In this document: one piece after another, positions 1 through 64,000 of the stretch
Numbering within the stretch: position 1 is the first letter of the stretch
Layout: each line of letters starts with the position of its first letter
DNA from: Streptomyces diastatochromogenes
Lineage (GTDB): Bacteria; Actinomycetota; Actinomycetes; Streptomycetales; Streptomycetaceae
Assembly: GCA_001550305.1 (NCBI GenBank)
Contig: LRTP01000577.1
Coordinates: 1 to 64,000 of the forward strand
Length of the DNA stretch: 64,000 nt
Direction: 5' to 3'
The notes under the pieces: generated by a model
What the model was told of the DNA's origin: nothing
Databases searched by the model: none
Seen by the model: only the letters and a program-made list of their open reading frames with translations
Program-made: the position numbers and the translations under genes

Positions 1-684
1 GCCCGCGGCCACGTCGAGGCGCTGGGTGGGCAGCTCCCGCATCGCGGTGGGCGCCAGGCCCGCCTCGGCCAGCGCGTTCAGCGCGCCCACACGGCGGTCC
101 CTGACCTGGTTGAGGCCGGGCGGCCCACTGACGTAAGCGATCGACCGATGGCCCGCGTCGACCAGATGCCGTACGGCCAGCGCGCCACCCGCCACGTCGT
201 CGACCGAGACCGAGCACTCGGTGGTGCCCTCGGCGACCCGGTCGACCAGCACGAAGGGGATGCCGTTGCGGCGGAACGTCGCGATGTTGCGCCCGGTCGC
301 GTCGGCGGGCGTCAGCAGCACGCCGCGTACCCGCTGCTCGGCGAAGAGCGACAGGTAGTCGGCCTCCTCGCTGGCGCTCTGCGCGCTGTTGCAGACCATC
401 ACGCCGAGCCCGGCGTCCCGCGCGGCGCGCTCGGCGCCGCGGGCGACGTCCACGAAGAAGGGGTTGCCCATGTCGAGGACGAGCAGGCCCATGATCCGGC
501 TGCGTCCGGCCCGCAGCTGGCGCGCGGACTCGCTGCGGACATAGCCGAGCCGGTCTATCGCCGACTGGACACGGGCCCGGGTCTCGGAGGCGACGCTGTC
601 CGGGCGGTTGATGACGTTCGAGACCGTGCCCACGGAGACTCCGGCGGCGCGGGCGACGTCCTTGATACCCACCGACTGTGCCAT
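1..684 (-). CDS. LacI-family transcriptional regulator of the rhamnose locus (3' end outside window)
   Basis: Reads leftward and leaves the window after 228 codons. The N-terminus (MAQSVGIKDVARAAGVSVGT, then VSNVI) is the LacI helix-turn-helix plus hinge helix. It is followed by the periplasmic-binding-protein-like effector domain (SRIMGLLVLDMGNPFF and the VDDVAGG segment). The ATG at 684 is chosen because GGAGG lies about 8 bases upstream. It is the last visible gene of the leftward rhamnose operon, 76 bp after the BNR_4 gene, so it probably represses the divergent rhaT and rhaI promoters, where LacI-like palindromes occur. Role inferred from context; the family is certain. Confidence 0.93.
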   Translation of the reverse strand, partial: MAQSVGIKDVARAAGVSVGTVSNVINRPDSVASETRARVQSAIDRLGYVRSESARQLRAGRSRIMGLLVLDMGNPFFVDVARGAERAARDAGLGVMVCNSAQSASEEADYLSLFAEQRVRGVLLTPADATGRNIATFRRNGIPFVLVDRVAEGTTECSVSVDDVAGGALAVRHLVDAGHRSIAYVSGPPGLNQVRDRRVGALNALAEAGLAPTAMRELPTQRLDVAAG

Positions 685-760
685 CAGGCAGGAACCTCCA
701 GGGGGACGAGAAGCGGCGGGCGGGCCTTCACATTACCCGCGAGTCCGCCGACTTCGCTGG

Positions 761-2185
761 TCATGCGGGCAGCCGGAAGTCGACGACGTGGAGCGCCGAA
801 GGTGTGGTCCCGCTGGACTTCTCCTGGTACATGACCGACAGTGTCCCGTCCTGCGAGACGCGCGTCTCGTCGATCACCACCTCACCGAAGGCGTTGAGGC
901 CGCTGCCGTCGTACAGGAGTGTCCAGTCCGTGTACCCGGAGGACTTCGAGGCGCCCGCGATCCGGCCGAAGGGCATGATCGCGTAGGCGTTGTCGTACTT
1001 GTCCAGGATCAGCTTCGTGCGCTGGCTCGAGCCGAGGGCGATCGGGATCTCGGTCTTGGTCCAGCTGCCCGAGGCGTTCTTGCGGAGGTGGAAGGCGCGG
1101 CCGTTGTTCGTCCGGTCGGTGACGTAGTTCGTGGTGCACTGGCCGAAGCGCCCGGGCACATAGCTGATGATCGCGTGCGGCAGGCCGGTGGAGTCGGTGG
1201 CCTGGCTCTCCTGGTTCATCAGGGAGTGGTCGGGGTTGAGCGCGTCGACGACGAGTCCGGCGTCGGTGACACCCACCGTGTCGGAGCCGCCCGTGGTGCC
1301 GACGAGGGTGCCGGCGTTGTTGCGCCAGGTGCGGCCGCGGTCGGTCGAGTAGACGTAGCCCGTGTCGTGGTTGGTGATGCCGCCGCTGTTGCACATCACG
1401 GCGCCGTTCTGCTCGCGCCAGGTGAAGAAGGCGTGCAGGCGTCTGTTGACGTCGTAGTCGATGCCGTGCAGGTACATGTTGCGGGCGGTGCTCGAGCCGT
1501 GCTCGCTGGTGTACGTGCCGGTCGAGCCGGACCACTCCCCGAGAGCGGTCCAGGACGAGCCGTCGTACTCCGCGAGGGCGTTGCGCCCGTTTCCGGAGAT
1601 GCCCACCCGGTAGCTCAACTGGAGCTTGCCCTCGGGCGTGGAGACGAACTGGGGGTAGGTGAACTGCGTGGTGAGCGCGAGGCCGTCGAGCGAGGTCTGT
1701 ACGGCTCCGAAGACGGCGGAGGTCCAGGCGGTGGAGGCGGGGTTGTCGAGCAGCCCGGCCACCGACTTCACGTAGAAGAAGCCGTCGCTGTGGGAGTCCA
1801 TGTTGAGGTGCAGCCGGCCGTCGGTCTTCGACACGCCCATGGAGATCACGTTGTGCGAGTCGGAGCTCTTGAGCCGATGGGCGAGGGTGACCGTCGACCA
1901 ACCGGACGCGCCGAGCGCCCGGCGGGCGACGACCGCGCTGCGGTCGGTGGTGTACCAGGCGGCGTACTGGTAGCCCTTGTAGGTCAACAGGCCGTTCTTC
2001 TGGAACGAGTTGTTGTTGACCAGGCCGTCGTACGACACGAAGAACAGGGCCTGGGCGTCGAGTTGGGTGCTGCCGGTGAGGGAGACCGAGGGGCCGGGGT
2101 CGGCCGCGCGCGCCGTACCGGCGCCGATTCCGGGGCCTGCCACACCGGTCAGCAGGGCGGTGGCCAGCAGGGTGCGTCTCTTCAT
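761..2185 (-). CDS. secreted BNR_4 beta-propeller protein, candidate rhamnose-releasing polysaccharide lyase or glycosidase
   Basis: 474 residues. Residues 1-28 form a Sec signal peptide (MKRRTLLATALLTG...TARA), so the product is exported. The rest matches the BNR_4 beta-propeller pattern: GYQYAAWYTTDR near 71-82, then a His-rich strand with H111, H126 and H132 (SHNVISMGV, LHLNMDSH), a Tyr/Arg-rich middle, and 'YSTDRGRTWRNN', a BNR/Asp-box. Related seven-bladed propellers include the PL24/PL25 ulvan lyases and the enzymes that release rhamnose next to glucuronate from gum arabic. Its place between rhaM and the regulator suggests that it frees L-rhamnose-containing units outside the cell. Substrate and mechanism are inference; a non-catalytic sugar-binding role is possible. 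Confidence 0.8.
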   Translation of the reverse strand: MKRRTLLATALLTGVAGPGIGAGTARAADPGPSVSLTGSTQLDAQALFFVSYDGLVNNNSFQKNGLLTYKGYQYAAWYTTDRSAVVARRALGASGWSTVTLAHRLKSSDSHNVISMGVSKTDGRLHLNMDSHSDGFFYVKSVAGLLDNPASTAWTSAVFGAVQTSLDGLALTTQFTYPQFVSTPEGKLQLSYRVGISGNGRNALAEYDGSSWTALGEWSGSTGTYTSEHGSSTARNMYLHGIDYDVNRRLHAFFTWREQNGAVMCNSGGITNHDTGYVYSTDRGRTWRNNAGTLVGTTGGSDTVGVTDAGLVVDALNPDHSLMNQESQATDSTGLPHAIISYVPGRFGQCTTNYVTDRTNNGRAFHLRKNASGSWTKTEIPIALGSSQRTKLILDKYDNAYAIMPFGRIAGASKSSGYTDWTLLYDGSGLNAFGEVVIDETRVSQDGTLSVMYQEKSSGTTPSALHVVDFRLPA

Positions 2186-2258
2186 GTCCGGACTCCTGGG
2201 TAGGGCTTCGCGCGGGTGATGGCGGGTGCCGGCGGGTGAAGGGGGCGCCAGGAAGGTG

Positions 2259-2582
2259 TCAGGCGAGGTGGAAGACCTCGGTGAGGGGCTTCATGGCCTC
2301 GTCGGGTCTGGCGCCGTCCAGCGATTCGAAGAACGGCGCCATCTCCGCCTGCCAACGGGCATTGATGTCGGTGGCTTCCATGCCGGCCTGCGCGGCCGCG
2401 AAGTCCTCGGTCTCCAAGTAGCCGACCAGCAGGCCGTCCTCGCGCAGGAAGAGCGAGTAGTTGTGCCAGCCGGTGGCCGAGAGCGCGTCGAGCATCTCGG
2501 GCCACACGGCGGCATGCCGCTCGCGGTACTCGTCGAGGCGGTCCGCACGGACCTTCAGGAGGAAGCACACACGCTGCATCAA
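2259..2582 (-). CDS. rhaM: L-rhamnose mutarotase
   Basis: 107 residues, the usual length of RhaM. It interconverts alpha and beta anomers of L-rhamnose, feeding the isomerase. The motif EYRERHAAVWPEM places Tyr and His where the E. coli enzyme has Tyr18 and His22 (counting from the second of two start Met codons), followed by GWHNYSLFL and ARWQAEM. Two ATG codons in tandem (2582, 2579) make the exact start uncertain by one residue. It starts 14 bp after the rhaS stop codon, and the BNR_4 gene follows after 73 bp, so all are probably one transcript. Confidence 0.95.
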   Translation of the reverse strand: MMQRVCFLLKVRADRLDEYRERHAAVWPEMLDALSATGWHNYSLFLREDGLLVGYLETEDFAAAQAGMEATDINARWQAEMAPFFESLDGARPDEAMKPLTEVFHLA

Positions 2583-2596
2583 GGGATCCCCGGATC

Positions 2597-3679
2597 CTAG
2601 AAGTTGAACTGGTCGATGTTCTTGGCGTTGAAGACGGTCGGCTTGCCCAGGTTGATCACGCCGCCCTTGCCGATGGTGAACGAGCCCATGTCACCGGCCT
2701 TGAAGGTCTCACCCTCGGCTCCGGTGATCTGCCCCGAGGACAGCGCCACGGCCGTACGCGCGGCGAGCTCGCCGAGCTTCGCCGGGTCCCACAGCTCGAA
2801 GGCGTCGACGGTGCCGTTCTTGACGTACTTGCGCATGTCGTTGGGGGTGCCGAGGCCGGTCAGCTTGACCTTGCCCTTGTACTTGGAGCCGGACAGGTAC
2901 TGGGCCGCGGCCTTGATGCCGACGGTGGTCGGGGAGATGATCCCCTTGAGGTTCGGGTGCTCCTGGAGGAGACCCTGGGTCTGCTGGAAGGACTGCTGGG
3001 CGTCGTCGTTGCCGTAGGCGACCTTGACCAGCTTGATGTCCTTGTACTTGGGGTCCTTCAGCTCCTCCTTCATGAACTCGATCCAGGCGTTCTGGTTCGT
3101 CGCGGTCTGCGCGGCGGACAGGATCGCTATCTCACCCTTGTAGCCGATCTGCTCGGCGAGCAGTTGGACCTCGGTGCGGCCCAGGTCCTCGCCACTGGCC
3201 TGCGAGACGAAGGCGTTGCGGCACTCGGGGTTGGTGTCGGAGTCGTAGGTGACGACCTTGATCTTGTTGCTCATGGCCTGCTTGAGCGCGGTGCACAGGG
3301 CGCCCGGGTCCTGCGCGGACACGGCCATCGCGTTGACCTGCTGCTGGGTGAGCGTGTTGACGTAGCTCACCTGGCCGGAGGTGTCGGTGGCGCTGCTGGG
3401 GCCGACCTCCTTGTACGTGGAGCCCAGCTCCGTGAGCGCCTTCTCGCCGCCCTTGTCCGCCGAGGTGAAGTAGGGGTTGTTGACCGCCTTGGGCAGGAAG
3501 CCGACCGTGAGGCCCTTCTTGAGGGCCGCGTTCGGGTCGGCCTTGCCGGTCGCGGCGGCCGAGCCGCCCGCGCTCTTCACGTCGTTCTTGGTGGTGCCGC
3601 CGCAGGCGGTGACGGCCAGGGCGAGCGAGGTGACGGCGGCGAGTGCCGCGCCGGTACGACGGAGGGATGACTTGCGCAT
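2597..3679 (-). CDS. rhaS: rhamnose ABC transporter substrate-binding lipoprotein
   Basis: 360 residues. The N-terminal signal ends in the lipobox VTAC (LALAVTACGG), so the protein is anchored outside the membrane. The mature part is a CUT2-type sugar-binding protein (peripla_BP_4): VGFLPKAVNNPYFTSADKGG near the start, QDPGALCTALKQA and VTYDSD in the middle, GLGTPNDMRKYVKNGTV and AFELWDP in the second lobe. It delivers L-rhamnose to RhaP/RhaQ/RhaT. The operon position supports the substrate; the family alone would also allow related pentose or AI-2 ligands. Confidence 0.93.
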   Translation of the reverse strand: MRKSSLRRTGAALAAVTSLALAVTACGGTTKNDVKSAGGSAAATGKADPNAALKKGLTVGFLPKAVNNPYFTSADKGGEKALTELGSTYKEVGPSSATDTSGQVSYVNTLTQQQVNAMAVSAQDPGALCTALKQAMSNKIKVVTYDSDTNPECRNAFVSQASGEDLGRTEVQLLAEQIGYKGEIAILSAAQTATNQNAWIEFMKEELKDPKYKDIKLVKVAYGNDDAQQSFQQTQGLLQEHPNLKGIISPTTVGIKAAAQYLSGSKYKGKVKLTGLGTPNDMRKYVKNGTVDAFELWDPAKLGELAARTAVALSSGQITGAEGETFKAGDMGSFTIGKGGVINLGKPTVFNAKNIDQFNF

Positions 3680-3716
3680 GGCATGGGGTCCTTTGATACG
3701 AGGGTGAGCGAGAGTG

Positions 3717-3754
3717 CCCCTTCAGGGGCGCGGGGAACTGCGCGGCCGGCCACA
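3717..3754 (-). repeat. Streptomyces-type interspersed hairpin repeat, copy 1
   Basis: Contains CAGGGGCGCGGGGAACTGCG followed by cggccggccaca, the reverse complement of the repeats at 9202-9240 and 17053-17092. The core GCGCAGTTCCCCGCGCCCCT can fold because CCCCTTCAGGGG is self-complementary. It sits in the 100-bp gap between rhaQ and rhaS and could attenuate or stabilise the operon message. Confidence 0.75.
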
Positions 3755-3779
3755 TCGGGCCCCGCAGACGCAAAACGAC

Positions 3780-4760
3780 CTATCCAGTGGAGCGAGCCGC
3801 GGCCCTTGCGACAGCGACTTGCTGAGCAACCCGAGGGCCGAGCACAGAGACGACGAGCAGAACACCGGTGACGACGATCTGCGACTGCGCGGAGACATTC
3901 AGGAGGCTCATCACGTTCTGCAGCGCGCCGAGCAGGAAGACTCCCGCGATCGCGCCGCCGAGCGTGCCCTTGCCGCCGTCGAAGTCGATGCCGCCGAGCA
4001 GGACGGCGGCGACGACGGAGAGTTCGAGGCCGTTGGCGTTGTCGTAACGGGCGCTGGCGTAGTGCAGGGCCCAGAAGACGCCGGTGAGCGAGGCCATGAA
4101 GCCGGTGGCGACGAAGAGGATCAGTTTCTGCCGCTTGACGCGGATGCCGGCGAACCGGGCGGCCTCCTCGTTGGCGCCGACCGCGAAGGCCGAGCGCCCG
4201 AACGGGGTGGCGTGCAGTACCACCACCGCGATCGCCAGGAGTACGAGGAAGGGCAGGAAGGCCTGCGGGATGAAGGTGTTCCCGATGCGTCCGGCCGCGA
4301 AGTCCTGGTACTGGGTGGGGAAGTCGGTGACCGCGTCCGAGCCGAGCACGATCTGCGCGATGCCCCGATAGGCGGCGAGGGTACCGATGGTGACGGCGAG
4401 AGAGGGCAGCCCGAGCCGGGTCACCAGCAGACCGTTGACCAGTCCGCACACCACTCCGAGGAGCAGGCAGATCGGGATGATCGTCTCGATCGCCATGCCC
4501 TGGTTCCACAGGGCGCCCATCACCGAGCCGGACAGACCGGCCGTGGAGGCGACGGAGAGGTCGATCTCCCCGGCCACCACGAGCAGGGTCATCGGCAGCG
4601 CGATCAGCGCGATGGGCAGGGTGTTGCCGATCAGGAACGACAGGTTGAGCGAGTTGCCGAACCCGTCGACGAAGCCGAAGGAGAACAGCAGCAGGACGAT
4701 GAGGAGGGCGCCGACGACCGTGTCCCAGCGGACGGCGCGCGCGAGGGACGAGTCAGCCAT
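3780..4760 (-). CDS. rhaQ: rhamnose ABC transporter permease (second subunit)
   Basis: 326 residues with about eight to ten hydrophobic segments, typical of BPD_transp_2 (CUT2) permeases. Visible family signatures are PMTLLVVAGEIDLSVAST, a repeated GLVNGLLVTRLGLPSLAVT block, and the coupling region ANEEAARFAGIRVKRQKL. It forms the membrane channel with RhaP. Its first 8 bases overlap the end of rhaP, so translation is coupled. About 100 bp with a hairpin repeat separate it from rhaS, which may set a lower or higher level of binding protein than of permease. Confidence 0.93.
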   Translation of the reverse strand: MADSSLARAVRWDTVVGALLIVLLLFSFGFVDGFGNSLNLSFLIGNTLPIALIALPMTLLVVAGEIDLSVASTAGLSGSVMGALWNQGMAIETIIPICLLLGVVCGLVNGLLVTRLGLPSLAVTIGTLAAYRGIAQIVLGSDAVTDFPTQYQDFAAGRIGNTFIPQAFLPFLVLLAIAVVVLHATPFGRSAFAVGANEEAARFAGIRVKRQKLILFVATGFMASLTGVFWALHYASARYDNANGLELSVVAAVLLGGIDFDGGKGTLGGAIAGVFLLGALQNVMSLLNVSAQSQIVVTGVLLVVSVLGPRVAQQVAVARAAARSTG

Positions 4761-5793
4761 GGCGGGCGTTCCTCTTCTTCAGTGCGGAGGCCACGCGCAG
4801 CGCGACGATCCGGTCGACCGCGATGGCGAGGATGAGCAGGATGCCGTTGATGGCGAGCACCCAGACGGAGCTGACGCCGAGGGCGGGCAGCACACTGTTG
4901 ATGGAGGTAAGCAGCAGCGCGCCGAGCGCGGCGCCGTAGACGCTGCCGGAGCCGCCGGTGAAGACGACACCGCCGACCACGACCGCGCTGACGACGGTGA
5001 GTTCGTAGCCGGTGCTGGTACCCGAGTCGACGTTGCCGAACCGGGCGAGGTAGAGGGCACCCGCGAGTCCGGCGAGGCCGCCGCACACGACGTACGCGGT
5101 GAGGATCCGCTTGCGGACGGGGATGCCGGCGAGCCGGGCGGCCTCCGGGTTGGAGCCCAGCGCGTACAGCTCGCGGCCGCTGCCGAAGTGCTTGAGGTAG
5201 TACGCGGTGACCAGCAGGACCGCCAGCGCGATCAGGGCGAGGTAGGGGACCGCGGAGATGCCGCCGGAGCCGAAGTCGACGAAGCCGCCGGGGAGGTCGG
5301 CCGCGGTGATCTGGCGGGAGCCGACCCAGATGGAGTCGACGCCGCGGATGATGTAGAGCGTGCCGAGGGTGACGACCAGCGCGGGCACCTGGCCGAGGCT
5401 GACCAGCAGCCCGTTGACCAGTCCACAGCCGATGCCGAGCAGGACGGCCAGGAAGACCGCGACGACGGGGTTTCCGCCGCCGTGCAGATAGGTGCCGGCC
5501 GCGAAGGCGCTGATGCCGAGGGTGGAGCCGACCGACAGGTCGACGTTCCGGGTGATCACGACCAGCGACTGACCGGTGGCGACCAGCACCAGGATCGTCG
5601 CGTTCAACAGCAGGTCCTTGATGCCCTGTTCGGACAGGAACTCGCTGTTGCCCATCTGGGTGATGGCGATCATCACCAGGAAGACGACCAGGATGGCGAG
5701 TTCACGCATCTTGAAGACACGGTCCACCAGCCGGGTACCACTCGACTTGGGCACCTCGGCGGCGGGCGCGGGATTGGGTGCGGTCACCGTCAT
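4753..5793 (-). CDS. rhaP: rhamnose ABC transporter permease (first subunit)
   Basis: 346 residues from the ATG at 5793, chosen because AGGAGG lies 6 bases upstream. The reading frame is open further upstream, but that part is low-complexity and lacks a ribosome site. A short Ala/Pro N-terminus is followed by hydrophobic spans and CUT2 signatures: QSLVVITRNVDLSVGST, GLVNGLLVSLGQVPALVVT, and GSNPEAARLAGIPVRKR as the cytoplasmic coupling loop. It pairs with RhaQ to carry rhamnose through the membrane. The last bases overlap the start of rhaQ. Confidence 0.93.
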   Translation of the reverse strand: MTVTAPNPAPAAEVPKSSGTRLVDRVFKMRELAILVVFLVMIAITQMGNSEFLSEQGIKDLLLNATILVLVATGQSLVVITRNVDLSVGSTLGISAFAAGTYLHGGGNPVVAVFLAVLLGIGCGLVNGLLVSLGQVPALVVTLGTLYIIRGVDSIWVGSRQITAADLPGGFVDFGSGGISAVPYLALIALAVLLVTAYYLKHFGSGRELYALGSNPEAARLAGIPVRKRILTAYVVCGGLAGLAGALYLARFGNVDSGTSTGYELTVVSAVVVGGVVFTGGSGSVYGAALGALLLTSINSVLPALGVSSVWVLAINGILLILAIAVDRIVALRVASALKKRNARHG

Positions 5794-5884
5794 GCCGTCC
5801 TCCTGTCGTTCGCTTCTCCGCCCGCGCGGCGCAGAGGTGCGGGCATCGTGTTCGTCTGCGGCCCGGCGGCCGCGCGTGCGTCGC

Positions 5885-6145
5885 TCACGCGGCCCTCCGG
5901 GGGATGTGAGGGGACTGACGGACGACCGTCGAAGTGAGGGGAACGGCCCCCTGGGAAGAGGCGGGTGTGGCGCGGGCGGCCGAACCGGCGGCTCCGAACT
6001 CCCCACCGGCGGCACGCCCCACGTTCACGGAGGCGAACCGACCGCCCGCCCCGGCCGCTGCCGGTGCTGCCGGTGCTGCCGGTGCTGCCGGTGCTGCCGG
6101 TGCTGCCGGTGCTGCGTCGAGGGTGGCGCGCCTGGTGGCTGTCAC
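5885..6145 (-). CDS. possible small Ala/Pro-rich protein between rhaT and rhaP
   Basis: An 86-residue frame starting at a GTG that overlaps the rhaT stop (GTGA), the usual mark of translational coupling. It begins [10 protein letters not shown], contains about six Pro-Ala-Ala units from the 9-bp repeat, then an Ala/Gly/Arg-rich tail with no recognisable domain. Rhamnose permeases often have Ala/Pro-rich N-termini, so this could be a displaced or frameshifted rhaP leader, or a non-functional spacer. Weakly supported as a gene. Confidence 0.3.
6061..6114. repeat. six perfect tandem copies of a 9-bp unit
   Basis: The unit ccggtgctg is repeated six times without error, preceded by a degenerate copy (ccggccgctg). 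On the leftward strand it encodes repeated Pro-Ala-Ala in the small frame that overlaps rhaT. The 9-bp period preserves frame, so copy-number changes would lengthen or shorten a peptide linker without a frameshift. Confidence 0.95.
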
Positions 6146-7659
6146 GCGGCAACCCTCCCCGTCGCTGCGGCCATCACGGTCTCCTCGGTGGCTTCGGAGC
6201 GGGGTATCTCGGCGGTGAGCCGGCCCTCGTGCATCACCAGCACCCGGTCGGCCATGCCGAGGATCTCGGGCAGGTCGGAGGAGATCATCAGGACGGCCAC
6301 CCCGTCGGCGGCCAACTCGGAGAGCAGCCGGTGCACTTCGGCCTTCGTGCCCACGTCGATGCCCCGGGTGGGCTCGTCGACGATCAGCACCTTGGGGCCG
6401 GTGGCGAGCCACTTGGCGAGGACGACCTTCTGCTGGTTGCCGCCCGAGAGCGTGTTGACCGTGTCGGCGATCCGGGCGTACTTCACCTGGAGCTTGACCG
6501 CCCAGTCGAGGGAACGGCTGCGCTCGGCGCCGCGGTCCACCAGCCCCGCCTTCACGGTCGTACGCAGCCCGGTGAGCCCGATGTTTCGCTCGATGGACAT
6601 GTCCATCACCAGGCCCTGGGCGCGCCGGTCCTCGGGGACGAGGGCGAGCCCCGCGGCCATGGCCGTGGAGGGCGCCCCGTTCGTCAGCGACTTCCCGTCG
6701 ACCTCGACCTCTCCGGCGTCCCAGCGGTCGACGCCGAAGACGGCCCGGGCGACCTCCGTACGCCCGGCGCCGACGAGTCCGGCGAGACCGACGATCTCGC
6801 CGCGCCGCACGTCGAAGGAGACGTCGGTGAAGACGCCCTCACGGGTCAGCCGGCGCACGCTCAGGGCGACTTCGCCCGCCTCGACGTCCTGCTTGGGGTA
6901 GAGCTCGTCGAGGTCGCGGCCGACCATCCGGCGTACGAGGTCGTCCTCGGTCATGCCGTCGAGGGGCTCGCTGGATATCCGGGCGCCGTCGCGCAGGGTC
7001 GTGACCTGTTGGCAGATCTGGAAGATCTCCTCCAGGCGGTGCGAGATGAACAGCACCGCCGAACCCTGCTCGCGCAGGGTGCGCACGACACCGAAGAGGC
7101 GGGCCACCTCGCTGCCGGTCAGGGCGGCGGTCGGCTCGTCCATGATCAGGACGCGGGCGTCGAAGGAGAGCGCCTTGGCGATCTCGACGATCTGCTGGTC
7201 GGCGATGGACAGTCCGCGCGCCGGGCGGTCGGGGTCGAGTTCGACACCGAGTCGCTTCATCAGGGCGGCGGTCGCCTCGTGGGTGGCCTTGTGGTCGATA
7301 CGGCCGAGGGCGCGCCGGGGCTGGCGGCCCATGAAGATGTTCTCCGCGATCGACAGGTCGGGGAAGAGGGTGGGCTCCTGATAGATCACCGCGATGCCCG
7401 CGTCGCGGGCGTCGGCGGGACCGTGGAAGACGGTGGGCTCACCGTCCAGCAGCACCCGACCGGCGTCCGGTCGGTGCACGCCGGCGAGCGTCTTGATGAG
7501 GGTCGACTTGCCCGCGCCGTTCTCACCGGCGAGAGCGTGCACCTCGCCGGGGAACAGTTCCAGGGACACGTCCCGCAGGGCGCGTACCGCGCCGAAGGAC
7601 TTGGAAATGTCCTCCAGCGCCAGTACGGGGGCCGGACCCGCGTCGGACCGGTGGGTCAT
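6142..7659 (-). CDS. rhaT: rhamnose ABC transporter ATP-binding protein (double nucleotide-binding domain)
   Basis: 505 residues with two fused ABC domains, the CUT2 arrangement. Domain 1 has Walker [10 protein letters not shown], signature [15 protein letters not shown] and Walker [12 protein letters not shown]. Domain 2 has the degenerate Walker [13 protein letters not shown], the signature [15 protein letters not shown] and Walker [13 protein letters not shown]. It energises RhaP/RhaQ at the inner face of the membrane. GGAG lies 6 bases before the ATG. It is the first gene of the leftward operon and sits directly downstream of a LacI-type operator. Confidence 0.95.
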
Positions 7660-7702
7660 GTGAGCTCCTCAACGACGCGGGCGGCGAGGCCTCACGACGT
7701 CG

Positions 7703-7758
7703 TGAAAGGTTTCAACTAGGTTGCCGGGACGTTAGGCAGGTAGCCCAGGTCACGTCAA
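7703..7758 (-). promoter_or_regulatory. leftward rhaT promoter with LacI-type operator
   Basis: Read leftward, TTGACG (7758-7753), an 18-base spacer and TAACGT (7734-7729) make a sigma70-like promoter. Just downstream lies TGAAAGGTTTCA (7703-7714), a near-perfect inverted repeat with TGAA/TTCA arms like LacI-family operators. A repressor bound there would block transcription of the rhamnose transport operon. Confidence 0.6.
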
Positions 7759-7830
7759 TGGGTTCGGGTCGAAATTTTCGATAGCCGATGGTCACAACCG
7801 AGTCACGGAGGGCTGACTTCACCCAGGGGC

Positions 7831-7889
7831 TTGACACGCCTTCGGGCGGCTCATAGCTTCGGCGTTCTGAATCGTTTCAGATCGTTTCA
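7831..7889 (+). promoter_or_regulatory. rightward rhaI promoter with LacI-type operator
   Basis: TTGACA (7831-7836), a 17-base spacer and TAGCTT (7854-7859) form a good promoter. The downstream TGAATCGTTTCA (7868-7879) followed by a second partial copy AGATCGTTTCA (7879-7889) matches the TGAA..TTCA half-sites found before rhaT. The regulator whose gene leaves the window at the left is the obvious candidate ligand-responsive repressor. Confidence 0.6.
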
Positions 7890-7988
7890 GGCGGAAGAGC
7901 TGTTCCGATCAGGCAGAAGTGCAGTTCGGACCCGACTCCACAAGTCGTTCGAAACCGAAGCCACACCCGAAGTCACAGGAGCCCCGAA

Positions 7989-9149
7989 GTGACCGAGCTT
8001 GCCGCGGTGAAGACCGCCCTCAAGACCCAGGCAGTAGAGACGCCCTCGTGGGCGTACGGGAACTCGGGAACCCGCTTCAAGGTGTTCGCGCAGCCCGGAG
8101 TCCCGCGCAATCCGCGCGAGAAACTGGACGACGCCGCCCAGGTGCACGCCTTCACGGGGGCCGCGCCGACCGTCGCGCTGCACATCCCCTGGGACAAGGT
8201 CGACGACTACGGGGCGCTGGCGAAGTACGCGCAGGAGCGCGGCCTGAAGCTGGGTGCGATCAACTCCAACACCTTCCAGGACGACGACTACAGGCTCGGC
8301 TCCATCTGTCACCCGGACGCCGCCGTCCGCCGGAAGGCCGTCGATCACCTGCTCGAGTGCGTGGACATCATGGACGCGACGGGTTCGAAGGACCTGAAGC
8401 TCTGGTTCGCCGACGGTACGAACTATCCCGGTCAGGACGACATCCGCGAGCGCCAGGACCGGCTGGCCGAGGGCCTGGCCCAGGTCTACGAGCGACTCGG
8501 GGACGACCAGCGGATGCTGCTGGAGTACAAGTTCTTCGAGCCCGCCTTCTACATGACGGACGTCCCGGACTGGGGCACGGCGTACGCGCACTGCCTCAAG
8601 CTCGGCCCGAAGGCGCAGGTCGTCGTCGACACCGGGCACCACGCACCCGGCACCAACATCGAGTTCATCGTCGCGACGCTGCTGCGCGAGGGCAAGCTCG
8701 GCGCGTTCGACTTCAACTCGCGGTTCTACGCCGACGACGACCTGATGGTCGGTGCGGCCGATCCCTTCCAGCTGTTCCGGATCATGTACGAGGTGATCCG
8801 CGGCGGTGGCTTCACGCCGGACGTCGCCTTCATGCTCGACCAGTGCCACAACATCGAGGCGAAGATCCCGGCGATCATCCGTTCCGTGATGAACGTGCAG
8901 GAGGCGACGGCGAAGGCGCTGCTCGTGGACGGTGCGGCGCTGGCCGACGCGCAGCGTACCGGGGATGTGCTCGCGGCCAACGCGGTGATCATGGACGCGT
9001 ACAACACCGATGTGCGGCCGTTGCTGGGTGAGGTGCGCGAGGAGCTGGGGCTGGATGCGGATCCCGTCTCGGCGTACCGCCGATCCGGGTGGGGGGAGAA
9101 GATCGCGGCGGAGCGGGTGGGTGGGCAGCAGGCGGGGTGGGGGGCGTGA
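7989..9149 (+). CDS. rhaI: L-rhamnose isomerase
   Basis: 386 residues of the TIM-barrel L-rhamnose isomerase type known from Pseudomonas stutzeri and rhizobia rather than E. coli RhaA. It converts L-rhamnose to L-rhamnulose. Metal-ligand segments are visible: LLEYKFFEP, VVDTGHHAPGTN (D214, H217) and FDFNSRFYADDDL. GTG start with AGGAG about 9 bases upstream. First gene of the rightward catabolic series, 146 bp ahead of the aldolase gene. Confidence is high from the motifs and the neighbours. Confidence 0.95.
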   Translation: MTELAAVKTALKTQAVETPSWAYGNSGTRFKVFAQPGVPRNPREKLDDAAQVHAFTGAAPTVALHIPWDKVDDYGALAKYAQERGLKLGAINSNTFQDDDYRLGSICHPDAAVRRKAVDHLLECVDIMDATGSKDLKLWFADGTNYPGQDDIRERQDRLAEGLAQVYERLGDDQRMLLEYKFFEPAFYMTDVPDWGTAYAHCLKLGPKAQVVVDTGHHAPGTNIEFIVATLLREGKLGAFDFNSRFYADDDLMVGAADPFQLFRIMYEVIRGGGFTPDVAFMLDQCHNIEAKIPAIIRSVMNVQEATAKALLVDGAALADAQRTGDVLAANAVIMDAYNTDVRPLLGEVREELGLDADPVSAYRRSGWGEKIAAERVGGQQAGWGA

Positions 9150-9201
9150 GCGGCTGAGTCTCGTCTGCCCTGTGCGGACCGTTGCAGGCTGCGGGCCGTA
9201 T

Positions 9202-9240
9202 GTGGCTGGTCGCGCAGTTCCCCGCGCCCCTGAGGGGCGC
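9202..9240 (+). repeat. Streptomyces-type interspersed hairpin repeat, copy 2
   Basis: GTGGCTGGTCGCGCAGTTCC followed by ccgcgcccctgaggggcgc, the same element as at 3717-3754 and 17053-17092, located between rhaI and the aldolase gene. CCCCTGAGGGG forms a short stem. Confidence 0.75.
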
Positions 9241-9295
9241 GCCGCAGCACAGGTACCTCGCTCTCTTCACTCTTCTTTCTCTAAGGACTAGGAAC

Positions 9296-11335
9296 ATGGC
9301 ATCCCATCCCGAAGCCGCCGCTCTGTTGGCCCGGTCGCACCGGCTCGGTGCTGATCCTCGTAATACCAACTACGCGGGCGGCAATGCCTCCGCGAAGGGC
9401 ACCGACACCGATCCTGTGACCGGCGGTGATGTCGAGCTGATGTGGGTGAAGGGGTCGGGTGGGGATCTCGGCACCCTGACCGGGGCGGGGCTCGCCGTGC
9501 TGCGCCTTGACCGGTTGCGGGCGATGACGGCGGTCTACCCGGGGGTCGAGCGCGAGGACGAGATGGTCGCCGCGTTCGACTACTGCCTGCACGGCAAGGG
9601 CGGCGCGGCCCCGTCCATCGACACGGCGATGCACGGGCTGGTGGACGCGGCCCACGTCGACCATCTGCACCCCGACTCCGGGATCGCGCTGGCCTGCGCG
9701 GCGGACGGCGAGAAGCTGACCGCCGAGTGTTTCGGCGACAGTGTGGTGTGGGTGCCGTGGCGCCGGCCCGGCTTCCAGCTGGGTCTGGACATCGCGGCGG
9801 TCAAGGAGGCCAACCCGCGGGCGATCGGCTGCGTCCTGGGCGGGCACGGCATCACGGCGTGGGGCGACACGGCGGAGGAGTGCGAGCGCAACTCGCTGCA
9901 CGTCATCCGCACCGCCGAGGCGTTCCTCGTCGAGCGTGGCAAGGCGGAGCCCTTCGGGCCCGTCGTCGAGGGGTACGCGGCCCTGGAGGCCGCCCGGCGC
10001 CGGGAGCGGGCCGCGGCGCTGGCGCCGTACGTCCGGGCCCTCGCCTCGCAGGACAAGCCGCAGGTCGGCCACTTCACCGACTCCGACGTCGTCCTCGACT
10101 TCCTCGCGAGCGCCGAGCACCCGCGCCTCGCCGCGCTCGGCACCTCCTGCCCCGACCACTTCCTGCGGACCAAGGTCCGGCCGCTCGTCCTCGATCTGCC
10201 GCCGACCGTGGAACTGGACGCGGCGATCGCGCGGCTGAAGGAGCTGCACGGCGAGTACCGCGAGGAGTACGCGGCCTACTACCAGCGGCACGCCGACGCC
10301 GACTCGCCCGCGATGCGCGGCGCGGACCCGGCGATCGTGCTGATCCCCGGTGTCGGCATGTTCTCCTTCGGCAAGGACAAGCAGACCGCGCGCGTGGCCG
10401 GCGAGTTCTACGTCAACGCGATCAACGTGATGCGGGGCGCCGAGGCGGTCTCGACGTACGCGCCGATCGAGGAGTCGGAGAAGTTCCGCATCGAGTACTG
10501 GGCGCTGGAGGAGGCCAAGCTCCAGCGGATGCCGAAGCCGAAGCCGCTCGCCACCCGGGTGGCGCTGGTGACGGGGGCGGGCAGCGGGATCGGCAAGGCG
10601 ATCGCCGAACGGCTCGTCGCCGAGGGCGCGTGCGTGGTGATCGCCGATCTCGACGCGGAGAACGCCGCCGAGGTCGCCTCCTCGCTGGGCGGGCCCGACA
10701 AGGCCGTCGCCGTCACCGTCGACGTGACCTCCGAGGAGCAGATCGCCGAGGCCTTCAGGGCGGCGGTGCTCGCCTTCGGCGGCGTCGACCTGGTGGTGAA
10801 CAACGCCGGTATCTCCATCTCCAAGCCGCTGCTCGAGACCACCGCGAAGGACTGGGACCTCCAGCACGACATCATGGCCCGTGGCTCCTTCCTCGTGTCG
10901 AGGGAGGCGGCGCGGGTGATGATCCAGCAGGAGCTGGGCGGGGACATCGTCTACATCGCGTCCAAGAACTCGGTCTTCGCCGGCCCGAACAACATCGCGT
11001 ACTCCGCCACCAAGGCCGACCAGGCGCATCAAGTACGGCTCCTTGCCGCCGAGTTGGGCGAGCACGGCATCCGGGTGAACGGCATCAACCCCGACGGGGT
11101 CGTGCGCGGCTCGGGCATCTTCGCGGGCGGCTGGGGCGCGCAGCGCGCGGCGACGTACGGCATCGAGGAGGAGAAGCTCGGCGAGTTCTACGCCCAGCGG
11201 ACCATCCTCAAGCGCGAGGTGCTGCCCGAGCACGTGGCGAACGCCGTGTTCGCCCTGACGGGTGGGGATCTGACCCACACCACCGGTCTGCACGTCCCGG
11301 TCGATGCGGGTGTCGCGGCGGCCTTCCTGCGATGA
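9296..11335 (+). CDS. rhaEW: bifunctional rhamnulose-1-phosphate aldolase / L-lactaldehyde dehydrogenase
   Basis: 679 residues from the ATG at 9296 (AAGGA upstream). Residues about 1-400 are a class II aldolase/adducin domain with metal-site signatures DHLHPDSGIAL and LGGHGITAWG. It splits L-rhamnulose 1-phosphate into dihydroxyacetone phosphate and L-lactaldehyde. From about residue 422 a short-chain dehydrogenase follows: VTGAGSGIGKA for NAD binding, NNAGIS, and YSATKAD for the catalytic Tyr/Lys. It oxidises lactaldehyde to lactate. The fused architecture is the one called RhaEW or YuxG in Gram-positive bacteria. Its stop overlaps the rhaB start (ATGA). Confidence 0.93.
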   Translation: MASHPEAAALLARSHRLGADPRNTNYAGGNASAKGTDTDPVTGGDVELMWVKGSGGDLGTLTGAGLAVLRLDRLRAMTAVYPGVEREDEMVAAFDYCLHGKGGAAPSIDTAMHGLVDAAHVDHLHPDSGIALACAADGEKLTAECFGDSVVWVPWRRPGFQLGLDIAAVKEANPRAIGCVLGGHGITAWGDTAEECERNSLHVIRTAEAFLVERGKAEPFGPVVEGYAALEAARRRERAAALAPYVRALASQDKPQVGHFTDSDVVLDFLASAEHPRLAALGTSCPDHFLRTKVRPLVLDLPPTVELDAAIARLKELHGEYREEYAAYYQRHADADSPAMRGADPAIVLIPGVGMFSFGKDKQTARVAGEFYVNAINVMRGAEAVSTYAPIEESEKFRIEYWALEEAKLQRMPKPKPLATRVALVTGAGSGIGKAIAERLVAEGACVVIADLDAENAAEVASSLGGPDKAVAVTVDVTSEEQIAEAFRAAVLAFGGVDLVVNNAGISISKPLLETTAKDWDLQHDIMARGSFLVSREAARVMIQQELGGDIVYIASKNSVFAGPNNIAYSATKADQAHQVRLLAAELGEHGIRVNGINPDGVVRGSGIFAGGWGAQRAATYGIEEEKLGEFYAQRTILKREVLPEHVANAVFALTGGDLTHTTGLHVPVDAGVAAAFLR

Positions 11336-12780
11336 GCGAGCACGTGAAGAGCTTCGCCGCGGTCGACCTCGGCGCGTCCAGCGGGCGCGTCATGGTCGGC
11401 CGCGTCGGCCCCGAGTCGCTGGAGCTGACGGAGGCGCACCGCTTCCCGAACCGGCCGGTGCGGGTCCCCGAGGGGCTGCGGTGGGACATCCTCTCGCTGT
11501 ACGCGGGGGTGCTCGACGGACTGCGGGCGGCCGGGCAGGTCGACTCCGTCGGCATCGACAGCTGGGCCGTGGACTACGGGCTGCTGGACGCCGACGGCGC
11601 GCTGCTCGGCAACCCGGTGCACTACCGCGACGCCCGCACCGAGGGGGTCGCGGAGAAGGTGTGGGCGACCGTGCCCGCCGCCGAGCTGTACACGGCGACC
11701 GGGCTCCAGTACGCGCCCTTCAACACCCTGTACCAGCTCACGGCGGCCCGCTCGACGGCTCAACTCGCCGCCGCCGAGCGGCTGTTGCTCGTTCCCGACC
11801 TGCTGGCGTACTGGCTCACGGGCGAGGCGGGCACGGAGATCACCAACGCCTCGACCACCCAGCTGATCGACCCGCGTACCCGTGACTGGTCCCACGACCT
11901 CGCGGACCGGCTCGGCATCGACCTCACGCTGTTCGCGCCGCTGCGACAGCCGGGCGACCCGGCCGGTCTGCTGCTCCCGCGGGTCCTGGAGGAGACCGGG
12001 CTGAGGGGCCCGGTCCCGGTGACGACCGTCGGCTCGCACGACACCGCGTCCGCGGTCGCCGCCGTCCCGGCGGCGGGCGAGCGGTTCGCGTACATCTGCA
12101 CCGGCACCTGGTCCCTCGCGGGCCTGGAACTGGAGCGGCCGGTCCTCACCGAGGCGAGCCGCGCGGCCAACTTCACCAATGAACTGGGCCTGGACGGCAC
12201 GGTCCGCTATCTGCGGAACATCATGGGGCTGTGGCTGCTCCAGGAGTGTGTACGGGAATGGGGGCAGCCCGATCTGGGTGAGCTGCTGCGGGCCGCCGCG
12301 GAGGTGCCCGCGCTGCGGTCGGTGGTGGACGCGGGCGACGCCACGTTCCTGGCCCCCGGCCGGATGCCGGACCGGATCACCGACGCCTGCCGGGAGTCGG
12401 GACAGCCTGTGCCCGAGTCGCGCGCCGAGATCACCCGTTGCATTCTCGACTCCCTCGCGCTCGCCCACCGCAGGGCGATCCGCGAGGCGGAGGCCCTCGC
12501 CGACCACCCGGTCGACGTCGTCCACATCGTCGGCGGCGGCACCCGCAACGAGCTCCTGTGCCAACTGACGGCCGACGCCTGCGGACTGCCGGTCGTGGCC
12601 GGCCCGGCGGAGGCCGCCGCGCTCGGCAACGTCCTCGTCCAGGCCCGCGCACACGGTCTGGTCGGCGACCGTACGTCGATGCGGCGGCTCCTCGCCCGTA
12701 CGCAGCCGTTGCGGCGGTACGAGCCCCGGGGCGACGCGGCGGCCTGGCGCGCCGCCCAGGACCGGCTCACCCGCGGGTGA
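11332..12780 (+). CDS. rhaB: rhamnulokinase
   Basis: 482 residues of the FGGY carbohydrate kinase family. It phosphorylates L-rhamnulose with ATP at O-1. The N-terminal phosphate loop DLGASSGRVMVG, IDSWAVDYGLLD, HYRDARTEG, TVGSHDTASAVAAVP and the C-terminal VHIVGGGTRNELLCQLTAD are typical of RhaB. The ATG overlaps the aldolase stop codon, so the two are translationally coupled. The order isomerase, aldolase, kinase completes the pathway. Confidence 0.95.
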   Translation: MSEHVKSFAAVDLGASSGRVMVGRVGPESLELTEAHRFPNRPVRVPEGLRWDILSLYAGVLDGLRAAGQVDSVGIDSWAVDYGLLDADGALLGNPVHYRDARTEGVAEKVWATVPAAELYTATGLQYAPFNTLYQLTAARSTAQLAAAERLLLVPDLLAYWLTGEAGTEITNASTTQLIDPRTRDWSHDLADRLGIDLTLFAPLRQPGDPAGLLLPRVLEETGLRGPVPVTTVGSHDTASAVAAVPAAGERFAYICTGTWSLAGLELERPVLTEASRAANFTNELGLDGTVRYLRNIMGLWLLQECVREWGQPDLGELLRAAAEVPALRSVVDAGDATFLAPGRMPDRITDACRESGQPVPESRAEITRCILDSLALAHRRAIREAEALADHPVDVVHIVGGGTRNELLCQLTADACGLPVVAGPAEAAALGNVLVQARAHGLVGDRTSMRRLLARTQPLRRYEPRGDAAAWRAAQDRLTRG

Positions 12781-12921
12781 ACCGGAACTCCCGCCCGCCG
12801 TGACGGGCGCCTTTCACCCGTCCGCGAGGGGGACTCGTCCGTGTCCATGAGCGGGGGCTCCCCTGCCGCCCGCCCTCCGCGTACCCTGCACTCATCCGAT
12901 GATCGATCCCAAGGAGCCGCG

Positions 12922-13677
12922 ATGCGTGTCGCCCTGTTCCTGACCTGTGTCAACGACACGCTCTATCCGGACACCGGCCGCGCCGTGGTGAAACTGCTGA
13001 CCAGGCTGGGCGTCGAGGTCGACTTCCCGATGGCGCAGACCTGCTGCGGGCAGGCCCACTACAACACCGGGTACCGGCATGAGGCCGAGCCACTGGCCCG
13101 GCATTTCTCCGATGTCTTCGGTGAGTACGAGGCGATCGTGACGCCCTCCGGGTCGTGCGGCGCGATGGTGCGTGAGCTGTATCCGCGGATGGGTGAGCGA
13201 GCGCGGACGGAGGGCCGCGGGGACACCCTCGCGGCCACCCTCGCCCCGGTCGTGCCGAAGACGTACGAGCTCACCGAGTTCCTGGTGGACGTGCTCGGCG
13301 TGACGGACGTCGGCGCTTACTACCCGCACACCGTCACCTACCACCCCACCTGTCACGGGCTGCGCAGTCTCGGGCTCGGCGACCGGCCGCGCCGGCTCCT
13401 CCAGGCCGTCAAGGGGCTCGAACTGCGCGAGTTGCCGGGCGCGGACGAGTGCTGCGGCTTCGGCGGCACGTTCGCCGTCAAGAACGCCGACGTCTCGGCC
13501 GCGATGGGCGCCGACAAGGTGCACAACGCCGAGTCGACGGGCGCGGAGGTGCTGTGCGCCGCCGACAACTCCTGTCTGATGCACATCGGCGGCACGATGG
13601 CGCGACTGAAGACACGGATGCGGCCGGTGCACATCGCGGAGATCCTGGCCAGTACGGAAGAGGAGCCGAGCGCATGA
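12922..13677 (+). CDS. lutA: L-lactate utilisation protein A (CCG-motif iron-sulfur subunit)
   Basis: 251 residues from the ATG at 12922 (AAGGAG upstream). It carries two cysteine-rich CCG domains, TCCGQAHYNTG and ECCGFGGTFAVKN, characteristic of LutA/LldE/GlpC-type subunits that bind an iron-sulfur cluster. With LutB and LutC it oxidises L-lactate to pyruvate. Four-base ATGA overlap with lutB. A gap of about 140 bp after rhaB leaves room for a separate promoter. Confidence 0.93.
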   Translation: MRVALFLTCVNDTLYPDTGRAVVKLLTRLGVEVDFPMAQTCCGQAHYNTGYRHEAEPLARHFSDVFGEYEAIVTPSGSCGAMVRELYPRMGERARTEGRGDTLAATLAPVVPKTYELTEFLVDVLGVTDVGAYYPHTVTYHPTCHGLRSLGLGDRPRRLLQAVKGLELRELPGADECCGFGGTFAVKNADVSAAMGADKVHNAESTGAEVLCAADNSCLMHIGGTMARLKTRMRPVHIAEILASTEEEPSA

Positions 13678-15176
13678 GTGGCACCTTCGTCGGCATGCCG
13701 TCGTTTCCCCCACCAGCCCACCCGGCCTTCCCCAAGGCGGCGCACGAGGCCGTCAACAACCCGACCCTGCGCGGCAATCTGCGCCACGCCACCCACACCA
13801 TCCGCGCCAAGCGCGCGGTCGCCGTCGCGGAACTCGACGACTGGGCCGCCCTGCGCGAGGCCGGCAAGCAGATCAAGGAGCACACGCTCCGTCATCTCGA
13901 CCGCTACCTCGTGCAGTTGGAGGAGTCGGTCACCGCGGCCGGGGGCATCGTGCACTGGGCCGCCGACGCCGACGAGGCCAACCGGATCGTCGCCGACCTG
14001 GTGAAGATGACCGGGGAGAGCGAGGTCGTCAAGGTCAAGTCGATGGCCACCCAGGAGATCGGCCTCAACGAAGCCCTGGAGGCCGAGGGCATCCACGCCT
14101 ACGAGACCGATCTCGCCGAGCTCATCGTGCAGTTGGGCAAGGACCGTCCTTCCCACATCCTCGTCCCGGCCATCCACCGCAACCGCGGCGAGATCCGCGA
14201 CATCTTCGCGCGCGAGATGAGCGAGTGGGGCCGCCCGGCGCCGGAAGGCCTCACCGACACGCCCGCCGAACTGGCCGAGGCCGCCCGACTGCACCTGCGC
14301 GAGAAGTTCCTGCGCGCCAAGGTCGGCATCTCCGGCGCCAACTTCATGGTCGCCGAGACCGGCACCCTGATGGTCGTGGAGTCCGAGGGCAACGGCCGGA
14401 TGTGTCTGACCCTGCCCGAGACGCTGATCTCGGTCGTCGGCATCGAGAAGATCGTTCCGACCTGGCAGGACCTGGAGGTCTTCCTCCAGACCCTCCCCCG
14501 CTCCTCGACCGCCGAGCGCATGAACCCGTACACCTCGATGTGGACGGGCACCACAGAGGAGGACGGCCCCCAGACCTTCCACCTGGTCCTCATCGACAAC
14601 GGCCGCAGCGACACCCTCGCCGACGAGGTCGGCCGCCAGGCCCTGCGCTGCATCCGCTGCTCGGCGTGTCTCAACGTCTGCCCGGTGTACGAGCGCGCGG
14701 GCGGCCACGCCTACGGCTCGGTCTACCCGGGCCCGATCGGCGCGATCCTCAGCCCCCAACTCCGTGGCACCGCAAGCGAGATCGACGCCTCGCTCCCGTA
14801 CGCCTCCTCACTCTGCGGCGCCTGCTACGAGGTCTGCCCGGTCGCCATCGACATCCCGGAGGTCCTCGTCCACCTGCGCGAACGGATCGCCGAGGGCGGT
14901 CAGGTGACGCGGGAGGGCAACAAGGTCGTCCTCAAGCCCGCCAAGGGGCACGCCGCCGAGCGGGCGGCGATGCGGGCGGCACGCTGGGCGTTCAGCCACC
15001 CCGGCGCGCTGCGCACCGGTCAGCGGCTCGCCTCCCGGACGCGCCGCTTCCATCCCCGCTCGCTGCCCGGTCCGGGCAAGGCGTGGAGCGACACCCGGGA
15101 TCTCCCGACGGTGCCCGCGGAGCCGTTCCGCGACTGGTGGCAGCGTACGCACGGCGGAAAGGACACCGACAAGTGA
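13674..15176 (+). CDS. lutB: L-lactate utilisation protein B (iron-sulfur oxidoreductase)
   Basis: 500 residues. The N-terminal LUD domain includes VKSMATQEIGLNEAL, GISGANFMVAETGTL and LPRSSTAERMNPYTS. The C-terminal ferredoxin-like part has two 4Fe-4S motifs, CIRCSACLNVCPVY and CGACYEVCPVAID. It passes electrons from lactate to the respiratory chain. Start overlaps lutA and stop overlaps lutC (GTGA), so the three are one tight operon. Confidence 0.95.
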   Translation: MSGTFVGMPSFPPPAHPAFPKAAHEAVNNPTLRGNLRHATHTIRAKRAVAVAELDDWAALREAGKQIKEHTLRHLDRYLVQLEESVTAAGGIVHWAADADEANRIVADLVKMTGESEVVKVKSMATQEIGLNEALEAEGIHAYETDLAELIVQLGKDRPSHILVPAIHRNRGEIRDIFAREMSEWGRPAPEGLTDTPAELAEAARLHLREKFLRAKVGISGANFMVAETGTLMVVESEGNGRMCLTLPETLISVVGIEKIVPTWQDLEVFLQTLPRSSTAERMNPYTSMWTGTTEEDGPQTFHLVLIDNGRSDTLADEVGRQALRCIRCSACLNVCPVYERAGGHAYGSVYPGPIGAILSPQLRGTASEIDASLPYASSLCGACYEVCPVAIDIPEVLVHLRERIAEGGQVTREGNKVVLKPAKGHAAERAAMRAARWAFSHPGALRTGQRLASRTRRFHPRSLPGPGKAWSDTRDLPTVPAEPFRDWWQRTHGGKDTDK

Positions 15177-15820
15177 GCAGCAGGGATCTGATCCTGGGGC
15201 GGGTGCGGCGCGCGCTCGCCGATGTGCCGCGGGACGACACGCCGTACGAGCAGGCCATTGAGCGCGGGTATCTGCGCGAGCACGGAGGGCGGAGCGTCGA
15301 GCAGACGGTGGATCTGCTGGCGGAGAACCTCGCCGACTACCGGGCGATCGTGCACCGTACAGACGCGGAGGAACTGCCGTACCTCATCATGCGGCTGCTT
15401 GCCGAGCGGGGACCCCAGTATGTGCTCGTTCCCCCGGGGCTCCCGCCGGAGTGGATGTCGGCCGCCGATCCCACCCGCGTGCACGACCGCGCCGTGAGCA
15501 CGCCGCACGAACTCGACAAGGTCGACAGCGTGGTCACGGGCTGCGCGCTCGCGATCGCCGAGACCGGCACCCTCGTCCTGGACGGTGGCCCTGACCAGGG
15601 ACGCCGTCGCATCACGCTGGTCCCCGATCACCACATCTGCGTCGTCCGCGTCCCCGACCAGGTCGTCTCCTCCGTGCCCCAGGCCCTGGAGCGACTGGAT
15701 CCGACCCGCCCGCTGACCTGGATCTCCGGCCCGTCGGCGACCAGCGACATCGAGCTCGACCGGGTCGAGGGGGTGCACGGTCCGCGCACCCTGGAAGTGG
15801 TGCTGGTGAGCGGGGAGTGA
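15173..15820 (+). CDS. lutC: L-lactate utilisation protein C
   Basis: 215 residues, LUD domain throughout. The conserved segments TGCALAIAETGTLVLDGG, TLVPDHHICVV and SGPSATSDIELDRVEGVHGP are those of LutC/LldG. It completes the LutABC lactate dehydrogenase complex. GTG start overlapping the lutB stop. Its position after the rhamnose genes fits use of the lactate produced by the aldolase/dehydrogenase. Confidence 0.94.
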   Translation: MSSRDLILGRVRRALADVPRDDTPYEQAIERGYLREHGGRSVEQTVDLLAENLADYRAIVHRTDAEELPYLIMRLLAERGPQYVLVPPGLPPEWMSAADPTRVHDRAVSTPHELDKVDSVVTGCALAIAETGTLVLDGGPDQGRRRITLVPDHHICVVRVPDQVVSSVPQALERLDPTRPLTWISGPSATSDIELDRVEGVHGPRTLEVVLVSGE

Positions 15821-15842
15821 CCTGCGCGGTTAGCGTGAGGGG

Positions 15843-16997
15843 ATGATCCGGTTCGAACAGGTCACCAAGCGCTATCCGGACGGCACGACGGCCGTGGACG
15901 GCCTCTCGTTCGAGGTCGCGGAGGGCGAACTCGTCACGCTCGTCGGCCCGTCGGGCTGCGGCAAGACGACGACCATGATGATGGTGAACCGGCTGATCGA
16001 ACCGACCTCGGGCCGGATCTTCGTGAACGGCCAGGACATCGCCACGGTCGATCCGGTGCGGCTGCGGAGGCGTATCGGGTACGTCATCCAGCAGGTGGGC
16101 CTGTTCCCGCACCGGACGATCCTCGACAACACGGCGACCGTGCCGACGCTCATCGGCTGGAAGAAGGCGAAGGCGCGGACGCGCGCCGCGGAGCTGCTCG
16201 ACCTGGTGGGCCTGGACCCGAAGACGTACGGCTCGCGCTATCCGGAACAGCTGTCGGGCGGCCAGCGCCAGCGGGTCGGGGTGGCCCGGGCGCTCGCCGC
16301 CGATCCACCCGTACTGCTGATGGACGAGCCCTTCGGGGCCGTCGACCCCGTGGTCCGGGAACAGTTGCAGGACGAGTTCCTGCGCATGCAGGAGGCCGTG
16401 CGCAAGACGGTGCTGCTGGTCACGCACGACATCGAGGAGGCGGTACGGCTCGGCGACCGTATCGCGGTGTACGGGCAGGGCCGCATCGAGCAGTTCGACA
16501 CGCCGGGGGCCGTGCTCGGCACCCCGGCCACCCCCTATGTCGCCGAGTTCGTCGGCGCCGACCGCGGGCTGAAGCGGCTGTCGGTCACCGACATCGAGCC
16601 CGACGACCTGGAACAGCCGCCCGTCGCCCGCCTGGACGAGCCCGCCGAGACGGCGGTCGCCCGCCTGCACGCGCAGGGCGCGCGATGGGCGGTCGTCCTG
16701 GACACGGAGGACGACCTGCACGGGTGGGTGGGCGTCGACGAGTTGGCGGCGGGCGGGTCCGTCGGGGACCGCGCCCACCGGATGAACTCGTGGGTCCCGG
16801 TGGGCGCCCCGCTGAAGCAGGCCTTCGGTGTGATGCTCCAGCACGACGCGGGCTGGGTCGCGGTACTGGACGGGGCCCGCTTCCTCGGCGTACTCACCCC
16901 GGCGAAACTGCACGAGGCACTGCGGCGGTCGGTGGACGCGGATGCGCGGGGGGTGCGGCGGGGGCAGGTGTCGATCGACTCGATCTCCGATGCGTGA
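15843..16997 (+). CDS. osmoprotectant (glycine betaine/choline-type) ABC transporter ATP-binding protein
   Basis: 384 residues, OpuCA/ProV family. Walker A GPSGCGKTTTMMMVN, signature LSGGQRQRVGVARAL, Walker B VLLMDEPFGAVDP and switch His in LLVTHDIEEA. The C-terminal 130 residues form a CBS-type regulatory pair (WAVVLDTEDDLHGWVGVDEL, GWVAVLDGARFLGVLTPAKL), as in osmotically gated importers. Only 22 bp after lutC. Its permeases and binding protein lie 2-4 kb downstream on the opposite strand, an uncommon split. Confidence 0.92.
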   Translation: MIRFEQVTKRYPDGTTAVDGLSFEVAEGELVTLVGPSGCGKTTTMMMVNRLIEPTSGRIFVNGQDIATVDPVRLRRRIGYVIQQVGLFPHRTILDNTATVPTLIGWKKAKARTRAAELLDLVGLDPKTYGSRYPEQLSGGQRQRVGVARALAADPPVLLMDEPFGAVDPVVREQLQDEFLRMQEAVRKTVLLVTHDIEEAVRLGDRIAVYGQGRIEQFDTPGAVLGTPATPYVAEFVGADRGLKRLSVTDIEPDDLEQPPVARLDEPAETAVARLHAQGARWAVVLDTEDDLHGWVGVDELAAGGSVGDRAHRMNSWVPVGAPLKQAFGVMLQHDAGWVAVLDGARFLGVLTPAKLHEALRRSVDADARGVRRGQVSIDSISDA

Positions 16998-17052
16998 GCG
17001 CTCCGCTGGGTTGGGCGGGGGGGGTGCGGGGTGTTCGGCGGTGCGGGTTCGT

Positions 17053-17092
17053 TGTGGCTGGGCGCGCAGTTCCCCGCGCCCCTTTGGGGCGC
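17053..17092 (+). repeat. Streptomyces-type interspersed hairpin repeat, copy 3
   Basis: GTGGCTGGGCGCGCAGTTCC then ccgcgcccctttggggcgc, in the convergent gap between the osmoprotectant ATPase and the leftward hypothetical gene. GCGCCCCTTTGGGGCGC is a perfect stem that could end transcription from either side. Confidence 0.75.
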
Positions 17093-17160
17093 CCGCGACG
17101 GCCGCCACCGATGGGCGTACGGGCCTGATCGGGCCCAGCAGACCGCGCAGGCGTCCCACG

Positions 17161-17874
17161 TCAACGTACGTCTCCTGAAGCGGAGTTCCCTTCCGTCGCG
17201 CTACCGAAGACGGCCTTCAGGCGAGCCGCCAGGGCCGCCAGACGGGCGGTGAGTGGGGCGCCGCCGAGCTGCCGGGCCAGGCAGGCGAGGATCTGCTCGA
17301 CGGCCCCGCGGACCCGTTCCTCATCGATCGGGGGGCGGGCCAGCTCCACCTTGATCACCGCCGCGGCCTGCCGAATGACGTACTGCGAGTAGAGGTCGAG
17401 CCCCAGCCGATCGACCTCGACCCGCAGGGTTTCCACCACCTGTACGGGGTCGGCACGCCGCGCCGGCTGGAAGTGCGTCCGGTACAACTGCTCGGGCCGT
17501 GAGCCGGTTTGATTTTGAGTCACATTCCCTTGGGAGCCGATCGCCACCTGGCTGTCGGTGATCGGGCCGAAGACATAGACCAACGGAGTCGTCGGCTCGT
17601 CGGGACGCAGGGGGCTGATCCGCTCGGGACTCGGCGCGCGGGCCAGGCTCAGCAGGGACTCGTAGTCGCGGTAGTCGATGAGCGGGGGCCCGGCGCGCGG
17701 TGCCTGTGCCGGCCCAGCCGGCGGCGGTGCGCCATGCGGCGTCCATGTCGGTACCCCGGCCATCCCCCGCCGGTGGATCGGCTCCCCCGCCTCATGCGCG
17801 GTCTCCCTCGCGGGCTGGGACGACACGCCGGGGAGCGGGCGCTCGTTCTCGTACCGGAATCCCGCACTGGCCAT
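17161..17874 (-). CDS. hypothetical protein with Pro-rich N-terminus and a Gly/Asn/Gln-rich core
   Basis: 237 residues if translation begins at the ATG at 17874 (G-rich ribosome site); a longer frame reaches 18048. No known domain recognised. Residues about 30-80 are proline-rich and probably disordered. A short beta-prone stretch QVAIGSQGNVTQNQ lies near the middle, followed by a helical C-terminal domain of about 100 residues (DPVQVVETLRVEVDRLGLDL ..., AAAVIKVELA). The short Gly/Asn/Gln segment loosely recalls amyloid signalling motifs of actinobacterial multidomain proteins, which is speculation. Lies alone, convergent with the osmoprotectant ATPase. Confidence 0.7.
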   Translation of the reverse strand: MASAGFRYENERPLPGVSSQPARETAHEAGEPIHRRGMAGVPTWTPHGAPPPAGPAQAPRAGPPLIDYRDYESLLSLARAPSPERISPLRPDEPTTPLVYVFGPITDSQVAIGSQGNVTQNQTGSRPEQLYRTHFQPARRADPVQVVETLRVEVDRLGLDLYSQYVIRQAAAVIKVELARPPIDEERVRGAVEQILACLARQLGGAPLTARLAALAARLKAVFGSATEGNSASGDVR

Positions 17875-18026
17875 GTGAACCCCCCCGTGGCAGAGCACCT
17901 CCTTGAAGCGTAGCGAGACAAACCCGGGGAGGAAGGCCTCATCCGGCATCGGAACACCGCAATCCGGCCACTTCCGCACACGTGTGTCTCTCCGATGCGA
18001 GGGCACCCGTTCCGCGGGAGGTCCAC

Positions 18027-18866
18027 ATGAACGCAAGTGCGACGGCACGGTCCGGACGCATCAAGGCTCGACGCGCGGCGAGGGGCTCGGGGGTGGAGTA
18101 CGCCGCCCGGGCGGGTCTGACCGCGCGGGGCGTGATCTACCTGCTGGTCGGTGTGCTGGCGCTGCGGATCGCCTTCGGGGACGGGAAGAAACAGGCGGAC
18201 CGCAACGGTGCGGTCGCGGAGATCGCGCAACAGCCCTTCGGCGCGGTGCTGCTGTGGGCGCTGGCCGTCGGCCTCGCCGGCATGGCGTTGTGGCGGCTGT
18301 CCGAGGCGTGCTTCGGTTCCGCCGGGCCGGACGGCCGGGCGGCGAAGAAGCGACTGCTGTCGGCCGGGCGCTTCGTGTTCTACGCGTTCGTCGCCTACTC
18401 GGTGCTCTCGTTCGCGGCGGGCTCGGGCAGCGGCGGGAAGGGTTCGAGCGACCAGCAGTCGCGGGACGTGACGGCCAAGGTGCTGAATCTGCCTGCGGGG
18501 CAGTGGATCGTCGGAGCCGCCGGAGTCGGCATCGTCGTGGCGGGTCTGCTGATCGGCGGGCGGCCCGTTTTGCGCAAGTACCACAAGAAGCTGAAGCTCG
18601 GTCAGATGTCGGCGCGCACGCGGCGGCTGGTGGATGTGAGCGGCGTGGGCGGTGGCGCGGCGCGCGGGCTGGTGTTCGCCGCGGCGGGGTGCTTCGCCGT
18701 GCGCGCGGCGATCGACTACGAACCCGACCGGGCGAAGGGGCTGGACGACACGATCCGCTCGTTCGCCCACACCCCTGCGGGACCGTGGTTGCTGGTGTGC
18801 GTCGCCGCCGGACTCGTGCTGTTCGGTCTGTTCTCCTTCGCGATGGCGCGCTGGCGCCGGATCTGA
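18027..18866 (+). CDS. DUF1206-family integral membrane protein
   Basis: 279 residues from the ATG at 18027 (GGGAGG upstream). Six hydrophobic segments in three similar pairs. Each repeat begins with a pattern like EYAARAGLTARGVIYLLVG, then VFYAFVAYSVLSF and GGGAARGLVFAAAGCFAVRAA, typical of DUF1206. Function unknown; the family is membrane-bound and found mostly in actinobacteria. It is convergent with the osmoprotectant binding-protein gene, from which it is separated by a short repeat. Confidence 0.85.
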   Translation: MNASATARSGRIKARRAARGSGVEYAARAGLTARGVIYLLVGVLALRIAFGDGKKQADRNGAVAEIAQQPFGAVLLWALAVGLAGMALWRLSEACFGSAGPDGRAAKKRLLSAGRFVFYAFVAYSVLSFAAGSGSGGKGSSDQQSRDVTAKVLNLPAGQWIVGAAGVGIVVAGLLIGGRPVLRKYHKKLKLGQMSARTRRLVDVSGVGGGAARGLVFAAAGCFAVRAAIDYEPDRAKGLDDTIRSFAHTPAGPWLLVCVAAGLVLFGLFSFAMARWRRI

Positions 18867-18928
18867 GGGTGAGGGTGTCCGAGGGTGTCCGAGGGCACTG
18901 AGGGCATCTGAGGGCGCTGAGGGCATCA
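18864..18928. repeat. GAGGG decamer-like repeat between convergent genes
   Basis: GAGGG recurs about every 10 bases (gagggtgtcc twice, then gagggcactg, agggcatctg, agggcgctga). It fills the gap between the DUF1206 and osmoprotectant binding-protein genes and slightly overlaps the end of the latter. No hairpin typical of a terminator is obvious. Confidence 0.7.
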
Positions 18929-19861
18929 CTTCAGCAGGCCCTTGTCCTTCAGATAGGTCCGCGCCACGTCCTCGGGCAGCCGTCGCCAGCTGTCCACCTG
19001 CTGGTTCATCGATGCCAGGTCCGCGGTGGTGAGCACGTCGTTGACCTTGCCGAGTGCCTTGGTGACGCCCTCGCTGCCGGCGCGCGAGCGGTTGACGACG
19101 GGCACGATGTAGTCGGCGTTCTGCAGATGTTTGTCGTCGGCGAGGAGGACGAGACCGAACTCGTCGAGCGTCGCGTCCGTCGTCGTGGTCAGGACCATCT
19201 GGTCCTGACCACTCTGCACGGCCCGCTTCGCCTGGGTGGTGCCCACACCCTTCGGGTCGACGCCGGTGATGTCGATGCCGTACGTCTTCTTCAACCCGGG
19301 CTCGCAGTAGGGCCGTTGGACGCACTCGTCACCCGCCGCGAGCCGTACCGGAAGACGGGACGCGCCGAGGTCGCTGAGCGTCTTCAGGTGATGCTGCCCG
19401 GCATACGCCGCCGTCACCGCGAAGGCGTTCTGGTCGACGGCCCTGCCGGGGTCGAGGACGGTGAGGCCGCGCGGTGTGGCCAGCGATCGGAGCGCCTTCA
19501 TCGTGGTGGCGAGATCGGGTGAGCCGACGGGCGGCGCGTCCGCTCCGTGGGTCTTGGCGTTCAGCCAATCCGCGAAGGTGGCCGCGTACTCCGGTACGAC
19601 GTCGATCTGGCCGGATTCCAGGGCGGGTTCGTAGAGTTCGCGGTTGGCGACCGTCAGCATGGAGGTCTTGTATCCGGCCTGGTCGAGCAGCAGCGCGTAC
19701 ATCTGGGCCAGCAGGTCGCTCTCGGTGAACCCGGCCGAGCCGATGGTCAGGTGCTTGCTGTCGCCGGGCGGCGCGGTGACCGCGCCGCGGTTCTCCAGGG
19801 ACGGGCCGGCGGCGCAGCCGGTCAGCAGGACCAGGCTCAGCAGGGCGCCACCTCGCCTCAT
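18926..19861 (-). CDS. osmoprotectant ABC transporter substrate-binding lipoprotein
   Basis: 311 residues. Lipobox LTGC in LLSLVLLTGCAAG. The mature part is an OpuAC/ProX-type quaternary-amine binding domain: LTIGSAGFTESDLLAQMYALL, YEPALESGQIDVVPEYAATF, and VLADDKHLQNADYIVPVVN. It captures glycine betaine, choline or a related solute. Its start overlaps the stop of the next permease gene (ATGA). Cognate ATPase probably the product at 15843-16997. Confidence 0.92.
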   Translation of the reverse strand: MRRGGALLSLVLLTGCAAGPSLENRGAVTAPPGDSKHLTIGSAGFTESDLLAQMYALLLDQAGYKTSMLTVANRELYEPALESGQIDVVPEYAATFADWLNAKTHGADAPPVGSPDLATTMKALRSLATPRGLTVLDPGRAVDQNAFAVTAAYAGQHHLKTLSDLGASRLPVRLAAGDECVQRPYCEPGLKKTYGIDITGVDPKGVGTTQAKRAVQSGQDQMVLTTTTDATLDEFGLVLLADDKHLQNADYIVPVVNRSRAGSEGVTKALGKVNDVLTTADLASMNQQVDSWRRLPEDVARTYLKDKGLLK

Positions 19862-20529
19862 CGGATGCCCCTCGCCCAGCGCGGTGCCAGCCGTTCGGCG
19901 ATCTCGAAGATCCCCTCGACGATCAGGGCGAACACGGCGACGAGGATCGCGCCGGCGAGGACCTGCGGGGTACTCGCCAGGTTGAAGCCCGCGGTGATGA
20001 TCCGGCCGAGTCCGCCGCCGCCCGCGAGCGCCGCGATCGTGGCGGTCGCGACGAGTTGGACCGCGGCGATCCGTACGCCGTTCATGACCATCGGGAGCGA
20101 AAGGGGCAGTTCTACGTGGAACAGCATCTGTCGGCCGGTCATCCCCATGCCTCGCGCCGAGCTGACCACGCTCCGGTCGACCTCGCGCATCCCGACGTAG
20201 GCGTTGGTGAGCAGCGGCGGTACGGCGAAGAGGACCAGCGCGACGACGGTCGGACCCTCACCCCACTTGCCGAGCGGGGTGAGCAGCAGGAGGACCAGTA
20301 CGGCGAAGGTGGGGACGGCACGGCCGATGTTGGAGATGTTGACGGCGAGCGCGCCGCCCCTGCCGAGGTGACCCAGGACGAGGGCGACGGGCAGCGCGAT
20401 GAGGCAGCTGATGACGAGGCAGACGACGGTCAGGACGAGGTGCTGGGCGAGGCGGTGCCAGGCGCCGTCGTCCCCGGACCAGTGCGCGGGGTCGCTGAGC
20501 CAGTCCCAGGCCCCGGTCAGGGCGTTCAT
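19858..20529 (-). CDS. osmoprotectant ABC transporter permease
   Basis: 223 residues, five to six membrane spans, BPD_transp_1 fold (OpuCB/OpuCD type). Signatures: NISNIGRAVPTFAVLVLLL and MNGVRIAAVQLVATATIAAL, with the EAA-like loop VDRSVVSSARGMGMTGRQ that contacts the ATPase. Overlaps the neighbouring permease start and the binding-protein start by four bases each. Confidence 0.92.
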   Translation of the reverse strand: MNALTGAWDWLSDPAHWSGDDGAWHRLAQHLVLTVVCLVISCLIALPVALVLGHLGRGGALAVNISNIGRAVPTFAVLVLLLLTPLGKWGEGPTVVALVLFAVPPLLTNAYVGMREVDRSVVSSARGMGMTGRQMLFHVELPLSLPMVMNGVRIAAVQLVATATIAALAGGGGLGRIITAGFNLASTPQVLAGAILVAVFALIVEGIFEIAERLAPRWARGIR

Positions 20530-21206
20530 CCGCGGGCCGCCCGGGTCCAGGGGGTGAGGAGCCGCTCCACCGCGAGCAGGAGGAGGTCCGCGGCGACGGC
20601 GATGACGACGCAGAGTACGGACGCGGTGAGGACCTGCGCCTTGAAGTAGGTGTTCATGCCCGCGTAGATGAGATTGCCGAGTCCCCCGAAGCCGACGATC
20701 GCGCCGACCGTCACCAGTGAGACCGCCGACACGGTGGCGATGCGCAGTCCGGCCATCGAGGCGGGCACCGCGAGCGGAAGTTCCACGGTGAGCAGGAGGC
20801 GGATGGGCCCGTATCCCATGCCGCGGGCGGCCTGCCGGGTCTCCTCGGGGACGGCGCGCAGGCCCGCGAGGATGTTCCGGATGAGGAGGGTCAGCGAGTA
20901 GAGGACGAGTCCGGAGACGACCAGCGTGGCCGACAGCCCGTAGACGGGCAGGAGCAGCGAGAACATGGCGAGGGACGGGATGGTGTAGAGGATCGTGGTC
21001 ACCGCGAGGACGGGTCCGGCCGCCCAGCCCCAGCGCCGGGCCAGGACGGCGAGCGGCACCGCGATGACGAGTCCGACGAGCACGGAGACCGCCGTGAGCT
21101 GGAGGTGCTGGACGACCGCGTCCAGGAGGATCTGGCGGCGCGTGCTCAGATACTCACCGCAGATCCACTCGTTGCGGGCGAGACAGTCGTCCGGGGGCGC
21201 GGTCAC
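20526..21206 (-). CDS. osmoprotectant ABC transporter permease
   Basis: 226 residues from the GTG at 21206 (the frame is open to 21278, but the extra residues are low-complexity). Membrane spans and motifs parallel those of the downstream permease: ILYTIPSLAMFSLLLPVYG, LRAVPEETRQAARGMGYGPI as the EAA loop, and MAGLRIATVSAVSLVTVGAI. First gene of the leftward three-gene operon, divergent from an ABC exporter gene. Confidence 0.9.
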   Translation of the reverse strand: MTAPPDDCLARNEWICGEYLSTRRQILLDAVVQHLQLTAVSVLVGLVIAVPLAVLARRWGWAAGPVLAVTTILYTIPSLAMFSLLLPVYGLSATLVVSGLVLYSLTLLIRNILAGLRAVPEETRQAARGMGYGPIRLLLTVELPLAVPASMAGLRIATVSAVSLVTVGAIVGFGGLGNLIYAGMNTYFKAQVLTASVLCVVIAVAADLLLLAVERLLTPWTRAARG

Positions 21207-21373
21207 GCGTCCATTCCATCGGGGGCGGGCGGGAGTCGGCGCGTTCTGGTGACCCGTACGGGGTGTCGCTGAGTACACCCCGCGATACGGGTTCTGCGCC
21301 CCATGTGGGTCGAGCGTTCGCTCCGTAGCGTCGTGAGCGAGGCACAGGGCGTGCCGGACGGAGAGTGATGACG

Positions 21374-22159
21374 ATGTTTCGCCGCACCTCGCGACGTACG
21401 AACGGATCGGAACCCGCCCAGGAGGCGCTGCGGCTGGTCAAGGTCGGCAAGACCTACGGCGCCGGGGAGAGCGCCGTGACCGCGCTGGACGGGGTGAGCC
21501 TCGGCCTGGCGCGCGGCAGCTTCACCGCGGTCATGGGGCCCTCGGGGTCCGGCAAGTCCACGCTGCTGCGGTGCGCGGCGGGGCTGGAGCGGCCCGACAG
21601 CGGCATCGTGCGGGTCGACGGAACGGAGATGACGGGCCGCGGCGAGGCCGAGCTGACGAGGTTCCGGCGCGGTCGGATCGGTTTCGTCTTCCAGCAGTAC
21701 AACCTGCTGCCGACGCTGACCGTCGCCCAGAACACGATCCTGCCGCTGAAGCTCGCCGGGCGGCGCGTCGACCGGGCCCGGGCGCGGGAGATCCTGACGG
21801 CGGTCGGTCTGGGCGACCGGCTCGGCAGCCTGCCCGACCAGCTCTCCGGCGGGCAGCAGCAGCGGGTGGCGATCGCCCGTGCGCTGGTCGCCGAGCCTCG
21901 GGTGATCTTCGCGGACGAGCCGACGGGCGCCCTCGACAGCCGCGGCGCACGGGAGGTGCTGCGGCTGCTTCAGGAGGCGGTGCGGGTGCACGGCAGGACG
22001 GTCGTCATGGTGACGCACGACCCCCTCGCCGCCTCGTACGCCGACGCGGTCGTGTTCCTCGCGGACGGGCGGATGGCCGGCCAACTGCACGCGCCGACGG
22101 CGGACGCCGTGGCCGAGCGCCTGGCGCACCTCGGCGACGACACGAGGGTGGGAGTGTGA
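21374..22159 (+). CDS. ABC transporter ATP-binding protein (MacB/LolD type)
   Basis: 261 residues from the ATG at 21374, which has GGAGAG 8 bases upstream; ATG 21368 and GTG 21365 are alternatives. Walker [19 protein letters not shown]-loop [13 protein letters not shown], signature [15 protein letters not shown], Walker [14 protein letters not shown], and switch His in [10 protein letters not shown], all in the MacB/LolD pattern. Pairs with the FtsX-like permease 3 bp downstream. Such pairs export peptides, antibiotics or lipoprotein-related substrates, or act mechanically; the substrate is unknown. Confidence 0.93.
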
Positions 22160-22162
22160 GCC

Positions 22163-23473
22163 GTGTTCGCTCTGGCCTTGCGTTCCCTCCGGCAGCGCCC
22201 CGGGCGCGCCACGGCGACCCTGCTGTCCGCCTTCCTCGGCGCGGCGGTCGTCATGACCTTCAACTCCCTGCACGACACGGCCGCGCGGCCGGGCGTGGAC
22301 TCCGTGAGCGCGGAGTCGCTGTCCACCGCGGCGGGCGTCGTCGGCGGCTACGGGACCCTGCTGGTGTTCTTCGCGATCGCCTCGACCCTGACGGTGAACG
22401 TCCGTCAGCGCGGCGCCGAGATGGAGCTGCTCAGGTGCTCCGGGGCGACTCCCGCGCAGATCAGGCGGATGGTCGTGGGTGAGGCGGTGGCGATCGCGCT
22501 GGTGGGCGCGGTACTGGCGATCGGTCCGGCGATGCTCGGCGGACGCGCCCTGCTGGGCGTCTTCCAGGACAGCGGCCAGGTCGCCCGGTCCGTCGACTAC
22601 TCCTTCGGTCCCGTCGCCCTCGGATCGGGCATCGCCATCACGGTGTCGGCCGCGGCGGGCGCGGCGTTCCTCGCGGTGCGGCGGGTGACGCTCCGCCGTC
22701 GCGCCCAGGGTCGGGCACGGACGTTCCTCGCGTACGCGGCTCTGCTCGCCGGTGGTGCGGCGGTCTGTTCCACCTTCGCGTTCTCGGCCGAGGACGCCGC
22801 CCTGATGGCGCCTCCCGCGTACGGGGCGATCCTGCTGTCCGTGGGGTGCGCGCTGCTGGCGCCGCGGCTGCTGGGGGGCCTGCTGGACCGGCTGCCCCTG
22901 ACGGGCCCGAGCGGGTATCTGGCCGTACGGAACCTGCGTCGGCGTGCCGCGGAGATGTCCGGTGTCCTGATGCCGCTGATCCTCTTCACCTGCATGGCGT
23001 CGGCGACGCTGACCATGCAGTCGGTCGAGAGCGACGCGATCAGGGCCTCCGGTGTTCCGAAGTCGGTCGACGCGAAGAACCTCGAGACGCTCAACCTCAC
23101 GGTCGTCGGCGTCATCGTGGTCTTCTGCTGCGTCATGCTGATCAACTCCCTGTACGCGGCGACGACTTACCGCGGCCGGGAGTTCGGGCAGCAACGGCTG
23201 GTGGGTGCGACGCCGGGGCAGGTGCTCGGGGTGGTCGGCGCCGAGGGCCTGATCCTGACGGTGACGGGCGTCTTCCTCGGCACGGCTGCCGGGCTCGCCG
23301 GGGTCCTCGCGTTCAGCGCCGTGCGCACGGGCTCCCCGTGGCCGGGCCAGGGGCCCGGTATCTGGCTCGCCGTCGTCGCGGTCGCGACGGCGGTGACCCT
23401 GGGGACCGTCCTGTTCACGGCCCGCCGCACTCTGCGGACGCCGGCCGTGGCGGCGGTGACCCTGGTCGCGTGA
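22163..23473 (+). CDS. FtsX-like (ABC3-type) permease
   Basis: 436 residues, GTG start. Two FtsX-type modules, each with a hydrophobic helix, an extracytoplasmic segment and further helices: LLSAFLGAAVVMTF, the conserved ATPase-contact region RQRGAEMELLRCSGATPAQI, and a second copy YRGREFGQQRLVGATPGQV. Forms a transporter with the preceding ATPase. No adjacent regulator except the ANTAR protein gene 126 bp on. Confidence 0.92.
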   Translation: MFALALRSLRQRPGRATATLLSAFLGAAVVMTFNSLHDTAARPGVDSVSAESLSTAAGVVGGYGTLLVFFAIASTLTVNVRQRGAEMELLRCSGATPAQIRRMVVGEAVAIALVGAVLAIGPAMLGGRALLGVFQDSGQVARSVDYSFGPVALGSGIAITVSAAAGAAFLAVRRVTLRRRAQGRARTFLAYAALLAGGAAVCSTFAFSAEDAALMAPPAYGAILLSVGCALLAPRLLGGLLDRLPLTGPSGYLAVRNLRRRAAEMSGVLMPLILFTCMASATLTMQSVESDAIRASGVPKSVDAKNLETLNLTVVGVIVVFCCVMLINSLYAATTYRGREFGQQRLVGATPGQVLGVVGAEGLILTVTGVFLGTAAGLAGVLAFSAVRTGSPWPGQGPGIWLAVVAVATAVTLGTVLFTARRTLRTPAVAAVTLVA

Positions 23474-23599
23474 GCGAGCGGCGGACGGTGGGGGCGGTAT
23501 ATGGGCGCGGTCCGCACTGGCACCTGACCGGCCGAGTGGCCACGATGGACTCCGAGGACGACGGCTTCCGCCGCCAGGATCCAGGCCCCGGAGGGGACG

Positions 23600-23977
23600 A
23601 TGACGTCAGACGCCCGTTCGGGAGGCGCCGAACCGTGCGACGCGCCGCAGGAGTCGGCTTCCCCTTCCGACACGGCGGACCGGATGGTCGAGTTGCGGGA
23701 AGAGGTCGACCAGCTGAAGGAGGCCGTCACCTCGCACGCCACGGTGGACCAGGCCATCGGCATGATGGTCGCCCTCGGCCGGGTGTCGCCCGACCAGGGC
23801 TGGGCCGTACTCCGGGAAGTCTCTCAGCACACGAACGTCAAGCTGCGCACTGTCGCGGAAATGATTCTCGTCTGGGGGCGGCAGGGAGATCTGCCGCCCG
23901 ATATTCGCGCGGCTCTGGAGGACACGCTCGACAAGTACGGGCCCACGCAAATCCCGGACAGTCCCCCTGCCCCGTAG
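23600..23977 (+). CDS. ANTAR-domain protein
   Basis: 125 residues. After a Ser/Asp-rich leader, a coiled coil (MVELREEVDQLKEAV) leads into an ANTAR domain: HATVDQAIGMMVALGRVSPD, GWAVLREVSQHTNVKLRTVA, AEMIL. ANTAR domains bind paired RNA hairpins in nascent transcripts and stop termination; here there is no attached receiver or GAF domain, as in many small Streptomyces members. GGAGG upstream of the ATG. A hairpin follows at 24078-24106. Target unknown. Confidence 0.9.
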   Translation: MTSDARSGGAEPCDAPQESASPSDTADRMVELREEVDQLKEAVTSHATVDQAIGMMVALGRVSPDQGWAVLREVSQHTNVKLRTVAEMILVWGRQGDLPPDIRAALEDTLDKYGPTQIPDSPPAP

Positions 23978-24077
23978 GCGCGAATTTGTTTGGATCTGAT
24001 CCACCCAGGTAGTTCAGAGAGAGGTGGCCCGCTGGCCAACCGCTCCCGGGAGGGTTCGGCAGTGAGCTCGCCTCCGA

Positions 24078-24106
24078 CCGCCCGGACGGGGTGACCCCCC
24101 GGGCGG
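24078..24106. terminator. probable terminator after the ANTAR gene
   Basis: CCGCCCGG at 24078-24085 pairs with CCGGGCGG at 24099-24106, and GGGG/CCCC pair within the loop. It lies between the ANTAR gene and the IS701 left end. Confidence 0.5.
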
Positions 24107-24146
24107 CCGGGTGTTGTCCACCACCACCCGCACGCCCGGGCAGGCC

Positions 24147-25553
24147 CTAGTACTGCAACGGCGTTTGGCGTGACTGTTGGCCAGGTTGGTCGTTGGTGTG
24201 GTTATGGGTGGGGACCTTGCTGGTGCCAGGCAGTGGGCGGGCGAACTGGATCGGTTGCACGAACGGTTTGAGCACCGGTTCGCCCGCAGTGAGCCGAGGG
24301 AGTCGGCTCTGGCGTATATGCAGGGACTGATCGCTCCGCTCGAGCGGAAGAACGGCTGGACACTGGCTGAACAGGCAGGTCACGCTGCCCCGGACCGCAT
24401 CCACCGGCTGCTGAACCGGACCGACTGGGACGCAGACGAAGTCCTCGGCGACGTGCGCGACTACGTTGTCGAACACCTCGGAGACCGCGAGGCCGTCCTG
24501 ATCGTCGATGACACCGGTTTCCTCAAGAAGGGCATCCGCTCGGCCGGCGTGCAACGGCAGTACTCCGGCACCGCCGGACGCACCGAGAACAGCCAGATCG
24601 GTGTGTTCCTCGCCTACGCCACCAGCCGCGGACGCGCCCTGATCGACCGCCGCCTGTATCTGCCCACCTCGTGGACGGACGACCGGGAACGCTGCCGGCG
24701 GGCCGGTATCGACGACAGCGTCACCTTCGAGACAAAGGTGGCCATGGCCAAGGCGATGGTCCGCAAAGCCATCGCCGACCGGATCCCGTTTCGGTGGGTG
24801 ACCGCGGATGCCGCCTACGGCTTCAGCAAGGGCTGGCGCTTCGAGCTGGAACAAGCCGATGTCTTCCACGTCATGGCCACCACCCGGCACGACACCGTCG
24901 TCACCCGCTGGTCCATCGATCATCCTGTCCACGACCTGTTCCCCGGCCTGCCACGGCAGAAGTGGAAACGCCGCTCCTGCGGCGCCGGGGCCCACGGCCC
25001 GCGCGTGTTCGACTGGGCCCGCGTCGAGGTGCGGCCCTGGCACCGGGAAGACCGCCGGCACTGGGTCATCGCCCGCCGCAGCGTCCGCCGTCCCGAGGAG
25101 ATCTCCTACTACATCGCCTACTGCCCCGCCGACACCACCCTGGACGAACTGATCCAGATCGCGGGCAGCCGGTGGGCCGTGGAGGAATGCTTCCAGACCG
25201 CGAAGCAGGAGTGCGGCCTGGACGACTACCAGGTCCGCCGCTACCCCGGCTGGCACCGCCACATGACCCTCGCCATGGCCGCCCACGCCTGCCTTACCGT
25301 CCTGCGCGCCCGCGAACTCGACGCCGACAAAGCAGAAACGGATCCTCCCACCTCATCCACTACAGCGTCGCTGAGATCAGACGCCTGATCCACAGGCTCA
25401 CCCACCGCTGGCCCACCCCCGTTGACCACATCCTGCACTGGTCAACATGGCGCCGCAGACGGCAGCATCAAGCACGTGTCAGTCACTACAAACGACGCGG
25501 ACACAGCCCCTGAAACTGCCCAGCAATCAGCACAAACACCGTTGCAGTACTAG
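24147..25553 (+). mobile_element. IS701-family insertion sequence with CTAG target duplication
   Basis: The element spans 24151-25549. Its ends are inverted copies of TACTGCAACGGYGTTT (left with C, right with T). CTAG stands on both sides (24147-24150 and 25550-25553), the four-base YTAR-type duplication known for IS701 elements. It holds a single transposase gene whose frame is broken near the 3' end. Confidence 0.85.
24204..25513 (+). pseudogene. IS701-family transposase, frameshifted near its C-terminus
   Basis: The frame from 24204 (or an upstream GTG/TTG) encodes a DDE transposase: VLIVDDTGFLKKGIRSAGVQ, VTADAAYGFSKGWRFEL, GSRWAVEECFQTAKQECGLD. Near 25330, in gacaaagcagaaacgg, the family-typical continuation GSSHLIHYSVAEIRRLIHRL moves to the minus-one frame and ends at 25513, while the original frame stops at 25388. 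One base appears to be missing. Catalytic residues lie before the break, so partial function or programmed shifting cannot be excluded. Confidence 0.8.
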
Positions 25554-25629
25554 GAGTTGTCGTCAAATGGCACACCCATATGAGCAGGGACGCCAGGGGG
25601 CGAAGGCTGCTTGGTAGGACTCGGCGGTC

Positions 25630-25834
25630 TTGATGCCCCTCTGGGTGTCAAGCGCCGCTGCGGCTCGTCAGTTCCAGGCGCGCGAGGGGGACTTGAACGT
25701 GCCGCACAAGCCCGTCGAAGACGTCGGCGGCGTCCCGGTCAAGCTGGATGGATTCCTCGACAACACCCGCTGCAGGGCCTCGAAACTCACCCGAGCGCCA
25801 CGCGGAACTCGTTGCTCGCGGCATGCGCTGGTAG
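25630..25834 (+). pseudogene. relic of a helicase-associated (HA) domain
   Basis: The frame gives ARQFQAREGDLNVPHKPVED, the pattern of the helicase-associated repeat found at the C-terminus of large actinobacterial DEAD/DEAH helicases. After a shift near 25790 another frame gives SPERHAELVARGMRW then stop, the usual end of such proteins. The ATPase part is absent. Probably the severed 3' end of a helicase gene next to the IS701 insertion. Confidence 0.6.
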
Positions 25835-26640
25835 GGCGGCTGGGGGGCGGACGGCCGCCCCAATGGAGGAACGACAAGGCGAACGCCCTGACCTGCCACG
25901 GTAACCACAGCGGCAGGAAACCACCTTCCATGGAGCGTCCACGGGGAGGAAGGTAGATTACCCATTGTGTATGTATTATCCGCAAAAAGTGATGAATTCT
26001 CGCCTGGCGCGTGAACGTCGTGTCCGTCCGTGGCGACGCCGCTGCACGGGACATCGCGCACCGGCTCCACCACGATGCACGACAGCTGAGGGCCCGACTC
26101 CCCGTACCCCAATCCGGTCTCGAGCCCTCACCCCTGCCCAAGACCGTGCCATGGGCCGCAACCCGCACGCGGACGGCGGCCAATAGGGCCGATCGTGACG
26201 GATAGCCGTCACGGGGCGACGATTCATGCAAGGCATCAGACGAGTGCCGCGCGTCGCGCGGCTCATACCGCCTGACCACCTAATCCTCCATGCTCTGCAG
26301 GGTGCGACGTCCGACCGCAGCCGCGGCCGGTACCTGTGCGGCTCAACAACGAACCTTCCCGCGCCTTTGCGGGCAGTTCAGCACGGCTGATCCGGTCGTC
26401 GGTGCCGTCCTTCGGGCGGAGGCACTCGGAACATCGCGCGCCGTAGCGGACCGGGTAGAAGGCTCCGGCCTGCCATGACCAGCCCGAAGCCCAACATGGC
26501 ACCCCCCACCGGCGACGGAGCCGGAAGACAACCAGCCGATCTTCTGCCCATCGGCCCAGGCCCCCACGCCCGCGACAACAAATGAATCCCAGCGGGCATA
26601 CGACGCCGATCAGGGCATGCCACCAACGAGAATTACCGGC
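25835..26640. other. about 800 bp without a recognisable gene
   Basis: Short frames exist on both strands, but none has a known domain, a clear ribosome site and codon bias together. An AT-richer spot (about 25965-25995, ...ttgtgtatgtattatccgc...) could be a promoter or an insertion scar. Probably degenerate DNA. Confidence 0.5.
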
Positions 26641-26997
26641 TCACCCCTGCATGTACCGCGAACGGGACCTCTTCGCAGCGGTCCCTGCCCGTTCACGTCG
26701 CGCTGCCCAGCGTCGACGCAACCAGTCACCGGTCTCCCCGATTCCGACCAGGAACGCAGAGGATGCGGCGCAGGCGGTGAGTGAAGCAGCCTGGTCGACG
26801 GCCTGCCCAAGAAGCCACAAAGCAAGGGCGAGCAGCAGCCACCAGCCCGTGAGCGAGCAGGTATGCCGCCACAAGCGAGTGCGGCCGGCCATCGGGTGGC
26901 CACCCGGGTCCGCTGGGTGGCAATGATCACCACGATGCATCCGGCGAGCGTCGCCCACCCCCATGCCATTGGCGTTCCGTTGCTGCTTCTCGCTCAC
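26641..26997 (-). CDS. possible small membrane protein, reading frame perhaps disturbed
   Basis: A 118-residue frame from GTG 26997 with GGGAG 8 bases upstream (MSEKQQRNANGMG...). It has one good hydrophobic helix (TGWWLLLALALWLLGQAV) and a basic C-terminus (WLRRRWAARRERAG). Between about 26890 and 26970 the best codon bias and another hydrophobic stretch (WATLAGCIVVIIATQ) lie in a different frame, so one or two indels may have hit a two-helix protein gene. No family recognised. Confidence 0.3.
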   Translation of the reverse strand: MSEKQQRNANGMGVGDARRMHRGDHCHPADPGGHPMAGRTRLWRHTCSLTGWWLLLALALWLLGQAVDQAASLTACAASSAFLVGIGETGDWLRRRWAARRERAGTAAKRSRSRYMQG

Positions 26998-27345
26998 CGC
27001 GGCACTCCCTTCACGTGGACGGAAGCCTGCCATCCAGATCAGCAGGCCACCAGGCCATTCGCTGCACCTTACGCAGCCCGCGCCGGGGCCCCCTGGATCC
27101 TTTCGGTTGCATACCAGGGCTCGCCGAGTTGCGAGCGGGGCAGCGTGGTCGTGAGGACCGCGACGGTAATGCCGCGGACCGCTCCGGCGACGGACTCGTG
27201 GAACCGCTGTTTTCTGTGCCTGAGGAGGCCCCGCACGCGATCAGCCGGGTCATCAAGGGCCGTTGACGCTGACAGATCAGCGCGTATCCGGCCTGTGTGG
27301 GCCCGACGGTGTCCAGTGGATCAGCCTCAGTACCGCTGGTACCGC
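26998..27345. other. gap with no convincing gene
   Basis: A rightward frame ending at 27266 (...LVEPLFSVPEEAPHAISRVIKGR) looks protein-like but has no start signal or recognised domain, and could be the 3' tail of a lost gene. Confidence 0.4.
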
Positions 27346-27600
27346 TCAACTGTCGGCAGGGGCAACGACGACGGACCGAAGGTGGGAGCAGGTCCCTCCC
27401 ACGGCCGTCTTGGGAATGCGCATCCAGTGCAGCAGATCGCGAGTGAGGCGTTTCTCAAGCGTGGTGTGCCAGGTGACACCGGGATGCTGAGAGCGCAGAT
27501 GCGACAGCGCCCTGGTGCCCAGCCCGCAGTCGCGGAACGGTTCGTCGAGGACGACATCGGTGATCACGCCCTCGGCGCACTCTTCGCACGCGAAGGAGAA
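27346..27600 (-). pseudogene. fragment resembling the C-terminal half of a GNAT-like acetyltransferase
   Basis: Leftward frame FSFACEECAEGVITDVVLDE then PFRDCGLGTRALSHLRSQHP. The R/CGxGT-like turn (CGLGT) before a helix and the following GVTWHTT strand resemble the acetyl-CoA-binding part of GNAT enzymes, a tentative match. The 5' part is replaced by the oppositely oriented TnpB relic, suggesting the gene was cut by that insertion. Confidence 0.35.
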
Positions 27601-28064
27601 GGGCTCGGCGAACCGGGCCAGGGCCCGGCTGAAGGTCGCGAAGATCCATGCCCGGATCGCTGACCGGCGCCGCGACACGCTGCACAAGCTGACCAATCGG
27701 CTCGTTCGTGAGAACCAAACGGTCGTGATCGAGGACCTGGCCGTGCGCAACATGGTCAAAACCGGAAACTGGCCCGCTCCATCAGTGACGCCGCGTGGAG
27801 CCAGTTCCGGAGCATGCTGGAGTACAAAGCCCGGTGGTACGGGCGCGAAGTGATCGCGGTGGACCGGTGGTTCCCTTCCTCCAGGCTGTGCTCCGCCTGC
27901 GGCACCCTGCAGGAGAAGATGCCGCTGAACGTCCACGCCTGGACGTGCGACTGCGGCGTGACCCACGACCGGGACGTGAATGTGGAGCTGGCGTAAGACC
28001 TCAACGGAGCACTCCGGACGGGCAGTCGGCAACGAAGCAGAAACCCTCACGGCGCGAGCCGTAA
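27600..28064 (+). pseudogene. relic of an IS200/IS605-type TnpB (OrfB) gene
   Basis: Only the 3' half remains. RLKVAKIHARIADRRRDTLH and VVIEDLAVRNMVK (RuvC-II region, with E) are followed by a one-base loss in an A run near 27757. The frame resumes as RSMLEYKARWYGREVIAVDR, then the zinc-ribbon SSRLCSACGTLQ...WTCDCG and the RuvC-III Asp in THDRDVN. A second break near 27990 shifts to RPQRSTPDGQSATKQKP. TnpB is an RNA-guided nuclease; this copy lacks the N-terminal half and cannot work. Confidence 0.85.
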
Positions 28065-28100
28065 GAATCCCCTCCATCAAGAAGGGGAGAAGTCAATTCA
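28060..28100 (+). repeat. right-end hairpin of the IS605-type element
   Basis: TCCCCT (28068-28073) pairs with AGGGGA (28083-28088) and is followed by gaagtcaatt, the layout at the right end of IS605-type elements. In active elements this region with the tnpB 3' end also gives the guide (omega/re) RNA. Confidence 0.55.
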
Positions 28101-28359
28101 TGGCGCCTGTCCCCAGTCCTCGGGCTTCATGTCACGACGCCAAGAAAGCATTACTGCGCGCGCACGACACCCGTAGCCGCGCACCGCGCCAGGCGGCCGG
28201 CTGCTCCACCGACCTTGAGCATCTGCCTTCTGATGTCGTTGCCCCGCGCGGACAGGTGACCCGCTTGCGGCGCTTGCCTGTCTGGCCGGGCGGCTGACGC
28301 AGGATGGTCAGCACCTGCGGAGTGCGGCCGGACCGCCCTGGGTCGCCGGGCGGGTTGTT

Positions 28360-28711
28360 TCAGCAGGTCAAAGCCTCTTCGGCGGTGGAGTGGCAGGGTA
28401 TGGGGGCGTCAATGCCGACGGTTCTCAGGACGCGCTGGACGGATTCCTGCACGCCCGCCAGGCGCAGCCGGTCGGACCGTCAGGTGGGCGGAGATGAGCA
28501 CGTGGATGCCACTGGAGTTCATGAACGTCACACCGCGGAAGTCAGCCACCGTCCGCGGCGTTGGCGCTCCCTCCGGTCGAAGTGCAGCCTCCTTCAGGCT
28601 GTCACGGTTGTTGTGGTCGATCTCGCCTTGCAGGACAACAATCCGGATGTCGTCAACAGCCTCGTGGCCGATCGACAGACCGGGCTGTGCTGCTTCATGG
28701 GTGTCGGTCAC
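28360..28711 (-). pseudogene. STAS-domain anti-anti-sigma factor, frameshifted
   Basis: GTG start at 28711 with GAGG upstream. The first 80 residues show a STAS fold: IVVLQGEIDHNNRDSLKEAA and VADFRGVTFMNSSGIHVLIS, where the Ser of NSSG is the usual phosphorylation site. Near 28475 the frame breaks; RLRLAGVQESVQRVLRTVGI, the normal C-terminal strand and helix, continues in another frame to a stop at 28360. The original frame stops at 28409. Such proteins bind anti-sigma kinases; a related kinase gene lies at 35331. Confidence 0.75.
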
Positions 28712-28973
28712 AACTTCCTCGACCGCGCTCGCTGGGCTGACAGATGGTGATCCCGGCAGTACGCCGTTTCCACGAGGTGCGCGCAGGGTGGCGGGCTGAG
28801 AGCTGAGCGCCGGGCGGTTCGTGAGCGGCTGCGAAGAGAGGCGGCCGAGCGCTTCGTCCGCGGCGATGCCACAGCCGTCGTCGCCCATGACCTGCGGGGC
28901 ACCACCGCCCACTCGGCGCAACGCGGGCGGAGGGCCTGGACTGAGGCGGTCCGCAGGCACTGGCGTCGTAGTG

Positions 28974-29196
28974 TCCGGCCGGGGCGGCCGGTGATGGGCG
29001 GGATGCCGTCGACGAGAGGGAGGGTCTGGGTGACGTCGTTCGCGTTGGCCGCGGTGGTGATGACCTTGAGCGGGGTGCCGTGTCCGTCGCAAATCAGGTG
29101 GTGTTTGCTGCCCGTCTTCCGCCGGCCGACCGGCGACGGACCGGTGTCGGGGCCCCTCTTCAGGGCACCCCGCCAGCAGTTGTGGGTGCATGTCAC
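28974..29196 (-). pseudogene. internal fragment of an IS5-family transposase
   Basis: Leftward frame KRGPDTGPSPVGRRKTGSKH, HLICDGHGTPLKVITTAANA, NDVTQTLPLVDGIPPITGRP, the central region with the DG of the DDE centre in IS5 (IS1647-like) transposases. Both ends are missing. Confidence 0.75.
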
Positions 29197-29221
29197 AGCG
29201 GGGCAACAGACTTACCGGAGC

Positions 29222-29345
29222 GGGCTGAAAGGCTTTGGGTGCGGTTCGTTTCGAGTGAAGCTCGCGATCAAGCGGTGAGGTCGTAATCCTGCTGGTCGGG
29301 GTGGGTAGAGGCGCGGGTGCTCGTGGGCGGCGTGGAAGTGCTCGG
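29222..29345 (-). mobile_element. right-end fragment of an ISKra4-like element, inverted relative to the copy at 31780
   Basis: Read leftward, the sequence matches the last about 110 bp of the element at 33240-33349: ...CCGCTTGATCGCGAG, CACTCGAAACGAACCGCAC and CAAAG.CTTT. It encodes a version of the transposase tail (EHPRLYP versus EHKRLYPNQQ). No other part of the element is present here. Confidence 0.75.
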
Positions 29346-29497
29346 TTCCCCATGTACCCGCCTGCTCCGCGCTGGTCGCGGCGAGAGCACAGCTCCCGCC
29401 GCGACCGATGTTCCCGGCAGCAGAACGGCTGCAACCGGCCCCGTGAGGCGGCTACCGTAGGGGCGGATGAGCAGACCGGAAGGGCGGCAGCGCGGGG

Positions 29498-30460
29498 ATG
29501 ACGTCGACGGGGGACTTCGAGACCTTGGTGCAGCGGTACCGGCCGGAACTGCTGGCGCACTGCTACCGGATGCTCGGCTCGGTCCACGACGCCGAGGAAC
29601 TCGTGCAGGAGACGTGTCTGCGGGCTTGGCGCGCGCGGGGCCGTTACGACCCGTCGCGTGCTTCCCTGCGGACCTGGCTGTACCGGATCGCCACGAATGC
29701 GTGTCTGACCGCGCTCGACGGGCTCGGCCGCCGCCCCATGCCCTCGGGTCTGGTCACCGAGAGCGAACCGCTGCGCCCGCTCGTCCACGGCGGGGAGGCA
29801 ACCTGGTTGCAGCCACTCCCGGATAGGCTGCTCGGCCTGGGCGCCCCGGCCACCGCGGCGATCGACAGGGGCAGCCTGCGGCTGGCCTTCGTCGCAGCAC
29901 TGCAATTGCTGTCACCGAGAGAGCGCGCCGTCCTGATCCTGCGCGACGTGCTTGACTACCCGGCGGCGGAGGCAGCGGACATCCTGGAGACCTCGGCCGT
30001 GGCCGTGAACAGCTCGTTGCAGCGGGCTCGCGCCCGGATCCGGGCCGCGGGAGTGCTGCAGGAGCAGGTCGCAGAGCCTTCCGACGCAGAGCAACGGTCG
30101 TGGGTGGACCGGTACATGGCGGCCTTCGTCCGGGCGGACATCCAAGGGCTGCTGCAGGTGGTGACCGAGGACGTCCTCATGGAGATGCCGCCCATGGTCA
30201 ACTGGTTCACCGGCCGGGAGAACTACGCGAGCTTCATGGGCTGGGTGTTCGCCAAGGCCGGCAAGGCCTGGCGGTTGCTGCCGGTGCGGGCCAACGGGCA
30301 GGCCGGCTTCGCCGCCTATCGGCGCGGGGACGCCGGCATGTTCGAGCTGCACACCCTGCAGGTGTTCACGGTCACGGCTGGCGGCATCAGCCGTATCTCG
30401 GTCTTCCAGGACGCCGACGTGTTCGCCGCCTTCGGCTTGGCGCAGAAGGTCGACGGCTGA
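29498..30460 (+). CDS. ECF RNA polymerase sigma factor with SnoaL-like C-terminal domain
   Basis: 320 residues. Sigma2 region: FETLVQRYRPELLAHCYRML and DAEELVQETCLRAW. Sigma4 region: LQLLSPRERAVLILRDVLDY, AAEAADILETSAVAVNSSLQ, RARARI. The last about 110 residues are a SnoaL-like NTF2 fold (VDRYMAAFVRADIQGLLQVV, MPPMVNWFTGRENYASF). This layout is the TIGR02960/SigX5-type ECF group, in which the C-terminal domain modulates activity in place of an anti-sigma protein. Convergent with a free-standing SnoaL-like gene across a strong hairpin. Target genes unknown. Confidence 0.92.
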   Translation: MTSTGDFETLVQRYRPELLAHCYRMLGSVHDAEELVQETCLRAWRARGRYDPSRASLRTWLYRIATNACLTALDGLGRRPMPSGLVTESEPLRPLVHGGEATWLQPLPDRLLGLGAPATAAIDRGSLRLAFVAALQLLSPRERAVLILRDVLDYPAAEAADILETSAVAVNSSLQRARARIRAAGVLQEQVAEPSDAEQRSWVDRYMAAFVRADIQGLLQVVTEDVLMEMPPMVNWFTGRENYASFMGWVFAKAGKAWRLLPVRANGQAGFAAYRRGDAGMFELHTLQVFTVTAGGISRISVFQDADVFAAFGLAQKVDG

Positions 30461-30506
30461 TCCGCCCGCACCTGTCGGGCGGGTCCGCCCGACAGGTGCG
30501 GGCGGA
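30461..30506. terminator. bidirectional terminator, perfect 22-bp stem
   Basis: The 22 bases from 30461 and the 22 bases from 30485 are exact reverse complements with only GT between. The repeat begins directly after the sigma-factor stop codon and lies between two convergent genes. Confidence 0.8.
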
Positions 30507-30528
30507 CCCGGGCAGGACTGACTCTCGA

Positions 30529-30936
30529 TCAGCTAGCGGACTTGACCGGGCTGTTGTGGTAGGCGGCGATCAGCCAGGCGTCGTCGCGCTTCTCCAACAC
30601 CCAGGTCGCGTACACGATCCGGTCGGCGGGAACCTCGGACTCGCCGGGGAAGAGGATGCCGGCCTCGCTCACGACGATCGCGCCGTCGCGGCCCAGGAAC
30701 CGGATCCCCAGCTGCCGGTTGGTCGTCGTGGTGCCCTTCAGGAAGGAGGCGAACCCCGCCGCCATGCCCTGCCGAACCTCCTCGCGGGAGGCGCGGTAGG
30801 AGCCGGGCATGATCGCGGTGGCCTCCTGCGTGTAGTCGGCGACGAAGGCGTCGGCGTCGCCGGCGTCCCATGCCTTGTAGAGGCTCTCAAGGACGGCAGT
30901 GATCGCGGCCGTGTCGTTCGCGCGGTTGTCGGACAT
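30529..30936 (-). CDS. SgcJ/EcaC-type SnoaL-like protein
   Basis: 135 residues, NTF2-like fold: ITAVLESLYKAWDAGDADAF, VADYTQEATAIMPGSYRASR, and a C-terminal strand WLIAAYHNSPV. The SgcJ/EcaC group is found in antibiotic clusters and as free-standing proteins and has no firmly known reaction. Divergent from the coiled-coil gene at 31166, convergent with the sigma factor gene. Confidence 0.88.
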   Translation of the reverse strand: MSDNRANDTAAITAVLESLYKAWDAGDADAFVADYTQEATAIMPGSYRASREEVRQGMAAGFASFLKGTTTTNRQLGIRFLGRDGAIVVSEAGILFPGESEVPADRIVYATWVLEKRDDAWLIAAYHNSPVKSAS

Positions 30937-31165
30937 CGTTCTCTCCAGTCATTGCACTTGGTCGGGACCGAAGGGGCCCGTGAGTACATACCGGCGTCCC
31001 TTTCGGAACTCATCGCGCGAACCTCAAGATCTTCTCTTCGGAGCGCAGTCCCCTCCGCACCGTCGGCCTGCCGCTGCTTGAAAGCCGACCGGAGGGCGTG
31101 GACGATGCGGACGGGCTGTGTTCCGGGCTGCTCCTCTCTACCGTGGTGGTGGAGGAGGGTGGCGG

Positions 31166-31708
31166 ATGGGCTCGCCGTTTGAGGAGTTGGAAGCGCGAGA
31201 GGTGGCTGCCCGGGTGCGGGTGGAGGAGTTCGAGGCCGAGGTCGCCGTGCTGGCCGGGAAGTTGGAGCTGGCCCGGGAGAGCCTGGAGCGGTTGCGGATC
31301 GCGCGGGAGACGGTCGCCGATGTGCTCGCGGAGATGACCCCGGAGAAGTCGGCGGCGGCCGTCGATGCTGGACAGCCGGCTGCGGGTGAGCGGCTCGCGT
31401 CGGCGTATGCGGGGGCCGAGCGGCAGGTCATCGGGGTGCTGACGGTGCCGAACTGGCAGCCCGGGATGGCTTCGGAGGTCCTGCCGCGGGCGTATCGGGA
31501 CATCCTGGAGGTGGTGGCAGACGCGCCAGGGCCGGTCCGCGCCAAGCAGATCGTGCCGAGGATCGGCCTGCGGGCCGGGACCGGGAAGATCGAGGGCACG
31601 CGGTCGAAGTTGAAGCGGCTGGTGGAGCGGGGCTGGCTGGACGAGGACATTCCGGGGATGTTCACCCCGGCCCGTCGCCGGATGGCTGCTTCGCCCAACT
31701 CCCGTTAA
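31166..31708 (+). CDS. coiled-coil / winged-helix-like protein linked to an ISKra4-type element
   Basis: 180 residues, GGAGGAGG about 7 bases before the ATG. Residues 1-60 form a charged coiled coil (FEELEAREVAARVRVEEFEA...LELARESLERL). The C-terminal half looks like a winged helix: YRDILEVVADAPGPVRAKQI, RSKLKRLVERGWLDED. No catalytic motif. It precedes the transposase gene by about 70 bp in the same direction and may be an accessory or regulatory gene of that element, though its membership of the element is inference. Confidence 0.7.
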   Translation: MGSPFEELEAREVAARVRVEEFEAEVAVLAGKLELARESLERLRIARETVADVLAEMTPEKSAAAVDAGQPAAGERLASAYAGAERQVIGVLTVPNWQPGMASEVLPRAYRDILEVVADAPGPVRAKQIVPRIGLRAGTGKIEGTRSKLKRLVERGWLDEDIPGMFTPARRRMAASPNSR

Positions 31709-31713
31709 CAGAA

Positions 31714-31774
31714 GGGCTCTTCCGCGCCCACATTCGAAGGTGCGACCCATGTCGACGCAGGACGGGAAGAGCCC
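31714..31774 (+). other. inverted repeat between the accessory gene and the transposase
   Basis: GGGCTCTTCC at 31714-31723 and GGAAGAGCCC at 31765-31774 are exact inverted copies. The second sits about 5 bases before the transposase ATG, so folding would hide its ribosome site. It may instead be the left end of the transposase element. Confidence 0.55.
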
Positions 31775-31779
31775 CGGAG

Positions 31780-33305
31780 ATGAAACCGTACGACACTCAT
31801 GCCGCCACTGACCCCTTTGCGCGCTCGGTCAGCGCCTTCGAGACCCTGAGGTGCACCTTGTCGGGCAGGGATGCGAGCGCGTGGACCCACGCCGAGCTGG
31901 AAGGACGCCTCGACGTGGCCGGGCGGGAGCTATTGCGACAGCTGCTGCAGGACCATCTGGACCTGCGCGCGAGTCTGGAGGAGGAAGAGGTCCGTGGCAG
32001 CGGCGGGCCGCCCGTGACCGGGCCGGAGGGGCAGGTGCGGCCCTGGCGGGAGACAGGACATTCGCGTTGGCTGACCAGCGTGTTCGGACTGGTCCGGGTC
32101 ACGCGGGTAGCCCACCGGGGCCGGGGCCTGGGCAATGTCCATCCCGCCGGCGTCGCGCTGTCGCTGCCAGCTGGCCGGCATTCGATGGGCCTGCGTCGGC
32201 CCGCGGTCACCGAGGCCGTCCGCGGCTCGTTCGACCAGGCGCACGATGCGGTCGAGCGCCGCTGCGGGAAAGTGCTCGGCAAGCGCGGGCTGGAAGAGCT
32301 CGTGGTCGCCGCCGCGGTCGACGTCGACGACTTCTACCGGACCAGGATTCCGGTTCCGTGCAGCCGCGAGATGCCGTTGGTGGTCCAAGTGGACGGCAAG
32401 GGCGTGGTCATGCGGCCGAGGCTCTGCGCGAGGCCACCCGCCGGGCCGCCACGAAGGCCGCGACCGGTCATCGCGGCCGGCTCGCGCCGGGCGAGAAGCC
32501 GAACCGCAAGCGGATGGCGACCGTGGCCTGCGTCTTCGACACCCGCCCGGCTCCCCGGCGTCCGCACGATGTGATCCACCCGCCCGGCGGGCGCAGCGGC
32601 GAACGTCCCGCTCGCCCGGGGCCGAGGGCGGAGAACAAGTGGTGCACCGCCTCCCTGATCCGTCCGCCCGAGCAGGTCATCGCCGATGCCTTCGACCAGG
32701 CCGAGGCGCGCGACCCGAGGCATCTGCGGCCGTGGGTCGTCCTGGCCGACGGTGCGCGTCACCAGCTCGACCTGATCACCCCCGAGACCGACCGACGCGG
32801 CGTCACGGTGCACGTGCTGCTGGACTTCGTGCACGTCGCCGAGTACGTCTGGGCCGCGGCCCACGCTTTCCACAAACCGGGCACCACCGAAGCCGAAGCC
32901 TGGGCAGCCGACCATCTGACCGCGATCCTCGCAGGCCACGCCGCCCGCACCGCCCACGCCATGACCGCACAAGCCACCCGGGAGCGACTGTCAACCGCCC
33001 GGCGCTACGCCGTCGATGCCTGCCACCGCTACCTGACCGGCCACCTCGACCAGCTCCGCTACGACACGGCACTTGCGAGCGGGTGGCCGATAGCCACCGG
33101 CGCGGTCGAGGGCGCCTGCCGCCACTTGATCGCCGACCGCCTCGACATCACCGGCGCCCGCTGGGGCCTGCCCGGAGCCGAAGCCGTCCTGCAACTGCGT
33201 GCCATCGTCTCCAACGGAGACCTCGCCCCCTACTGGCGCTTCCATACCGCCCGCGAGCACAAGCGCCTCTACCCCAACCAGCAGAACTACGCCCTCACCG
33301 CTTGA
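31780..33305 (+). pseudogene. ISKra4-family transposase with one frameshift
   Basis: The first frame runs 31780-32574 (AFETLRCTLSGRD..., FGLVRVTRVAHRGRGLGNVH, PLVVQVDGKGVVMRP). Near 32415 one base is missing (ccgaggctctg in place of an in-frame GAG GCT CTG), and the remainder EALREATRRAATKAATGHRG, WVVLADGARHQLDLITPE, VLLDFVHVAEYVWAAAHAF, ASGWPIATGAVEGACRHLIA follows in the next frame to 33305. Both halves are well conserved, so decay is recent. The right end lies near 33349. Confidence 0.85.
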
Positions 33306-33408
33306 TCGCGACCGTCACTCGAAACGAACCGCACTCAAAGGCTTTGACGGGGGCACTCGGGTCTCTGCGGCACCGATGGGTGCCGCTCCCCGAAGGAAAG
33401 AGGAACTC

Positions 33409-33483
33409 GTGTACATAGGTCTTGGTACCGTCGTCGTCATCATTGTCATCGTCGCTGTCGTCATGATGTTGCGTCGCCGCTGA
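33409..33483 (+). CDS. 24-residue single-span membrane microprotein
   Basis: GTG start with GAGG 6 bases upstream. The product is short N-terminus YIGLG, then 14 consecutive Val/Ile/Ala residues, MML and a final RRR: a membrane helix with a positive inside anchor. A small hairpin (CGGCACC/GGTGCCG) lies before it. The clean ribosome site and the ideal hydrophobic-helix composition support a real gene. Function unknown. Confidence 0.5.
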   Translation: MYIGLGTVVVIIVIVAVVMMLRRR

Positions 33484-33768
33484 ACCGTGCCTCCCGTGCC
33501 ACACAATCACCCATGACCACAGCCCGCCCCGGATTCCCTTCCACGGACCCCCGGGCGGGCATGGCCACGATCGGTGGAGGACGGCGGAGGCGCAGTGAAA
33601 GCTGCGCAGCCTGCTTACCACATCGAGCCTGTGCACACTTTTGTCCGCGGCTCGGCAGGTGCTGGCGCCCGCGCCCGGTATTCGGCCGATCGCATCTCCG
33701 CAGGCACCGGGGCCTGTCGGCCGCTGCATCACAACGCGTGCGCCGACGGCGACGTGCGCCTTTCCAGA

Positions 33769-34104
33769 TCAGGCAGTCTCGTACTCGTGCGCCCGACCCC
33801 CTTTCCACTCCACCCCACACCGGATCGTCGAGGACGTCCTCACCGAACGCCAGACCGGCGCGGCACGGAACTCCACGACCTCGTGGTCGGAGTGGGCCAG
33901 GCCGACGATCTCACTGCGAACGACGACCGGACGACCGCCCGCCTTGAGCAGCTGGTGCACGACGATCGGCGCCCTGTCATGGTTCCAGCGTGTGGCAGTA
34001 CGACTTCCTATGCCAAATCGGATCTCGCCCAAAGGCGAGCCACGCGCACCGGCGCCACTACCGGTTTCAAGCCCGTGCCGCCCGTAGCTCTCGCCGTTCG
34101 ACAA
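33769..34104 (-). pseudogene. conserved-looking hypothetical protein with two compensating frame changes
   Basis: 111-codon frame. GEIRFGIGSRTATRWNHDRA, PIVVHQLLKAGGRPVVVRSE and IVGLAHSDHEVVEF look like a real globular protein. In the middle the sensible reading moves to another frame (CRAGLAFGEDVLDDPVW) and then returns for the end VEWKGGRAHEYETA. Two opposite one-base indels would explain this. No family name recognised. Confidence 0.45.
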
Positions 34105-35330
34105 ACAGCATGAGGAATCGCTGCAACGGGACTCATGGTCGGTGGTGGGATTCGTCGCCGTGGCTGCGCAGCAGTTCCTTCACCTCAGCGACGGTGAAAC
34201 CGAGCCCTGCTCGACGGTGGGTTAGGCGGGAACGGCGAACGGCGAGCATCGCCGCCAGCGCGGGGCCGAGGAGGCCCGCCAGGTTTGTAGGTGGTGGAGT
34301 CGCTGCTGAAGGCGCGTGTGAGGGCTCGCTCGGGGAGGAATTCGGGGCGGAGTTCGGCGAGCAGGCTGGTGAGTCCCCGGTGACCAGGGGCGCAGCAGCC
34401 GGCCGCGAGGAGTGGCGCTTCCTGCGAAAGGAGCCGGTCAGTCCTCGCCCCGGACGATGTTCCCCTCCGTGCTCGTGTGCACTGCGCACGGGGATCCGCT
34501 GCTTTCCACCGCGCGGACGCACGTGCGTATCCCTTGCCACGGCGGTCATGGGCCTTCGACCAGCCGGTCCTGGTCACGTTCAGGACTTTCTGCTTGGCGG
34601 TGTGCGCGGTCACGGCGCTTCAACTTCTCTCTGCGTCAGGTTCTCGATGGGGGGTGGTCACCGGGTTCCCGTCGGCAACGGCCGTGAATCGCCGTGTCGC
34701 TCAGATGCCGCGCTTCTCCAACGGCCGTACGGCGGGGCCCTGGAGGGGGTCAACTTTCAAGCGTCGCTACTGGTCCACTTTTCAGCCGTCGCCGACAACG
34801 TGCAACCTCAGAGTGGGCGTTGCTGCTGGACTTCAGGCCAGGGAGCACGTCAATGGTGTGCCTCCGTTGGCACGACGACCGTGCGCAACTGGCCACGGTT
34901 TCGGCATCGCTCTGCTCGCGGACCGCGCGTCCGATCTGCCGCGTGCCCGGTGTGAGGCGTACTCCGACTACGTGCCGGAAGGCACCCTCGCTCGTACTGT
35001 GGCGACCGCAGGCCCGGGGAGGCGCTGACGGGGCGTGTTCTGGGAGTGCCGGGCGGCAGGGCTGAGTCGACGTGTTGGGGGTATCCGAAGCAGGTCCAGG
35101 CGCGGTGCCTTGAGAGAGGAGTGTCAAGCCGGGCACGACGGAGGGCATCAAGCAGCTCGCCGGGAGTTCCCAGGAGCGACGGCTCCTGGAGTCCCCAGGG
35201 GCGACGGTTGGCCGAACAGGCGCGTGGAGGAGCCGCTGCCGACCCGCGTCGCCGGGCCCAAGTTGGATGCCTGCTGGGGAAGCTTGGTGGCCATCGCTAA
35301 CCGCACTCACCTCAACGAGGAAGGATCGCC
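34105..35330. other. 1.2 kb without a convincing gene; possible IS21-like end repeats
   Basis: No frame combines start signals, codon bias and a domain. A leftward open stretch ending at 34133 (RRAGLGFTVAEVKELLRSHG) may be the C-terminus of a lost gene. At 34749-34767 and 34773-34792 two related units stand in tandem, GTCAACTTTCAAGCGTCGC and GTCCACTTTTCAGCCGTCGC, resembling the multiple end repeats of IS21-type elements. Confidence 0.4.
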
Positions 35331-35753
35331 ATGGAAGGTTCGTCGCTCCGGGCAGTGGGCTGGGCGCGCACGCTGCCCTTGAACAGCGAAGTGAAGACAG
35401 CCCGTGACTGGGCGCGTGAGCATTTGGAGGCGCTGGGCTGGACCACCGCTGCTCCGCAGACGGTGGACGCAGTACTGCTCACCGTCTCGGAGTTGGTGAC
35501 CAATGCGCACCGGCACGCCCACAGCAGCGCGCAGTTGGTGATGACCTGTGACGACCATTTCCTGCATGTCTCCGTGCACGACAGGTCCGGAGACCTGCCG
35601 GTCCCTCGCGAGGCCGGTACGGAGAGCCTCGGCGGGCGCGGCATGCTCCTCGTGGACGCCATGGCCGACACATGGGAGTCACACCCCTGTCCCCACGGGA
35701 AGTCGGTCAGCGCATGTTTCCGCGCGCCCGACGGCCAAGACACACGAGGTTGA
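35331..35753 (+). CDS. anti-sigma-factor-type ATP-binding protein (HATPase_c_2)
   Basis: 140 residues, GAGGAAGGA upstream of the ATG. The Bergerat-fold motifs are present: N-box VLLTVSELVTNAHRH, G1 box VSVHDRSGDLP, G2 box GGRGMLLVDAMAD. This is the short RsbW/SpoIIAB-like type abundant in Streptomyces, which binds ATP and either a sigma factor or STAS protein. A frameshifted STAS gene lies 6.6 kb upstream; whether they were partners is unknown. Confidence 0.9.
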   Translation: MEGSSLRAVGWARTLPLNSEVKTARDWAREHLEALGWTTAAPQTVDAVLLTVSELVTNAHRHAHSSAQLVMTCDDHFLHVSVHDRSGDLPVPREAGTESLGGRGMLLVDAMADTWESHPCPHGKSVSACFRAPDGQDTRG

Positions 35754-35841
35754 CGCGCCGGCGCCGTCAAGGGACCAATAGATCTCCGTTGCTGCGAGGG
35801 GCACCTGGAAGCGGTCGCTGTTCACTCGTCCGGGAGAGGTC

Positions 35842-36030
35842 ATGACGGAGTAGACCGAAGGCCTGCAGGCCAATCGGTTCTGCAAGGTGTGTGGTACACC
35901 GGCCGGGAACGGGAAACTGTGCGAGCACTGCGCGACCGTCCTGGATGTTCCGGAAGACGCAGGGCTGGTCGAAGACGAAGGCGCGGCCGTACTACGGGAC
36001 TTCGAGGGACGCGGTGAGCAGCGCGAACCC
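35842..36030 (+). pseudogene. zinc-ribbon ORF with an amber codon at position 4
   Basis: An ATG with GGGAGAGG upstream starts a frame MTE-stop. The same frame continues after the TAG as TEGLQANRFCKVCGTPAGNG, KLCEHCATVLDVPEDAGLVE. CxxC...CxxC suggests a zinc ribbon. A GTG at 35887 could restart inside the ribbon. After about 36015 the frame enters ISL3-derived sequence, so the gene is also cut at its 3' end. Confidence 0.45.
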
Positions 36031-36239
36031 ATGGCCTCGCACGGGGCTTCGTCCAGATGCCCGCCGGCCGCAACGGCACCGACCTGCCGGGATGGATCGA
36101 AACAGCCCGCGCCACACGACTGCCCGGGATCACCGGCTTCGCCCACGGGCTCGCCACCAGCCTGGGAGACGTGATCACCGGGCTCACCGTGCATTGGAGC
36201 TCCGGTGGCACCGAGGGTGCCGCTTCAGCATGCCGTTGA
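36018..36239 (+). pseudogene. C-terminal fragment of an ISL3-family transposase
   Basis: Frame HGLARGFVQMPAGRNGTDLP, GWIETARATRLPGITGFAHG, LATSLGDVITGLTVHWSSGG TEG. The pattern of a helical linker, F-x-x-GL, and SxGxxEG is that of the last DDE region of ISL3 transposases. The normal continuation after EG is missing. Confidence 0.65.
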
Positions 36240-36642
36240 CGGCCTGCCGGATGTGGTTCGGGCGGCTGTTCAGACCGGTGTTTGCCCCGGTGGCCGGGTC
36301 GATGTTCCAGACGAACTTGGACCCAGCGGGGTGAACACGACAGGAAGCAGTTCCGGTAGCGCGGTCATCGAGTCCACGGTGAAGTTCACGGTCGGGTGGG
36401 GCCCCGGGCCGGTTCTGCGTCATCGTCTTGTGGGCGATGCCGGCTTCATCAGTCCGTCAGGTGGACGGCGTGGGTGCTGTGCGGGTCGGTCCGGTTCGAC
36501 TTTCGCCGCTCTTTCTCATGGATGAGGGAGGGGAGTGCGGCTGACAGGACCGTGATGCGCCCGTCAGCCGCCCGTCGGCTTCTGTTCCAGTCGGCACTGG
36601 GGAAGCGCTGAATCGGCTCGCGATGTGTGTGGAGGCTGTCTC
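36240..36642. other. about 400 bp without a recognised gene
   Basis: A leftward frame starting near 36423 (MTQNRPGAPPDREL...) and rightward frames are open but have no domain or good ribosome site. Probably debris between the ISL3 relic and the marR-type gene. Confidence 0.4.
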
Positions 36643-37146
36643 TCAGCAGTCGACTTCGTCAGGGGCGATCGCCTCTCGCTGGGCGGTCTGCGCGACACGG
36701 GAGAGGAGGGTGCGCAGCTGGTCGGCGTCCTGGTCGCTCAGATCGGCGAGGAGCCGCGCTTCGGCGGCGGACAGGCCGTGTCGTACCTGCTTGAGCCGGG
36801 CGCGTCCGGTGTCGGTGATAAGGACCTGGCGTGCACGTCGGTCGCGGGGGTCGGGCCGTCGGGTGATGAGTTCGTGTGCTTCGAGGTCGTCGAGCAGGTA
36901 GGTCATCACGGTGCGGTCCAGGCTGACCTCTTTGGCCAGGGCGAGTTGTGTGGGTGGTTCGCCGCCGGCCAGGGCGACCAGTACGAGGTAGCCGCGTGGT
37001 CCTCCTGGCAGTTCGGAGACGGATTCGGTGGCGACGCGGCGGAACTCGGCGGAGACCATGCGGATCGCCCAGCCCAGGTCGGTCTCCAGCGCCAGGTCAT
37101 CTGCCCCGCTGTGCCGCTTGTCGTTTTCGGAAGTCGGTGCGCTCAC
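36643..37146 (-). CDS. MarR-family transcriptional regulator
   Basis: 167 residues. Winged-helix: LVLVALAGGEPPTQLALAKE, VSLDRTVMTYLLDDLEAHEL, and the wing ITRRPDPRDRRARQVLITDT. Flanking helices provide dimerisation. It faces the SDR/old yellow enzyme operon across a 115-bp gap that contains two inverted repeats, so it probably represses that operon and itself and responds to an electrophile, quinone or similar ligand. The ligand is inference. Confidence 0.93.
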   Translation of the reverse strand: MSAPTSENDKRHSGADDLALETDLGWAIRMVSAEFRRVATESVSELPGGPRGYLVLVALAGGEPPTQLALAKEVSLDRTVMTYLLDDLEAHELITRRPDPRDRRARQVLITDTGRARLKQVRHGLSAAEARLLADLSDQDADQLRTLLSRVAQTAQREAIAPDEVDC

Positions 37147-37156
37147 CCGCCCAATC

Positions 37157-37215
37157 TAGCACCTAAGTGCTACTTCGCAGATGTTCTTGCAGGCAGAACA
37201 TCTGCTGTGCATAGT
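37157..37215 (+). promoter_or_regulatory. divergent control region with two inverted repeats
   Basis: TAGCAC-CTAA-GTGCTA lies at 37157-37172. GCAGATGTTCT (37177-37187) and AGAACATCTGC (37195-37205) form a perfect 11-bp inverted repeat with a 7-base centre. A promoter reading right, TTGCAG (37187-37192), 17 bases, CATAGT (37210-37215), overlaps the second repeat, so MarR binding there would block the SDR operon. Confidence 0.6.
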
Positions 37216-37261
37216 TGATGGGGCAGGGGCGCCCAGCGGGTGATCCGCACGTTGAAGCGTC

Positions 37262-38038
37262 ATGACAACGGTGAAAGAGACTGCAATGAACATCAGCACT
37301 GCTTTGCGGGGCAGTACCGCACTGGTGACCGGAGCGACGTCGGGTATCGGGAAGGCGATCGCGCAAAGCCTGGCCCGGCAGGGGGCCGAGGTCGTGTTGC
37401 ATGGGCGGGACCAGGCCCGTGGCGAGGCCCTGGTGAAGGAGGTCGCGCACGAGGGCGGTGCCGCCCGTTTCATCGCCGCTGATCTCACCGACGCCGAGGA
37501 CACGCTGCGCCTGGCCTCGCAGGCCGGCGACGTGGACATTCTGGTGAGCAACGCGGGCCTGTACGAGTTCGCGCCGACCGCCGCGACCGACGCCGCGAGT
37601 TTCGACCGGCACATCGCGGTCAACACGCGGGCCCCGTTCCTGCTGGTCGGCGCGCTGGCGCCTGGCATGGTCCAGCGCGGACAGGGATCGATCGTGCTGG
37701 TCGGGTCGAGTGCGGCGCGTATGCCCGCTCCGGTCGGCGCGGCGTACGGTGCCTCGAAGGCCGGTGTGGAGATCCTCACCCGTTACTGGGCCACCGAGTT
37801 CGGCCCGTCCGGCGTGCGGGTCAACGCCGTGTCTCCGGGCCCCGTGCACACAGAGGGCACCTCGGCGATGCTCGGCGAGCACACCGCGGTCCTGGACAGG
37901 ACCAATGCGCGCGGCAGGGCGGGCGACCCGAACGAGATCGCCGACATCGTCTCGTTCCTGGTCGGCCCGGCCAGCAGCTATGTCAACGGCTCCATCCTGT
38001 TCGCCGACGGCGGCGAGCTCAGCGCTCTGCCCGGCTGA
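37262..38038 (+). CDS. short-chain dehydrogenase/reductase
   Basis: 258 residues (250 from the alternative ATG at 37286, which aligns better with the family start). NAD(P)-binding TGATSGIGKAIAQ, NAG motif LVSNAGLYEF, catalytic Ser in VLVGSSAARM and the YGASKAG Tyr/Lys pair, then RVNAVSPGPVHTEG and SSYVNGSILFADGGE. Classical SDR. First gene of an operon with an old yellow enzyme and an ABM-fold protein, under the divergent MarR regulator. Substrate unknown. Confidence 0.92.
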   Translation: MTTVKETAMNISTALRGSTALVTGATSGIGKAIAQSLARQGAEVVLHGRDQARGEALVKEVAHEGGAARFIAADLTDAEDTLRLASQAGDVDILVSNAGLYEFAPTAATDAASFDRHIAVNTRAPFLLVGALAPGMVQRGQGSIVLVGSSAARMPAPVGAAYGASKAGVEILTRYWATEFGPSGVRVNAVSPGPVHTEGTSAMLGEHTAVLDRTNARGRAGDPNEIADIVSFLVGPASSYVNGSILFADGGELSALPG

Positions 38039-38049
38039 GGAAGGCCGCT

Positions 38050-38148
38050 GTGAACGTCTTGGTCATCGGTGCCACCGGCTTCGTCGGCGGCGCCCTCGCA
38101 CGACACTCTTCCCGGGCCCTCGCCCCGTACGAAGGAGTTCCGGCATAA
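38050..38148 (+). pseudogene. 32-codon remnant of an NAD(P)-binding (NmrA/epimerase-like) gene
   Basis: GTG start 12 bp after the SDR stop. MNVLVIGATGFVGGALARHS is the perfect first strand, GxxGxxG loop and helix of a Rossmann domain. After 19 residues the sequence runs into SRALAPYEGVPA and a stop. An internal deletion probably removed the rest of an NmrA- or epimerase-type gene and joined its start to the ribosome site of the next gene. Confidence 0.55.
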
Positions 38149-38168
38149 CCGGCAAGACCAGCACGACC

Positions 38169-39236
38169 ATGCTGTTGGACCGCTACCGTCTCGGTGGTCT
38201 GGAGCTGCCCAACCGGGTTGTGATGGCCCCGATGACCCGGGTCCGGGCCGCGGCCGGGGGTTTCGCCACCCCGTCCATGGCGGCCTACTACGCCCAGCGG
38301 GCCACCGCCGGGCTGATCGTCACCGAGGGGGTGCAGCCCAGCCTGGTCGGGCAGTCCAACCCGGGTACCCCGGGCCTGTACACCGACGCGCAGGAGGCCT
38401 CCTGGCGGCCCGTCACCGACGCCGTGCACGCCAACGGCGGGCGCATCTTCGCTCAGATCATGCACGGCGGCCGGGTCTCGCACCCCGACACCACCGGGCT
38501 CCGGCCGGTCGGCCCCTCCGCGGTCGCGGCCGTCGGTGAGGTGTTCACCCCGGCCGGGCCGCGGCCCGCGCCGGTCCCGCGCGCCCTGGACCTCTCCGAG
38601 GTGCCCGAGCAGGCCCGCTCGTACTCCGAGGCCGCCCGGCGAGCCGTCGACGCCGGCTTCGACGGCGTCGAACTGCACGGCGCGAACGGCTACCTGATCT
38701 CGCAGTTCCTCTCGTCCAACGCCAACCTGCGCACCGACTCCTACGGCGGCCCGATCGCCCACCGCATCCGCTTCGCCGTCGAAGCGGTCGCCGCCGCGGT
38801 GGACACCGGGGGTGCGGCCCGCACCGCGATCAGACTCTCTCCCGGCGGCACCTTCTGGGGTGTCGAGGAGACCGAAGTGCCGGAACTGTACGCGGCCCTG
38901 CTCGCCGAACTCGCCCGCTTCGACCTCGCCTACGTACACCTGGAGGCGACCGCCGAGGAGGAAGTGCTGGTCGGGCTGCGCCGCGCGTGGCCGGGCAGCC
39001 TGGTCATGAACCCGGTGGTGCCGATGGGCCCGAAGCAGACCGACCGGACCGCCGCCGACCACTGGCTCGGCCTGGGCGCGGACCTGATCAGCTTCGGCCG
39101 CGCCTTCCTCGCCAACCCCGACCTGGTGGAACGGCTCCGCACCGGCCTGCCGCTCGCGCCCGCCGACCCGGCCACGTACTACCAGGGCGGCGACGCGGGC
39201 TATCTCACCTACCCCGTCTACCAGTACACCGCCTGA
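38169..39236 (+). CDS. old yellow enzyme-type alkene reductase
   Basis: 355 residues from the ATG at 38169. FMN-dependent TIM barrel: MLLDRYRLGGLELPNRVVMA, PMTRVRA, QIMHGGRVSHPD, VELHGANGYLISQFL, NANLRTDSYGG and LISFGRAFLANPDLVERL. It reduces activated C=C bonds with NAD(P)H. The best ribosome site (GAAGGAG) stands 7 bases before an in-frame ATA at 38145 rather than before the ATG, so the ancestral start may have been ATG there. Operon with SDR and ABM genes. Confidence 0.93.
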   Translation: MLLDRYRLGGLELPNRVVMAPMTRVRAAAGGFATPSMAAYYAQRATAGLIVTEGVQPSLVGQSNPGTPGLYTDAQEASWRPVTDAVHANGGRIFAQIMHGGRVSHPDTTGLRPVGPSAVAAVGEVFTPAGPRPAPVPRALDLSEVPEQARSYSEAARRAVDAGFDGVELHGANGYLISQFLSSNANLRTDSYGGPIAHRIRFAVEAVAAAVDTGGAARTAIRLSPGGTFWGVEETEVPELYAALLAELARFDLAYVHLEATAEEEVLVGLRRAWPGSLVMNPVVPMGPKQTDRTAADHWLGLGADLISFGRAFLANPDLVERLRTGLPLAPADPATYYQGGDAGYLTYPVYQYTA

Positions 39237-39262
39237 TCGCACACGAAGGACGAGGAAGAACG

Positions 39263-39601
39263 ATGAATTCGCTGAACAAGCTCCAGGACGACGCCCGGAC
39301 GGCCGTCATCATCGCCGGCCGGGTGTTCGTCCCCGCCGAGGACGTCCAGACGTTCGTCGAGGAGGCGCGGGCGACGTCGTATCCGCTCGCCGCGGCGAAC
39401 CCCGGGAACGTGATGATCTCGTTCTGCGTGGAGGACGCGGCGACCGGAACCGTCACGGTGCTCGAGCAGTGGGCGTCCCAGGAGGCCCTCGACCGGCACG
39501 TGGCCACACCGGAGGTCACGGCGCTCCTCACCAAGTGGGGCCCGCGCATACGCAATGAGGTGCGCAGGTTCCACGCCGACGAGACGGACCCTCGGGCCTG
39601 A
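39263..39601 (+). CDS. antibiotic biosynthesis monooxygenase (ABM)-fold protein
   Basis: 112 residues, GAGGAAGAA upstream. VIIAGRVFVPAEDVQTFVEE, NVMISFCVEDAATGTVTVLE, QWASQEALDRHVATPEV are typical of the ferredoxin-like dimeric ABM fold. Members are quinol monooxygenases, haem-degrading enzymes or have no enzyme role. Next to a flavin reductase and SDR, a quinone or phenol detoxification role is plausible but unproven. Confidence 0.9.
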   Translation: MNSLNKLQDDARTAVIIAGRVFVPAEDVQTFVEEARATSYPLAAANPGNVMISFCVEDAATGTVTVLEQWASQEALDRHVATPEVTALLTKWGPRIRNEVRRFHADETDPRA

Positions 39602-39626
39602 GCCGAGCCGGGTCACGTGTCCGTGG

Positions 39627-41234
39627 TCATCCGAGGGTGTTCCAGAACGCGCAGTGGTGGCGGTGCCCCGCCGTACGGGTGGGGACGACGTGGTCCGGCG
39701 CCAGGGACACCACCGTCTGCCGGGGCCAGCGTGGCAACGACGGACCGTTCGGGTCGGCCGCGCGGGCGAAGCGGGACCAATAGCCGATCATGGCGTCGGC
39801 GAGCCGGTTCTGCGCGGCTGTCAGGTGGCGGGGGCGGCCGCCCAGGTCGAACAGGTAGGGCAGTTCGCCGGCGTGCGGGGCGCCGAGCGGGAACGGAGGG
39901 GTGCCGGGGGTGAGCGGCGGCGCGTGTTCGTCGGCGAACTCGTAGCGCCAGACGGGCACCTGGGAGCCGAGCAGGCCGTCGGTGCGCGCCGTCGGGCAGG
40001 CGAAGTTGGCATCTCCGATGACCGCGCCGAACACCGGTCCTCCGTCGGTGCGGTGCACCGGGTACTCGCGGAGGATCTTCTTCGCCTGACCGGGGGAGGG
40101 GAAGAAGGTGGCCACGACGTCGGGCCAGGTGTCGGGGGTGACGGGATGGCCGGCTTGGACGATCCCGGCGGCCCAGCCGTTGCCCTCGTCGTGGGTGTTG
40201 CCGATGAGCACGGGGACGCGGTGGAAGCGGCCGCCAGCGATGGCCGCAGCGGGGTCACTGGGCAGCAACGGGGTGCTGTACACGGGCTGTTGATCGGTGT
40301 CCTGGGCGCTGAGGAGATGGGCGACGTCCACGTGTCGCAGGCAGGCCGTCACGTCGCGGGCGGCGCCGCAGCCGACCTGTGCCGCGAGGGCCGCGCCCTT
40401 GGCGCGTGCCGTGTTCAGGGGGATGGAGGACGGGGCGAAGGGCCGGTCGGGGCGGCCGGTGCACGGGCCGCTCTCGATGATCGCCCGGTCGAAGAGTCCC
40501 GCGGCGGCGGGTGAGGCGAGCTGGGCGCAGACGCTGTAGCCGCCGGCCGACTCGCCGGCCAGCGTCACGTTGTGCGCGTCGCCGCCGAAGGCGCCGATCT
40601 CGGCGCGGACCCAGCGCAGCGCCGCCTGCTGGTCGGCCAGTCCGAAGGTGCCGGAGCCGGGCAGACCGCTGTGCGCGAGGAATCCGAGGGCGCCGAGGCG
40701 GTAGTTGACGGTGACGACCACGACGTCGCCGCGGGTGGCCATGCGGTGGGCGTCGTACGAGCTGCCCGCTCCGGTGGTGAAGCCGCCGCCGTGGAGCCAC
40801 ACGACCACAGGCCGCGGGTGTGCCGGTCCGGCGGTGTCAGGCGTCGTGACGTTCAGGTGGAGACAGTCCTCGTCGGTGCTGCCGCCGGGCACCTCACCGG
40901 CCGGCTGCGGACAGGCGCTCGCGGGCCGGGTCGCGTCCCGTACCCCGGACCAGGGGGCCGGACGGCGGGGCGGCGTCCAACGCAGCCGGCCGACCGGGGG
41001 TGTCGCGTAGGGGATGCCCTCGAAGGTGCGGTAGCCGTCGCGGGCGGTGCCGCGGACTCGGCCGTCGGGGGTGCGGACCGTCGTGCTGATGGCGGCGAAC
41101 TGGGCGGGCACCGACGTGCGTACCGTCGTGGCGGCGGGCCCGGCGGGATCCGTCGGTGGCGGAGCCGACCAGGCCGTCGCGAGTACGGCGGTCAGGGCGC
41201 AGCCCAGGGTGGTCAGGACGCGGTGCATGTTCAT
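39627..41234 (-). CDS. secreted type-B carboxylesterase
   Basis: 535 residues. N-terminal signal peptide (LTTLGCALTAVLATAWS). Alpha/beta hydrolase: EDCLHLNVTTPDTAG, oxyanion region VVWLHGGGFTTGAGS, nucleophile elbow VTLAGESAGGYSV, later acid and His regions (VLIGNTHDEGNGW). Related to para-nitrobenzyl esterase and cholinesterase-like proteins. It starts 15 bp after the GPP34 stop, so the two are probably co-transcribed. Convergent with the ABM operon. Confidence 0.92.
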   Translation of the reverse strand: MNMHRVLTTLGCALTAVLATAWSAPPPTDPAGPAATTVRTSVPAQFAAISTTVRTPDGRVRGTARDGYRTFEGIPYATPPVGRLRWTPPRRPAPWSGVRDATRPASACPQPAGEVPGGSTDEDCLHLNVTTPDTAGPAHPRPVVVWLHGGGFTTGAGSSYDAHRMATRGDVVVVTVNYRLGALGFLAHSGLPGSGTFGLADQQAALRWVRAEIGAFGGDAHNVTLAGESAGGYSVCAQLASPAAAGLFDRAIIESGPCTGRPDRPFAPSSIPLNTARAKGAALAAQVGCGAARDVTACLRHVDVAHLLSAQDTDQQPVYSTPLLPSDPAAAIAGGRFHRVPVLIGNTHDEGNGWAAGIVQAGHPVTPDTWPDVVATFFPSPGQAKKILREYPVHRTDGGPVFGAVIGDANFACPTARTDGLLGSQVPVWRYEFADEHAPPLTPGTPPFPLGAPHAGELPYLFDLGGRPRHLTAAQNRLADAMIGYWSRFARAADPNGPSLPRWPRQTVVSLAPDHVVPTRTAGHRHHCAFWNTLG

Positions 41235-41249
41235 GGTCTCCCGGTTCGG

Positions 41250-41885
41250 TCAGCTGCCGCCCATGCCGCCCTGTGCGGCGATCATGGTCATCGGCAGGGT
41301 GCGTACTGCCTTCTCCAGGCCGGGCGCGAGGGCGCCGAGGGATCCCGTGCACGCGTCGATACGGGCCCGGAAGGCCTTGTGGTCCTGGCGTGACACGGCC
41401 GAGCGGATGCCGCTCGCCGCGGCCAGTGCCAGCAGTGCGGCGTCGGCGGCGGGGATCTCCCGCACGGGGCCGTTCCCGTGCAGCGCCGCGGACACGCGGG
41501 CCCGCAGTGCCGCGGGTACGGCGTGGTCCGTCACCGTCGACCGTCGGGTGCCGAAGCGGGTGCGGGGTGCCCTCACGGTGAGGAGCCCCGCCACGGCGAG
41601 CCGGTCCTCCACCTCTGTCAGGGTCCGCCTGCGGTGGCGGCGCACGAGTTGCTTCCAGCCGTGCCCGGGGGCGTCACGCAGAATCCCGTCCAGGACGGGG
41701 TCGCCGGTCGGTTCCGTGCCGGACACGGTGACCGTGCCGCCGTCCTCTCGCAGCCGGCCACGCAGCGCGAGGTCGATCAAGGCGGCGGCACGGACCAGCA
41801 GCTCCGTGCGGGAACGGTCGTAAGGGCCTTCGGCCGCGTCGTCGTGGGCGAGCAGATACATGAGGCAGGCCAGGTCGTCGTTCAC
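41250..41885 (-). CDS. GPP34-family (GOLPH3-like) protein
   Basis: 211 residues, all-helical GPP34 pattern: DDLACLMYLLAHDD, LLVRAAALIDLALRGRLRED, LTEVEDRLAVAGLLTVRAPR, ARVSAALHGNGPV and DAALLALAAASG. The eukaryotic relative binds phosphatidylinositol 4-phosphate; many Streptomyces copies exist with no known role. Upstream of the esterase gene, same strand. Confidence 0.9.
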   Translation of the reverse strand: MNDDLACLMYLLAHDDAAEGPYDRSRTELLVRAAALIDLALRGRLREDGGTVTVSGTEPTGDPVLDGILRDAPGHGWKQLVRRHRRRTLTEVEDRLAVAGLLTVRAPRTRFGTRRSTVTDHAVPAALRARVSAALHGNGPVREIPAADAALLALAAASGIRSAVSRQDHKAFRARIDACTGSLGALAPGLEKAVRTLPMTMIAAQGGMGGS

Positions 41886-41998
41886 CCCTCGACGCTATGG
41901 CCGGGCACCCCGGCCCCGGATCGGCCACAGGAACGGACCGGCACTGGGAACGCAGGAGGACCGCGGCCCGGTCTCCTCCTTGAGGAGGAGGTGGTGCC

Positions 41999-42658
41999 TC
42001 AGGGACGGCGCGGCTCCACGAGGCCCTGGTCGTAGGCGGCGACGACGGCCTGGACACGGTCGCGCAGGCCCAGTTTGCGCAGCACCGCGGTGACATGGTT
42101 CTTGACGGTGGCCTCCGACAGGCGCAGCCGCTCGGCGATCTCCGCGTTCGACAGCGCCTGCCCGATCAGGGTGAGCACCTCCCGCTCGCGTCCGGAGAGG
42201 TCCCGCAGGGAGGGCGGCGGCGCCGGGTCGGGCATGGTGCGCAGGAACCGGTCGAGGACGCGGCTGAGCACGGCCGGTGCCAGCAGCGCGTCGCCGCGCG
42301 CGGTGAGGCGGATCGCGTCGACGAGTTCGGCGGGGCGCATGTCCTTCAGCAGGAAGCCGCTCGCCCCGGCCCGCAGCGCGGCGACGACGTGCGCGTCCAC
42401 GTCCCAGGTGGTCAGCACGAGCACCCGCGCCCGACTACCCGACTCCACGATCTGCCGCGTCGCCTCGATGCCGTCCACGACCGGCATGCGTACGTCCATC
42501 AGCACTACGTCGGGCGCCCGTTCCCGCGTCAGCCGCACCGCCTCCCGGCCGTCGGACGCCTCACCGACCACCTCCAGGTCGTCCCGGGCGTCGATGATCA
42601 TGCGGAATCCTGTACGGACCAGGGCCTGGTCGTCGGCCACCACCACCCGCAGCGTCAT
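41999..42658 (-). CDS. NarL/FixJ-family response regulator
   Basis: 219 residues. Receiver domain with acidic pair VVVADDQALVRTGF, phospho-acceptor in DVVLMDVRMPVVDG, Thr in VLVLTTWD and Lys in GFLLKDMRP. C-terminal LuxR HTH: LSGREREVLTLIGQALSNAE, IAERLRLSEATVKNHVTAVL. Its ATG overlaps the stop of the kinase gene, so the pair is one two-component system. Target genes not evident. Confidence 0.95.
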   Translation of the reverse strand: MTLRVVVADDQALVRTGFRMIIDARDDLEVVGEASDGREAVRLTRERAPDVVLMDVRMPVVDGIEATRQIVESGSRARVLVLTTWDVDAHVVAALRAGASGFLLKDMRPAELVDAIRLTARGDALLAPAVLSRVLDRFLRTMPDPAPPPSLRDLSGREREVLTLIGQALSNAEIAERLRLSEATVKNHVTAVLRKLGLRDRVQAVVAAYDQGLVEPRRP

Positions 42659-43824
42659 GACACGTCCTCCATCGGCAGCAGCGCCGCCACCTCGAACCCG
42701 CCTCCGGACAGCGGACCGGCACGCAGACTGCCACCCACGAGCCGCGCGCGCTCCTTCATCCCCACAAGACCGCGTCCCGCCCCCGCTGCGGCCGAACGGC
42801 TGTGCGGCGTACGCCCGTTGTCGACCACCGTGACCTTCACGCGCTCCCCTTCGACGGTCACGCGCACACTCACCTCGTCGGCGCCGACCGCGTGGCGCAG
42901 CGTGTTGGTGAGGGCCTCCTGGACGATCCGGTACGCCGCCAGGTCCGCCGCGGCCGGCAGCCCGTCGAAGGCGCCCTCGCGGTGCACGTGTACGGTCATG
43001 CCGGTCGCGCGCACGGTGTCGGCCAACTCGTCCAGGCGCGCGAGCGAGGGCCCCGGCTCCCGCTGCTCACCGACCCCTTCCTCCTCCTCACCAGGCCCGA
43101 ACGCCCGCAGCAGCAACCGCAGTTCGCCCAGCGCCGAGCGGGCGCCCGTCTCAATGGCCCGCAGCGCCTGACGGGCCTGTTCGGGCCGCTGGGTGAACAC
43201 ATCGTCCGCAGCACCCGCCTGAATGACCACCACCGACAGAGAGTGCGCCACGACGTCATGCACCTCGCGCGCGATGCGCACCCGCTCCTCCACCACGGCC
43301 CGGCGCATCTCCGCCCTCGTCCGTTCCTGCTGCGCCCTGCGCCACTGCCCCGCGGTCCACGCCAGAACCACCGTCAGCAGATAGACCGCCAGCCCCGCCG
43401 CACCGCCCGCCCCGAACGCCAGCGGCGCCGGCAGGCACATCGCCGCCAGCGCTCCCACCGACACCCGCCGCGGCCTGATGGCCGACAGCACACACAACGA
43501 GACCTGCGCCGCGAGCAGCGCCCCCGTCAAGGTCACCGCGGGCAGCAGCGCCCACACCGCGAGCCCTGTCGCCGTATTCGCGGCCAGTACGGCAACCGGG
43601 GCACGCGCCTGCCACCTCAGGGCACAGACCTGCACAACGACCAGGGCCACATCGACGAGCAGTCTCCAGCCGTGCTCCGCGCCGGCGACGAGCACCGAGG
43701 TCCCGAGGACAGTGAGCACCAGACCGGCCGACCCCCACCACAGCGCTCGGGCGGCGCGGGGCGACACCTCTCCCCGCGCTTCCCCGGCGGACACGTCGTG
43801 CGACTGTCTGCTGCTGCGATCCAT
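42655..43824 (-). CDS. membrane sensor histidine kinase (HisKA_3)
   Basis: 389 residues. Residues about 25-170 hold about five to six hydrophobic segments; no large extracellular domain. The dimerisation box VRIAREVHDVVAHSLSVVVI contains the phosphorylated His. The ATPase has the N-box LTNTLRHAVGADEVSVRVTV, VVDNGRTPHS and GRGLVGMKERARLVGG. Typical NarX/DesK-like Streptomyces kinase, partner of the overlapping regulator. Confidence 0.93.
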   Translation of the reverse strand: MDRSSRQSHDVSAGEARGEVSPRAARALWWGSAGLVLTVLGTSVLVAGAEHGWRLLVDVALVVVQVCALRWQARAPVAVLAANTATGLAVWALLPAVTLTGALLAAQVSLCVLSAIRPRRVSVGALAAMCLPAPLAFGAGGAAGLAVYLLTVVLAWTAGQWRRAQQERTRAEMRRAVVEERVRIAREVHDVVAHSLSVVVIQAGAADDVFTQRPEQARQALRAIETGARSALGELRLLLRAFGPGEEEEGVGEQREPGPSLARLDELADTVRATGMTVHVHREGAFDGLPAAADLAAYRIVQEALTNTLRHAVGADEVSVRVTVEGERVKVTVVDNGRTPHSRSAAAGAGRGLVGMKERARLVGGSLRAGPLSGGGFEVAALLPMEDVS

Positions 43825-44013
43825 GCCCCGACCCTAGCCAGGCTCGCGTGCCTGGCCGCTCTGGAGACCATCGCCTCACGATGGCAGTCGAGGCCGACAG
43901 TCGTGGGCTAGGCCAACGAAATGTGGAACAGGCGCTGGATGTGCTCTTCATGGTCCGAGCTGCCTTGAAAGCGTGCGCCGAGGCCCGGCCGGACGCTGAG
44001 TAGGGTTGTGGCC

Positions 44014-44289
44014 ATGGCCAAGGGAATGGGGCGGCGCCCCAAGGTGGACCTGGACAGCGGCGTCGAGGACGTGACGCTGCTCGTCTTGGAATGGCTCGGC
44101 GAGCAGGGTGTCGGTGCCATGATCCGGGTCGACGCGGAGCGCATGCGTGACGGTCAGCCGGCGTGGACATTTGCCGCTTCTGGTGGGCCGCTGGACGGCG
44201 GGATGAGGGCCGACGGGGCCTCGGTCGCCGAGTGCATGGGCACGGCACTGCTTCGATTGCGAGAAGCCGGGCTGGCCGTTCCCTTCTGA
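44014..44289 (+). CDS. small hypothetical protein
   Basis: 91 residues (MAKGMGRRPKVDLDSGVEDV, TLLVLEWLGEQGVGAMIRVD, AERMRDGQPAWTFAASGGPL). Well-formed Streptomyces codon bias; no known domain. Divergent from the kinase gene. GTG 44008 is an alternative start. Confidence 0.65.
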   Translation: MAKGMGRRPKVDLDSGVEDVTLLVLEWLGEQGVGAMIRVDAERMRDGQPAWTFAASGGPLDGGMRADGASVAECMGTALLRLREAGLAVPF

Positions 44290-44479
44290 AGCCATGTTCA
44301 GCGTCTGAGTTGGAGTTGGTCGCGTTCGGCGATGGTCTCCGGGCGTCCGACTGTTCGTCCGGAGGGCGCATGAATGTCGGTGAGAAGTAAGAGCACTTGC
44401 CGTGGTGCGGGTCTCGATGACCACGTGCGGAGGCAGCTCGGTCCGTGGCAGGATGCTGGCATGCTGATCCGAAAGGCCG

Positions 44480-44908
44480 ATGCCACGTAGGCGTCCGAAG
44501 GGGCTGCGCGCCAAGCGTTGGCGGCCCGGAAGAGGTATTCCTGTTCGCCGGGTCCGCGGTGTGTCCGCGGCCACTCGCGTAGCGATCCGGAAGCTGGAAG
44601 AGGACCGGCTATGGCCAGGGGCTGTGGCTGCTGCCCTGGCCGAGTGCCAGTGGTATCTGAATCAGCCAGGGCGCGTGCTGCCGGATCCAGTGATGGCCTG
44701 CGAGTGCTGCGATCCTCTCGTGGCGCGAGACCGCCTGGAGGACGTGCTGCTGTGGCTTCCCCGCGGTGCTCGGGAAGACCTTGGCAGGCTCGTCTCCAGG
44801 CTCGATTCCGAATTCGATCGACGGACTGTTCCCCTCAGTCCTCACCTCGTTCTGGCAAGTTCGTGGGGTGCGTGCGGGTGGTGGCGTCGGCGCTTCCTGG
44901 AGAACTGA
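44480..44908 (+). CDS. hypothetical protein with basic N-terminus
   Basis: 142 residues. A basic leader (MPRRRPKGLRAKRWRPGRGI) precedes a helical middle and a cysteine pair (CECCDPL). DVLLWLPRGAREDLGRLVSR and a C-terminal WGACGWWRRRFLEN follow. No family recognised. No clear ribosome site at the ATG, but codon bias is good throughout. Confidence 0.55.
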   Translation: MPRRRPKGLRAKRWRPGRGIPVRRVRGVSAATRVAIRKLEEDRLWPGAVAAALAECQWYLNQPGRVLPDPVMACECCDPLVARDRLEDVLLWLPRGAREDLGRLVSRLDSEFDRRTVPLSPHLVLASSWGACGWWRRRFLEN

Positions 44909-44994
44909 GAGGCCCGGTTGGTTCCTCGCCGCTCAGCCGCGCATGGGCTGCTGGGCGCGCCCCGAGGAATAGTCAAGACCTGCGGATCGGGGTG

Positions 44995-45165
44995 TCAGGC
45001 GACTTGCTGATCACCACCCTCTGATTCGTCGAGGCGATTGATGAGCTTGCCGTTCTTGAATACCGCGCCGGCACGGACCAGCGCGATGAGGTGGGGGTGC
45101 GTTGACGGCCCGCCACCGGGTCTGTGCTGATTCGATGAGCTCGAACGCCATCGCGAGCACCGGCG
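44995..45165 (-). pseudogene. C-terminal fragment of an IS256-family transposase
   Basis: Leftward frame LAMAFELIESAQTRWRAVNA, then after an extra C in a CCCC run near 45093 the frame LIALVRAGAVFKNGKLINRL DESEGGDQQVA to a stop. This is the usual end of IS256-type transposases. Nothing else of the element is present. Confidence 0.75.
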
Positions 45166-45170
45166 GCGCG

Positions 45171-45353
45171 GGAGCCGGGGCCCTTGGTGACTCGCCGGCG
45201 AAGCCTGAGCGGGCGGGGAAGTTCCACGACAACGCCGTGAGGTCCCTCCCGGAGGAGCGCGCGGCCGAGATCGCGGCCCGAACGCTCGCCCTTCCTGACG
45301 CTCAGAGCGTCGAGGATCTCACCGCGCTGCTGACCTCGGCGGGGGAGCGCTGA
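45171..45353 (+). pseudogene. possible 3' end of a lost gene
   Basis: Frame ending KFHDNAVRSLPEERAAEIAA, RTLALPDAQSVEDLTALLTS AGER. Protein-like with good codon bias, but no start or upstream part, since the sequence before it belongs to the IS256 relic. No family recognised. Confidence 0.3.
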
Positions 45354-45364
45354 GGTCGAGACAG

Positions 45365-46000
45365 TTACCGCTCCCGGACTGCGTAGGTCAGGTGGGTCAC
45401 CCGCTGCGTCGGCTCCGCGCGGACCGGCTCCAGGGCCACGCGGCCCGCGTCCACGCCCTCGAACAGGCGTATTCCGGAGCCGAACAGCACGGGTGAGAGC
45501 GCGATCGAGAACTCGTCGACCAGGCCGGCGTTCACGTACTCCAGGATCGTTGCGCCGCCGCCCGCGATGCGGACATCCCGGTCGCGGGCGGCCTCGCGGG
45601 CCTGGTCGAGCGCGGTCTCGATGCCGTCGTTGACGAAGTGGAAGGTGGTTCCACCCGGCCGCTCCCAGGGGTCACGCTTCTCCTGCGTCACGACGAAGAC
45701 CGGCGTGTGGAACGGCGCCTCCTCCGGCCATGCCTGCTCGCCGAGGTCGAACATGCGCTTGCCCATCACGCTCGCGCCGGTGCGCTCGAACGTCTCCCGC
45801 GCGATGTCGTTGTCGCGCCCTTCCTCGCCGCCCTCGCCGAGCTTCAGGTTCTCCCGGAAGAACCGCTGGGGGAATATCCACTGCTGCAGCTCCATCCACT
45901 GCGCCATCCAGCGCTGCGCATCCGGGTCATCCATGCGCTCCTCGGGCGCGATGAACCCGTCCAGCGACATCGTCACGCTGAAGAACACCTTGCCGGCCAT
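45365..46000 (-). CDS. dihydrofolate reductase-like (RibD C-terminal domain) protein
   Basis: 211 residues. VFFSVTMSLDGFIAPEERMD, TGASVMGKRMFDLGEQAWPE, VFVVTQEKRDPWERPGGTTF, VRIAGGGATILEYVNAGLVD and EFSIALSPVLFGSGIRLFEG are characteristic of the YwjB/YyaP-type group, whose reactions are mostly unknown. ATGA overlap with the preceding AHSA1 gene; third gene of the ArsR operon. Confidence 0.92.
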   Translation of the reverse strand: MAGKVFFSVTMSLDGFIAPEERMDDPDAQRWMAQWMELQQWIFPQRFFRENLKLGEGGEEGRDNDIARETFERTGASVMGKRMFDLGEQAWPEEAPFHTPVFVVTQEKRDPWERPGGTTFHFVNDGIETALDQAREAARDRDVRIAGGGATILEYVNAGLVDEFSIALSPVLFGSGIRLFEGVDAGRVALEPVRAEPTQRVTHLTYAVRER

Positions 46001-46506
46001 CAGTCCTCAACTCCCTTCCGAACGATCTCGGTGACGTAGGCAGCCAGGTTGCTCAGGGTCTGCTGCCCGCCCTCGATCGCGTGGTACTTCTCGACCGCCT
46101 CGTCGCGCAGCTCCTGGGTGGGGAACACCGTGCGCATCTGGATCCGGGTCGCCGCGCCATCGGGCGCGAACGTGAGGACCGACTCGAAGGCGTTCGGGTC
46201 GCCGCGGGACTCACCGTGCCGCAGCGAGATCCGCTCCGGCGGGGCGATCTCGGTCCAGAAGATCCACTCCTGGTAGTCCGTCCCGTCCGGTCCGTGCATC
46301 ACGAAGTCCCACTCCCCGCCGACGCGGAACTCGAACGCCCGCGTGGTGGTGGTGAACCCCTCCGGTCCCCACCATCGCGACAGGTGCCGGACTTCGGTGA
46401 ACGCCTCGAACACCAGCTCCCGTGGGGCACTGATGACCCGGGAGATCACGATCTCGCGGTCGTCCGTCGCTGACTGCTCCGGCGCGTCCCGTCCTGTCGC
46501 TGCCAT
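46000..46506 (-). CDS. SRPBCC/AHSA1-family protein
   Basis: 168 residues, Bet v 1-like fold: VISRVISAPRELVFEAFTEV, HLSRWWGPEGFTTTTRAFEF, RVGGEWDFVMHGPDGTDYQE, EGGQQTLSNLAAYV. Binds hydrophobic ligands; often in operons with ArsR-type regulators, as here (3 bp after the regulator). Function unknown. Confidence 0.92.
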   Translation of the reverse strand: MAATGRDAPEQSATDDREIVISRVISAPRELVFEAFTEVRHLSRWWGPEGFTTTTRAFEFRVGGEWDFVMHGPDGTDYQEWIFWTEIAPPERISLRHGESRGDPNAFESVLTFAPDGAATRIQMRTVFPTQELRDEAVEKYHAIEGGQQTLSNLAAYVTEIVRKGVED

Positions 46507-46509
46507 CGG

Positions 46510-46860
46510 TCACTCCTCCTGCCTTGCCTGCTTGAGGTCCTGCACGTACGCGTCCAGCCGATCGAAGCTCTCGTTCCAGAACCGCTCGAACCCGCCGGTC
46601 CAGTCGTGGATCGGCCGCAGCCCGCGGGCGTCAAGGCCGTACAGGCGCTGCTTGCCTGCCTTGCGGTCCCGCACCAGCCCGACCTCCCGGAGCACCCGCA
46701 GGTGTTTGGACGCCCCCGGCTGGGTCATCCCCAGCTCCTGGGCCAACTCGGTCACCGGCCGCTCACCCGCCCGCAGCAGTACCAGGATCTCCCGGCGCTG
46801 CGGCTCGGCGATCGCGTTGAAGACGTCCGACGTCGTCGCTGCTCGTGCCATGGACGCCAT
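46510..46860 (-). CDS. ArsR-family transcriptional regulator
   Basis: 116 residues. Winged helix: FNAIAEPQRREILVLLRAGE, PVTELAQELGMTQPGASKHL, RVLREVGLVRDRKAGKQRLY. No metal-binding cysteine cluster, so probably not a metal sensor. ATG 46860 or 46851. A perfect palindrome directly before the start suggests autoregulation of the three-gene operon. Confidence 0.93.
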   Translation of the reverse strand: MASMARAATTSDVFNAIAEPQRREILVLLRAGERPVTELAQELGMTQPGASKHLRVLREVGLVRDRKAGKQRLYGLDARGLRPIHDWTGGFERFWNESFDRLDAYVQDLKQARQEE

Positions 46861-46882
46861 CGTATGCCGATATCGGCATACG
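46861..46882. promoter_or_regulatory. 22-bp perfect palindromic operator of the ArsR operon
   Basis: Half-site CGTATGCCGAT followed directly by its exact reverse complement. It touches the ATG at 46860, so a bound dimer would block either transcription start or elongation. Confidence 0.75.
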
Positions 46883-47196
46883 TCAAGCCGACGGATTCAG
46901 ACGGGTCCTGTCAGATGACGGTCGTGACCTGGGTGCCGCTGCCCACGCCCGCCTCCTTGGCGATGCGCTCTTGCCGACCGTGATCGCAAATGGCCACAAC
47001 GCTGCTTCGCTCGTGCCAACGGTGCTGGCTGACGCTGGTTTGACTGGCCCTCGCCGACTCGTAGGTGCGACTTGGAGCGCCAACGGTGCGGCCACGGCGA
47101 TGGTCGGCGCTTACCGGGAGCTCGCGGAGCAGACGGGGGACGGGTGGCCGTCTGGCATCTCCCCCTGACGGTGATGAGGAGCTCGCCTTTCCAGTG
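46883..47196. other. about 310 bp without a recognised gene
   Basis: A rightward frame ending at 47168 (LLGDALLPTVIANGHNAASL, VPTVLADAGLTGPRRLVGAT) looks protein-like but lacks a start site and a known domain; perhaps the 3' end of a lost gene. Confidence 0.35.
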
Positions 47197-47225
47197 AGCT
47201 ACTGAACTTGAGCTACTGAACTTGA
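47197..47225 (+). repeat. IS630-like end sequence in tandem
   Basis: AGCTACTGAACTTG occurs twice in a row. GCTACTGAACTTGA is the exact inverse of TCAAGTTCAGTAGC at 48689-48702, at the far side of an IS630 transposase fragment. Confidence 0.6.
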
Positions 47226-47381
47226 ACTCGTGATGTCGGGTGTTGTCAGGGCCGACCGCGCGCTGCCCCGTGACCGAGAATGGGGCCTGCTGCTGGATCC
47301 GACGGACCGTGCGGCTACTCTCAGCCCACCGCGGCCTCGGCCGTGGCCAAGCCAACGCTTTGGTCTGTGAGGAGCACTCCG

Positions 47382-48275
47382 ATGGCTCGCACCACCCCGC
47401 CACGTCCGCTCGATGTCGAGACGCTGTTCCCTGAGGTGGCCAGCTATCGGAAGACGGCCGTTCGCCTGCATCCGCGCCTCGGCGATCCGAGCGCGCGGGA
47501 AAGCTCGCTCGGCGGACCCGTGCTCTGGCCGCTCTCGGAGCCCTGGCCCCACTGCGAGGACGACCACCCGCGCACGGCGTTCTCCCCTCCCGCCCAGGGA
47601 CCGATCCCGCTCGTCCCGGTCCTCCAGCTGTTCGCGGCCGACGTGCCTGACCTGGCCTTCCCCAGCGCCACCGATCTGCTGCAGGTGTTGTGGTGCCCCT
47701 TCGATCACGAGGACGGTTACGTTCCCCGCCCCGAGATCTATTGGCGAGACGGCTCCCTGAGCGACCTGCAGCCGGCCAACCGACCCCGCCCGACCGGCGC
47801 TGACAACGACTACCTTCCGGACCCGTGCGTCCTGCACCCTGAGCGTGTCACCGACTACCCCAACTGGGACCTCCCGGACGAGGTCGCCGACGCGCTCGAA
47901 GCCGGGTTCCAACAGCTGGAGGAGGAAACCGGCTGGTCTTACTGGTCCCACCTCTCCGTGTCGGACGGCGTCAAGGTCGGCGGGTATCCGACGTGGACGC
48001 AGGAGCCCGACTGGCCGACGTGCCCGACATGCCGTGTGCGCATGGAGCATCTCCTGACGATCAGCAGCAACGAGTTCGATGGCGAGAGTTGGCGCACGTG
48101 GCTGCCCATCGAGGACACCCCGGCCATGGGAACCATCTGGGACCTTCCATACGAACAACGCACCGAGATCCAATGCCCCCCTGGGCTCATGCTCGGCGAC
48201 ATGGGCGGCATCTACCTGTTCGAATGCACCAGCTGCTCCGACAGGCCCTTCGCCTACCGCTCAGATTGTTCTTGA
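47382..48275 (+). CDS. DUF1963/YwqG-like protein
   Basis: 297 residues, GGAG 8 bases before the ATG. SSLGGPVLWPLSEPWPHCED, IPLVPVLQLFAADVPDLAFP, LLQVLWCPFDHE, GGYPTWTQEPDWPTCPTCRV (a Cys pair) and LMLGDMGGIYLFECTSCSDR fit the DUF1963 pattern. Function unknown. It lies inside a segment bounded by IS630-like inverted ends and next to an IS630 transposase fragment. Confidence 0.85.
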   Translation: MARTTPPRPLDVETLFPEVASYRKTAVRLHPRLGDPSARESSLGGPVLWPLSEPWPHCEDDHPRTAFSPPAQGPIPLVPVLQLFAADVPDLAFPSATDLLQVLWCPFDHEDGYVPRPEIYWRDGSLSDLQPANRPRPTGADNDYLPDPCVLHPERVTDYPNWDLPDEVADALEAGFQQLEEETGWSYWSHLSVSDGVKVGGYPTWTQEPDWPTCPTCRVRMEHLLTISSNEFDGESWRTWLPIEDTPAMGTIWDLPYEQRTEIQCPPGLMLGDMGGIYLFECTSCSDRPFAYRSDCS

Positions 48276-48291
48276 CTGCGCGCTGCTTCGA

Positions 48292-48702
48292 TCAAAGGGC
48301 CATACTGGTGCCCGCGAGGCAGCCGTCGATCACTTCGGGGCGGTACTGCAGCATCTTGAGCTTGCGCTTCACGGCTCGGGTGATCTGACCGAGGTCGGCC
48401 GCGGCGAGATTGCCGATGTCGCGCTTGACCAGCGACCACACGCCTTCCCGCGGGTTGAGGTCCGGGGCATAGGTGGGCAGCTGGAACACGGTGAGCCACT
48501 CGGCGTTCGCGGCGATGAACTCCCGCATGCCAGCCGTCAGGTAGGCGGACGTTGTCCCAGACCAGCACGATCGGGCCCCCGAGTTGGATACGGGCGCGGA
48601 CGATCAGGTCGCGGAACTCGCGCCAGCCGAAGCCCTTCGGCCGGTGCAGACAACCAGCTGTCAGCCGAACGGCACCGACATCACCCAATCAAGTTCAGTA
48701 GC
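48292..48702 (-). pseudogene. C-terminal part of an IS630-family transposase with right end
   Basis: Leftward: AVRLTAGCLHRPKGFGWREF, IVLVWDNVRL, then a two-base loss near 48547, then MREFIAANAEWLTVFQLPTY, APDLNPREGVWSLVKRDIGN LAAADL. The DNP/E triad segment of IS630 is visible. Terminal repeat TCAAGTTCAGTAGC at 48689-48702. The N-terminal half of the gene is missing. Confidence 0.8.
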
Positions 48703-48908
48703 GCGCCTCGGCACACGGTGCTGCGGCGTGGTGGGTGAGTAGCGGATTCCTCGCCGTCACCGACCGGATCCAGCGCGCGAGCCAGGCCCGGATACTGGGA
48801 CTTCCGCCCGTAGCCTGTCCGCCCGGCCGCTACCAGGGGCCGGGTACGTCAATGAGCGAATTCCAACTTGAAGCTGCCGGTGGACTCGAGCGCTGATGAG
48901 GTCCAGCC

Positions 48909-49292
48909 TTATCCCATCCGGCTGGTGAACTGGTTCATGTCGAAATAGTCTCGCCAGGCGTTGATCTTGCCGTCAGTGACCTCGAAGGTCCCCATGACCG
49001 GCAGTTCGAACGATTTATCAGGGAGCTTGAAGACGTCCACCCGCTCGGTCAGCACGATCGGTCCGTTGGCTGCGATGTTGATGACGCGGAACTCGATGTG
49101 CTCAATGCCTGGCGGGCCAGGGCGGATGAACGAGGTGATGGTGTTGGCGATGGCCTCCCGGCCGGTGATCGGCGCCAGCGGGATGTTGTGGTAGATGGCG
49201 TCGTCGGTGAAAAATGCTGCCAGCTCGGCGGCCCCAGTGTTGTCCGACCACGCCGCGCAAAACCTGCGCACTACCTCGATCGGGCTCTCCAT
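48909..49292 (-). CDS. SnoaL-like / limonene-1,2-epoxide hydrolase-like protein
   Basis: 127 residues from the ATG at 49292 (GGGAGGAG upstream). NTF2-like cone: IEVVRRFCAAWSDNTGAAEL, AAFFTDDAIYHNIPLAPITG, LTERVDVFKLPDKSFELPVM, GTFEVTDGKINAWRDYFD. The Asp/Arg pattern (ERVD, WRDYFD) is that of limonene-epoxide hydrolases, so epoxide hydrolysis is possible. Single gene between two IS relics. Confidence 0.9.
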   Translation of the reverse strand: MESPIEVVRRFCAAWSDNTGAAELAAFFTDDAIYHNIPLAPITGREAIANTITSFIRPGPPGIEHIEFRVINIAANGPIVLTERVDVFKLPDKSFELPVMGTFEVTDGKINAWRDYFDMNQFTSRMG

Positions 49293-49351
49293 CTGGCTCC
49301 TCCCGCGGTTGATCTGAACAGTGCACTGCGATAGGCCGCTAACTGATCGTT

Positions 49352-49650
49352 TCAGAATGAGGTTCGGAGTCGTCTCAAGCAGATGATGCTGCAGGCGAGT
49401 TGGAGCAGTGCGAGGTGGAGGTCGGCACGTATCTCGTAGCGGATGCGCAGTCGTTTGAACTGATGCAGCCAGGCGAAGGTCCGCTCGACGACCCATCTGG
49501 TCCTGCCCAGCCCGGAACCGTGCGGGGTGCCGCGGCGGGCGATCTTCGGCGTGATCCCCCGACAGCAGCAGCCGTCGCGGTCCACTTGTGCACGGCCTCG
49601 AATCGTCGCCTCCTGCGAGACCTCGCCGGCCTCCTCGCGGTGTCTTCCAT
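49352..49650 (-). pseudogene. C-terminal fragment of an IS5-family transposase
   Basis: Leftward GITPKIARRGTPHGSGLGRT, RWVVERTFAWLHQFKRLRIR, YEIRADLHLALLQLACSIIC LRRL: the last DDE glutamate (VVERTFAW) and tail of an IS5-type transposase. The upstream part is out of frame. From here to 49908 no further gene is seen. Confidence 0.75.
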
Positions 49651-49908
49651 GCCCCCACTCTGCCTAGAGCACTATCCTCCGCCAGCTGTGTTACTCCGTA
49701 TGGACGGCGAGAATAGCGACCAACCGGGTTTTCACTCGTCCCGTGACGGAATCCGGGCCGCCAGCTCCGCGGCGAAGTGCCGGGCCTGAGCACCCCTGGT
49801 CGTGATCCGTGGCGCCGAAGTGCTGCAGCGCCGAGGCGAGGCGGATGGAGGGTGTAACCGCATAGAGGATGCGGTTTGTGTGCCGTGATGGCACCGATTT
49901 GGCACGGA

Positions 49909-50925
49909 TCACGAGCGCTCGCAGTCCTGCTCTGTGATCTCGTCGAGGAGGCCGTGGAGGCGGCCGTGGAGCCGCTCGACGAGCAGGATCAGGCTGGCGG
50001 CGTCCATCGTGGCGAGATGCTCCCGCCGGGCTCTCTGCAGGTCTTGGCGGGCGAAGTCGACGGCGGCCCGCTGCCAGGCCGTGAGACCGTGCAGCGGGCC
50101 GTGCGGGCGGCCGTCGGGCACGAGACCACCATCGAGGGTTGAGGAGCAGTGTATGGGCCGCCGCCCGGCCGGGGCCTGTGCGCAGGGTTCAGCGCGGGCG
50201 GAGACGATCCGCGTGCCGATGTGGCTGGGCTTCGGGACCTCGAGGACTTCCGCTTTGGCGGTGGCGAAGCCGGCCCGGGTCAGCAAGTGCTCCCACACGG
50301 CGGGCCGGTAGCTGTACCGGTAGGTGAACATGGCCTTCCCCGCGAACCTGCTCTTGTGCATGCCCTGCGGGCCGTAGGCGCCCGGGATGGCTGGCGGCTG
50401 GGAGAACACAAAGACGCCCCCGGAACCAAGCGCTCCCGGACGAGCGGGAAGAGCCGGGACGGATCGGTGAACCAGGCCGCCCCGAAGATGGAGTACACCG
50501 CGTCGTACTGGCTTTCATCTGCGGCAAGTCGGCCGAGAATCCTACCCTGCACGATCCGTACTCCGAGCGGCGCCCACCGGTCGCCGACGAGCTGCACCAT
50601 ACGCGGCGACAGGTCGACCCCCGTTGGCCTTGACGCCCTGTTGCGCGAGGTGGGCGAGGGAACGGCCGGTGCCGCAGCCGGTTTCCAGCGCAGACTCGGG
50701 GGAGCCCAGCAGCTCGGTTCCAGGGCCGTGGCCGGAGTACTGCGTCCAGGGGTTGCCGAGGATGTGTTCTTCCATGGCGCGGAACATCGTGTGATCGCGC
50801 AGGAGCATCGCGATCACGCGGTCCCAGATGCTCATACCGGAGTCGAAGATGTTGACGGTCAGCTCCGTGATGTGCGGAGCGACCGCGTTGAGCAGCTCTT
50901 GCGGGTCGCGGGTTCGGGTTGTGAC
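49909..50925 (-). pseudogene. class I SAM-dependent methyltransferase with two compensating frameshifts
   Basis: Frame 1: ITELTVNIFDSGMSIWDRVI, LRDHTMFRAMEEHILG, LETGCGTGRSLAHLAQQG (SAM-binding motif I). An extra G in a G5 run (50618-50622) shifts to frame 2: SPRMVQLVGDRWAPLGVRIV, YDAVYSIFGAAWFTDPSRLF. A lost G at 50417-50421 shifts to frame 3: VFSQPPAIPGAYG, WEHLLTRAGFATAKAEVLEV. The domain ends near 50190; the frame stays open to 49909 with a helical tail that may be a separate small gene. No clear start codon. Divergent from the XRE gene. Confidence 0.7.
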
Positions 50926-50991
50926 GGGACGCTCGGTAATCTCACCGTGGGATCACTTCCTATCGCGTCTGTGCATACCGGGGGCTGCGCC

Positions 50992-51844
50992 ATGACGACG
51001 ACACTCGGATCGATCGAGCTGCCCGACTGGGGATGGGAGCGCGCCGAGGTGCGCCAGGCCCTGCGCGCGAGGAACGTGGGCGCCCTGTTCCGGTACGCGC
51101 AGCAGTACACAGGCGTAAGCCAGGCCCGCATCGCAGCCGCGGTCGGGATGGCGCAGGGCCGCGTCAACGAGATCATCAACGGCCGTAGGGAAGTAAGCCG
51201 TCTCGACGTGTACGAGCGGATCGCCGACGGCCTGCTCATGCCCGACGACGCCCGGCACCTGCTCGGCCTGGCCGCGAGCCGGGAGAAGCGCTCCGGTGGC
51301 GCCGCGTTCGACCTCGCCGCGTTCCCGGAAGTCGTCCGCGTGTACGCCGCGCAGAACTCCGCGGCCGACGAGGTCCAGCAGCAGGCCCGCGAGGCGCAGG
51401 AGCTGGACGTCCTCGCCGTCCGTGGCCTCGGCCTGATCGGGCTGAACGACAGCCTTCTGCGCGCCTATCTCCCGCGCGACCAGGGCGGCAAGGGGCTCCG
51501 TGGTCCGGGTGCTGCTCCTCGACCCCGACAGCGACGCCCTGGCCCGGCGGGCGGCCGAGATCGGGGAGTCCGCCGAGTCCCTCGCTGGGGGCGTGCGGCT
51601 GGCCGAGGCGCGGCTGCGCGAGTTGGCCGACTCCTGCGACATTCAGGTGCATCGGTACCGCATGCTGCCTACTTGGCGACTCATCCGCACGGACTCCACC
51701 ATGTTCGTCAGTGCCTTCGATGCGGGGTGGGGAGGTCACGAGAGCGCCACGTACAAGGTGATGGAGACGCCGCACGGGCCCCTGTTCCGCGGGTTCCGAC
51801 GGATGTTCGACGCGGTCATCGACGGCGCGCAGCGCACGGTCTGA
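50992..51844 (+). pseudogene. XRE-type regulator with C-terminal sensor domain, frameshifted
   Basis: Residues 1-170: helix-turn-helix LFRYAQQYTGVSQARIAAAV, GMAQGRVNEIINGRREVSRL, then a linker. Near 51495 the frame shifts, and the C-terminal domain VRVLLLDPDSDALARRAAEI, GESAESLAGGVRLAEARLRE, TDSTMFVSAFDAGWGGHESA, HGPLFRGFRRMFD follows in the other frame to 51844. Without the shift this is a common Streptomyces regulator of about 285 residues. The CYTH gene follows after 20 bp. Confidence 0.75.
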
Positions 51845-51864
51845 CCAGGAGAGGGGAACCGCTC

Positions 51865-52419
51865 GTGATCGAGGCGGAGTTGAAGGCTCAGGTGCACTCG
51901 CCCGAGGCGGTAATGCGGCAGCTCGACGAGCGCGCCGAGGCCCGTGTCGAGGTGTACCGTGACACGTACTACGACCGGCCGGACGGCTCACTGGAGAAGG
52001 CCGACCAGGAGCTGCGCGTACGGACGGTGCACGGCTCGGACGGCACGCGGACGGTGCTCACCTTCAAGGACGCGACCGTCGACGAGCGCTCCGGATCGAA
52101 GCCCGAGCACGAGACCCGCGTCGAGGACGCCGAGGCGGCGCACGCCATCCTGCGCGGCCTCGGCCACGTCGAGGTCATCGCGTTCGAGAAGCGTTGCCGG
52201 AACTACGCCTTCGAGGCGCACGGCCGGCAGATGCTCGCCACCCTCGTACGCGTCCCCGAGATCGATGGGACGTTCCTCGAGGTCGAGACGATCGCCGACG
52301 AGGACGACGTGAGCGCGGCCTTGGACGATGTCCGCGTGGTGCTCGCCGACCTTGGTATCGGGCCGGAAGACCTGACGAGGGAGGCGTACACGGGCGCGGT
52401 GGCCGCGCACCGCGGCTGA
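51865..52419 (+). CDS. CYTH-domain protein (class IV adenylate cyclase / thiamine-triphosphatase-like)
   Basis: 184 residues from GTG 51865 (AGGAGAGGGG upstream). The signature IEAELKAQV gives the ExExK start of the triphosphate tunnel. VYRDTYYDRPDGSLEKADQE, LRVRTVHGSDGTRTVLTFKD, FEKRCRNYAF and FLEVETIADEDDVSAALDDV supply the other basic and acidic tunnel residues. The enzyme could make cAMP, hydrolyse triphosphate compounds or cleave polyphosphate; which one is not visible. Apparently co-transcribed with the XRE regulator gene. Confidence 0.92.
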   Translation: MIEAELKAQVHSPEAVMRQLDERAEARVEVYRDTYYDRPDGSLEKADQELRVRTVHGSDGTRTVLTFKDATVDERSGSKPEHETRVEDAEAAHAILRGLGHVEVIAFEKRCRNYAFEAHGRQMLATLVRVPEIDGTFLEVETIADEDDVSAALDDVRVVLADLGIGPEDLTREAYTGAVAAHRG

Positions 52420-52497
52420 CGGGGGGGGGCTCGCACAGTGCAGGCGAGGCAGGAGCCCGAGAGCCTTGTCAGGCAGATGGGGTGACCCCGTTGACGC

Positions 52498-52818
52498 TCC
52501 ACCTTGATCGTGGACACCTCGACACTGGATCTTGAGTCCAGGGAGAGGAGTCCCAGGTGGGGACCTGCAAGTACTCGACGGAGTTCCGGGCCGACGCTGT
52601 GGCGTTGGCCCGTTCGTCGGGCCGGCTCGTCTCGCGCGTTGCCGCCGAGCTGGGTGTGAACCACGAGTCGCCCGGCTCGCAGTCTTCCGCTGGCTCGGCT
52701 TCTACAACCACCGTCGCAGGCACTCCGCGATCGGCTACCTCGCGCCGGTCGCCTTCGAACCGAGATCAACTACGCTGGCCATCGCTGCATGACAAACGGT
52801 GTCCACGATCAAGGTGGA
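52498..52818 (+). mobile_element. internally deleted IS3-family element with perfect 21-bp terminal repeats
   Basis: The ends 52498-52518 and 52798-52818 are exact inverted copies (core TGTCCACGATCAAGGTGG). Inside, the OrfA start (KYSTEFRADAVALARSSGRL, VSRVAAELGVNHES) is joined near 52675 to the OrfB end (RWLGFYNHRRRHSAIGYLAP VAFEP) in a different frame. About 321 bp in all: a MITE-like deletion derivative. Confidence 0.85.
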
Positions 52819-53114
52819 AGCCCCGCTGTCGCAGCCGGCGCTGCACGGCTCGTGTCTGTTCCAGCATGTCATCGACGAGCTCGAAGAGCAGGTACTGGGT
52901 CAGCTTGCCCAGGTGGCCGGGAGCGAAGAAACCATCCGCAACCGTGATGGTACGGGTGAGCGTCGCGGTGGCAGACTGGCCTGACAACGGGACCTCTCGT
53001 GGCAGGAAGACTTTAGTCGGTCTCCCGCTTCTACCAGAGGTCCCGATCTCGCATCCCCAAGCTCCCCAGTTGGCAGGCGAGTTGAAGTTTCCTCCGCGCC
53101 CTTGAGTTCGTGGC

Positions 53115-53343
53115 CTTGGGTGATGGGGAGCGTCTGTTGGTAGCGCCGCCCATCGCGCAGGAGAGCCCAGAGGACATTGACACGGCGGCGGGCGAGGGCG
53201 AGGGTTGCCAGAGTGCGGCGCTTGCCCTCGGCGCGCTTGCGATCGTAAAGCCGGCGCGAGTTTTCGCAGTAGCGGATGCTGAACAACGCCGAGGTGTAGA
53301 AGACGCGTTGGAGGCGGCGGTTATATCGCTGGGGACGCCGCAG
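53115..53343 (-). pseudogene. C-terminal fragment of an IS110-family transposase
   Basis: Leftward frame LRRPQRYNRRLQRVFYTSAL, FSIRYCENSRRLYDRKRAEG, KRRTLATLALARRRVNVLWA LLRDGR, the end of IS110/IS116-type transposases. The catalytic DEDD N-terminal domain is absent. From here to 53584 nothing else was recognised. Confidence 0.75.
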
Positions 53344-53584
53344 ATTCTCGCTGGCCGGCCGACGCTGGACCGCCTCGTCCCGGTGATCGACCGGTCCGTC
53401 ACAGCTCTGCGGGCACGGGTGTCTCGATGACGCAACAGCCTCACGGGGGTTCGGTCGAACTCGCGTTCTCTGAACCCGTGTTGATGGGACCGGCCGGCCG
53501 GGAACGCCGCCGCGACGGTGCCGTCTCCCGTCCCGGTCTCCCGGCGTGGGGCGTGGCACCGCCGCGGTGGCGGGGTCGGGTCCG

Positions 53585-54451
53585 TCACTTGATGCCGGTC
53601 GTGGCGATCCCCTGGACGATCTGCCGCTGGAAGACCAGGAAGACCGCGATGAGCGGGATGAAGCCGAGGACCGAGGAGGCCATGACCTCGGCGTACTGGG
53701 GGCTACTGGGGTCCACCAGGGAGGCGAGGCCCACAGGGATGGTCTGGGACTTGGTCTGGCTGAGGACCAGCAGCGGCCACAGGAACGAGTTCCAGGAGCT
53801 GATGAAGGTGAGAATCGCGACCGTGGAGACTGCCGGGCGGCAGATCGGCATGCAGACGTTGGCGTAGATGCGCCACCAGCTCGCGCCGTCGATGCGGGCC
53901 GCCTCGATCAGCGCCGTGGGGATGCCGCGGAAGAAGGAGTGGAAGACGAACACCGAGATCGGTGCCGCGACCGACGGCAGGACCAGTGCCCAGAACGTGC
54001 CGAGCAGGTGGAACGACCGGTACTCGATGAACTGGGGCAGTACCAGCGCCTCGGTCGGCAGCATCAGGCCGGCCGTGGCGACGGCCATGACCAGACCCCG
54101 GCCTCGGAAGCGCAGGAAGGCCAGCGCGAATCCGGCCATCGAGCAGAAGGCCACCGTGAAGATCACGGCGAGCGCCGAGATCACCAGACTGTTGAGGTAC
54201 CAGGTGCCGATCGGATGGTTGTCCCAGGCGGTCGAGTACGCATCCAGCGACCAGCCGCCGGCGAAGATCGACGTGGGGCTCTGGGTGATGGACGCGTCGT
54301 CGCGCAGCGAGGTGATCAGTGCCCAGACGAAGGGCACCAGCCAGATCAGGGCGAACAGGGTCAGGCACACGGCGCAGAGCCGGTTGAAGAGCTTGGCGCC
54401 GTTGACCGCGCCCTTCGGTTCGGCGGGCCGCGGCTGGGTGATGGTGGTCAT
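53585..54451 (-). CDS. carbohydrate ABC transporter permease (MalG type)
   Basis: 288 residues from the ATG at 54451 (GGAGG upstream). Six membrane spans, BPD_transp_1. EAA loop: PTALIEAARIDGASWWRIYA NVCMPICRPA. Second permease of a CUT1 sugar importer, after the MalF-type gene. No ATPase gene nearby; Streptomyces CUT1 systems usually share MsiK. Confidence 0.94.
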   Translation of the reverse strand: MTTITQPRPAEPKGAVNGAKLFNRLCAVCLTLFALIWLVPFVWALITSLRDDASITQSPTSIFAGGWSLDAYSTAWDNHPIGTWYLNSLVISALAVIFTVAFCSMAGFALAFLRFRGRGLVMAVATAGLMLPTEALVLPQFIEYRSFHLLGTFWALVLPSVAAPISVFVFHSFFRGIPTALIEAARIDGASWWRIYANVCMPICRPAVSTVAILTFISSWNSFLWPLLVLSQTKSQTIPVGLASLVDPSSPQYAEVMASSVLGFIPLIAVFLVFQRQIVQGIATTGIK

Positions 54452-54462
54452 GGGTCCTCCGC

Positions 54463-55410
54463 TCAGGCCGCGCTGCTGGTCGCGCGACGGCGCCGCAGCC
54501 CGTACCAGGCCGCCGAGATCGCGACGATGATGACGAAATACACCATGGTGGCGGCAGCGCCGTAGCCACCCCGGTAGGCCGTGAAGCCGGTGTCGTAGAT
54601 GTACTCGATGACCGGTCGAGTGGATTGGTTGGGTCCGCCGCCTAGCAGCTGGTAGATCTGGTCGAACACCTTCAGCGAGGCGAGGATCTGAAGGATCAGC
54701 ACCAGGCTGGTGGTCCGGCCGAGCAGCGGCACCGTGATGTGGCGGATCTGCTGCCAGGGGCTCGCGCCGTCGATCGCCGCCGCCTCGTAGACGTCCGCGG
54801 GGACGTCCTGTATCGCGGCGGTGTAGAGGACGAAGTTGAAGCCGAACGTCCACCACACGGTCATCAGCACCACGGCGGTCCAGCCCCCCGAGGTGCTGCC
54901 GATGAAGTCCGGCACCGGGAGTCCGATGGCGTCGAAGATCTTCGGAATGAGGCCGATCTGCGGGGTGTACATCCACAGGAAGACCAGGGTGACCACGGAG
55001 GACGGCACGACGTACGGCAGGAAGAAGGCGATGCGGTAGAAGAGCCGGCCGCGGCGTATGCGCGAGGCCAGGATGGCGACGCCCAGTGCGAGGATCACCA
55101 GCGGGGGAGTGGTCAGCAGGGTGAAGAGCGCCGAATGCCACATGCTCTCCCAGAAGAGGGAGTCGCCGAGCACCTCACGGTAGTTCGACAGGCCGATGAA
55201 GTCCCCGAGGCCGCTCTTGACGGTGGTGGTGTTGAAGAAGCTCAGCACCACGCCGACGAGCAGTGGGCCAACCAGGAAGAGCAGGTAGACCACGAGGAAG
55301 GGGGCGGTGAGCAGCCTGCCCGCCCGGCGTTCGGACGGGGTGGGTTGGTCGGCGGCGAGGTCCGTGCGGGCTGCGGTGGGCGCCGGTCGCGTCGAGACGA
55401 CGGTCGTCAT
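54463..55410 (-). CDS. carbohydrate ABC transporter permease (MalF type)
   Basis: 315 residues, GGAGG 9 bases before the ATG. Six spans with the EAA loop ADVYEAAAIDGASPWQQIRH ITVPLLG. Forms the channel with the MalG-type subunit 11 bp downstream. Substrate unknown; the GH2 glycosidase and LacI genes nearby suggest a glycoside-derived oligosaccharide. Confidence 0.94.
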   Translation of the reverse strand: MTTVVSTRPAPTAARTDLAADQPTPSERRAGRLLTAPFLVVYLLFLVGPLLVGVVLSFFNTTTVKSGLGDFIGLSNYREVLGDSLFWESMWHSALFTLLTTPPLVILALGVAILASRIRRGRLFYRIAFFLPYVVPSSVVTLVFLWMYTPQIGLIPKIFDAIGLPVPDFIGSTSGGWTAVVLMTVWWTFGFNFVLYTAAIQDVPADVYEAAAIDGASPWQQIRHITVPLLGRTTSLVLILQILASLKVFDQIYQLLGGGPNQSTRPVIEYIYDTGFTAYRGGYGAAATMVYFVIIVAISAAWYGLRRRRATSSAA

Positions 55411-55422
55411 GGTGACTGCCTC

Positions 55423-56766
55423 CTACTTCATCGTGACCGGCGGTCGGGACGTGGTGTACCGCTTCAGGGCGGAGCGCATCGCGGCCGACATGCCCTTGGG
55501 CGTGATCCGCCCGGTGAGCGCCTCGATGACCGTCCCGCCGATCACGCCCTGGAAGTCCGAGCCGGCGCCGGTGTACCAGGCCACCGGGTCGTACTGGGCG
55601 TTGAAGGCAGCCTCGACGTAGTTGCGCTGCGGCGACTGGTCGAGGAACGACTTGCTGTGCTGCGTTGGCAGCCAGGCCGGGATGTGGCCGCCCTCGGCCC
55701 ACACCGCGCTGCTGTCGAGGAGGCTCTTGACGAACTTTGCCGCGTCGCGGGTGCGGGTCTCGTCGCCGCGGTCGTTGCGCGGCAGGATCAGCGCGTGCGA
55801 GTCGGCGTACGCCACCGGCTTCGAGCCGAGCAGTGCCGGGAACGGCACCACGTTGAACTTCAGGTTCTTGACCGCCCGGTACGTCGGGATCTGCCATTCA
55901 CCGTCGAAGAGGAAACCGGCCTTGCCCGTGCTGAAGAGGGCGTTGGCGCCGGCGCCGGTGAGGTTCTTCGGCATCAGGTTCGGACCGGTCAGGCTCTGCA
56001 TGAAGGCGACCGTCTCCTGCATCGCCTCGTCGTCGATGGCAATCTTCGTCCCGGAGTCGGTGACGATCGGGCCGGCGAGGCCGGAGTAGATCATGCTGAA
56101 GAAGCGCCAGGCCGTGGACGGATCGGCGGTGATCGACATGACCGCGCCGAACTGGGCGCCGCCCGCGTCCTTCATCGCCTTCACCGCGTCGACGAAGTCC
56201 TCCTTGCCCTTGAGGGGCACGAGAGCGTCGCCGGCGGAGTTCAGCAGGCCCGCCTTGCGGGCGATGTCCACGTTGTAATAGAGGACGAAGGGGTGCGTGT
56301 CCAGCGGGATCGCGTACACCGTGCCGTCCACGGTGGCCTTCTTCCAGGCCGCCGGGGTGAACTTGTCCTGGGTGACACCCAGCTCCCCGAGGGGGGTCCG
56401 CTCGATCGGCTCCAGTAGGCCGGAGGCGGCCAGCAGCGGAAGCCGCGAGAGGTGGGTGATGCCGACGTCCGGCGGGGTGCCGCTCGCGGTGGCCAGTGCC
56501 AGCTTCGTGTAGTACGGATTGCCCCAGCCCAGGATGGTCGCCTCGACCGTCGTTCCCGGGTTGGCCTTCCGGAACGCCTTCTCCATCAGCACCATGTTGG
56601 CGCCGTCACCACCAGTGAAGAGGTTCCAGAAGATGACATCCGCCGTGTTCGGCTGCGAGCCCGTCAGGCCGGACGCGAGCGGGGAGGAGCACGCCGCGAG
56701 CCCTCCGGTCAGGGCAAGGCCACCGCTGAGGGCAATAAACCGTCGGCGAGCCATCGCTCCGCTCAT
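55423..56766 (-). CDS. carbohydrate ABC transporter substrate-binding lipoprotein
   Basis: 447 residues from the ATG at 56766 (GAGGTG upstream). The N-terminus ARRRFIALSGGLALTGGLAA C is twin-arginine-like with a LAAC lipobox. The mature part is an extracellular solute-binding family 1 protein: DVIFWNLFTGGDGANMVLME, AFRKANPGTTVEATILGWGN, FLFDGEWQIPTYRAVKNLKF. It captures the sugar for the two permeases. An operator-like palindrome lies 60 bp upstream. Confidence 0.94.
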   Translation of the reverse strand: MSGAMARRRFIALSGGLALTGGLAACSSPLASGLTGSQPNTADVIFWNLFTGGDGANMVLMEKAFRKANPGTTVEATILGWGNPYYTKLALATASGTPPDVGITHLSRLPLLAASGLLEPIERTPLGELGVTQDKFTPAAWKKATVDGTVYAIPLDTHPFVLYYNVDIARKAGLLNSAGDALVPLKGKEDFVDAVKAMKDAGGAQFGAVMSITADPSTAWRFFSMIYSGLAGPIVTDSGTKIAIDDEAMQETVAFMQSLTGPNLMPKNLTGAGANALFSTGKAGFLFDGEWQIPTYRAVKNLKFNVVPFPALLGSKPVAYADSHALILPRNDRGDETRTRDAAKFVKSLLDSSAVWAEGGHIPAWLPTQHSKSFLDQSPQRNYVEAAFNAQYDPVAWYTGAGSDFQGVIGGTVIEALTGRITPKGMSAAMRSALKRYTTSRPPVTMK

Positions 56767-56825
56767 AGGGGTATTCACCTCGTTAATTCGATGTGAACTC
56801 GATGGCGCAGACCTTCGCACACGTT

Positions 56826-56839
56826 TTGCAACGATGCAA
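56826..56839 (-). promoter_or_regulatory. LacI-type operator upstream of the sugar importer
   Basis: TTGCAACGATGCAA matches the palindrome at 58344-58357 in 13 of 14 bases. Located 60-73 bp before the binding-protein start codon. The remaining gap to 57155 shows no gene. Confidence 0.65.
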
Positions 56840-57155
56840 TAGATCCATGGGAAGGAGTCCGCCGAGCCGCTGCCTCGACCCCGCCGCCCTTCCCCCGCGA
56901 AGCCGCCGAGCCCAGTTCCACGACCCCTCCGAGACCGATTCCGTACCAGCGGAGTGCGTGGTTCCGGGGTGGCGCACGCACCTCGCCATGCCGGTCAAAG
57001 CTCGGACCACACCGCCTCGAACCCTTGCAAATCGGGCACCTAGGGAGGCGTGTGCGCCGCGCCCCACGCGCCCACCCTGCACCTGCCGGGCCGTCGTCCA
57101 GCGCGACGGGGTCACACAGCGGCAGACGTCACATCGCGCGCGTCGGGCCTGCGGC

Positions 57156-58220
57156 TCAGTCCGGCGCGGGCTCGCGGCGCGAGGACTCCCGGACGACCAG
57201 CCGGTACGGCGTGGTCTCCTGGGGGCCCGCCGCGACCGCTCCGGCCTGCGCGACCTCGCCCGATGCGGCGTCCGCGGGGCCCCCGGGGGACCGCATCTGC
57301 TCCTCCAGCAGGGCCAGCGAACGCTCGGCGATGGCGTCGAGGTCGGGGGCGATAGAGGTGAGCGGCGGGTGGGTGTAGGCCGACTCCTGGATGGCGTCGA
57401 TGCCGACGACGGCGACCTCCTCGGGCACCCGCACCCCGGAGGCGTCCAGGGCCCGCAGCGCGCCGACGGCGAGCGCGTCGTTGAAGGCGAAGATGGCGTC
57501 GGGCAGCGGGCCGTCGCCCTCCAGCAGGTCCCGCACGGCCGCGTAACCCTGGTCCCTGGTCCAGTCCTCGACCGGTACGACCAGCCAGTTCACCCTCCGC
57601 ACCCGGGCCGCGGACATCGCCTGCTCGTACCCCTCGGTGCGCTGGCGGCCGTTCTCGCTGCCGTTGCGGCCGAGCGCGACGATCCAGCGGCAGCCCTGCT
57701 CCAGCAGGTGCTCGACCGCGGTGCGGGAGGCCGCCACGTTGTCGATGCCGACCCGCGGGAACTGGTCGCCGACACTGTGCTCACCCAGCATCACCAGCGG
57801 AAAGTCGGGTTTCTTGGCGGCGATGTCGCTGGCCGGCAGGGTCAGGGCGCTCAGCAGCACGCCGTCGGCGACATTGGTCAGACCGCCCTCGAGAATCCGC
57901 CGTTCCACCTCGCTGTCGCCCGCGGTCGACTCGACGAGCACCGTGATGTCGCGCCGGCCCGCGGCCCGGATGACCGCCTGGGCCAGCTCGGCGAAGTAGG
58001 GCTCGGCGAGGAACGGCACCGCGAGGGCGATGAAGCCCGTGCGGCCCGAGCGCAGGCCGCGGGCCAGGTAGTCCATGCGGTAGCCGAGCTCGTCGAGCGA
58101 GCGCTGCACCTTGGCGCGGGTCTCCGGGCTCACGTGCGAGTAGCCGCTGACCACGTTCGACACCGTCCGCACCGACACCCCGGCGTGCTCGGCCACGTCC
58201 CGCATCCGCACTCTGGCCAT
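57156..58220 (-). CDS. LacI-family transcriptional regulator of the GH2/CUT1 locus
   Basis: 354 residues from the ATG at 58220 (AAGGAGG upstream). HTH and hinge: MRDVAEHAGVSVRTVSNVVS GYSHVSPETRAKV. Effector domain with FIALAVPFLAEPYFAELAQA, DGVLLSALTLPASDI, AIFAFNDALAVGALRALDAS, VAVVGIDAIQESAYTHPPLT. It probably binds the two TTGCA..TGCAA palindromes and releases them with the imported sugar. Confidence 0.95.
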   Translation of the reverse strand: MARVRMRDVAEHAGVSVRTVSNVVSGYSHVSPETRAKVQRSLDELGYRMDYLARGLRSGRTGFIALAVPFLAEPYFAELAQAVIRAAGRRDITVLVESTAGDSEVERRILEGGLTNVADGVLLSALTLPASDIAAKKPDFPLVMLGEHSVGDQFPRVGIDNVAASRTAVEHLLEQGCRWIVALGRNGSENGRQRTEGYEQAMSAARVRRVNWLVVPVEDWTRDQGYAAVRDLLEGDGPLPDAIFAFNDALAVGALRALDASGVRVPEEVAVVGIDAIQESAYTHPPLTSIAPDLDAIAERSLALLEEQMRSPGGPADAASGEVAQAGAVAAGPQETTPYRLVVRESSRREPAPD

Positions 58221-58343
58221 TGGGGCCTCCTTCCCTTCGCGTCGGTACTCAAGGCCTGCCGGTTGGCCTTGATCGGGCGCCCGGCAGGCTCTCAGAGTCT
58301 GCCGCACCGGGGCCCCGCCCCAGCGTCGCATCTCACCAGGGTC

Positions 58344-58357
58344 TTGCATCGATGCAA
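58344..58357. promoter_or_regulatory. LacI-type operator between regulator and GH2 genes
   Basis: TTGCATCGATGCAA is a perfect 14-bp palindrome in the divergent gap; a second, near-identical site lies before the importer operon. Confidence 0.75.
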
Positions 58358-58436
58358 ACGATCACTCATGATGGCAGGGCTTCAAGTCGTAGAAACGCCT
58401 ATGCCGGGAATTCCGGAAAAGGCAGGAGGAGGATCC

Positions 58437-60287
58437 GTGAGCGCGAGCGAGCAGGACGGGACGTATCCGAGGCCGATCCTGCGGCGGGAGCGGTGGCACA
58501 GCCTCGACGGCGTCTGGGAGTTCGGGTACGACGACGCCGGCGAGGGCGAGCGCGACGCGTGGTTCTCCGAGGAGGCGACGGGTGCGTTCGACCGGGAGAT
58601 CACCGTCCCGTTCCCGCCCGAGGCCCCCGCCTCAGGCATCGGCGAGACCGCTCCGCACGCGGTGGTCTGGTACCGCCGGCGCATACCTCACGCCGTTCTC
58701 GCCGTCAGCGGCGGCGACCGCGCGCTGGTGCACTTCGGAGCCGTCGACCACCGGGCCAAGGTCTGGCTGGACGGCCGGCTGGTGGCCGAGCACCTGGGCG
58801 GCCAGACGCCGTTCACCGCCGACGTGACCGATGCACTGCGTCCCGGCGCCGACGCGCACGTGCTCGTCGTCCGCGCCGAGGACAACCCGGTCGACCTGGC
58901 ACAGCCACGCGGCAAGCAGGACTGGCAGGACCGGCCGCACGCGGTCTGGTACGAGCGGACCACCGGCATCTGGCAGACCGTGTGGACCGAGACCGTCGCG
59001 GGTCGGCACGTCACCGACCTGGCCTGGATCCCCGACCCGGCGCGCGGCGTCGAGGCCGAGATCACCCTGGCCTCGGTGCCGGCCGCACCGGTGAACGTGG
59101 AGATCGTGCTGAGCCACGACGGCGAGGTGCTCGCCGAGTCCACCTCCGCGGTACGCACCCCGCGCAGCCGCATCGACCTCGTCGTCCCCGCCCTGCGCAA
59201 CGGCATCGACCGCGAGGACCTGCTGTGGAGCCCCGAGCGGCCCACACTGATCGACGCGCGGGTGACCGTCCGCGACGCCGCCACCTCCGAGGTGCTCGAC
59301 ACCGTCGACAGCTACGTCGGCCTGCGCAGCGCCGGCGTCGGCCGGGGCGCCTTCCTGCTCAACGACCGCCCCTACTATGTGCGTTCGGTGCTCAACCAGG
59401 GCTACCGCCCCGACACCCTGATCGCGAACTCCGGCACCGCCGAGCTGCGCCGCGAGGTCGAGCTGATCAAGGCGATGGGCTTCAACGCGGTCCGTGTCCA
59501 CCAGAAGGCCGAGGACCCCCGCTTCCTGTACTGGGCCGACCGGCTCGGCCTGCTGGTGTGGGGCGAGGCCGGGGCCGCCTACGAGTACGGCGCCGAGGCC
59601 GTGGAACTGCTCACCCGTGAGTGGCTGGACATGGTGCGGCGCGACCGCAGCCACCCCTCGATCGTCACCTGGGTGCCCGTCAACGAGAGCTGGGGCTGTT
59701 CCGACATCGCGAACGACCCGGCGCAGCAGGCCTACACGGTCGCGCTCGCGAACCTCACCCGCGCCCTGGACCCGACCCGCCCGGTCATGTCCAACGAGGG
59801 CTGGGAGCACACCGACAGCGACATCATGGGTGTGCACGACTACTCCTCCGACCCCGAGCTGCTCACCCGCCGCTACGGCGACGCCGCCGGGTTCGAGGCG
59901 CTGCTGGCGTCGCCCGGCCCGGCCGGGCGGACCCTGTCGCTCGACGCACGGCAGACGGAGCGCTACCGTGCCGGTGAAGCCCCGCTGATGGTCACGGAGT
60001 TCGGCGGTCTGTCCGTGAGCGCCGAGGAGGACGAGTTCTCGTACACGCGGACCACCTCCGACACGGAGTACGCCGCCCTGCTCGGTGACATCTTCGGGGT
60101 GCTCCACAAGAGCCCGATCGTCGCGGGCTTCTGCTACACGCAGTTCATGGACACCGCCCAGGAGACCAACGGCCTTCTGTACACGGACGGTTCACCCAAG
60201 CTGCCGCTGGAGACGATCCGCCGCATCGTCACCGGCACCGAGCCCGCCCCCGAGGAGAAGCCCGCGTCCCCGGCCCTGGCCGACTAG
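58437..60287 (+). CDS. glycoside hydrolase family 2 enzyme
   Basis: 616 residues from GTG 58437, which has AGGAGGAGG 5 bases upstream. No signal peptide, so it acts on imported sugar. A jelly-roll sugar-binding domain (ALVHFGAVDHRAKVWLDGRL) is followed by an immunoglobulin-like domain and the TIM barrel. E417 in VPVNESWG fits the acid/base and E521 in MVTEFGG the nucleophile. GH2 includes beta-galactosidases, glucuronidases, mannosidases and arabinosidases; the sequence does not settle which. Its stop codon shares CTAG with the decayed IS630 end, so the native 3' end may have been altered. Confidence 0.92.
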   Translation: MSASEQDGTYPRPILRRERWHSLDGVWEFGYDDAGEGERDAWFSEEATGAFDREITVPFPPEAPASGIGETAPHAVVWYRRRIPHAVLAVSGGDRALVHFGAVDHRAKVWLDGRLVAEHLGGQTPFTADVTDALRPGADAHVLVVRAEDNPVDLAQPRGKQDWQDRPHAVWYERTTGIWQTVWTETVAGRHVTDLAWIPDPARGVEAEITLASVPAAPVNVEIVLSHDGEVLAESTSAVRTPRSRIDLVVPALRNGIDREDLLWSPERPTLIDARVTVRDAATSEVLDTVDSYVGLRSAGVGRGAFLLNDRPYYVRSVLNQGYRPDTLIANSGTAELRREVELIKAMGFNAVRVHQKAEDPRFLYWADRLGLLVWGEAGAAYEYGAEAVELLTREWLDMVRRDRSHPSIVTWVPVNESWGCSDIANDPAQQAYTVALANLTRALDPTRPVMSNEGWEHTDSDIMGVHDYSSDPELLTRRYGDAAGFEALLASPGPAGRTLSLDARQTERYRAGEAPLMVTEFGGLSVSAEEDEFSYTRTTSDTEYAALLGDIFGVLHKSPIVAGFCYTQFMDTAQETNGLLYTDGSPKLPLETIRRIVTGTEPAPEEKPASPALAD

Positions 60288-60526
60288 TTTCCTGCGCCGG
60301 AGATCCGTCGGCAGAATCGGGGCGAGGGAGTCGAGGATCTCTTCGGCTGTCTTTGTCCAGATGAACGGCTTGGGGGCTTCGTTCCAGTCCTTGACCCATG
60401 CCCGGATGTCGGCTTCCAGGGCCTGGATGTTCTTGTGTGCGCCGCGGCGGATCATCTGGTGGGCCAGGTAGCCGAACCACCGCTCGTCGGGTAGGACCGC
60501 TGCATTGCTGCAGCGGTCCCCCCTCA

Positions 60527-60561
60527 GAACCGGCCGTGCCCGATTTCCAGGCAACCGGCTC
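60527..60561 (-). ncRNA. group II intron domain V
   Basis: GAGCCGGTTGCC, then TGGAAATCGGGCACGGCCGG, then TTC: the 34-35-base hairpin with GAGCCG/CGGTTC closing pairs and a GAAA loop that marks the catalytic core. Confidence 0.85.
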
Positions 60562-62365
60562 AAGCAAGCTCTATGACTCGCAGGCTGGTCAGAAGTGCTG
60601 GCGTCTTGCCGATGCCGGTGATCAGCCGGCGGTGGCAGTGGGTGTGGATCAGACGTGGGGCGGCGGATTTGTCCGGCTTGCCGTTGCCCGCATCGGCGAT
60701 GATCGCGTGTTTCCGGATCGCCGTGCGGGTGACCTTGAGCCACTGTTCCCACTGGTCGGGAGTTTGCGGCTCGTGGTCGGCGTGCAGCAACAGCCCTTCG
60801 CAGAGTGGACATCGGCCGTCCTGCTTCTGCAGCAGATGCAGGGTGCCTTTGCCCAGTGGGAGTTTGCCGCGGCGACGCCGCTTGGCCCAGAAGTCGGCCA
60901 GGGTGGGATCGTCGGTCGACGCCGTTCCTGGCACCATCCGGTGCCGGACGATCGGCGTCCAGGCGAACTTGTAGAGGTAGAAACCGCTGGTGCGGTCCCC
61001 GAACACCCACCTGTCATGCCTGAACGGGTTGAACATGCCGAAGTACCTGTCGGTCACCCAGCGCTTCGACTTGTTCGCGTGGGAGAACTTGGCCCACTTG
61101 TAGACCAGCCTCCACACGTAGGCGTCCAGCGAGTTGAACGCCCGCTTGGACACCCCGATCCGGTAGTAGGCGGCCCAGCCCTTGATGATCGGATTGAGCT
61201 TGGCGATTACCGCGTCGGCGTTGGCCCCTCGCAGGGCCAGCACCTCGGCGGCGAGCCGTTCCCGGATCCGCCGCAGGGCCGCGTCGCTCGGCTTGGTCAG
61301 CAACTTGCCGCGATAGCGTCGGATGTTGAACCCCAAGAAGTCACAGCCCTCATCGAGGTGGACAATGCGTGTCTTGTCCTCGTTGAAAGCCAGTCCCCGG
61401 GGCGCGAGCCACGCAGCCAGTTGTGCCTTGACGTGCTCGGCCTGTTCCCGTGAATGGCACAGGGCGAGAAGGTCGTCGGCATAGACGACCAGAACCGGAG
61501 AATCACGGGCCAAAATCGCGGCATCACTGCCGAGAGTCTGGTAGCGGACTCCAGCGGCCTCTCCCATTCCATGCAAAGCGATGTTCAACAACGCGGGACT
61601 GATCACCCCGCCCTGAGGAGTTCCCTCCACCGTGGGGGTGAACCAACCTTTCTCGACCACACCGGCCTTCAGCCATCCGGCGACCATTCCCCTCCCGGGA
61701 AACGAACCCAGCGACGCGAGCAGGTACTCGTGGTCGATTCGGTCGAATGCCGCTTTCAAGTCGGCGTCGAGCACCCACAGGCGCTTGGCGGTCTTGCCGC
61801 ACGCCGTCGTGTGGATGGCCACAATCGCGTCATGACAGCCACGGCCGGGACGAAAGCCGTAGACCTTCGGCTCCAGCCGTGCCTCCCACTCGGGCTCCAA
61901 TGCATGCAGCGCCAGAGCCTGAAGGCATCTGTCAGCGGTCACAGGAATTCCGAGCGGACGCTGTTTTCCATTTGCCTTGGCGATATACACCCGCCTGACA
62001 GGCTTGGGTTTCCACGGGGCCGCGCCATGCTGGACCCAGTCGGCCAACTCGGCCTTTTCCTGGGGCAGCAGGACGACTTTCCCGTCAACACCCGCCGTCT
62101 TGCGGCCAGCGTTGACCTCCGTGACCCGCCGCACACTCGCGAGTGTGTTGGCGCGGGAGCGGAGCATCAACTTCTGCAGATTCCTGACCTTGGCCAGGTC
62201 TCCTGCCTGCGATGCCGTGAAGATGCGCTGCCGCAGACGCCGTACGTCGTCCTCGACCCTCCGCCAGTCGATCGACGGCCAGTCGGTGATCTCGTCCTCC
62301 GGTCCGTTCGCCATCCCGACGACGGTCGCTGCGGCTTGCGCCGTCCCGACCGCGTGTGTCGTCAT
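60560..62365 (-). CDS. group II intron-encoded reverse transcriptase/maturase with HNH endonuclease
   Basis: 601 residues from ATG 62365 (an in-frame TTG at 62374 is possible). RT blocks: AGVDGKVVLL, PVRRVYIAKANGKQRPLGIP, VYGFRPGRGCHDAI, LDADLKAAFDRIDHEYLL, GTPQGGVISPALLNIALHGM, VVYADDLLALC (catalytic YADD), LGFNIRRY. Maturase X domain: LNPIIKGWAAYYRIG. C-terminal HNH-like zinc site: RCPLCEGLLLHADHEP...HTHCHRR. All motifs are intact, so splicing and retrohoming may still be possible. Confidence 0.95.
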   Translation of the reverse strand: MTTHAVGTAQAAATVVGMANGPEDEITDWPSIDWRRVEDDVRRLRQRIFTASQAGDLAKVRNLQKLMLRSRANTLASVRRVTEVNAGRKTAGVDGKVVLLPQEKAELADWVQHGAAPWKPKPVRRVYIAKANGKQRPLGIPVTADRCLQALALHALEPEWEARLEPKVYGFRPGRGCHDAIVAIHTTACGKTAKRLWVLDADLKAAFDRIDHEYLLASLGSFPGRGMVAGWLKAGVVEKGWFTPTVEGTPQGGVISPALLNIALHGMGEAAGVRYQTLGSDAAILARDSPVLVVYADDLLALCHSREQAEHVKAQLAAWLAPRGLAFNEDKTRIVHLDEGCDFLGFNIRRYRGKLLTKPSDAALRRIRERLAAEVLALRGANADAVIAKLNPIIKGWAAYYRIGVSKRAFNSLDAYVWRLVYKWAKFSHANKSKRWVTDRYFGMFNPFRHDRWVFGDRTSGFYLYKFAWTPIVRHRMVPGTASTDDPTLADFWAKRRRRGKLPLGKGTLHLLQKQDGRCPLCEGLLLHADHEPQTPDQWEQWLKVTRTAIRKHAIIADAGNGKPDKSAAPRLIHTHCHRRLITGIGKTPALLTSLRVIELA

Positions 62366-63398
62366 GGCGTCCAACTTGCCCTTCGGTTCCGGTGCCTTCG
62401 GTCATCGTGCCTTCACAAGCTCACCAGACCCACGTCAGCACCCTTTCAGGTCGGGGTATCGGCCCCTATCCGGCCAGTTATGCGGGGACCGCCGACGGAG
62501 GTGTCGGGATATGGTTCCCGGTTTCCTGCTGCCTTTCGGCGACCGGCATTCGCTTGCTGGGTCTTCCTGCGCCCGCTGGAGAGTTGGGCCTTCCTTGCGG
62601 TTGGCTTACCAGGCCAGAAACTGTATTGCCTGGACTCCATCGGGGTTGTCACGTTCCGCATGAGAGAGATGCTGCCGGGGAGGGTGCCCTCTGCACCCCG
62701 GGGACGGCGGTGTATTCCCGACCGGTCAAGTATCTCCAGTCGGCGCCTGCCGCTTTCCAACGGCCAGTCCCTATCTCCCGCTGAAACAACCCATCGGCGA
62801 GAGTGATCATGACGAGGCATCATCAAGGGTTCATTCGCATTCACCCGTCCGGCATTTCCCAGCCTGTAACCCCCGGATGGAACGGGGTTCCTTGGGCACT
62901 TCCTCAGGCTTCGCACCCCGCGATTACTCGCGACGCACGCTGAGGCGGGAACGAGCCTTGCACACTGGCTCGGGTCCTACACCTTCGACATCGGTCGAAC
63001 CTCCTTGGTGATTACCACTCTTCTCAAGCGACTTCGTGTCGCACCACCTGGTTCATCCATGAGGAGCCGGTCGGGGTGAAGTGCAGCTCGAACCGCGGGT
63101 GTTTGGCCAGCCAGGACTTGATCGCCGGTGTGTTGTGAGTGCCGTAGTTGTCCACGATCAGGTGGACCCGCAGTTGAGCGGGCAGCTCCTTGTCGATCCG
63201 GATCAGGAACTTCTTGAACTCCGCGGCCCGGTGCCGGCGGTGCAGGGCAGTGATGACCTCGCCCGCGGCGACACCGAACGCGGCGAACAGCGTGGTCAGG
63301 CCGTTGCGCACGTAGTCGTGGGTGCGCCGCTCGGGCATGCCCGGCATCATCGGCAGCGCCGGCTGGGACCGGTCCAGGGCCTGGATCTGCGACTTCGT

Positions 63399-64000
63399 GC
63401 GCCACGAGGCGCTGTGGGATCGAGCGGAGGTGAGAGGACTCCGCCGCCGTGCTGTCGCAGCAGCACGGCGAAGCTGGGAGGAGTTCGAGCCGGGAGATGC
63501 CGGTGAGGACGGAAAGCAGCCCCGACAACGACGGGACGCGCTGGCACTGCCAGACGGCGCGGGTCCGGCAAGCAAGACGGAAAGGTGCACGTGAGGAACC
63601 GGCGTGTAAAGCCCCTTAAGAGATCCACCAGCTCGAACCTGGCGGATGTGGGCTGGATTGCGGTGCACATTTCGCTCCCCGAGGTGGGGAGTGGAGTGAC
63701 TCCTGGGCCGGTTGAAGTCGCCGGTCGGGAGGCCACGTTGATTGCCTGCGGCGTAGGCGTGGCGAGGCCGCAGGGGCAAAGTCGGGCACCTCATCCGTCG
63801 ATCGATCCGCAGTGAACGTGGGAACCGTCCGGATGCCTCCCTTCCCGTCGGCCATCCAGGCTGGTGGCGGGCAGGCGCATCGTCCACCGGCAGCATCCGG
63901 CCGGGGGCGGAGCCGCGCTGGTGCGGGTTCCTCGATGGTGGGCGTGTGTGTGGGCCGTGCTTTGGCGTGTGGGTCTGATCTGCGGTTTTGTCAGGTAGTG
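63399..64000. other. window end without a recognised gene
   Basis: A rightward frame 63585-63815 (SNLADVGWIAVHISLPEVGS, GVTPGPVEVAGREATLIACG V) is clean but has no known domain or good start; it may be part of another mobile element. Nothing else was recognised. Confidence 0.35.

Follow-up and report, generated by a model that had tools for sequence, protein, structure and literature searches.

MITEs are described in PMC3189936 as derived from insertion sequences (ISs), generally less than 300 bp long and moved in trans; MITEPsy1, from the same source, is a multicopy element with 4-nt duplications that was trapped as it transposed. A literature search returned, among the matches listed, no title on non-autonomous IS3 derivatives in Streptomyces. 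The element studied here lies in a stretch of 64,000 nucleotides from Streptomyces diastatochromogenes (contig LRTP01000577.1, hereafter the window) and had been read from the letters alone as a MITE-like IS3 derivative with flawless 21-bp ends. With MITEPsy1 it shares a short length, terminal inverted repeats, derivation from an IS and the lack of a transposase; unlike MITEPsy1, it appears to be single, has no duplication and carries an abnormal tip, and its 333 bp are slightly above the length that PMC3189936 gives for MITEs. We consider it very probable that the window copy is an ordinary, solitary and decaying remnant of an IS from the IS3 family, which inserted into an IS4-family gene and underwent both an internal deletion and the loss of its left end.

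The inverted repeat itself proved real, its two 21-bp arms being 100% complementary with 279 bp between them and their outer edges 321 bp apart (52498–52818). With up to 3 mismatches allowed, the 21-mer occurs in the window at these two places only (expected number 0.00; two matches in none of 100 shuffled sequences). Contrary to the original prediction, the arms are not the ends of the element: a PLSDB search with a full-length copy and its flank gave a 100% match (H21) over query positions 22–1290, i.e. 1269 bp, which extends past the 21-bp repeat by exactly 6 bp on both sides. Among 32 distinct left ends (window included), the outer hexamer was GGGCCC in 19, GGGCCT in eight, and GGGCCA, GAGCCT, AGGCCC, TGAACC and TGACGC in one each; 26 distinct right ends (window included), read on the outward strand, had GGGGCT in 19 and one- or two-base variants in seven. 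This survey admitted up to 2 mismatches in the 21-mer and left out, for example, L060 (TGAAGC, 4 mismatches) and L104:123 (TGAAGC, 3 mismatches). Because of the borders of the full-length match and the conservation of hexamers outside the repeat, the ends of this IS subgroup are 27 bp long, with the 21-bp repeat as their inner part. With 6 extra bp on each side as in the full-length copies, the predicted span of the window copy is 52492–52824 (333 bp). Its left tip, TGACGC, is unlike the 30 other left ends of the subgroup that were collected; TGAACC belongs to a cousin IS on contig C314 of the same genome.

Features of the IS3-derived element and its right flank (positions in the window)
Feature	Position	Strand	Basis
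Site of the left outer hexamer; TGACGC here vs GGGCC[C/T] in the IS	52492–52497		Left-end comparison
Left inverted repeat, 21 bp; inner section of the 27-bp end	52498–52518	+	Repeat search and end comparison
OrfA remnant, 37 codons to the junction, GTG start	52557–52667	+	OrfA of relative L045: HTH_Tnp_1
CACGAG at the deletion junction	52662–52667		Alignment with full-length copies, 936 bp missing vs the 1269-bp form
C-terminal remnant of OrfB, 40 codons plus stop, frame differs from OrfA	52670–52792	+	OrfB of relative L045: rve integrase core
Right inverted repeat, 21 bp	52798–52818	−	Repeat search and end comparison
Right outer hexamer AGCCCC, IS tip intact	52819–52824		End comparison; flank homology starts at 52825
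IS4-family transposase gene, 5' stub, interrupted by the element	52825–52987	−	Flank matches H42 and H43; PF13006, 22.3 bits

Derivation from the IS3 family was correctly recognised: OrfB of a full-length relative matches the NCBIfam model NF033516 (transpos_IS3) with an E value of 2.5e-95 and 319.8 bits (cut-off 160). Full-length relatives of 1256–1269 bp are present in other Streptomyces, and in one of them (L045) OrfA (659–943) carries the HTH_Tnp_1 helix-turn-helix and OrfB (940–1824), in the −1 frame relative to OrfA, the rve integrase (DDE) core. A 1269-bp copy in Streptomyces sp. NBC_00557 (L123), annotated as 'IS3 family transposase', has the same 21-bp repeat bar one right-side base and the same right tip as the window copy. 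Compared with full-length IS3 copies such as this one, the window copy has 13 differences over 170 bp in its left part and eight over 162 bp in its right part, and it differs from L123 in lacking 936 bp, both working genes and a duplication, and in its abnormal left tip. The three full-length 1269-bp copies in genome G117 are 100% identical, and the parent IS thus looks to have been recently active outside this genome.

The internal deletion was predicted to have left about 321 bp, with the start of OrfA linked out of frame to the end of OrfB; it was confirmed by comparison of the junction with nine and with eight of the ten full-length copies used for the end survey. The OrfA start (52557) is fused to the end of OrfB (stop at 52790–52792) in a different frame, and the 936 bp absent relative to the 1269-bp form break at a CACGAG microhomology: both edges of the deletion read CACGAG in four of eight full-length copies and ACGAG in three (all G117), and neither in the eighth (L107). 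The deleted length of 936 bp is divisible by three, and OrfA and OrfB have different frames in the intact IS; the remnants are consequently out of frame. Loss at the 6-bp microhomology would have come about by slipped replication or illegitimate joining. IS copies are a usual cause of misassembly and the draft is fragmented (1280 contigs), but a misjoining of parts of two IS copies during assembly is extremely unlikely, given that the join shares only 5–6 bp, that the site is inside a 67,488-base contig and that substitutions absent from all copies compared occur in both halves. Nine such substitutions, four in the left and five in the right half, are private to the window copy relative to all usable copies, i.e. 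eight full-length copies (those only for the right half) and further left parts, with the left half of L124 excluded as out of register (63 differences). Eight of the private substitutions are in the coding remnants, one of them beside the junction, and five of the seven others change an amino acid, which agrees with a sequence that stopped coding some time ago. The 42 bp of repeat are free of all nine; about 29% of random placements give the same result, and the idea that pristine repeats point to use was dismissed as not significant.

The right flank places the insertion in an IS4-family transposase gene. Two plasmid matches to this flank (H42, H43; 91.6% and 92.5%) begin exactly at 52825, and the homologue of the stub on one of these plasmids, NZ_CP109328.1 (L130), matches PF13006 with 101.3 bits and continues in frame through the insertion point, whereas the stub in the window stays below the cut-off of 25 bits. 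The other plasmid, L131, shares 18 bases beyond the insertion point and then diverges. An element of about 1.27 kb, with 27-bp ends, OrfA and OrfB, would accordingly have entered this gene, with its right edge preserved at the point where the flank homology starts. Compared with the far side of the L130 site, the 30 bases that precede the left tip, or the repeat, are alike at 6 or 8 positions, and the DNA beyond the left tip is, by this alignment, not the remainder of the IS4 gene. Because of this low agreement and the TGACGC tip, we regard the left end as altered and its flank as exchanged. Positions 52415–52497 had no match in PLSDB at E values up to 1. The segment 52405–52500 matched 375 of 392 genus genomes at E values up to 1, the best match outside the own genome being 44 bases at 82% (E 1.8e-4), and these matches were taken as chance. 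A 20-base piece of the left flank (52456–52475) has a 95% match in many genus genomes, with E values of about 0.07–0.09 each. Since an empty left site was found neither in PLSDB nor in the 392 genus genomes, we infer the event at the left end: the tip and the half of the IS4 gene beyond it are missing, and deletion or recombination may have removed or exchanged them.

The element is situated 78 bp behind a CYTH-domain gene (51865–52419; PF01928, 67.6 bits), the nearest relative of which (G022, 84%) matches only as far as 52420. A new role for the remnant, e.g. as a promoter or small RNA, is the least probable of the readings weighed here; the region 52300–53450 is without an Rfam match at the gathering score. 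The ORF at 51500–51844, just before the CYTH gene, matches no Pfam family; upstream, an HTH-like frame (within 50149–52419) seems to run into the CYTH gene via a frame change. IS debris is clustered beside the IS4 stub, where 53136–53353 matches genes annotated as IS110 family transposase. A transposase fragment at 49355–49585 matches DDE_Tnp_1 (PF01609, 35.6 bits).

IS3-family elements generate a short target duplication of 3–5 bp. Among ten full-length copies, a 3-bp duplication was present in two (GAT, CCA), GG only in one and none in seven; three of these ten copies, including both with the 3-bp duplication, are from one genome. Duplications of 3–4 bp had been proposed as a check, which came out negative with either set of ends: the window copy has no target duplication of 2–6 bp at its 333-bp ends, and none is seen in the bases neighbouring the 21-bp ends (..GACGC / AGCCC..). 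As most full-length copies are also without a full duplication, its lack in the window copy weighs little.

In the own draft genome (12.3 Mb), allowing up to 3 mismatches, the 21-mer lies at six places, two in the window and one each on contigs C480, C314, C527 and C642. A DNA search of this genome with 52440–52880 returned the window copy and seven others, only that on C480 being close (94%, query 58–232) and six being 71–75% identical; no second copy sharing its junction was found there. At an E value of 0.001 or better, 132 of the 392 sampled genus genomes (own included) match the element, with two candidates scored per genome; among the matches listed, no row but that of the window covers both halves, and halves that lie close together are either separated by about 1.25 kb (G082, G144) or adjoin in a different, shorter derivative (G341). 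The genus is Streptomyces, coordinates in G237 and G117 agreeing with those of S. brasiliensis JCM 3086 and Streptomyces sp. NBC_00557, respectively. None of 70 matching plasmid records in PLSDB covers 80% of the query. An exact scan of genome contigs for the 21-mer, which does not show diverged copies like that in G341 and may omit the records closest to this genome, gave 20 stretches, five of them with two matches whose outer edges are 1245–1257 bp apart, and none short. One exact 21-mer outside Streptomyces, in a Bryobacterales MAG (L120:3251–3271), is without inner IS sequence and is probably due to chance. The draft, which may lack collapsed copies, and unsampled genomes may conceal further ones. 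The proposed search for the same ends succeeded for full-length copies, which exist in relatives, and failed for a similar-sized copy with the same junction in the own genome, PLSDB and, with two candidates scored each, the 392 genus genomes.

The draft contains no full-length copy of the subgroup; its only close relative (G000:C480:768–1443) is truncated, covering query positions 1–674 of 1269 at 90%, and has a TAG within the OrfB piece. The left flank of this copy is nearly the same as that of L128 (NZ_CP108633.1, Streptomyces sp. NBC_01136), where the IS copy has an annotated FKBP-type isomerase gene next to it, and because of this likeness the insertion seems to be common to both. Contigs C593 and C1107 carry 55% identical cousins in which OrfB is open, and no end within 4 mismatches of a 17-base core was found in the cousin loci L153 and L154. 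TGACGC differs by one base from TGAAGC, the left end of the diverged IS3 relatives L060 and L104; it is nonetheless very improbable that TGACGC is a working variant and that the 333-bp miniature, with asymmetric ends, is mobilisable by the cousin IS3 transposases of this genome.

A mobile MITE that a full-length IS from its own subgroup moves in trans is likewise improbable. The perfect 21-bp repeat and the intact right tip would suit it, as would the full-length relatives in other strains with the three identical copies in G117; against it stand the wrong left tip, a left flank that is not IS4, the missing duplication, the failure to find a second copy and the lack of a full-length subgroup copy in the draft. 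Set beside MITEs, the window copy has the internal deletion and the 21-bp repeat within 333 bp, with an abnormal left terminus, no target duplication and no further copies among the genomes and plasmid records searched. A MITE family was rejected, further copies having been found neither in the own draft nor in PLSDB nor, among the matches listed with two candidates scored each, in the genus genomes. The label 'MITE-like' is thus not borne out, and the idea that a full-length relative could still move the element finds no support in a copy with an altered left terminus, no duplication and no full-length subgroup partner in its draft genome. The original prediction was to fall if the copy were unique and no autonomous partner existed in the genome or relatives; the copy does look unique and its genome has no partner, but relatives carry full-length copies. 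With no transposase and one abnormal terminus, this decaying remnant is not expected to be mobile at present, even in trans.

A second deletion derivative of the same IS subgroup was found in genome G341 (C1; L049:543–671). It is 129 bp long, has both usual tips and no exact duplication, and shares with the window copy an internal deletion that left both repeats; it differs in its breakpoints and in its left tip. The other G341 matches to the full-length IS are 65–67% alike. As aligned, this derivative is independent of the deletion in the window. In S. brasiliensis, with two IS copies, TCGTCTTGAGCCCTTCGAGGG flanks both a left end (L103:7366) and a right end (L112:5299), as if the IS had entered one repeated site in both orientations. 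A perfect inverted repeat may form the inner section of IS ends and is no proof of mobility. The window copy is of little importance alone, as ordinary genome debris; together with the G341 derivative, it shows that short deletion remnants have arisen from this Streptomyces IS3 subgroup on at least two independent occasions.
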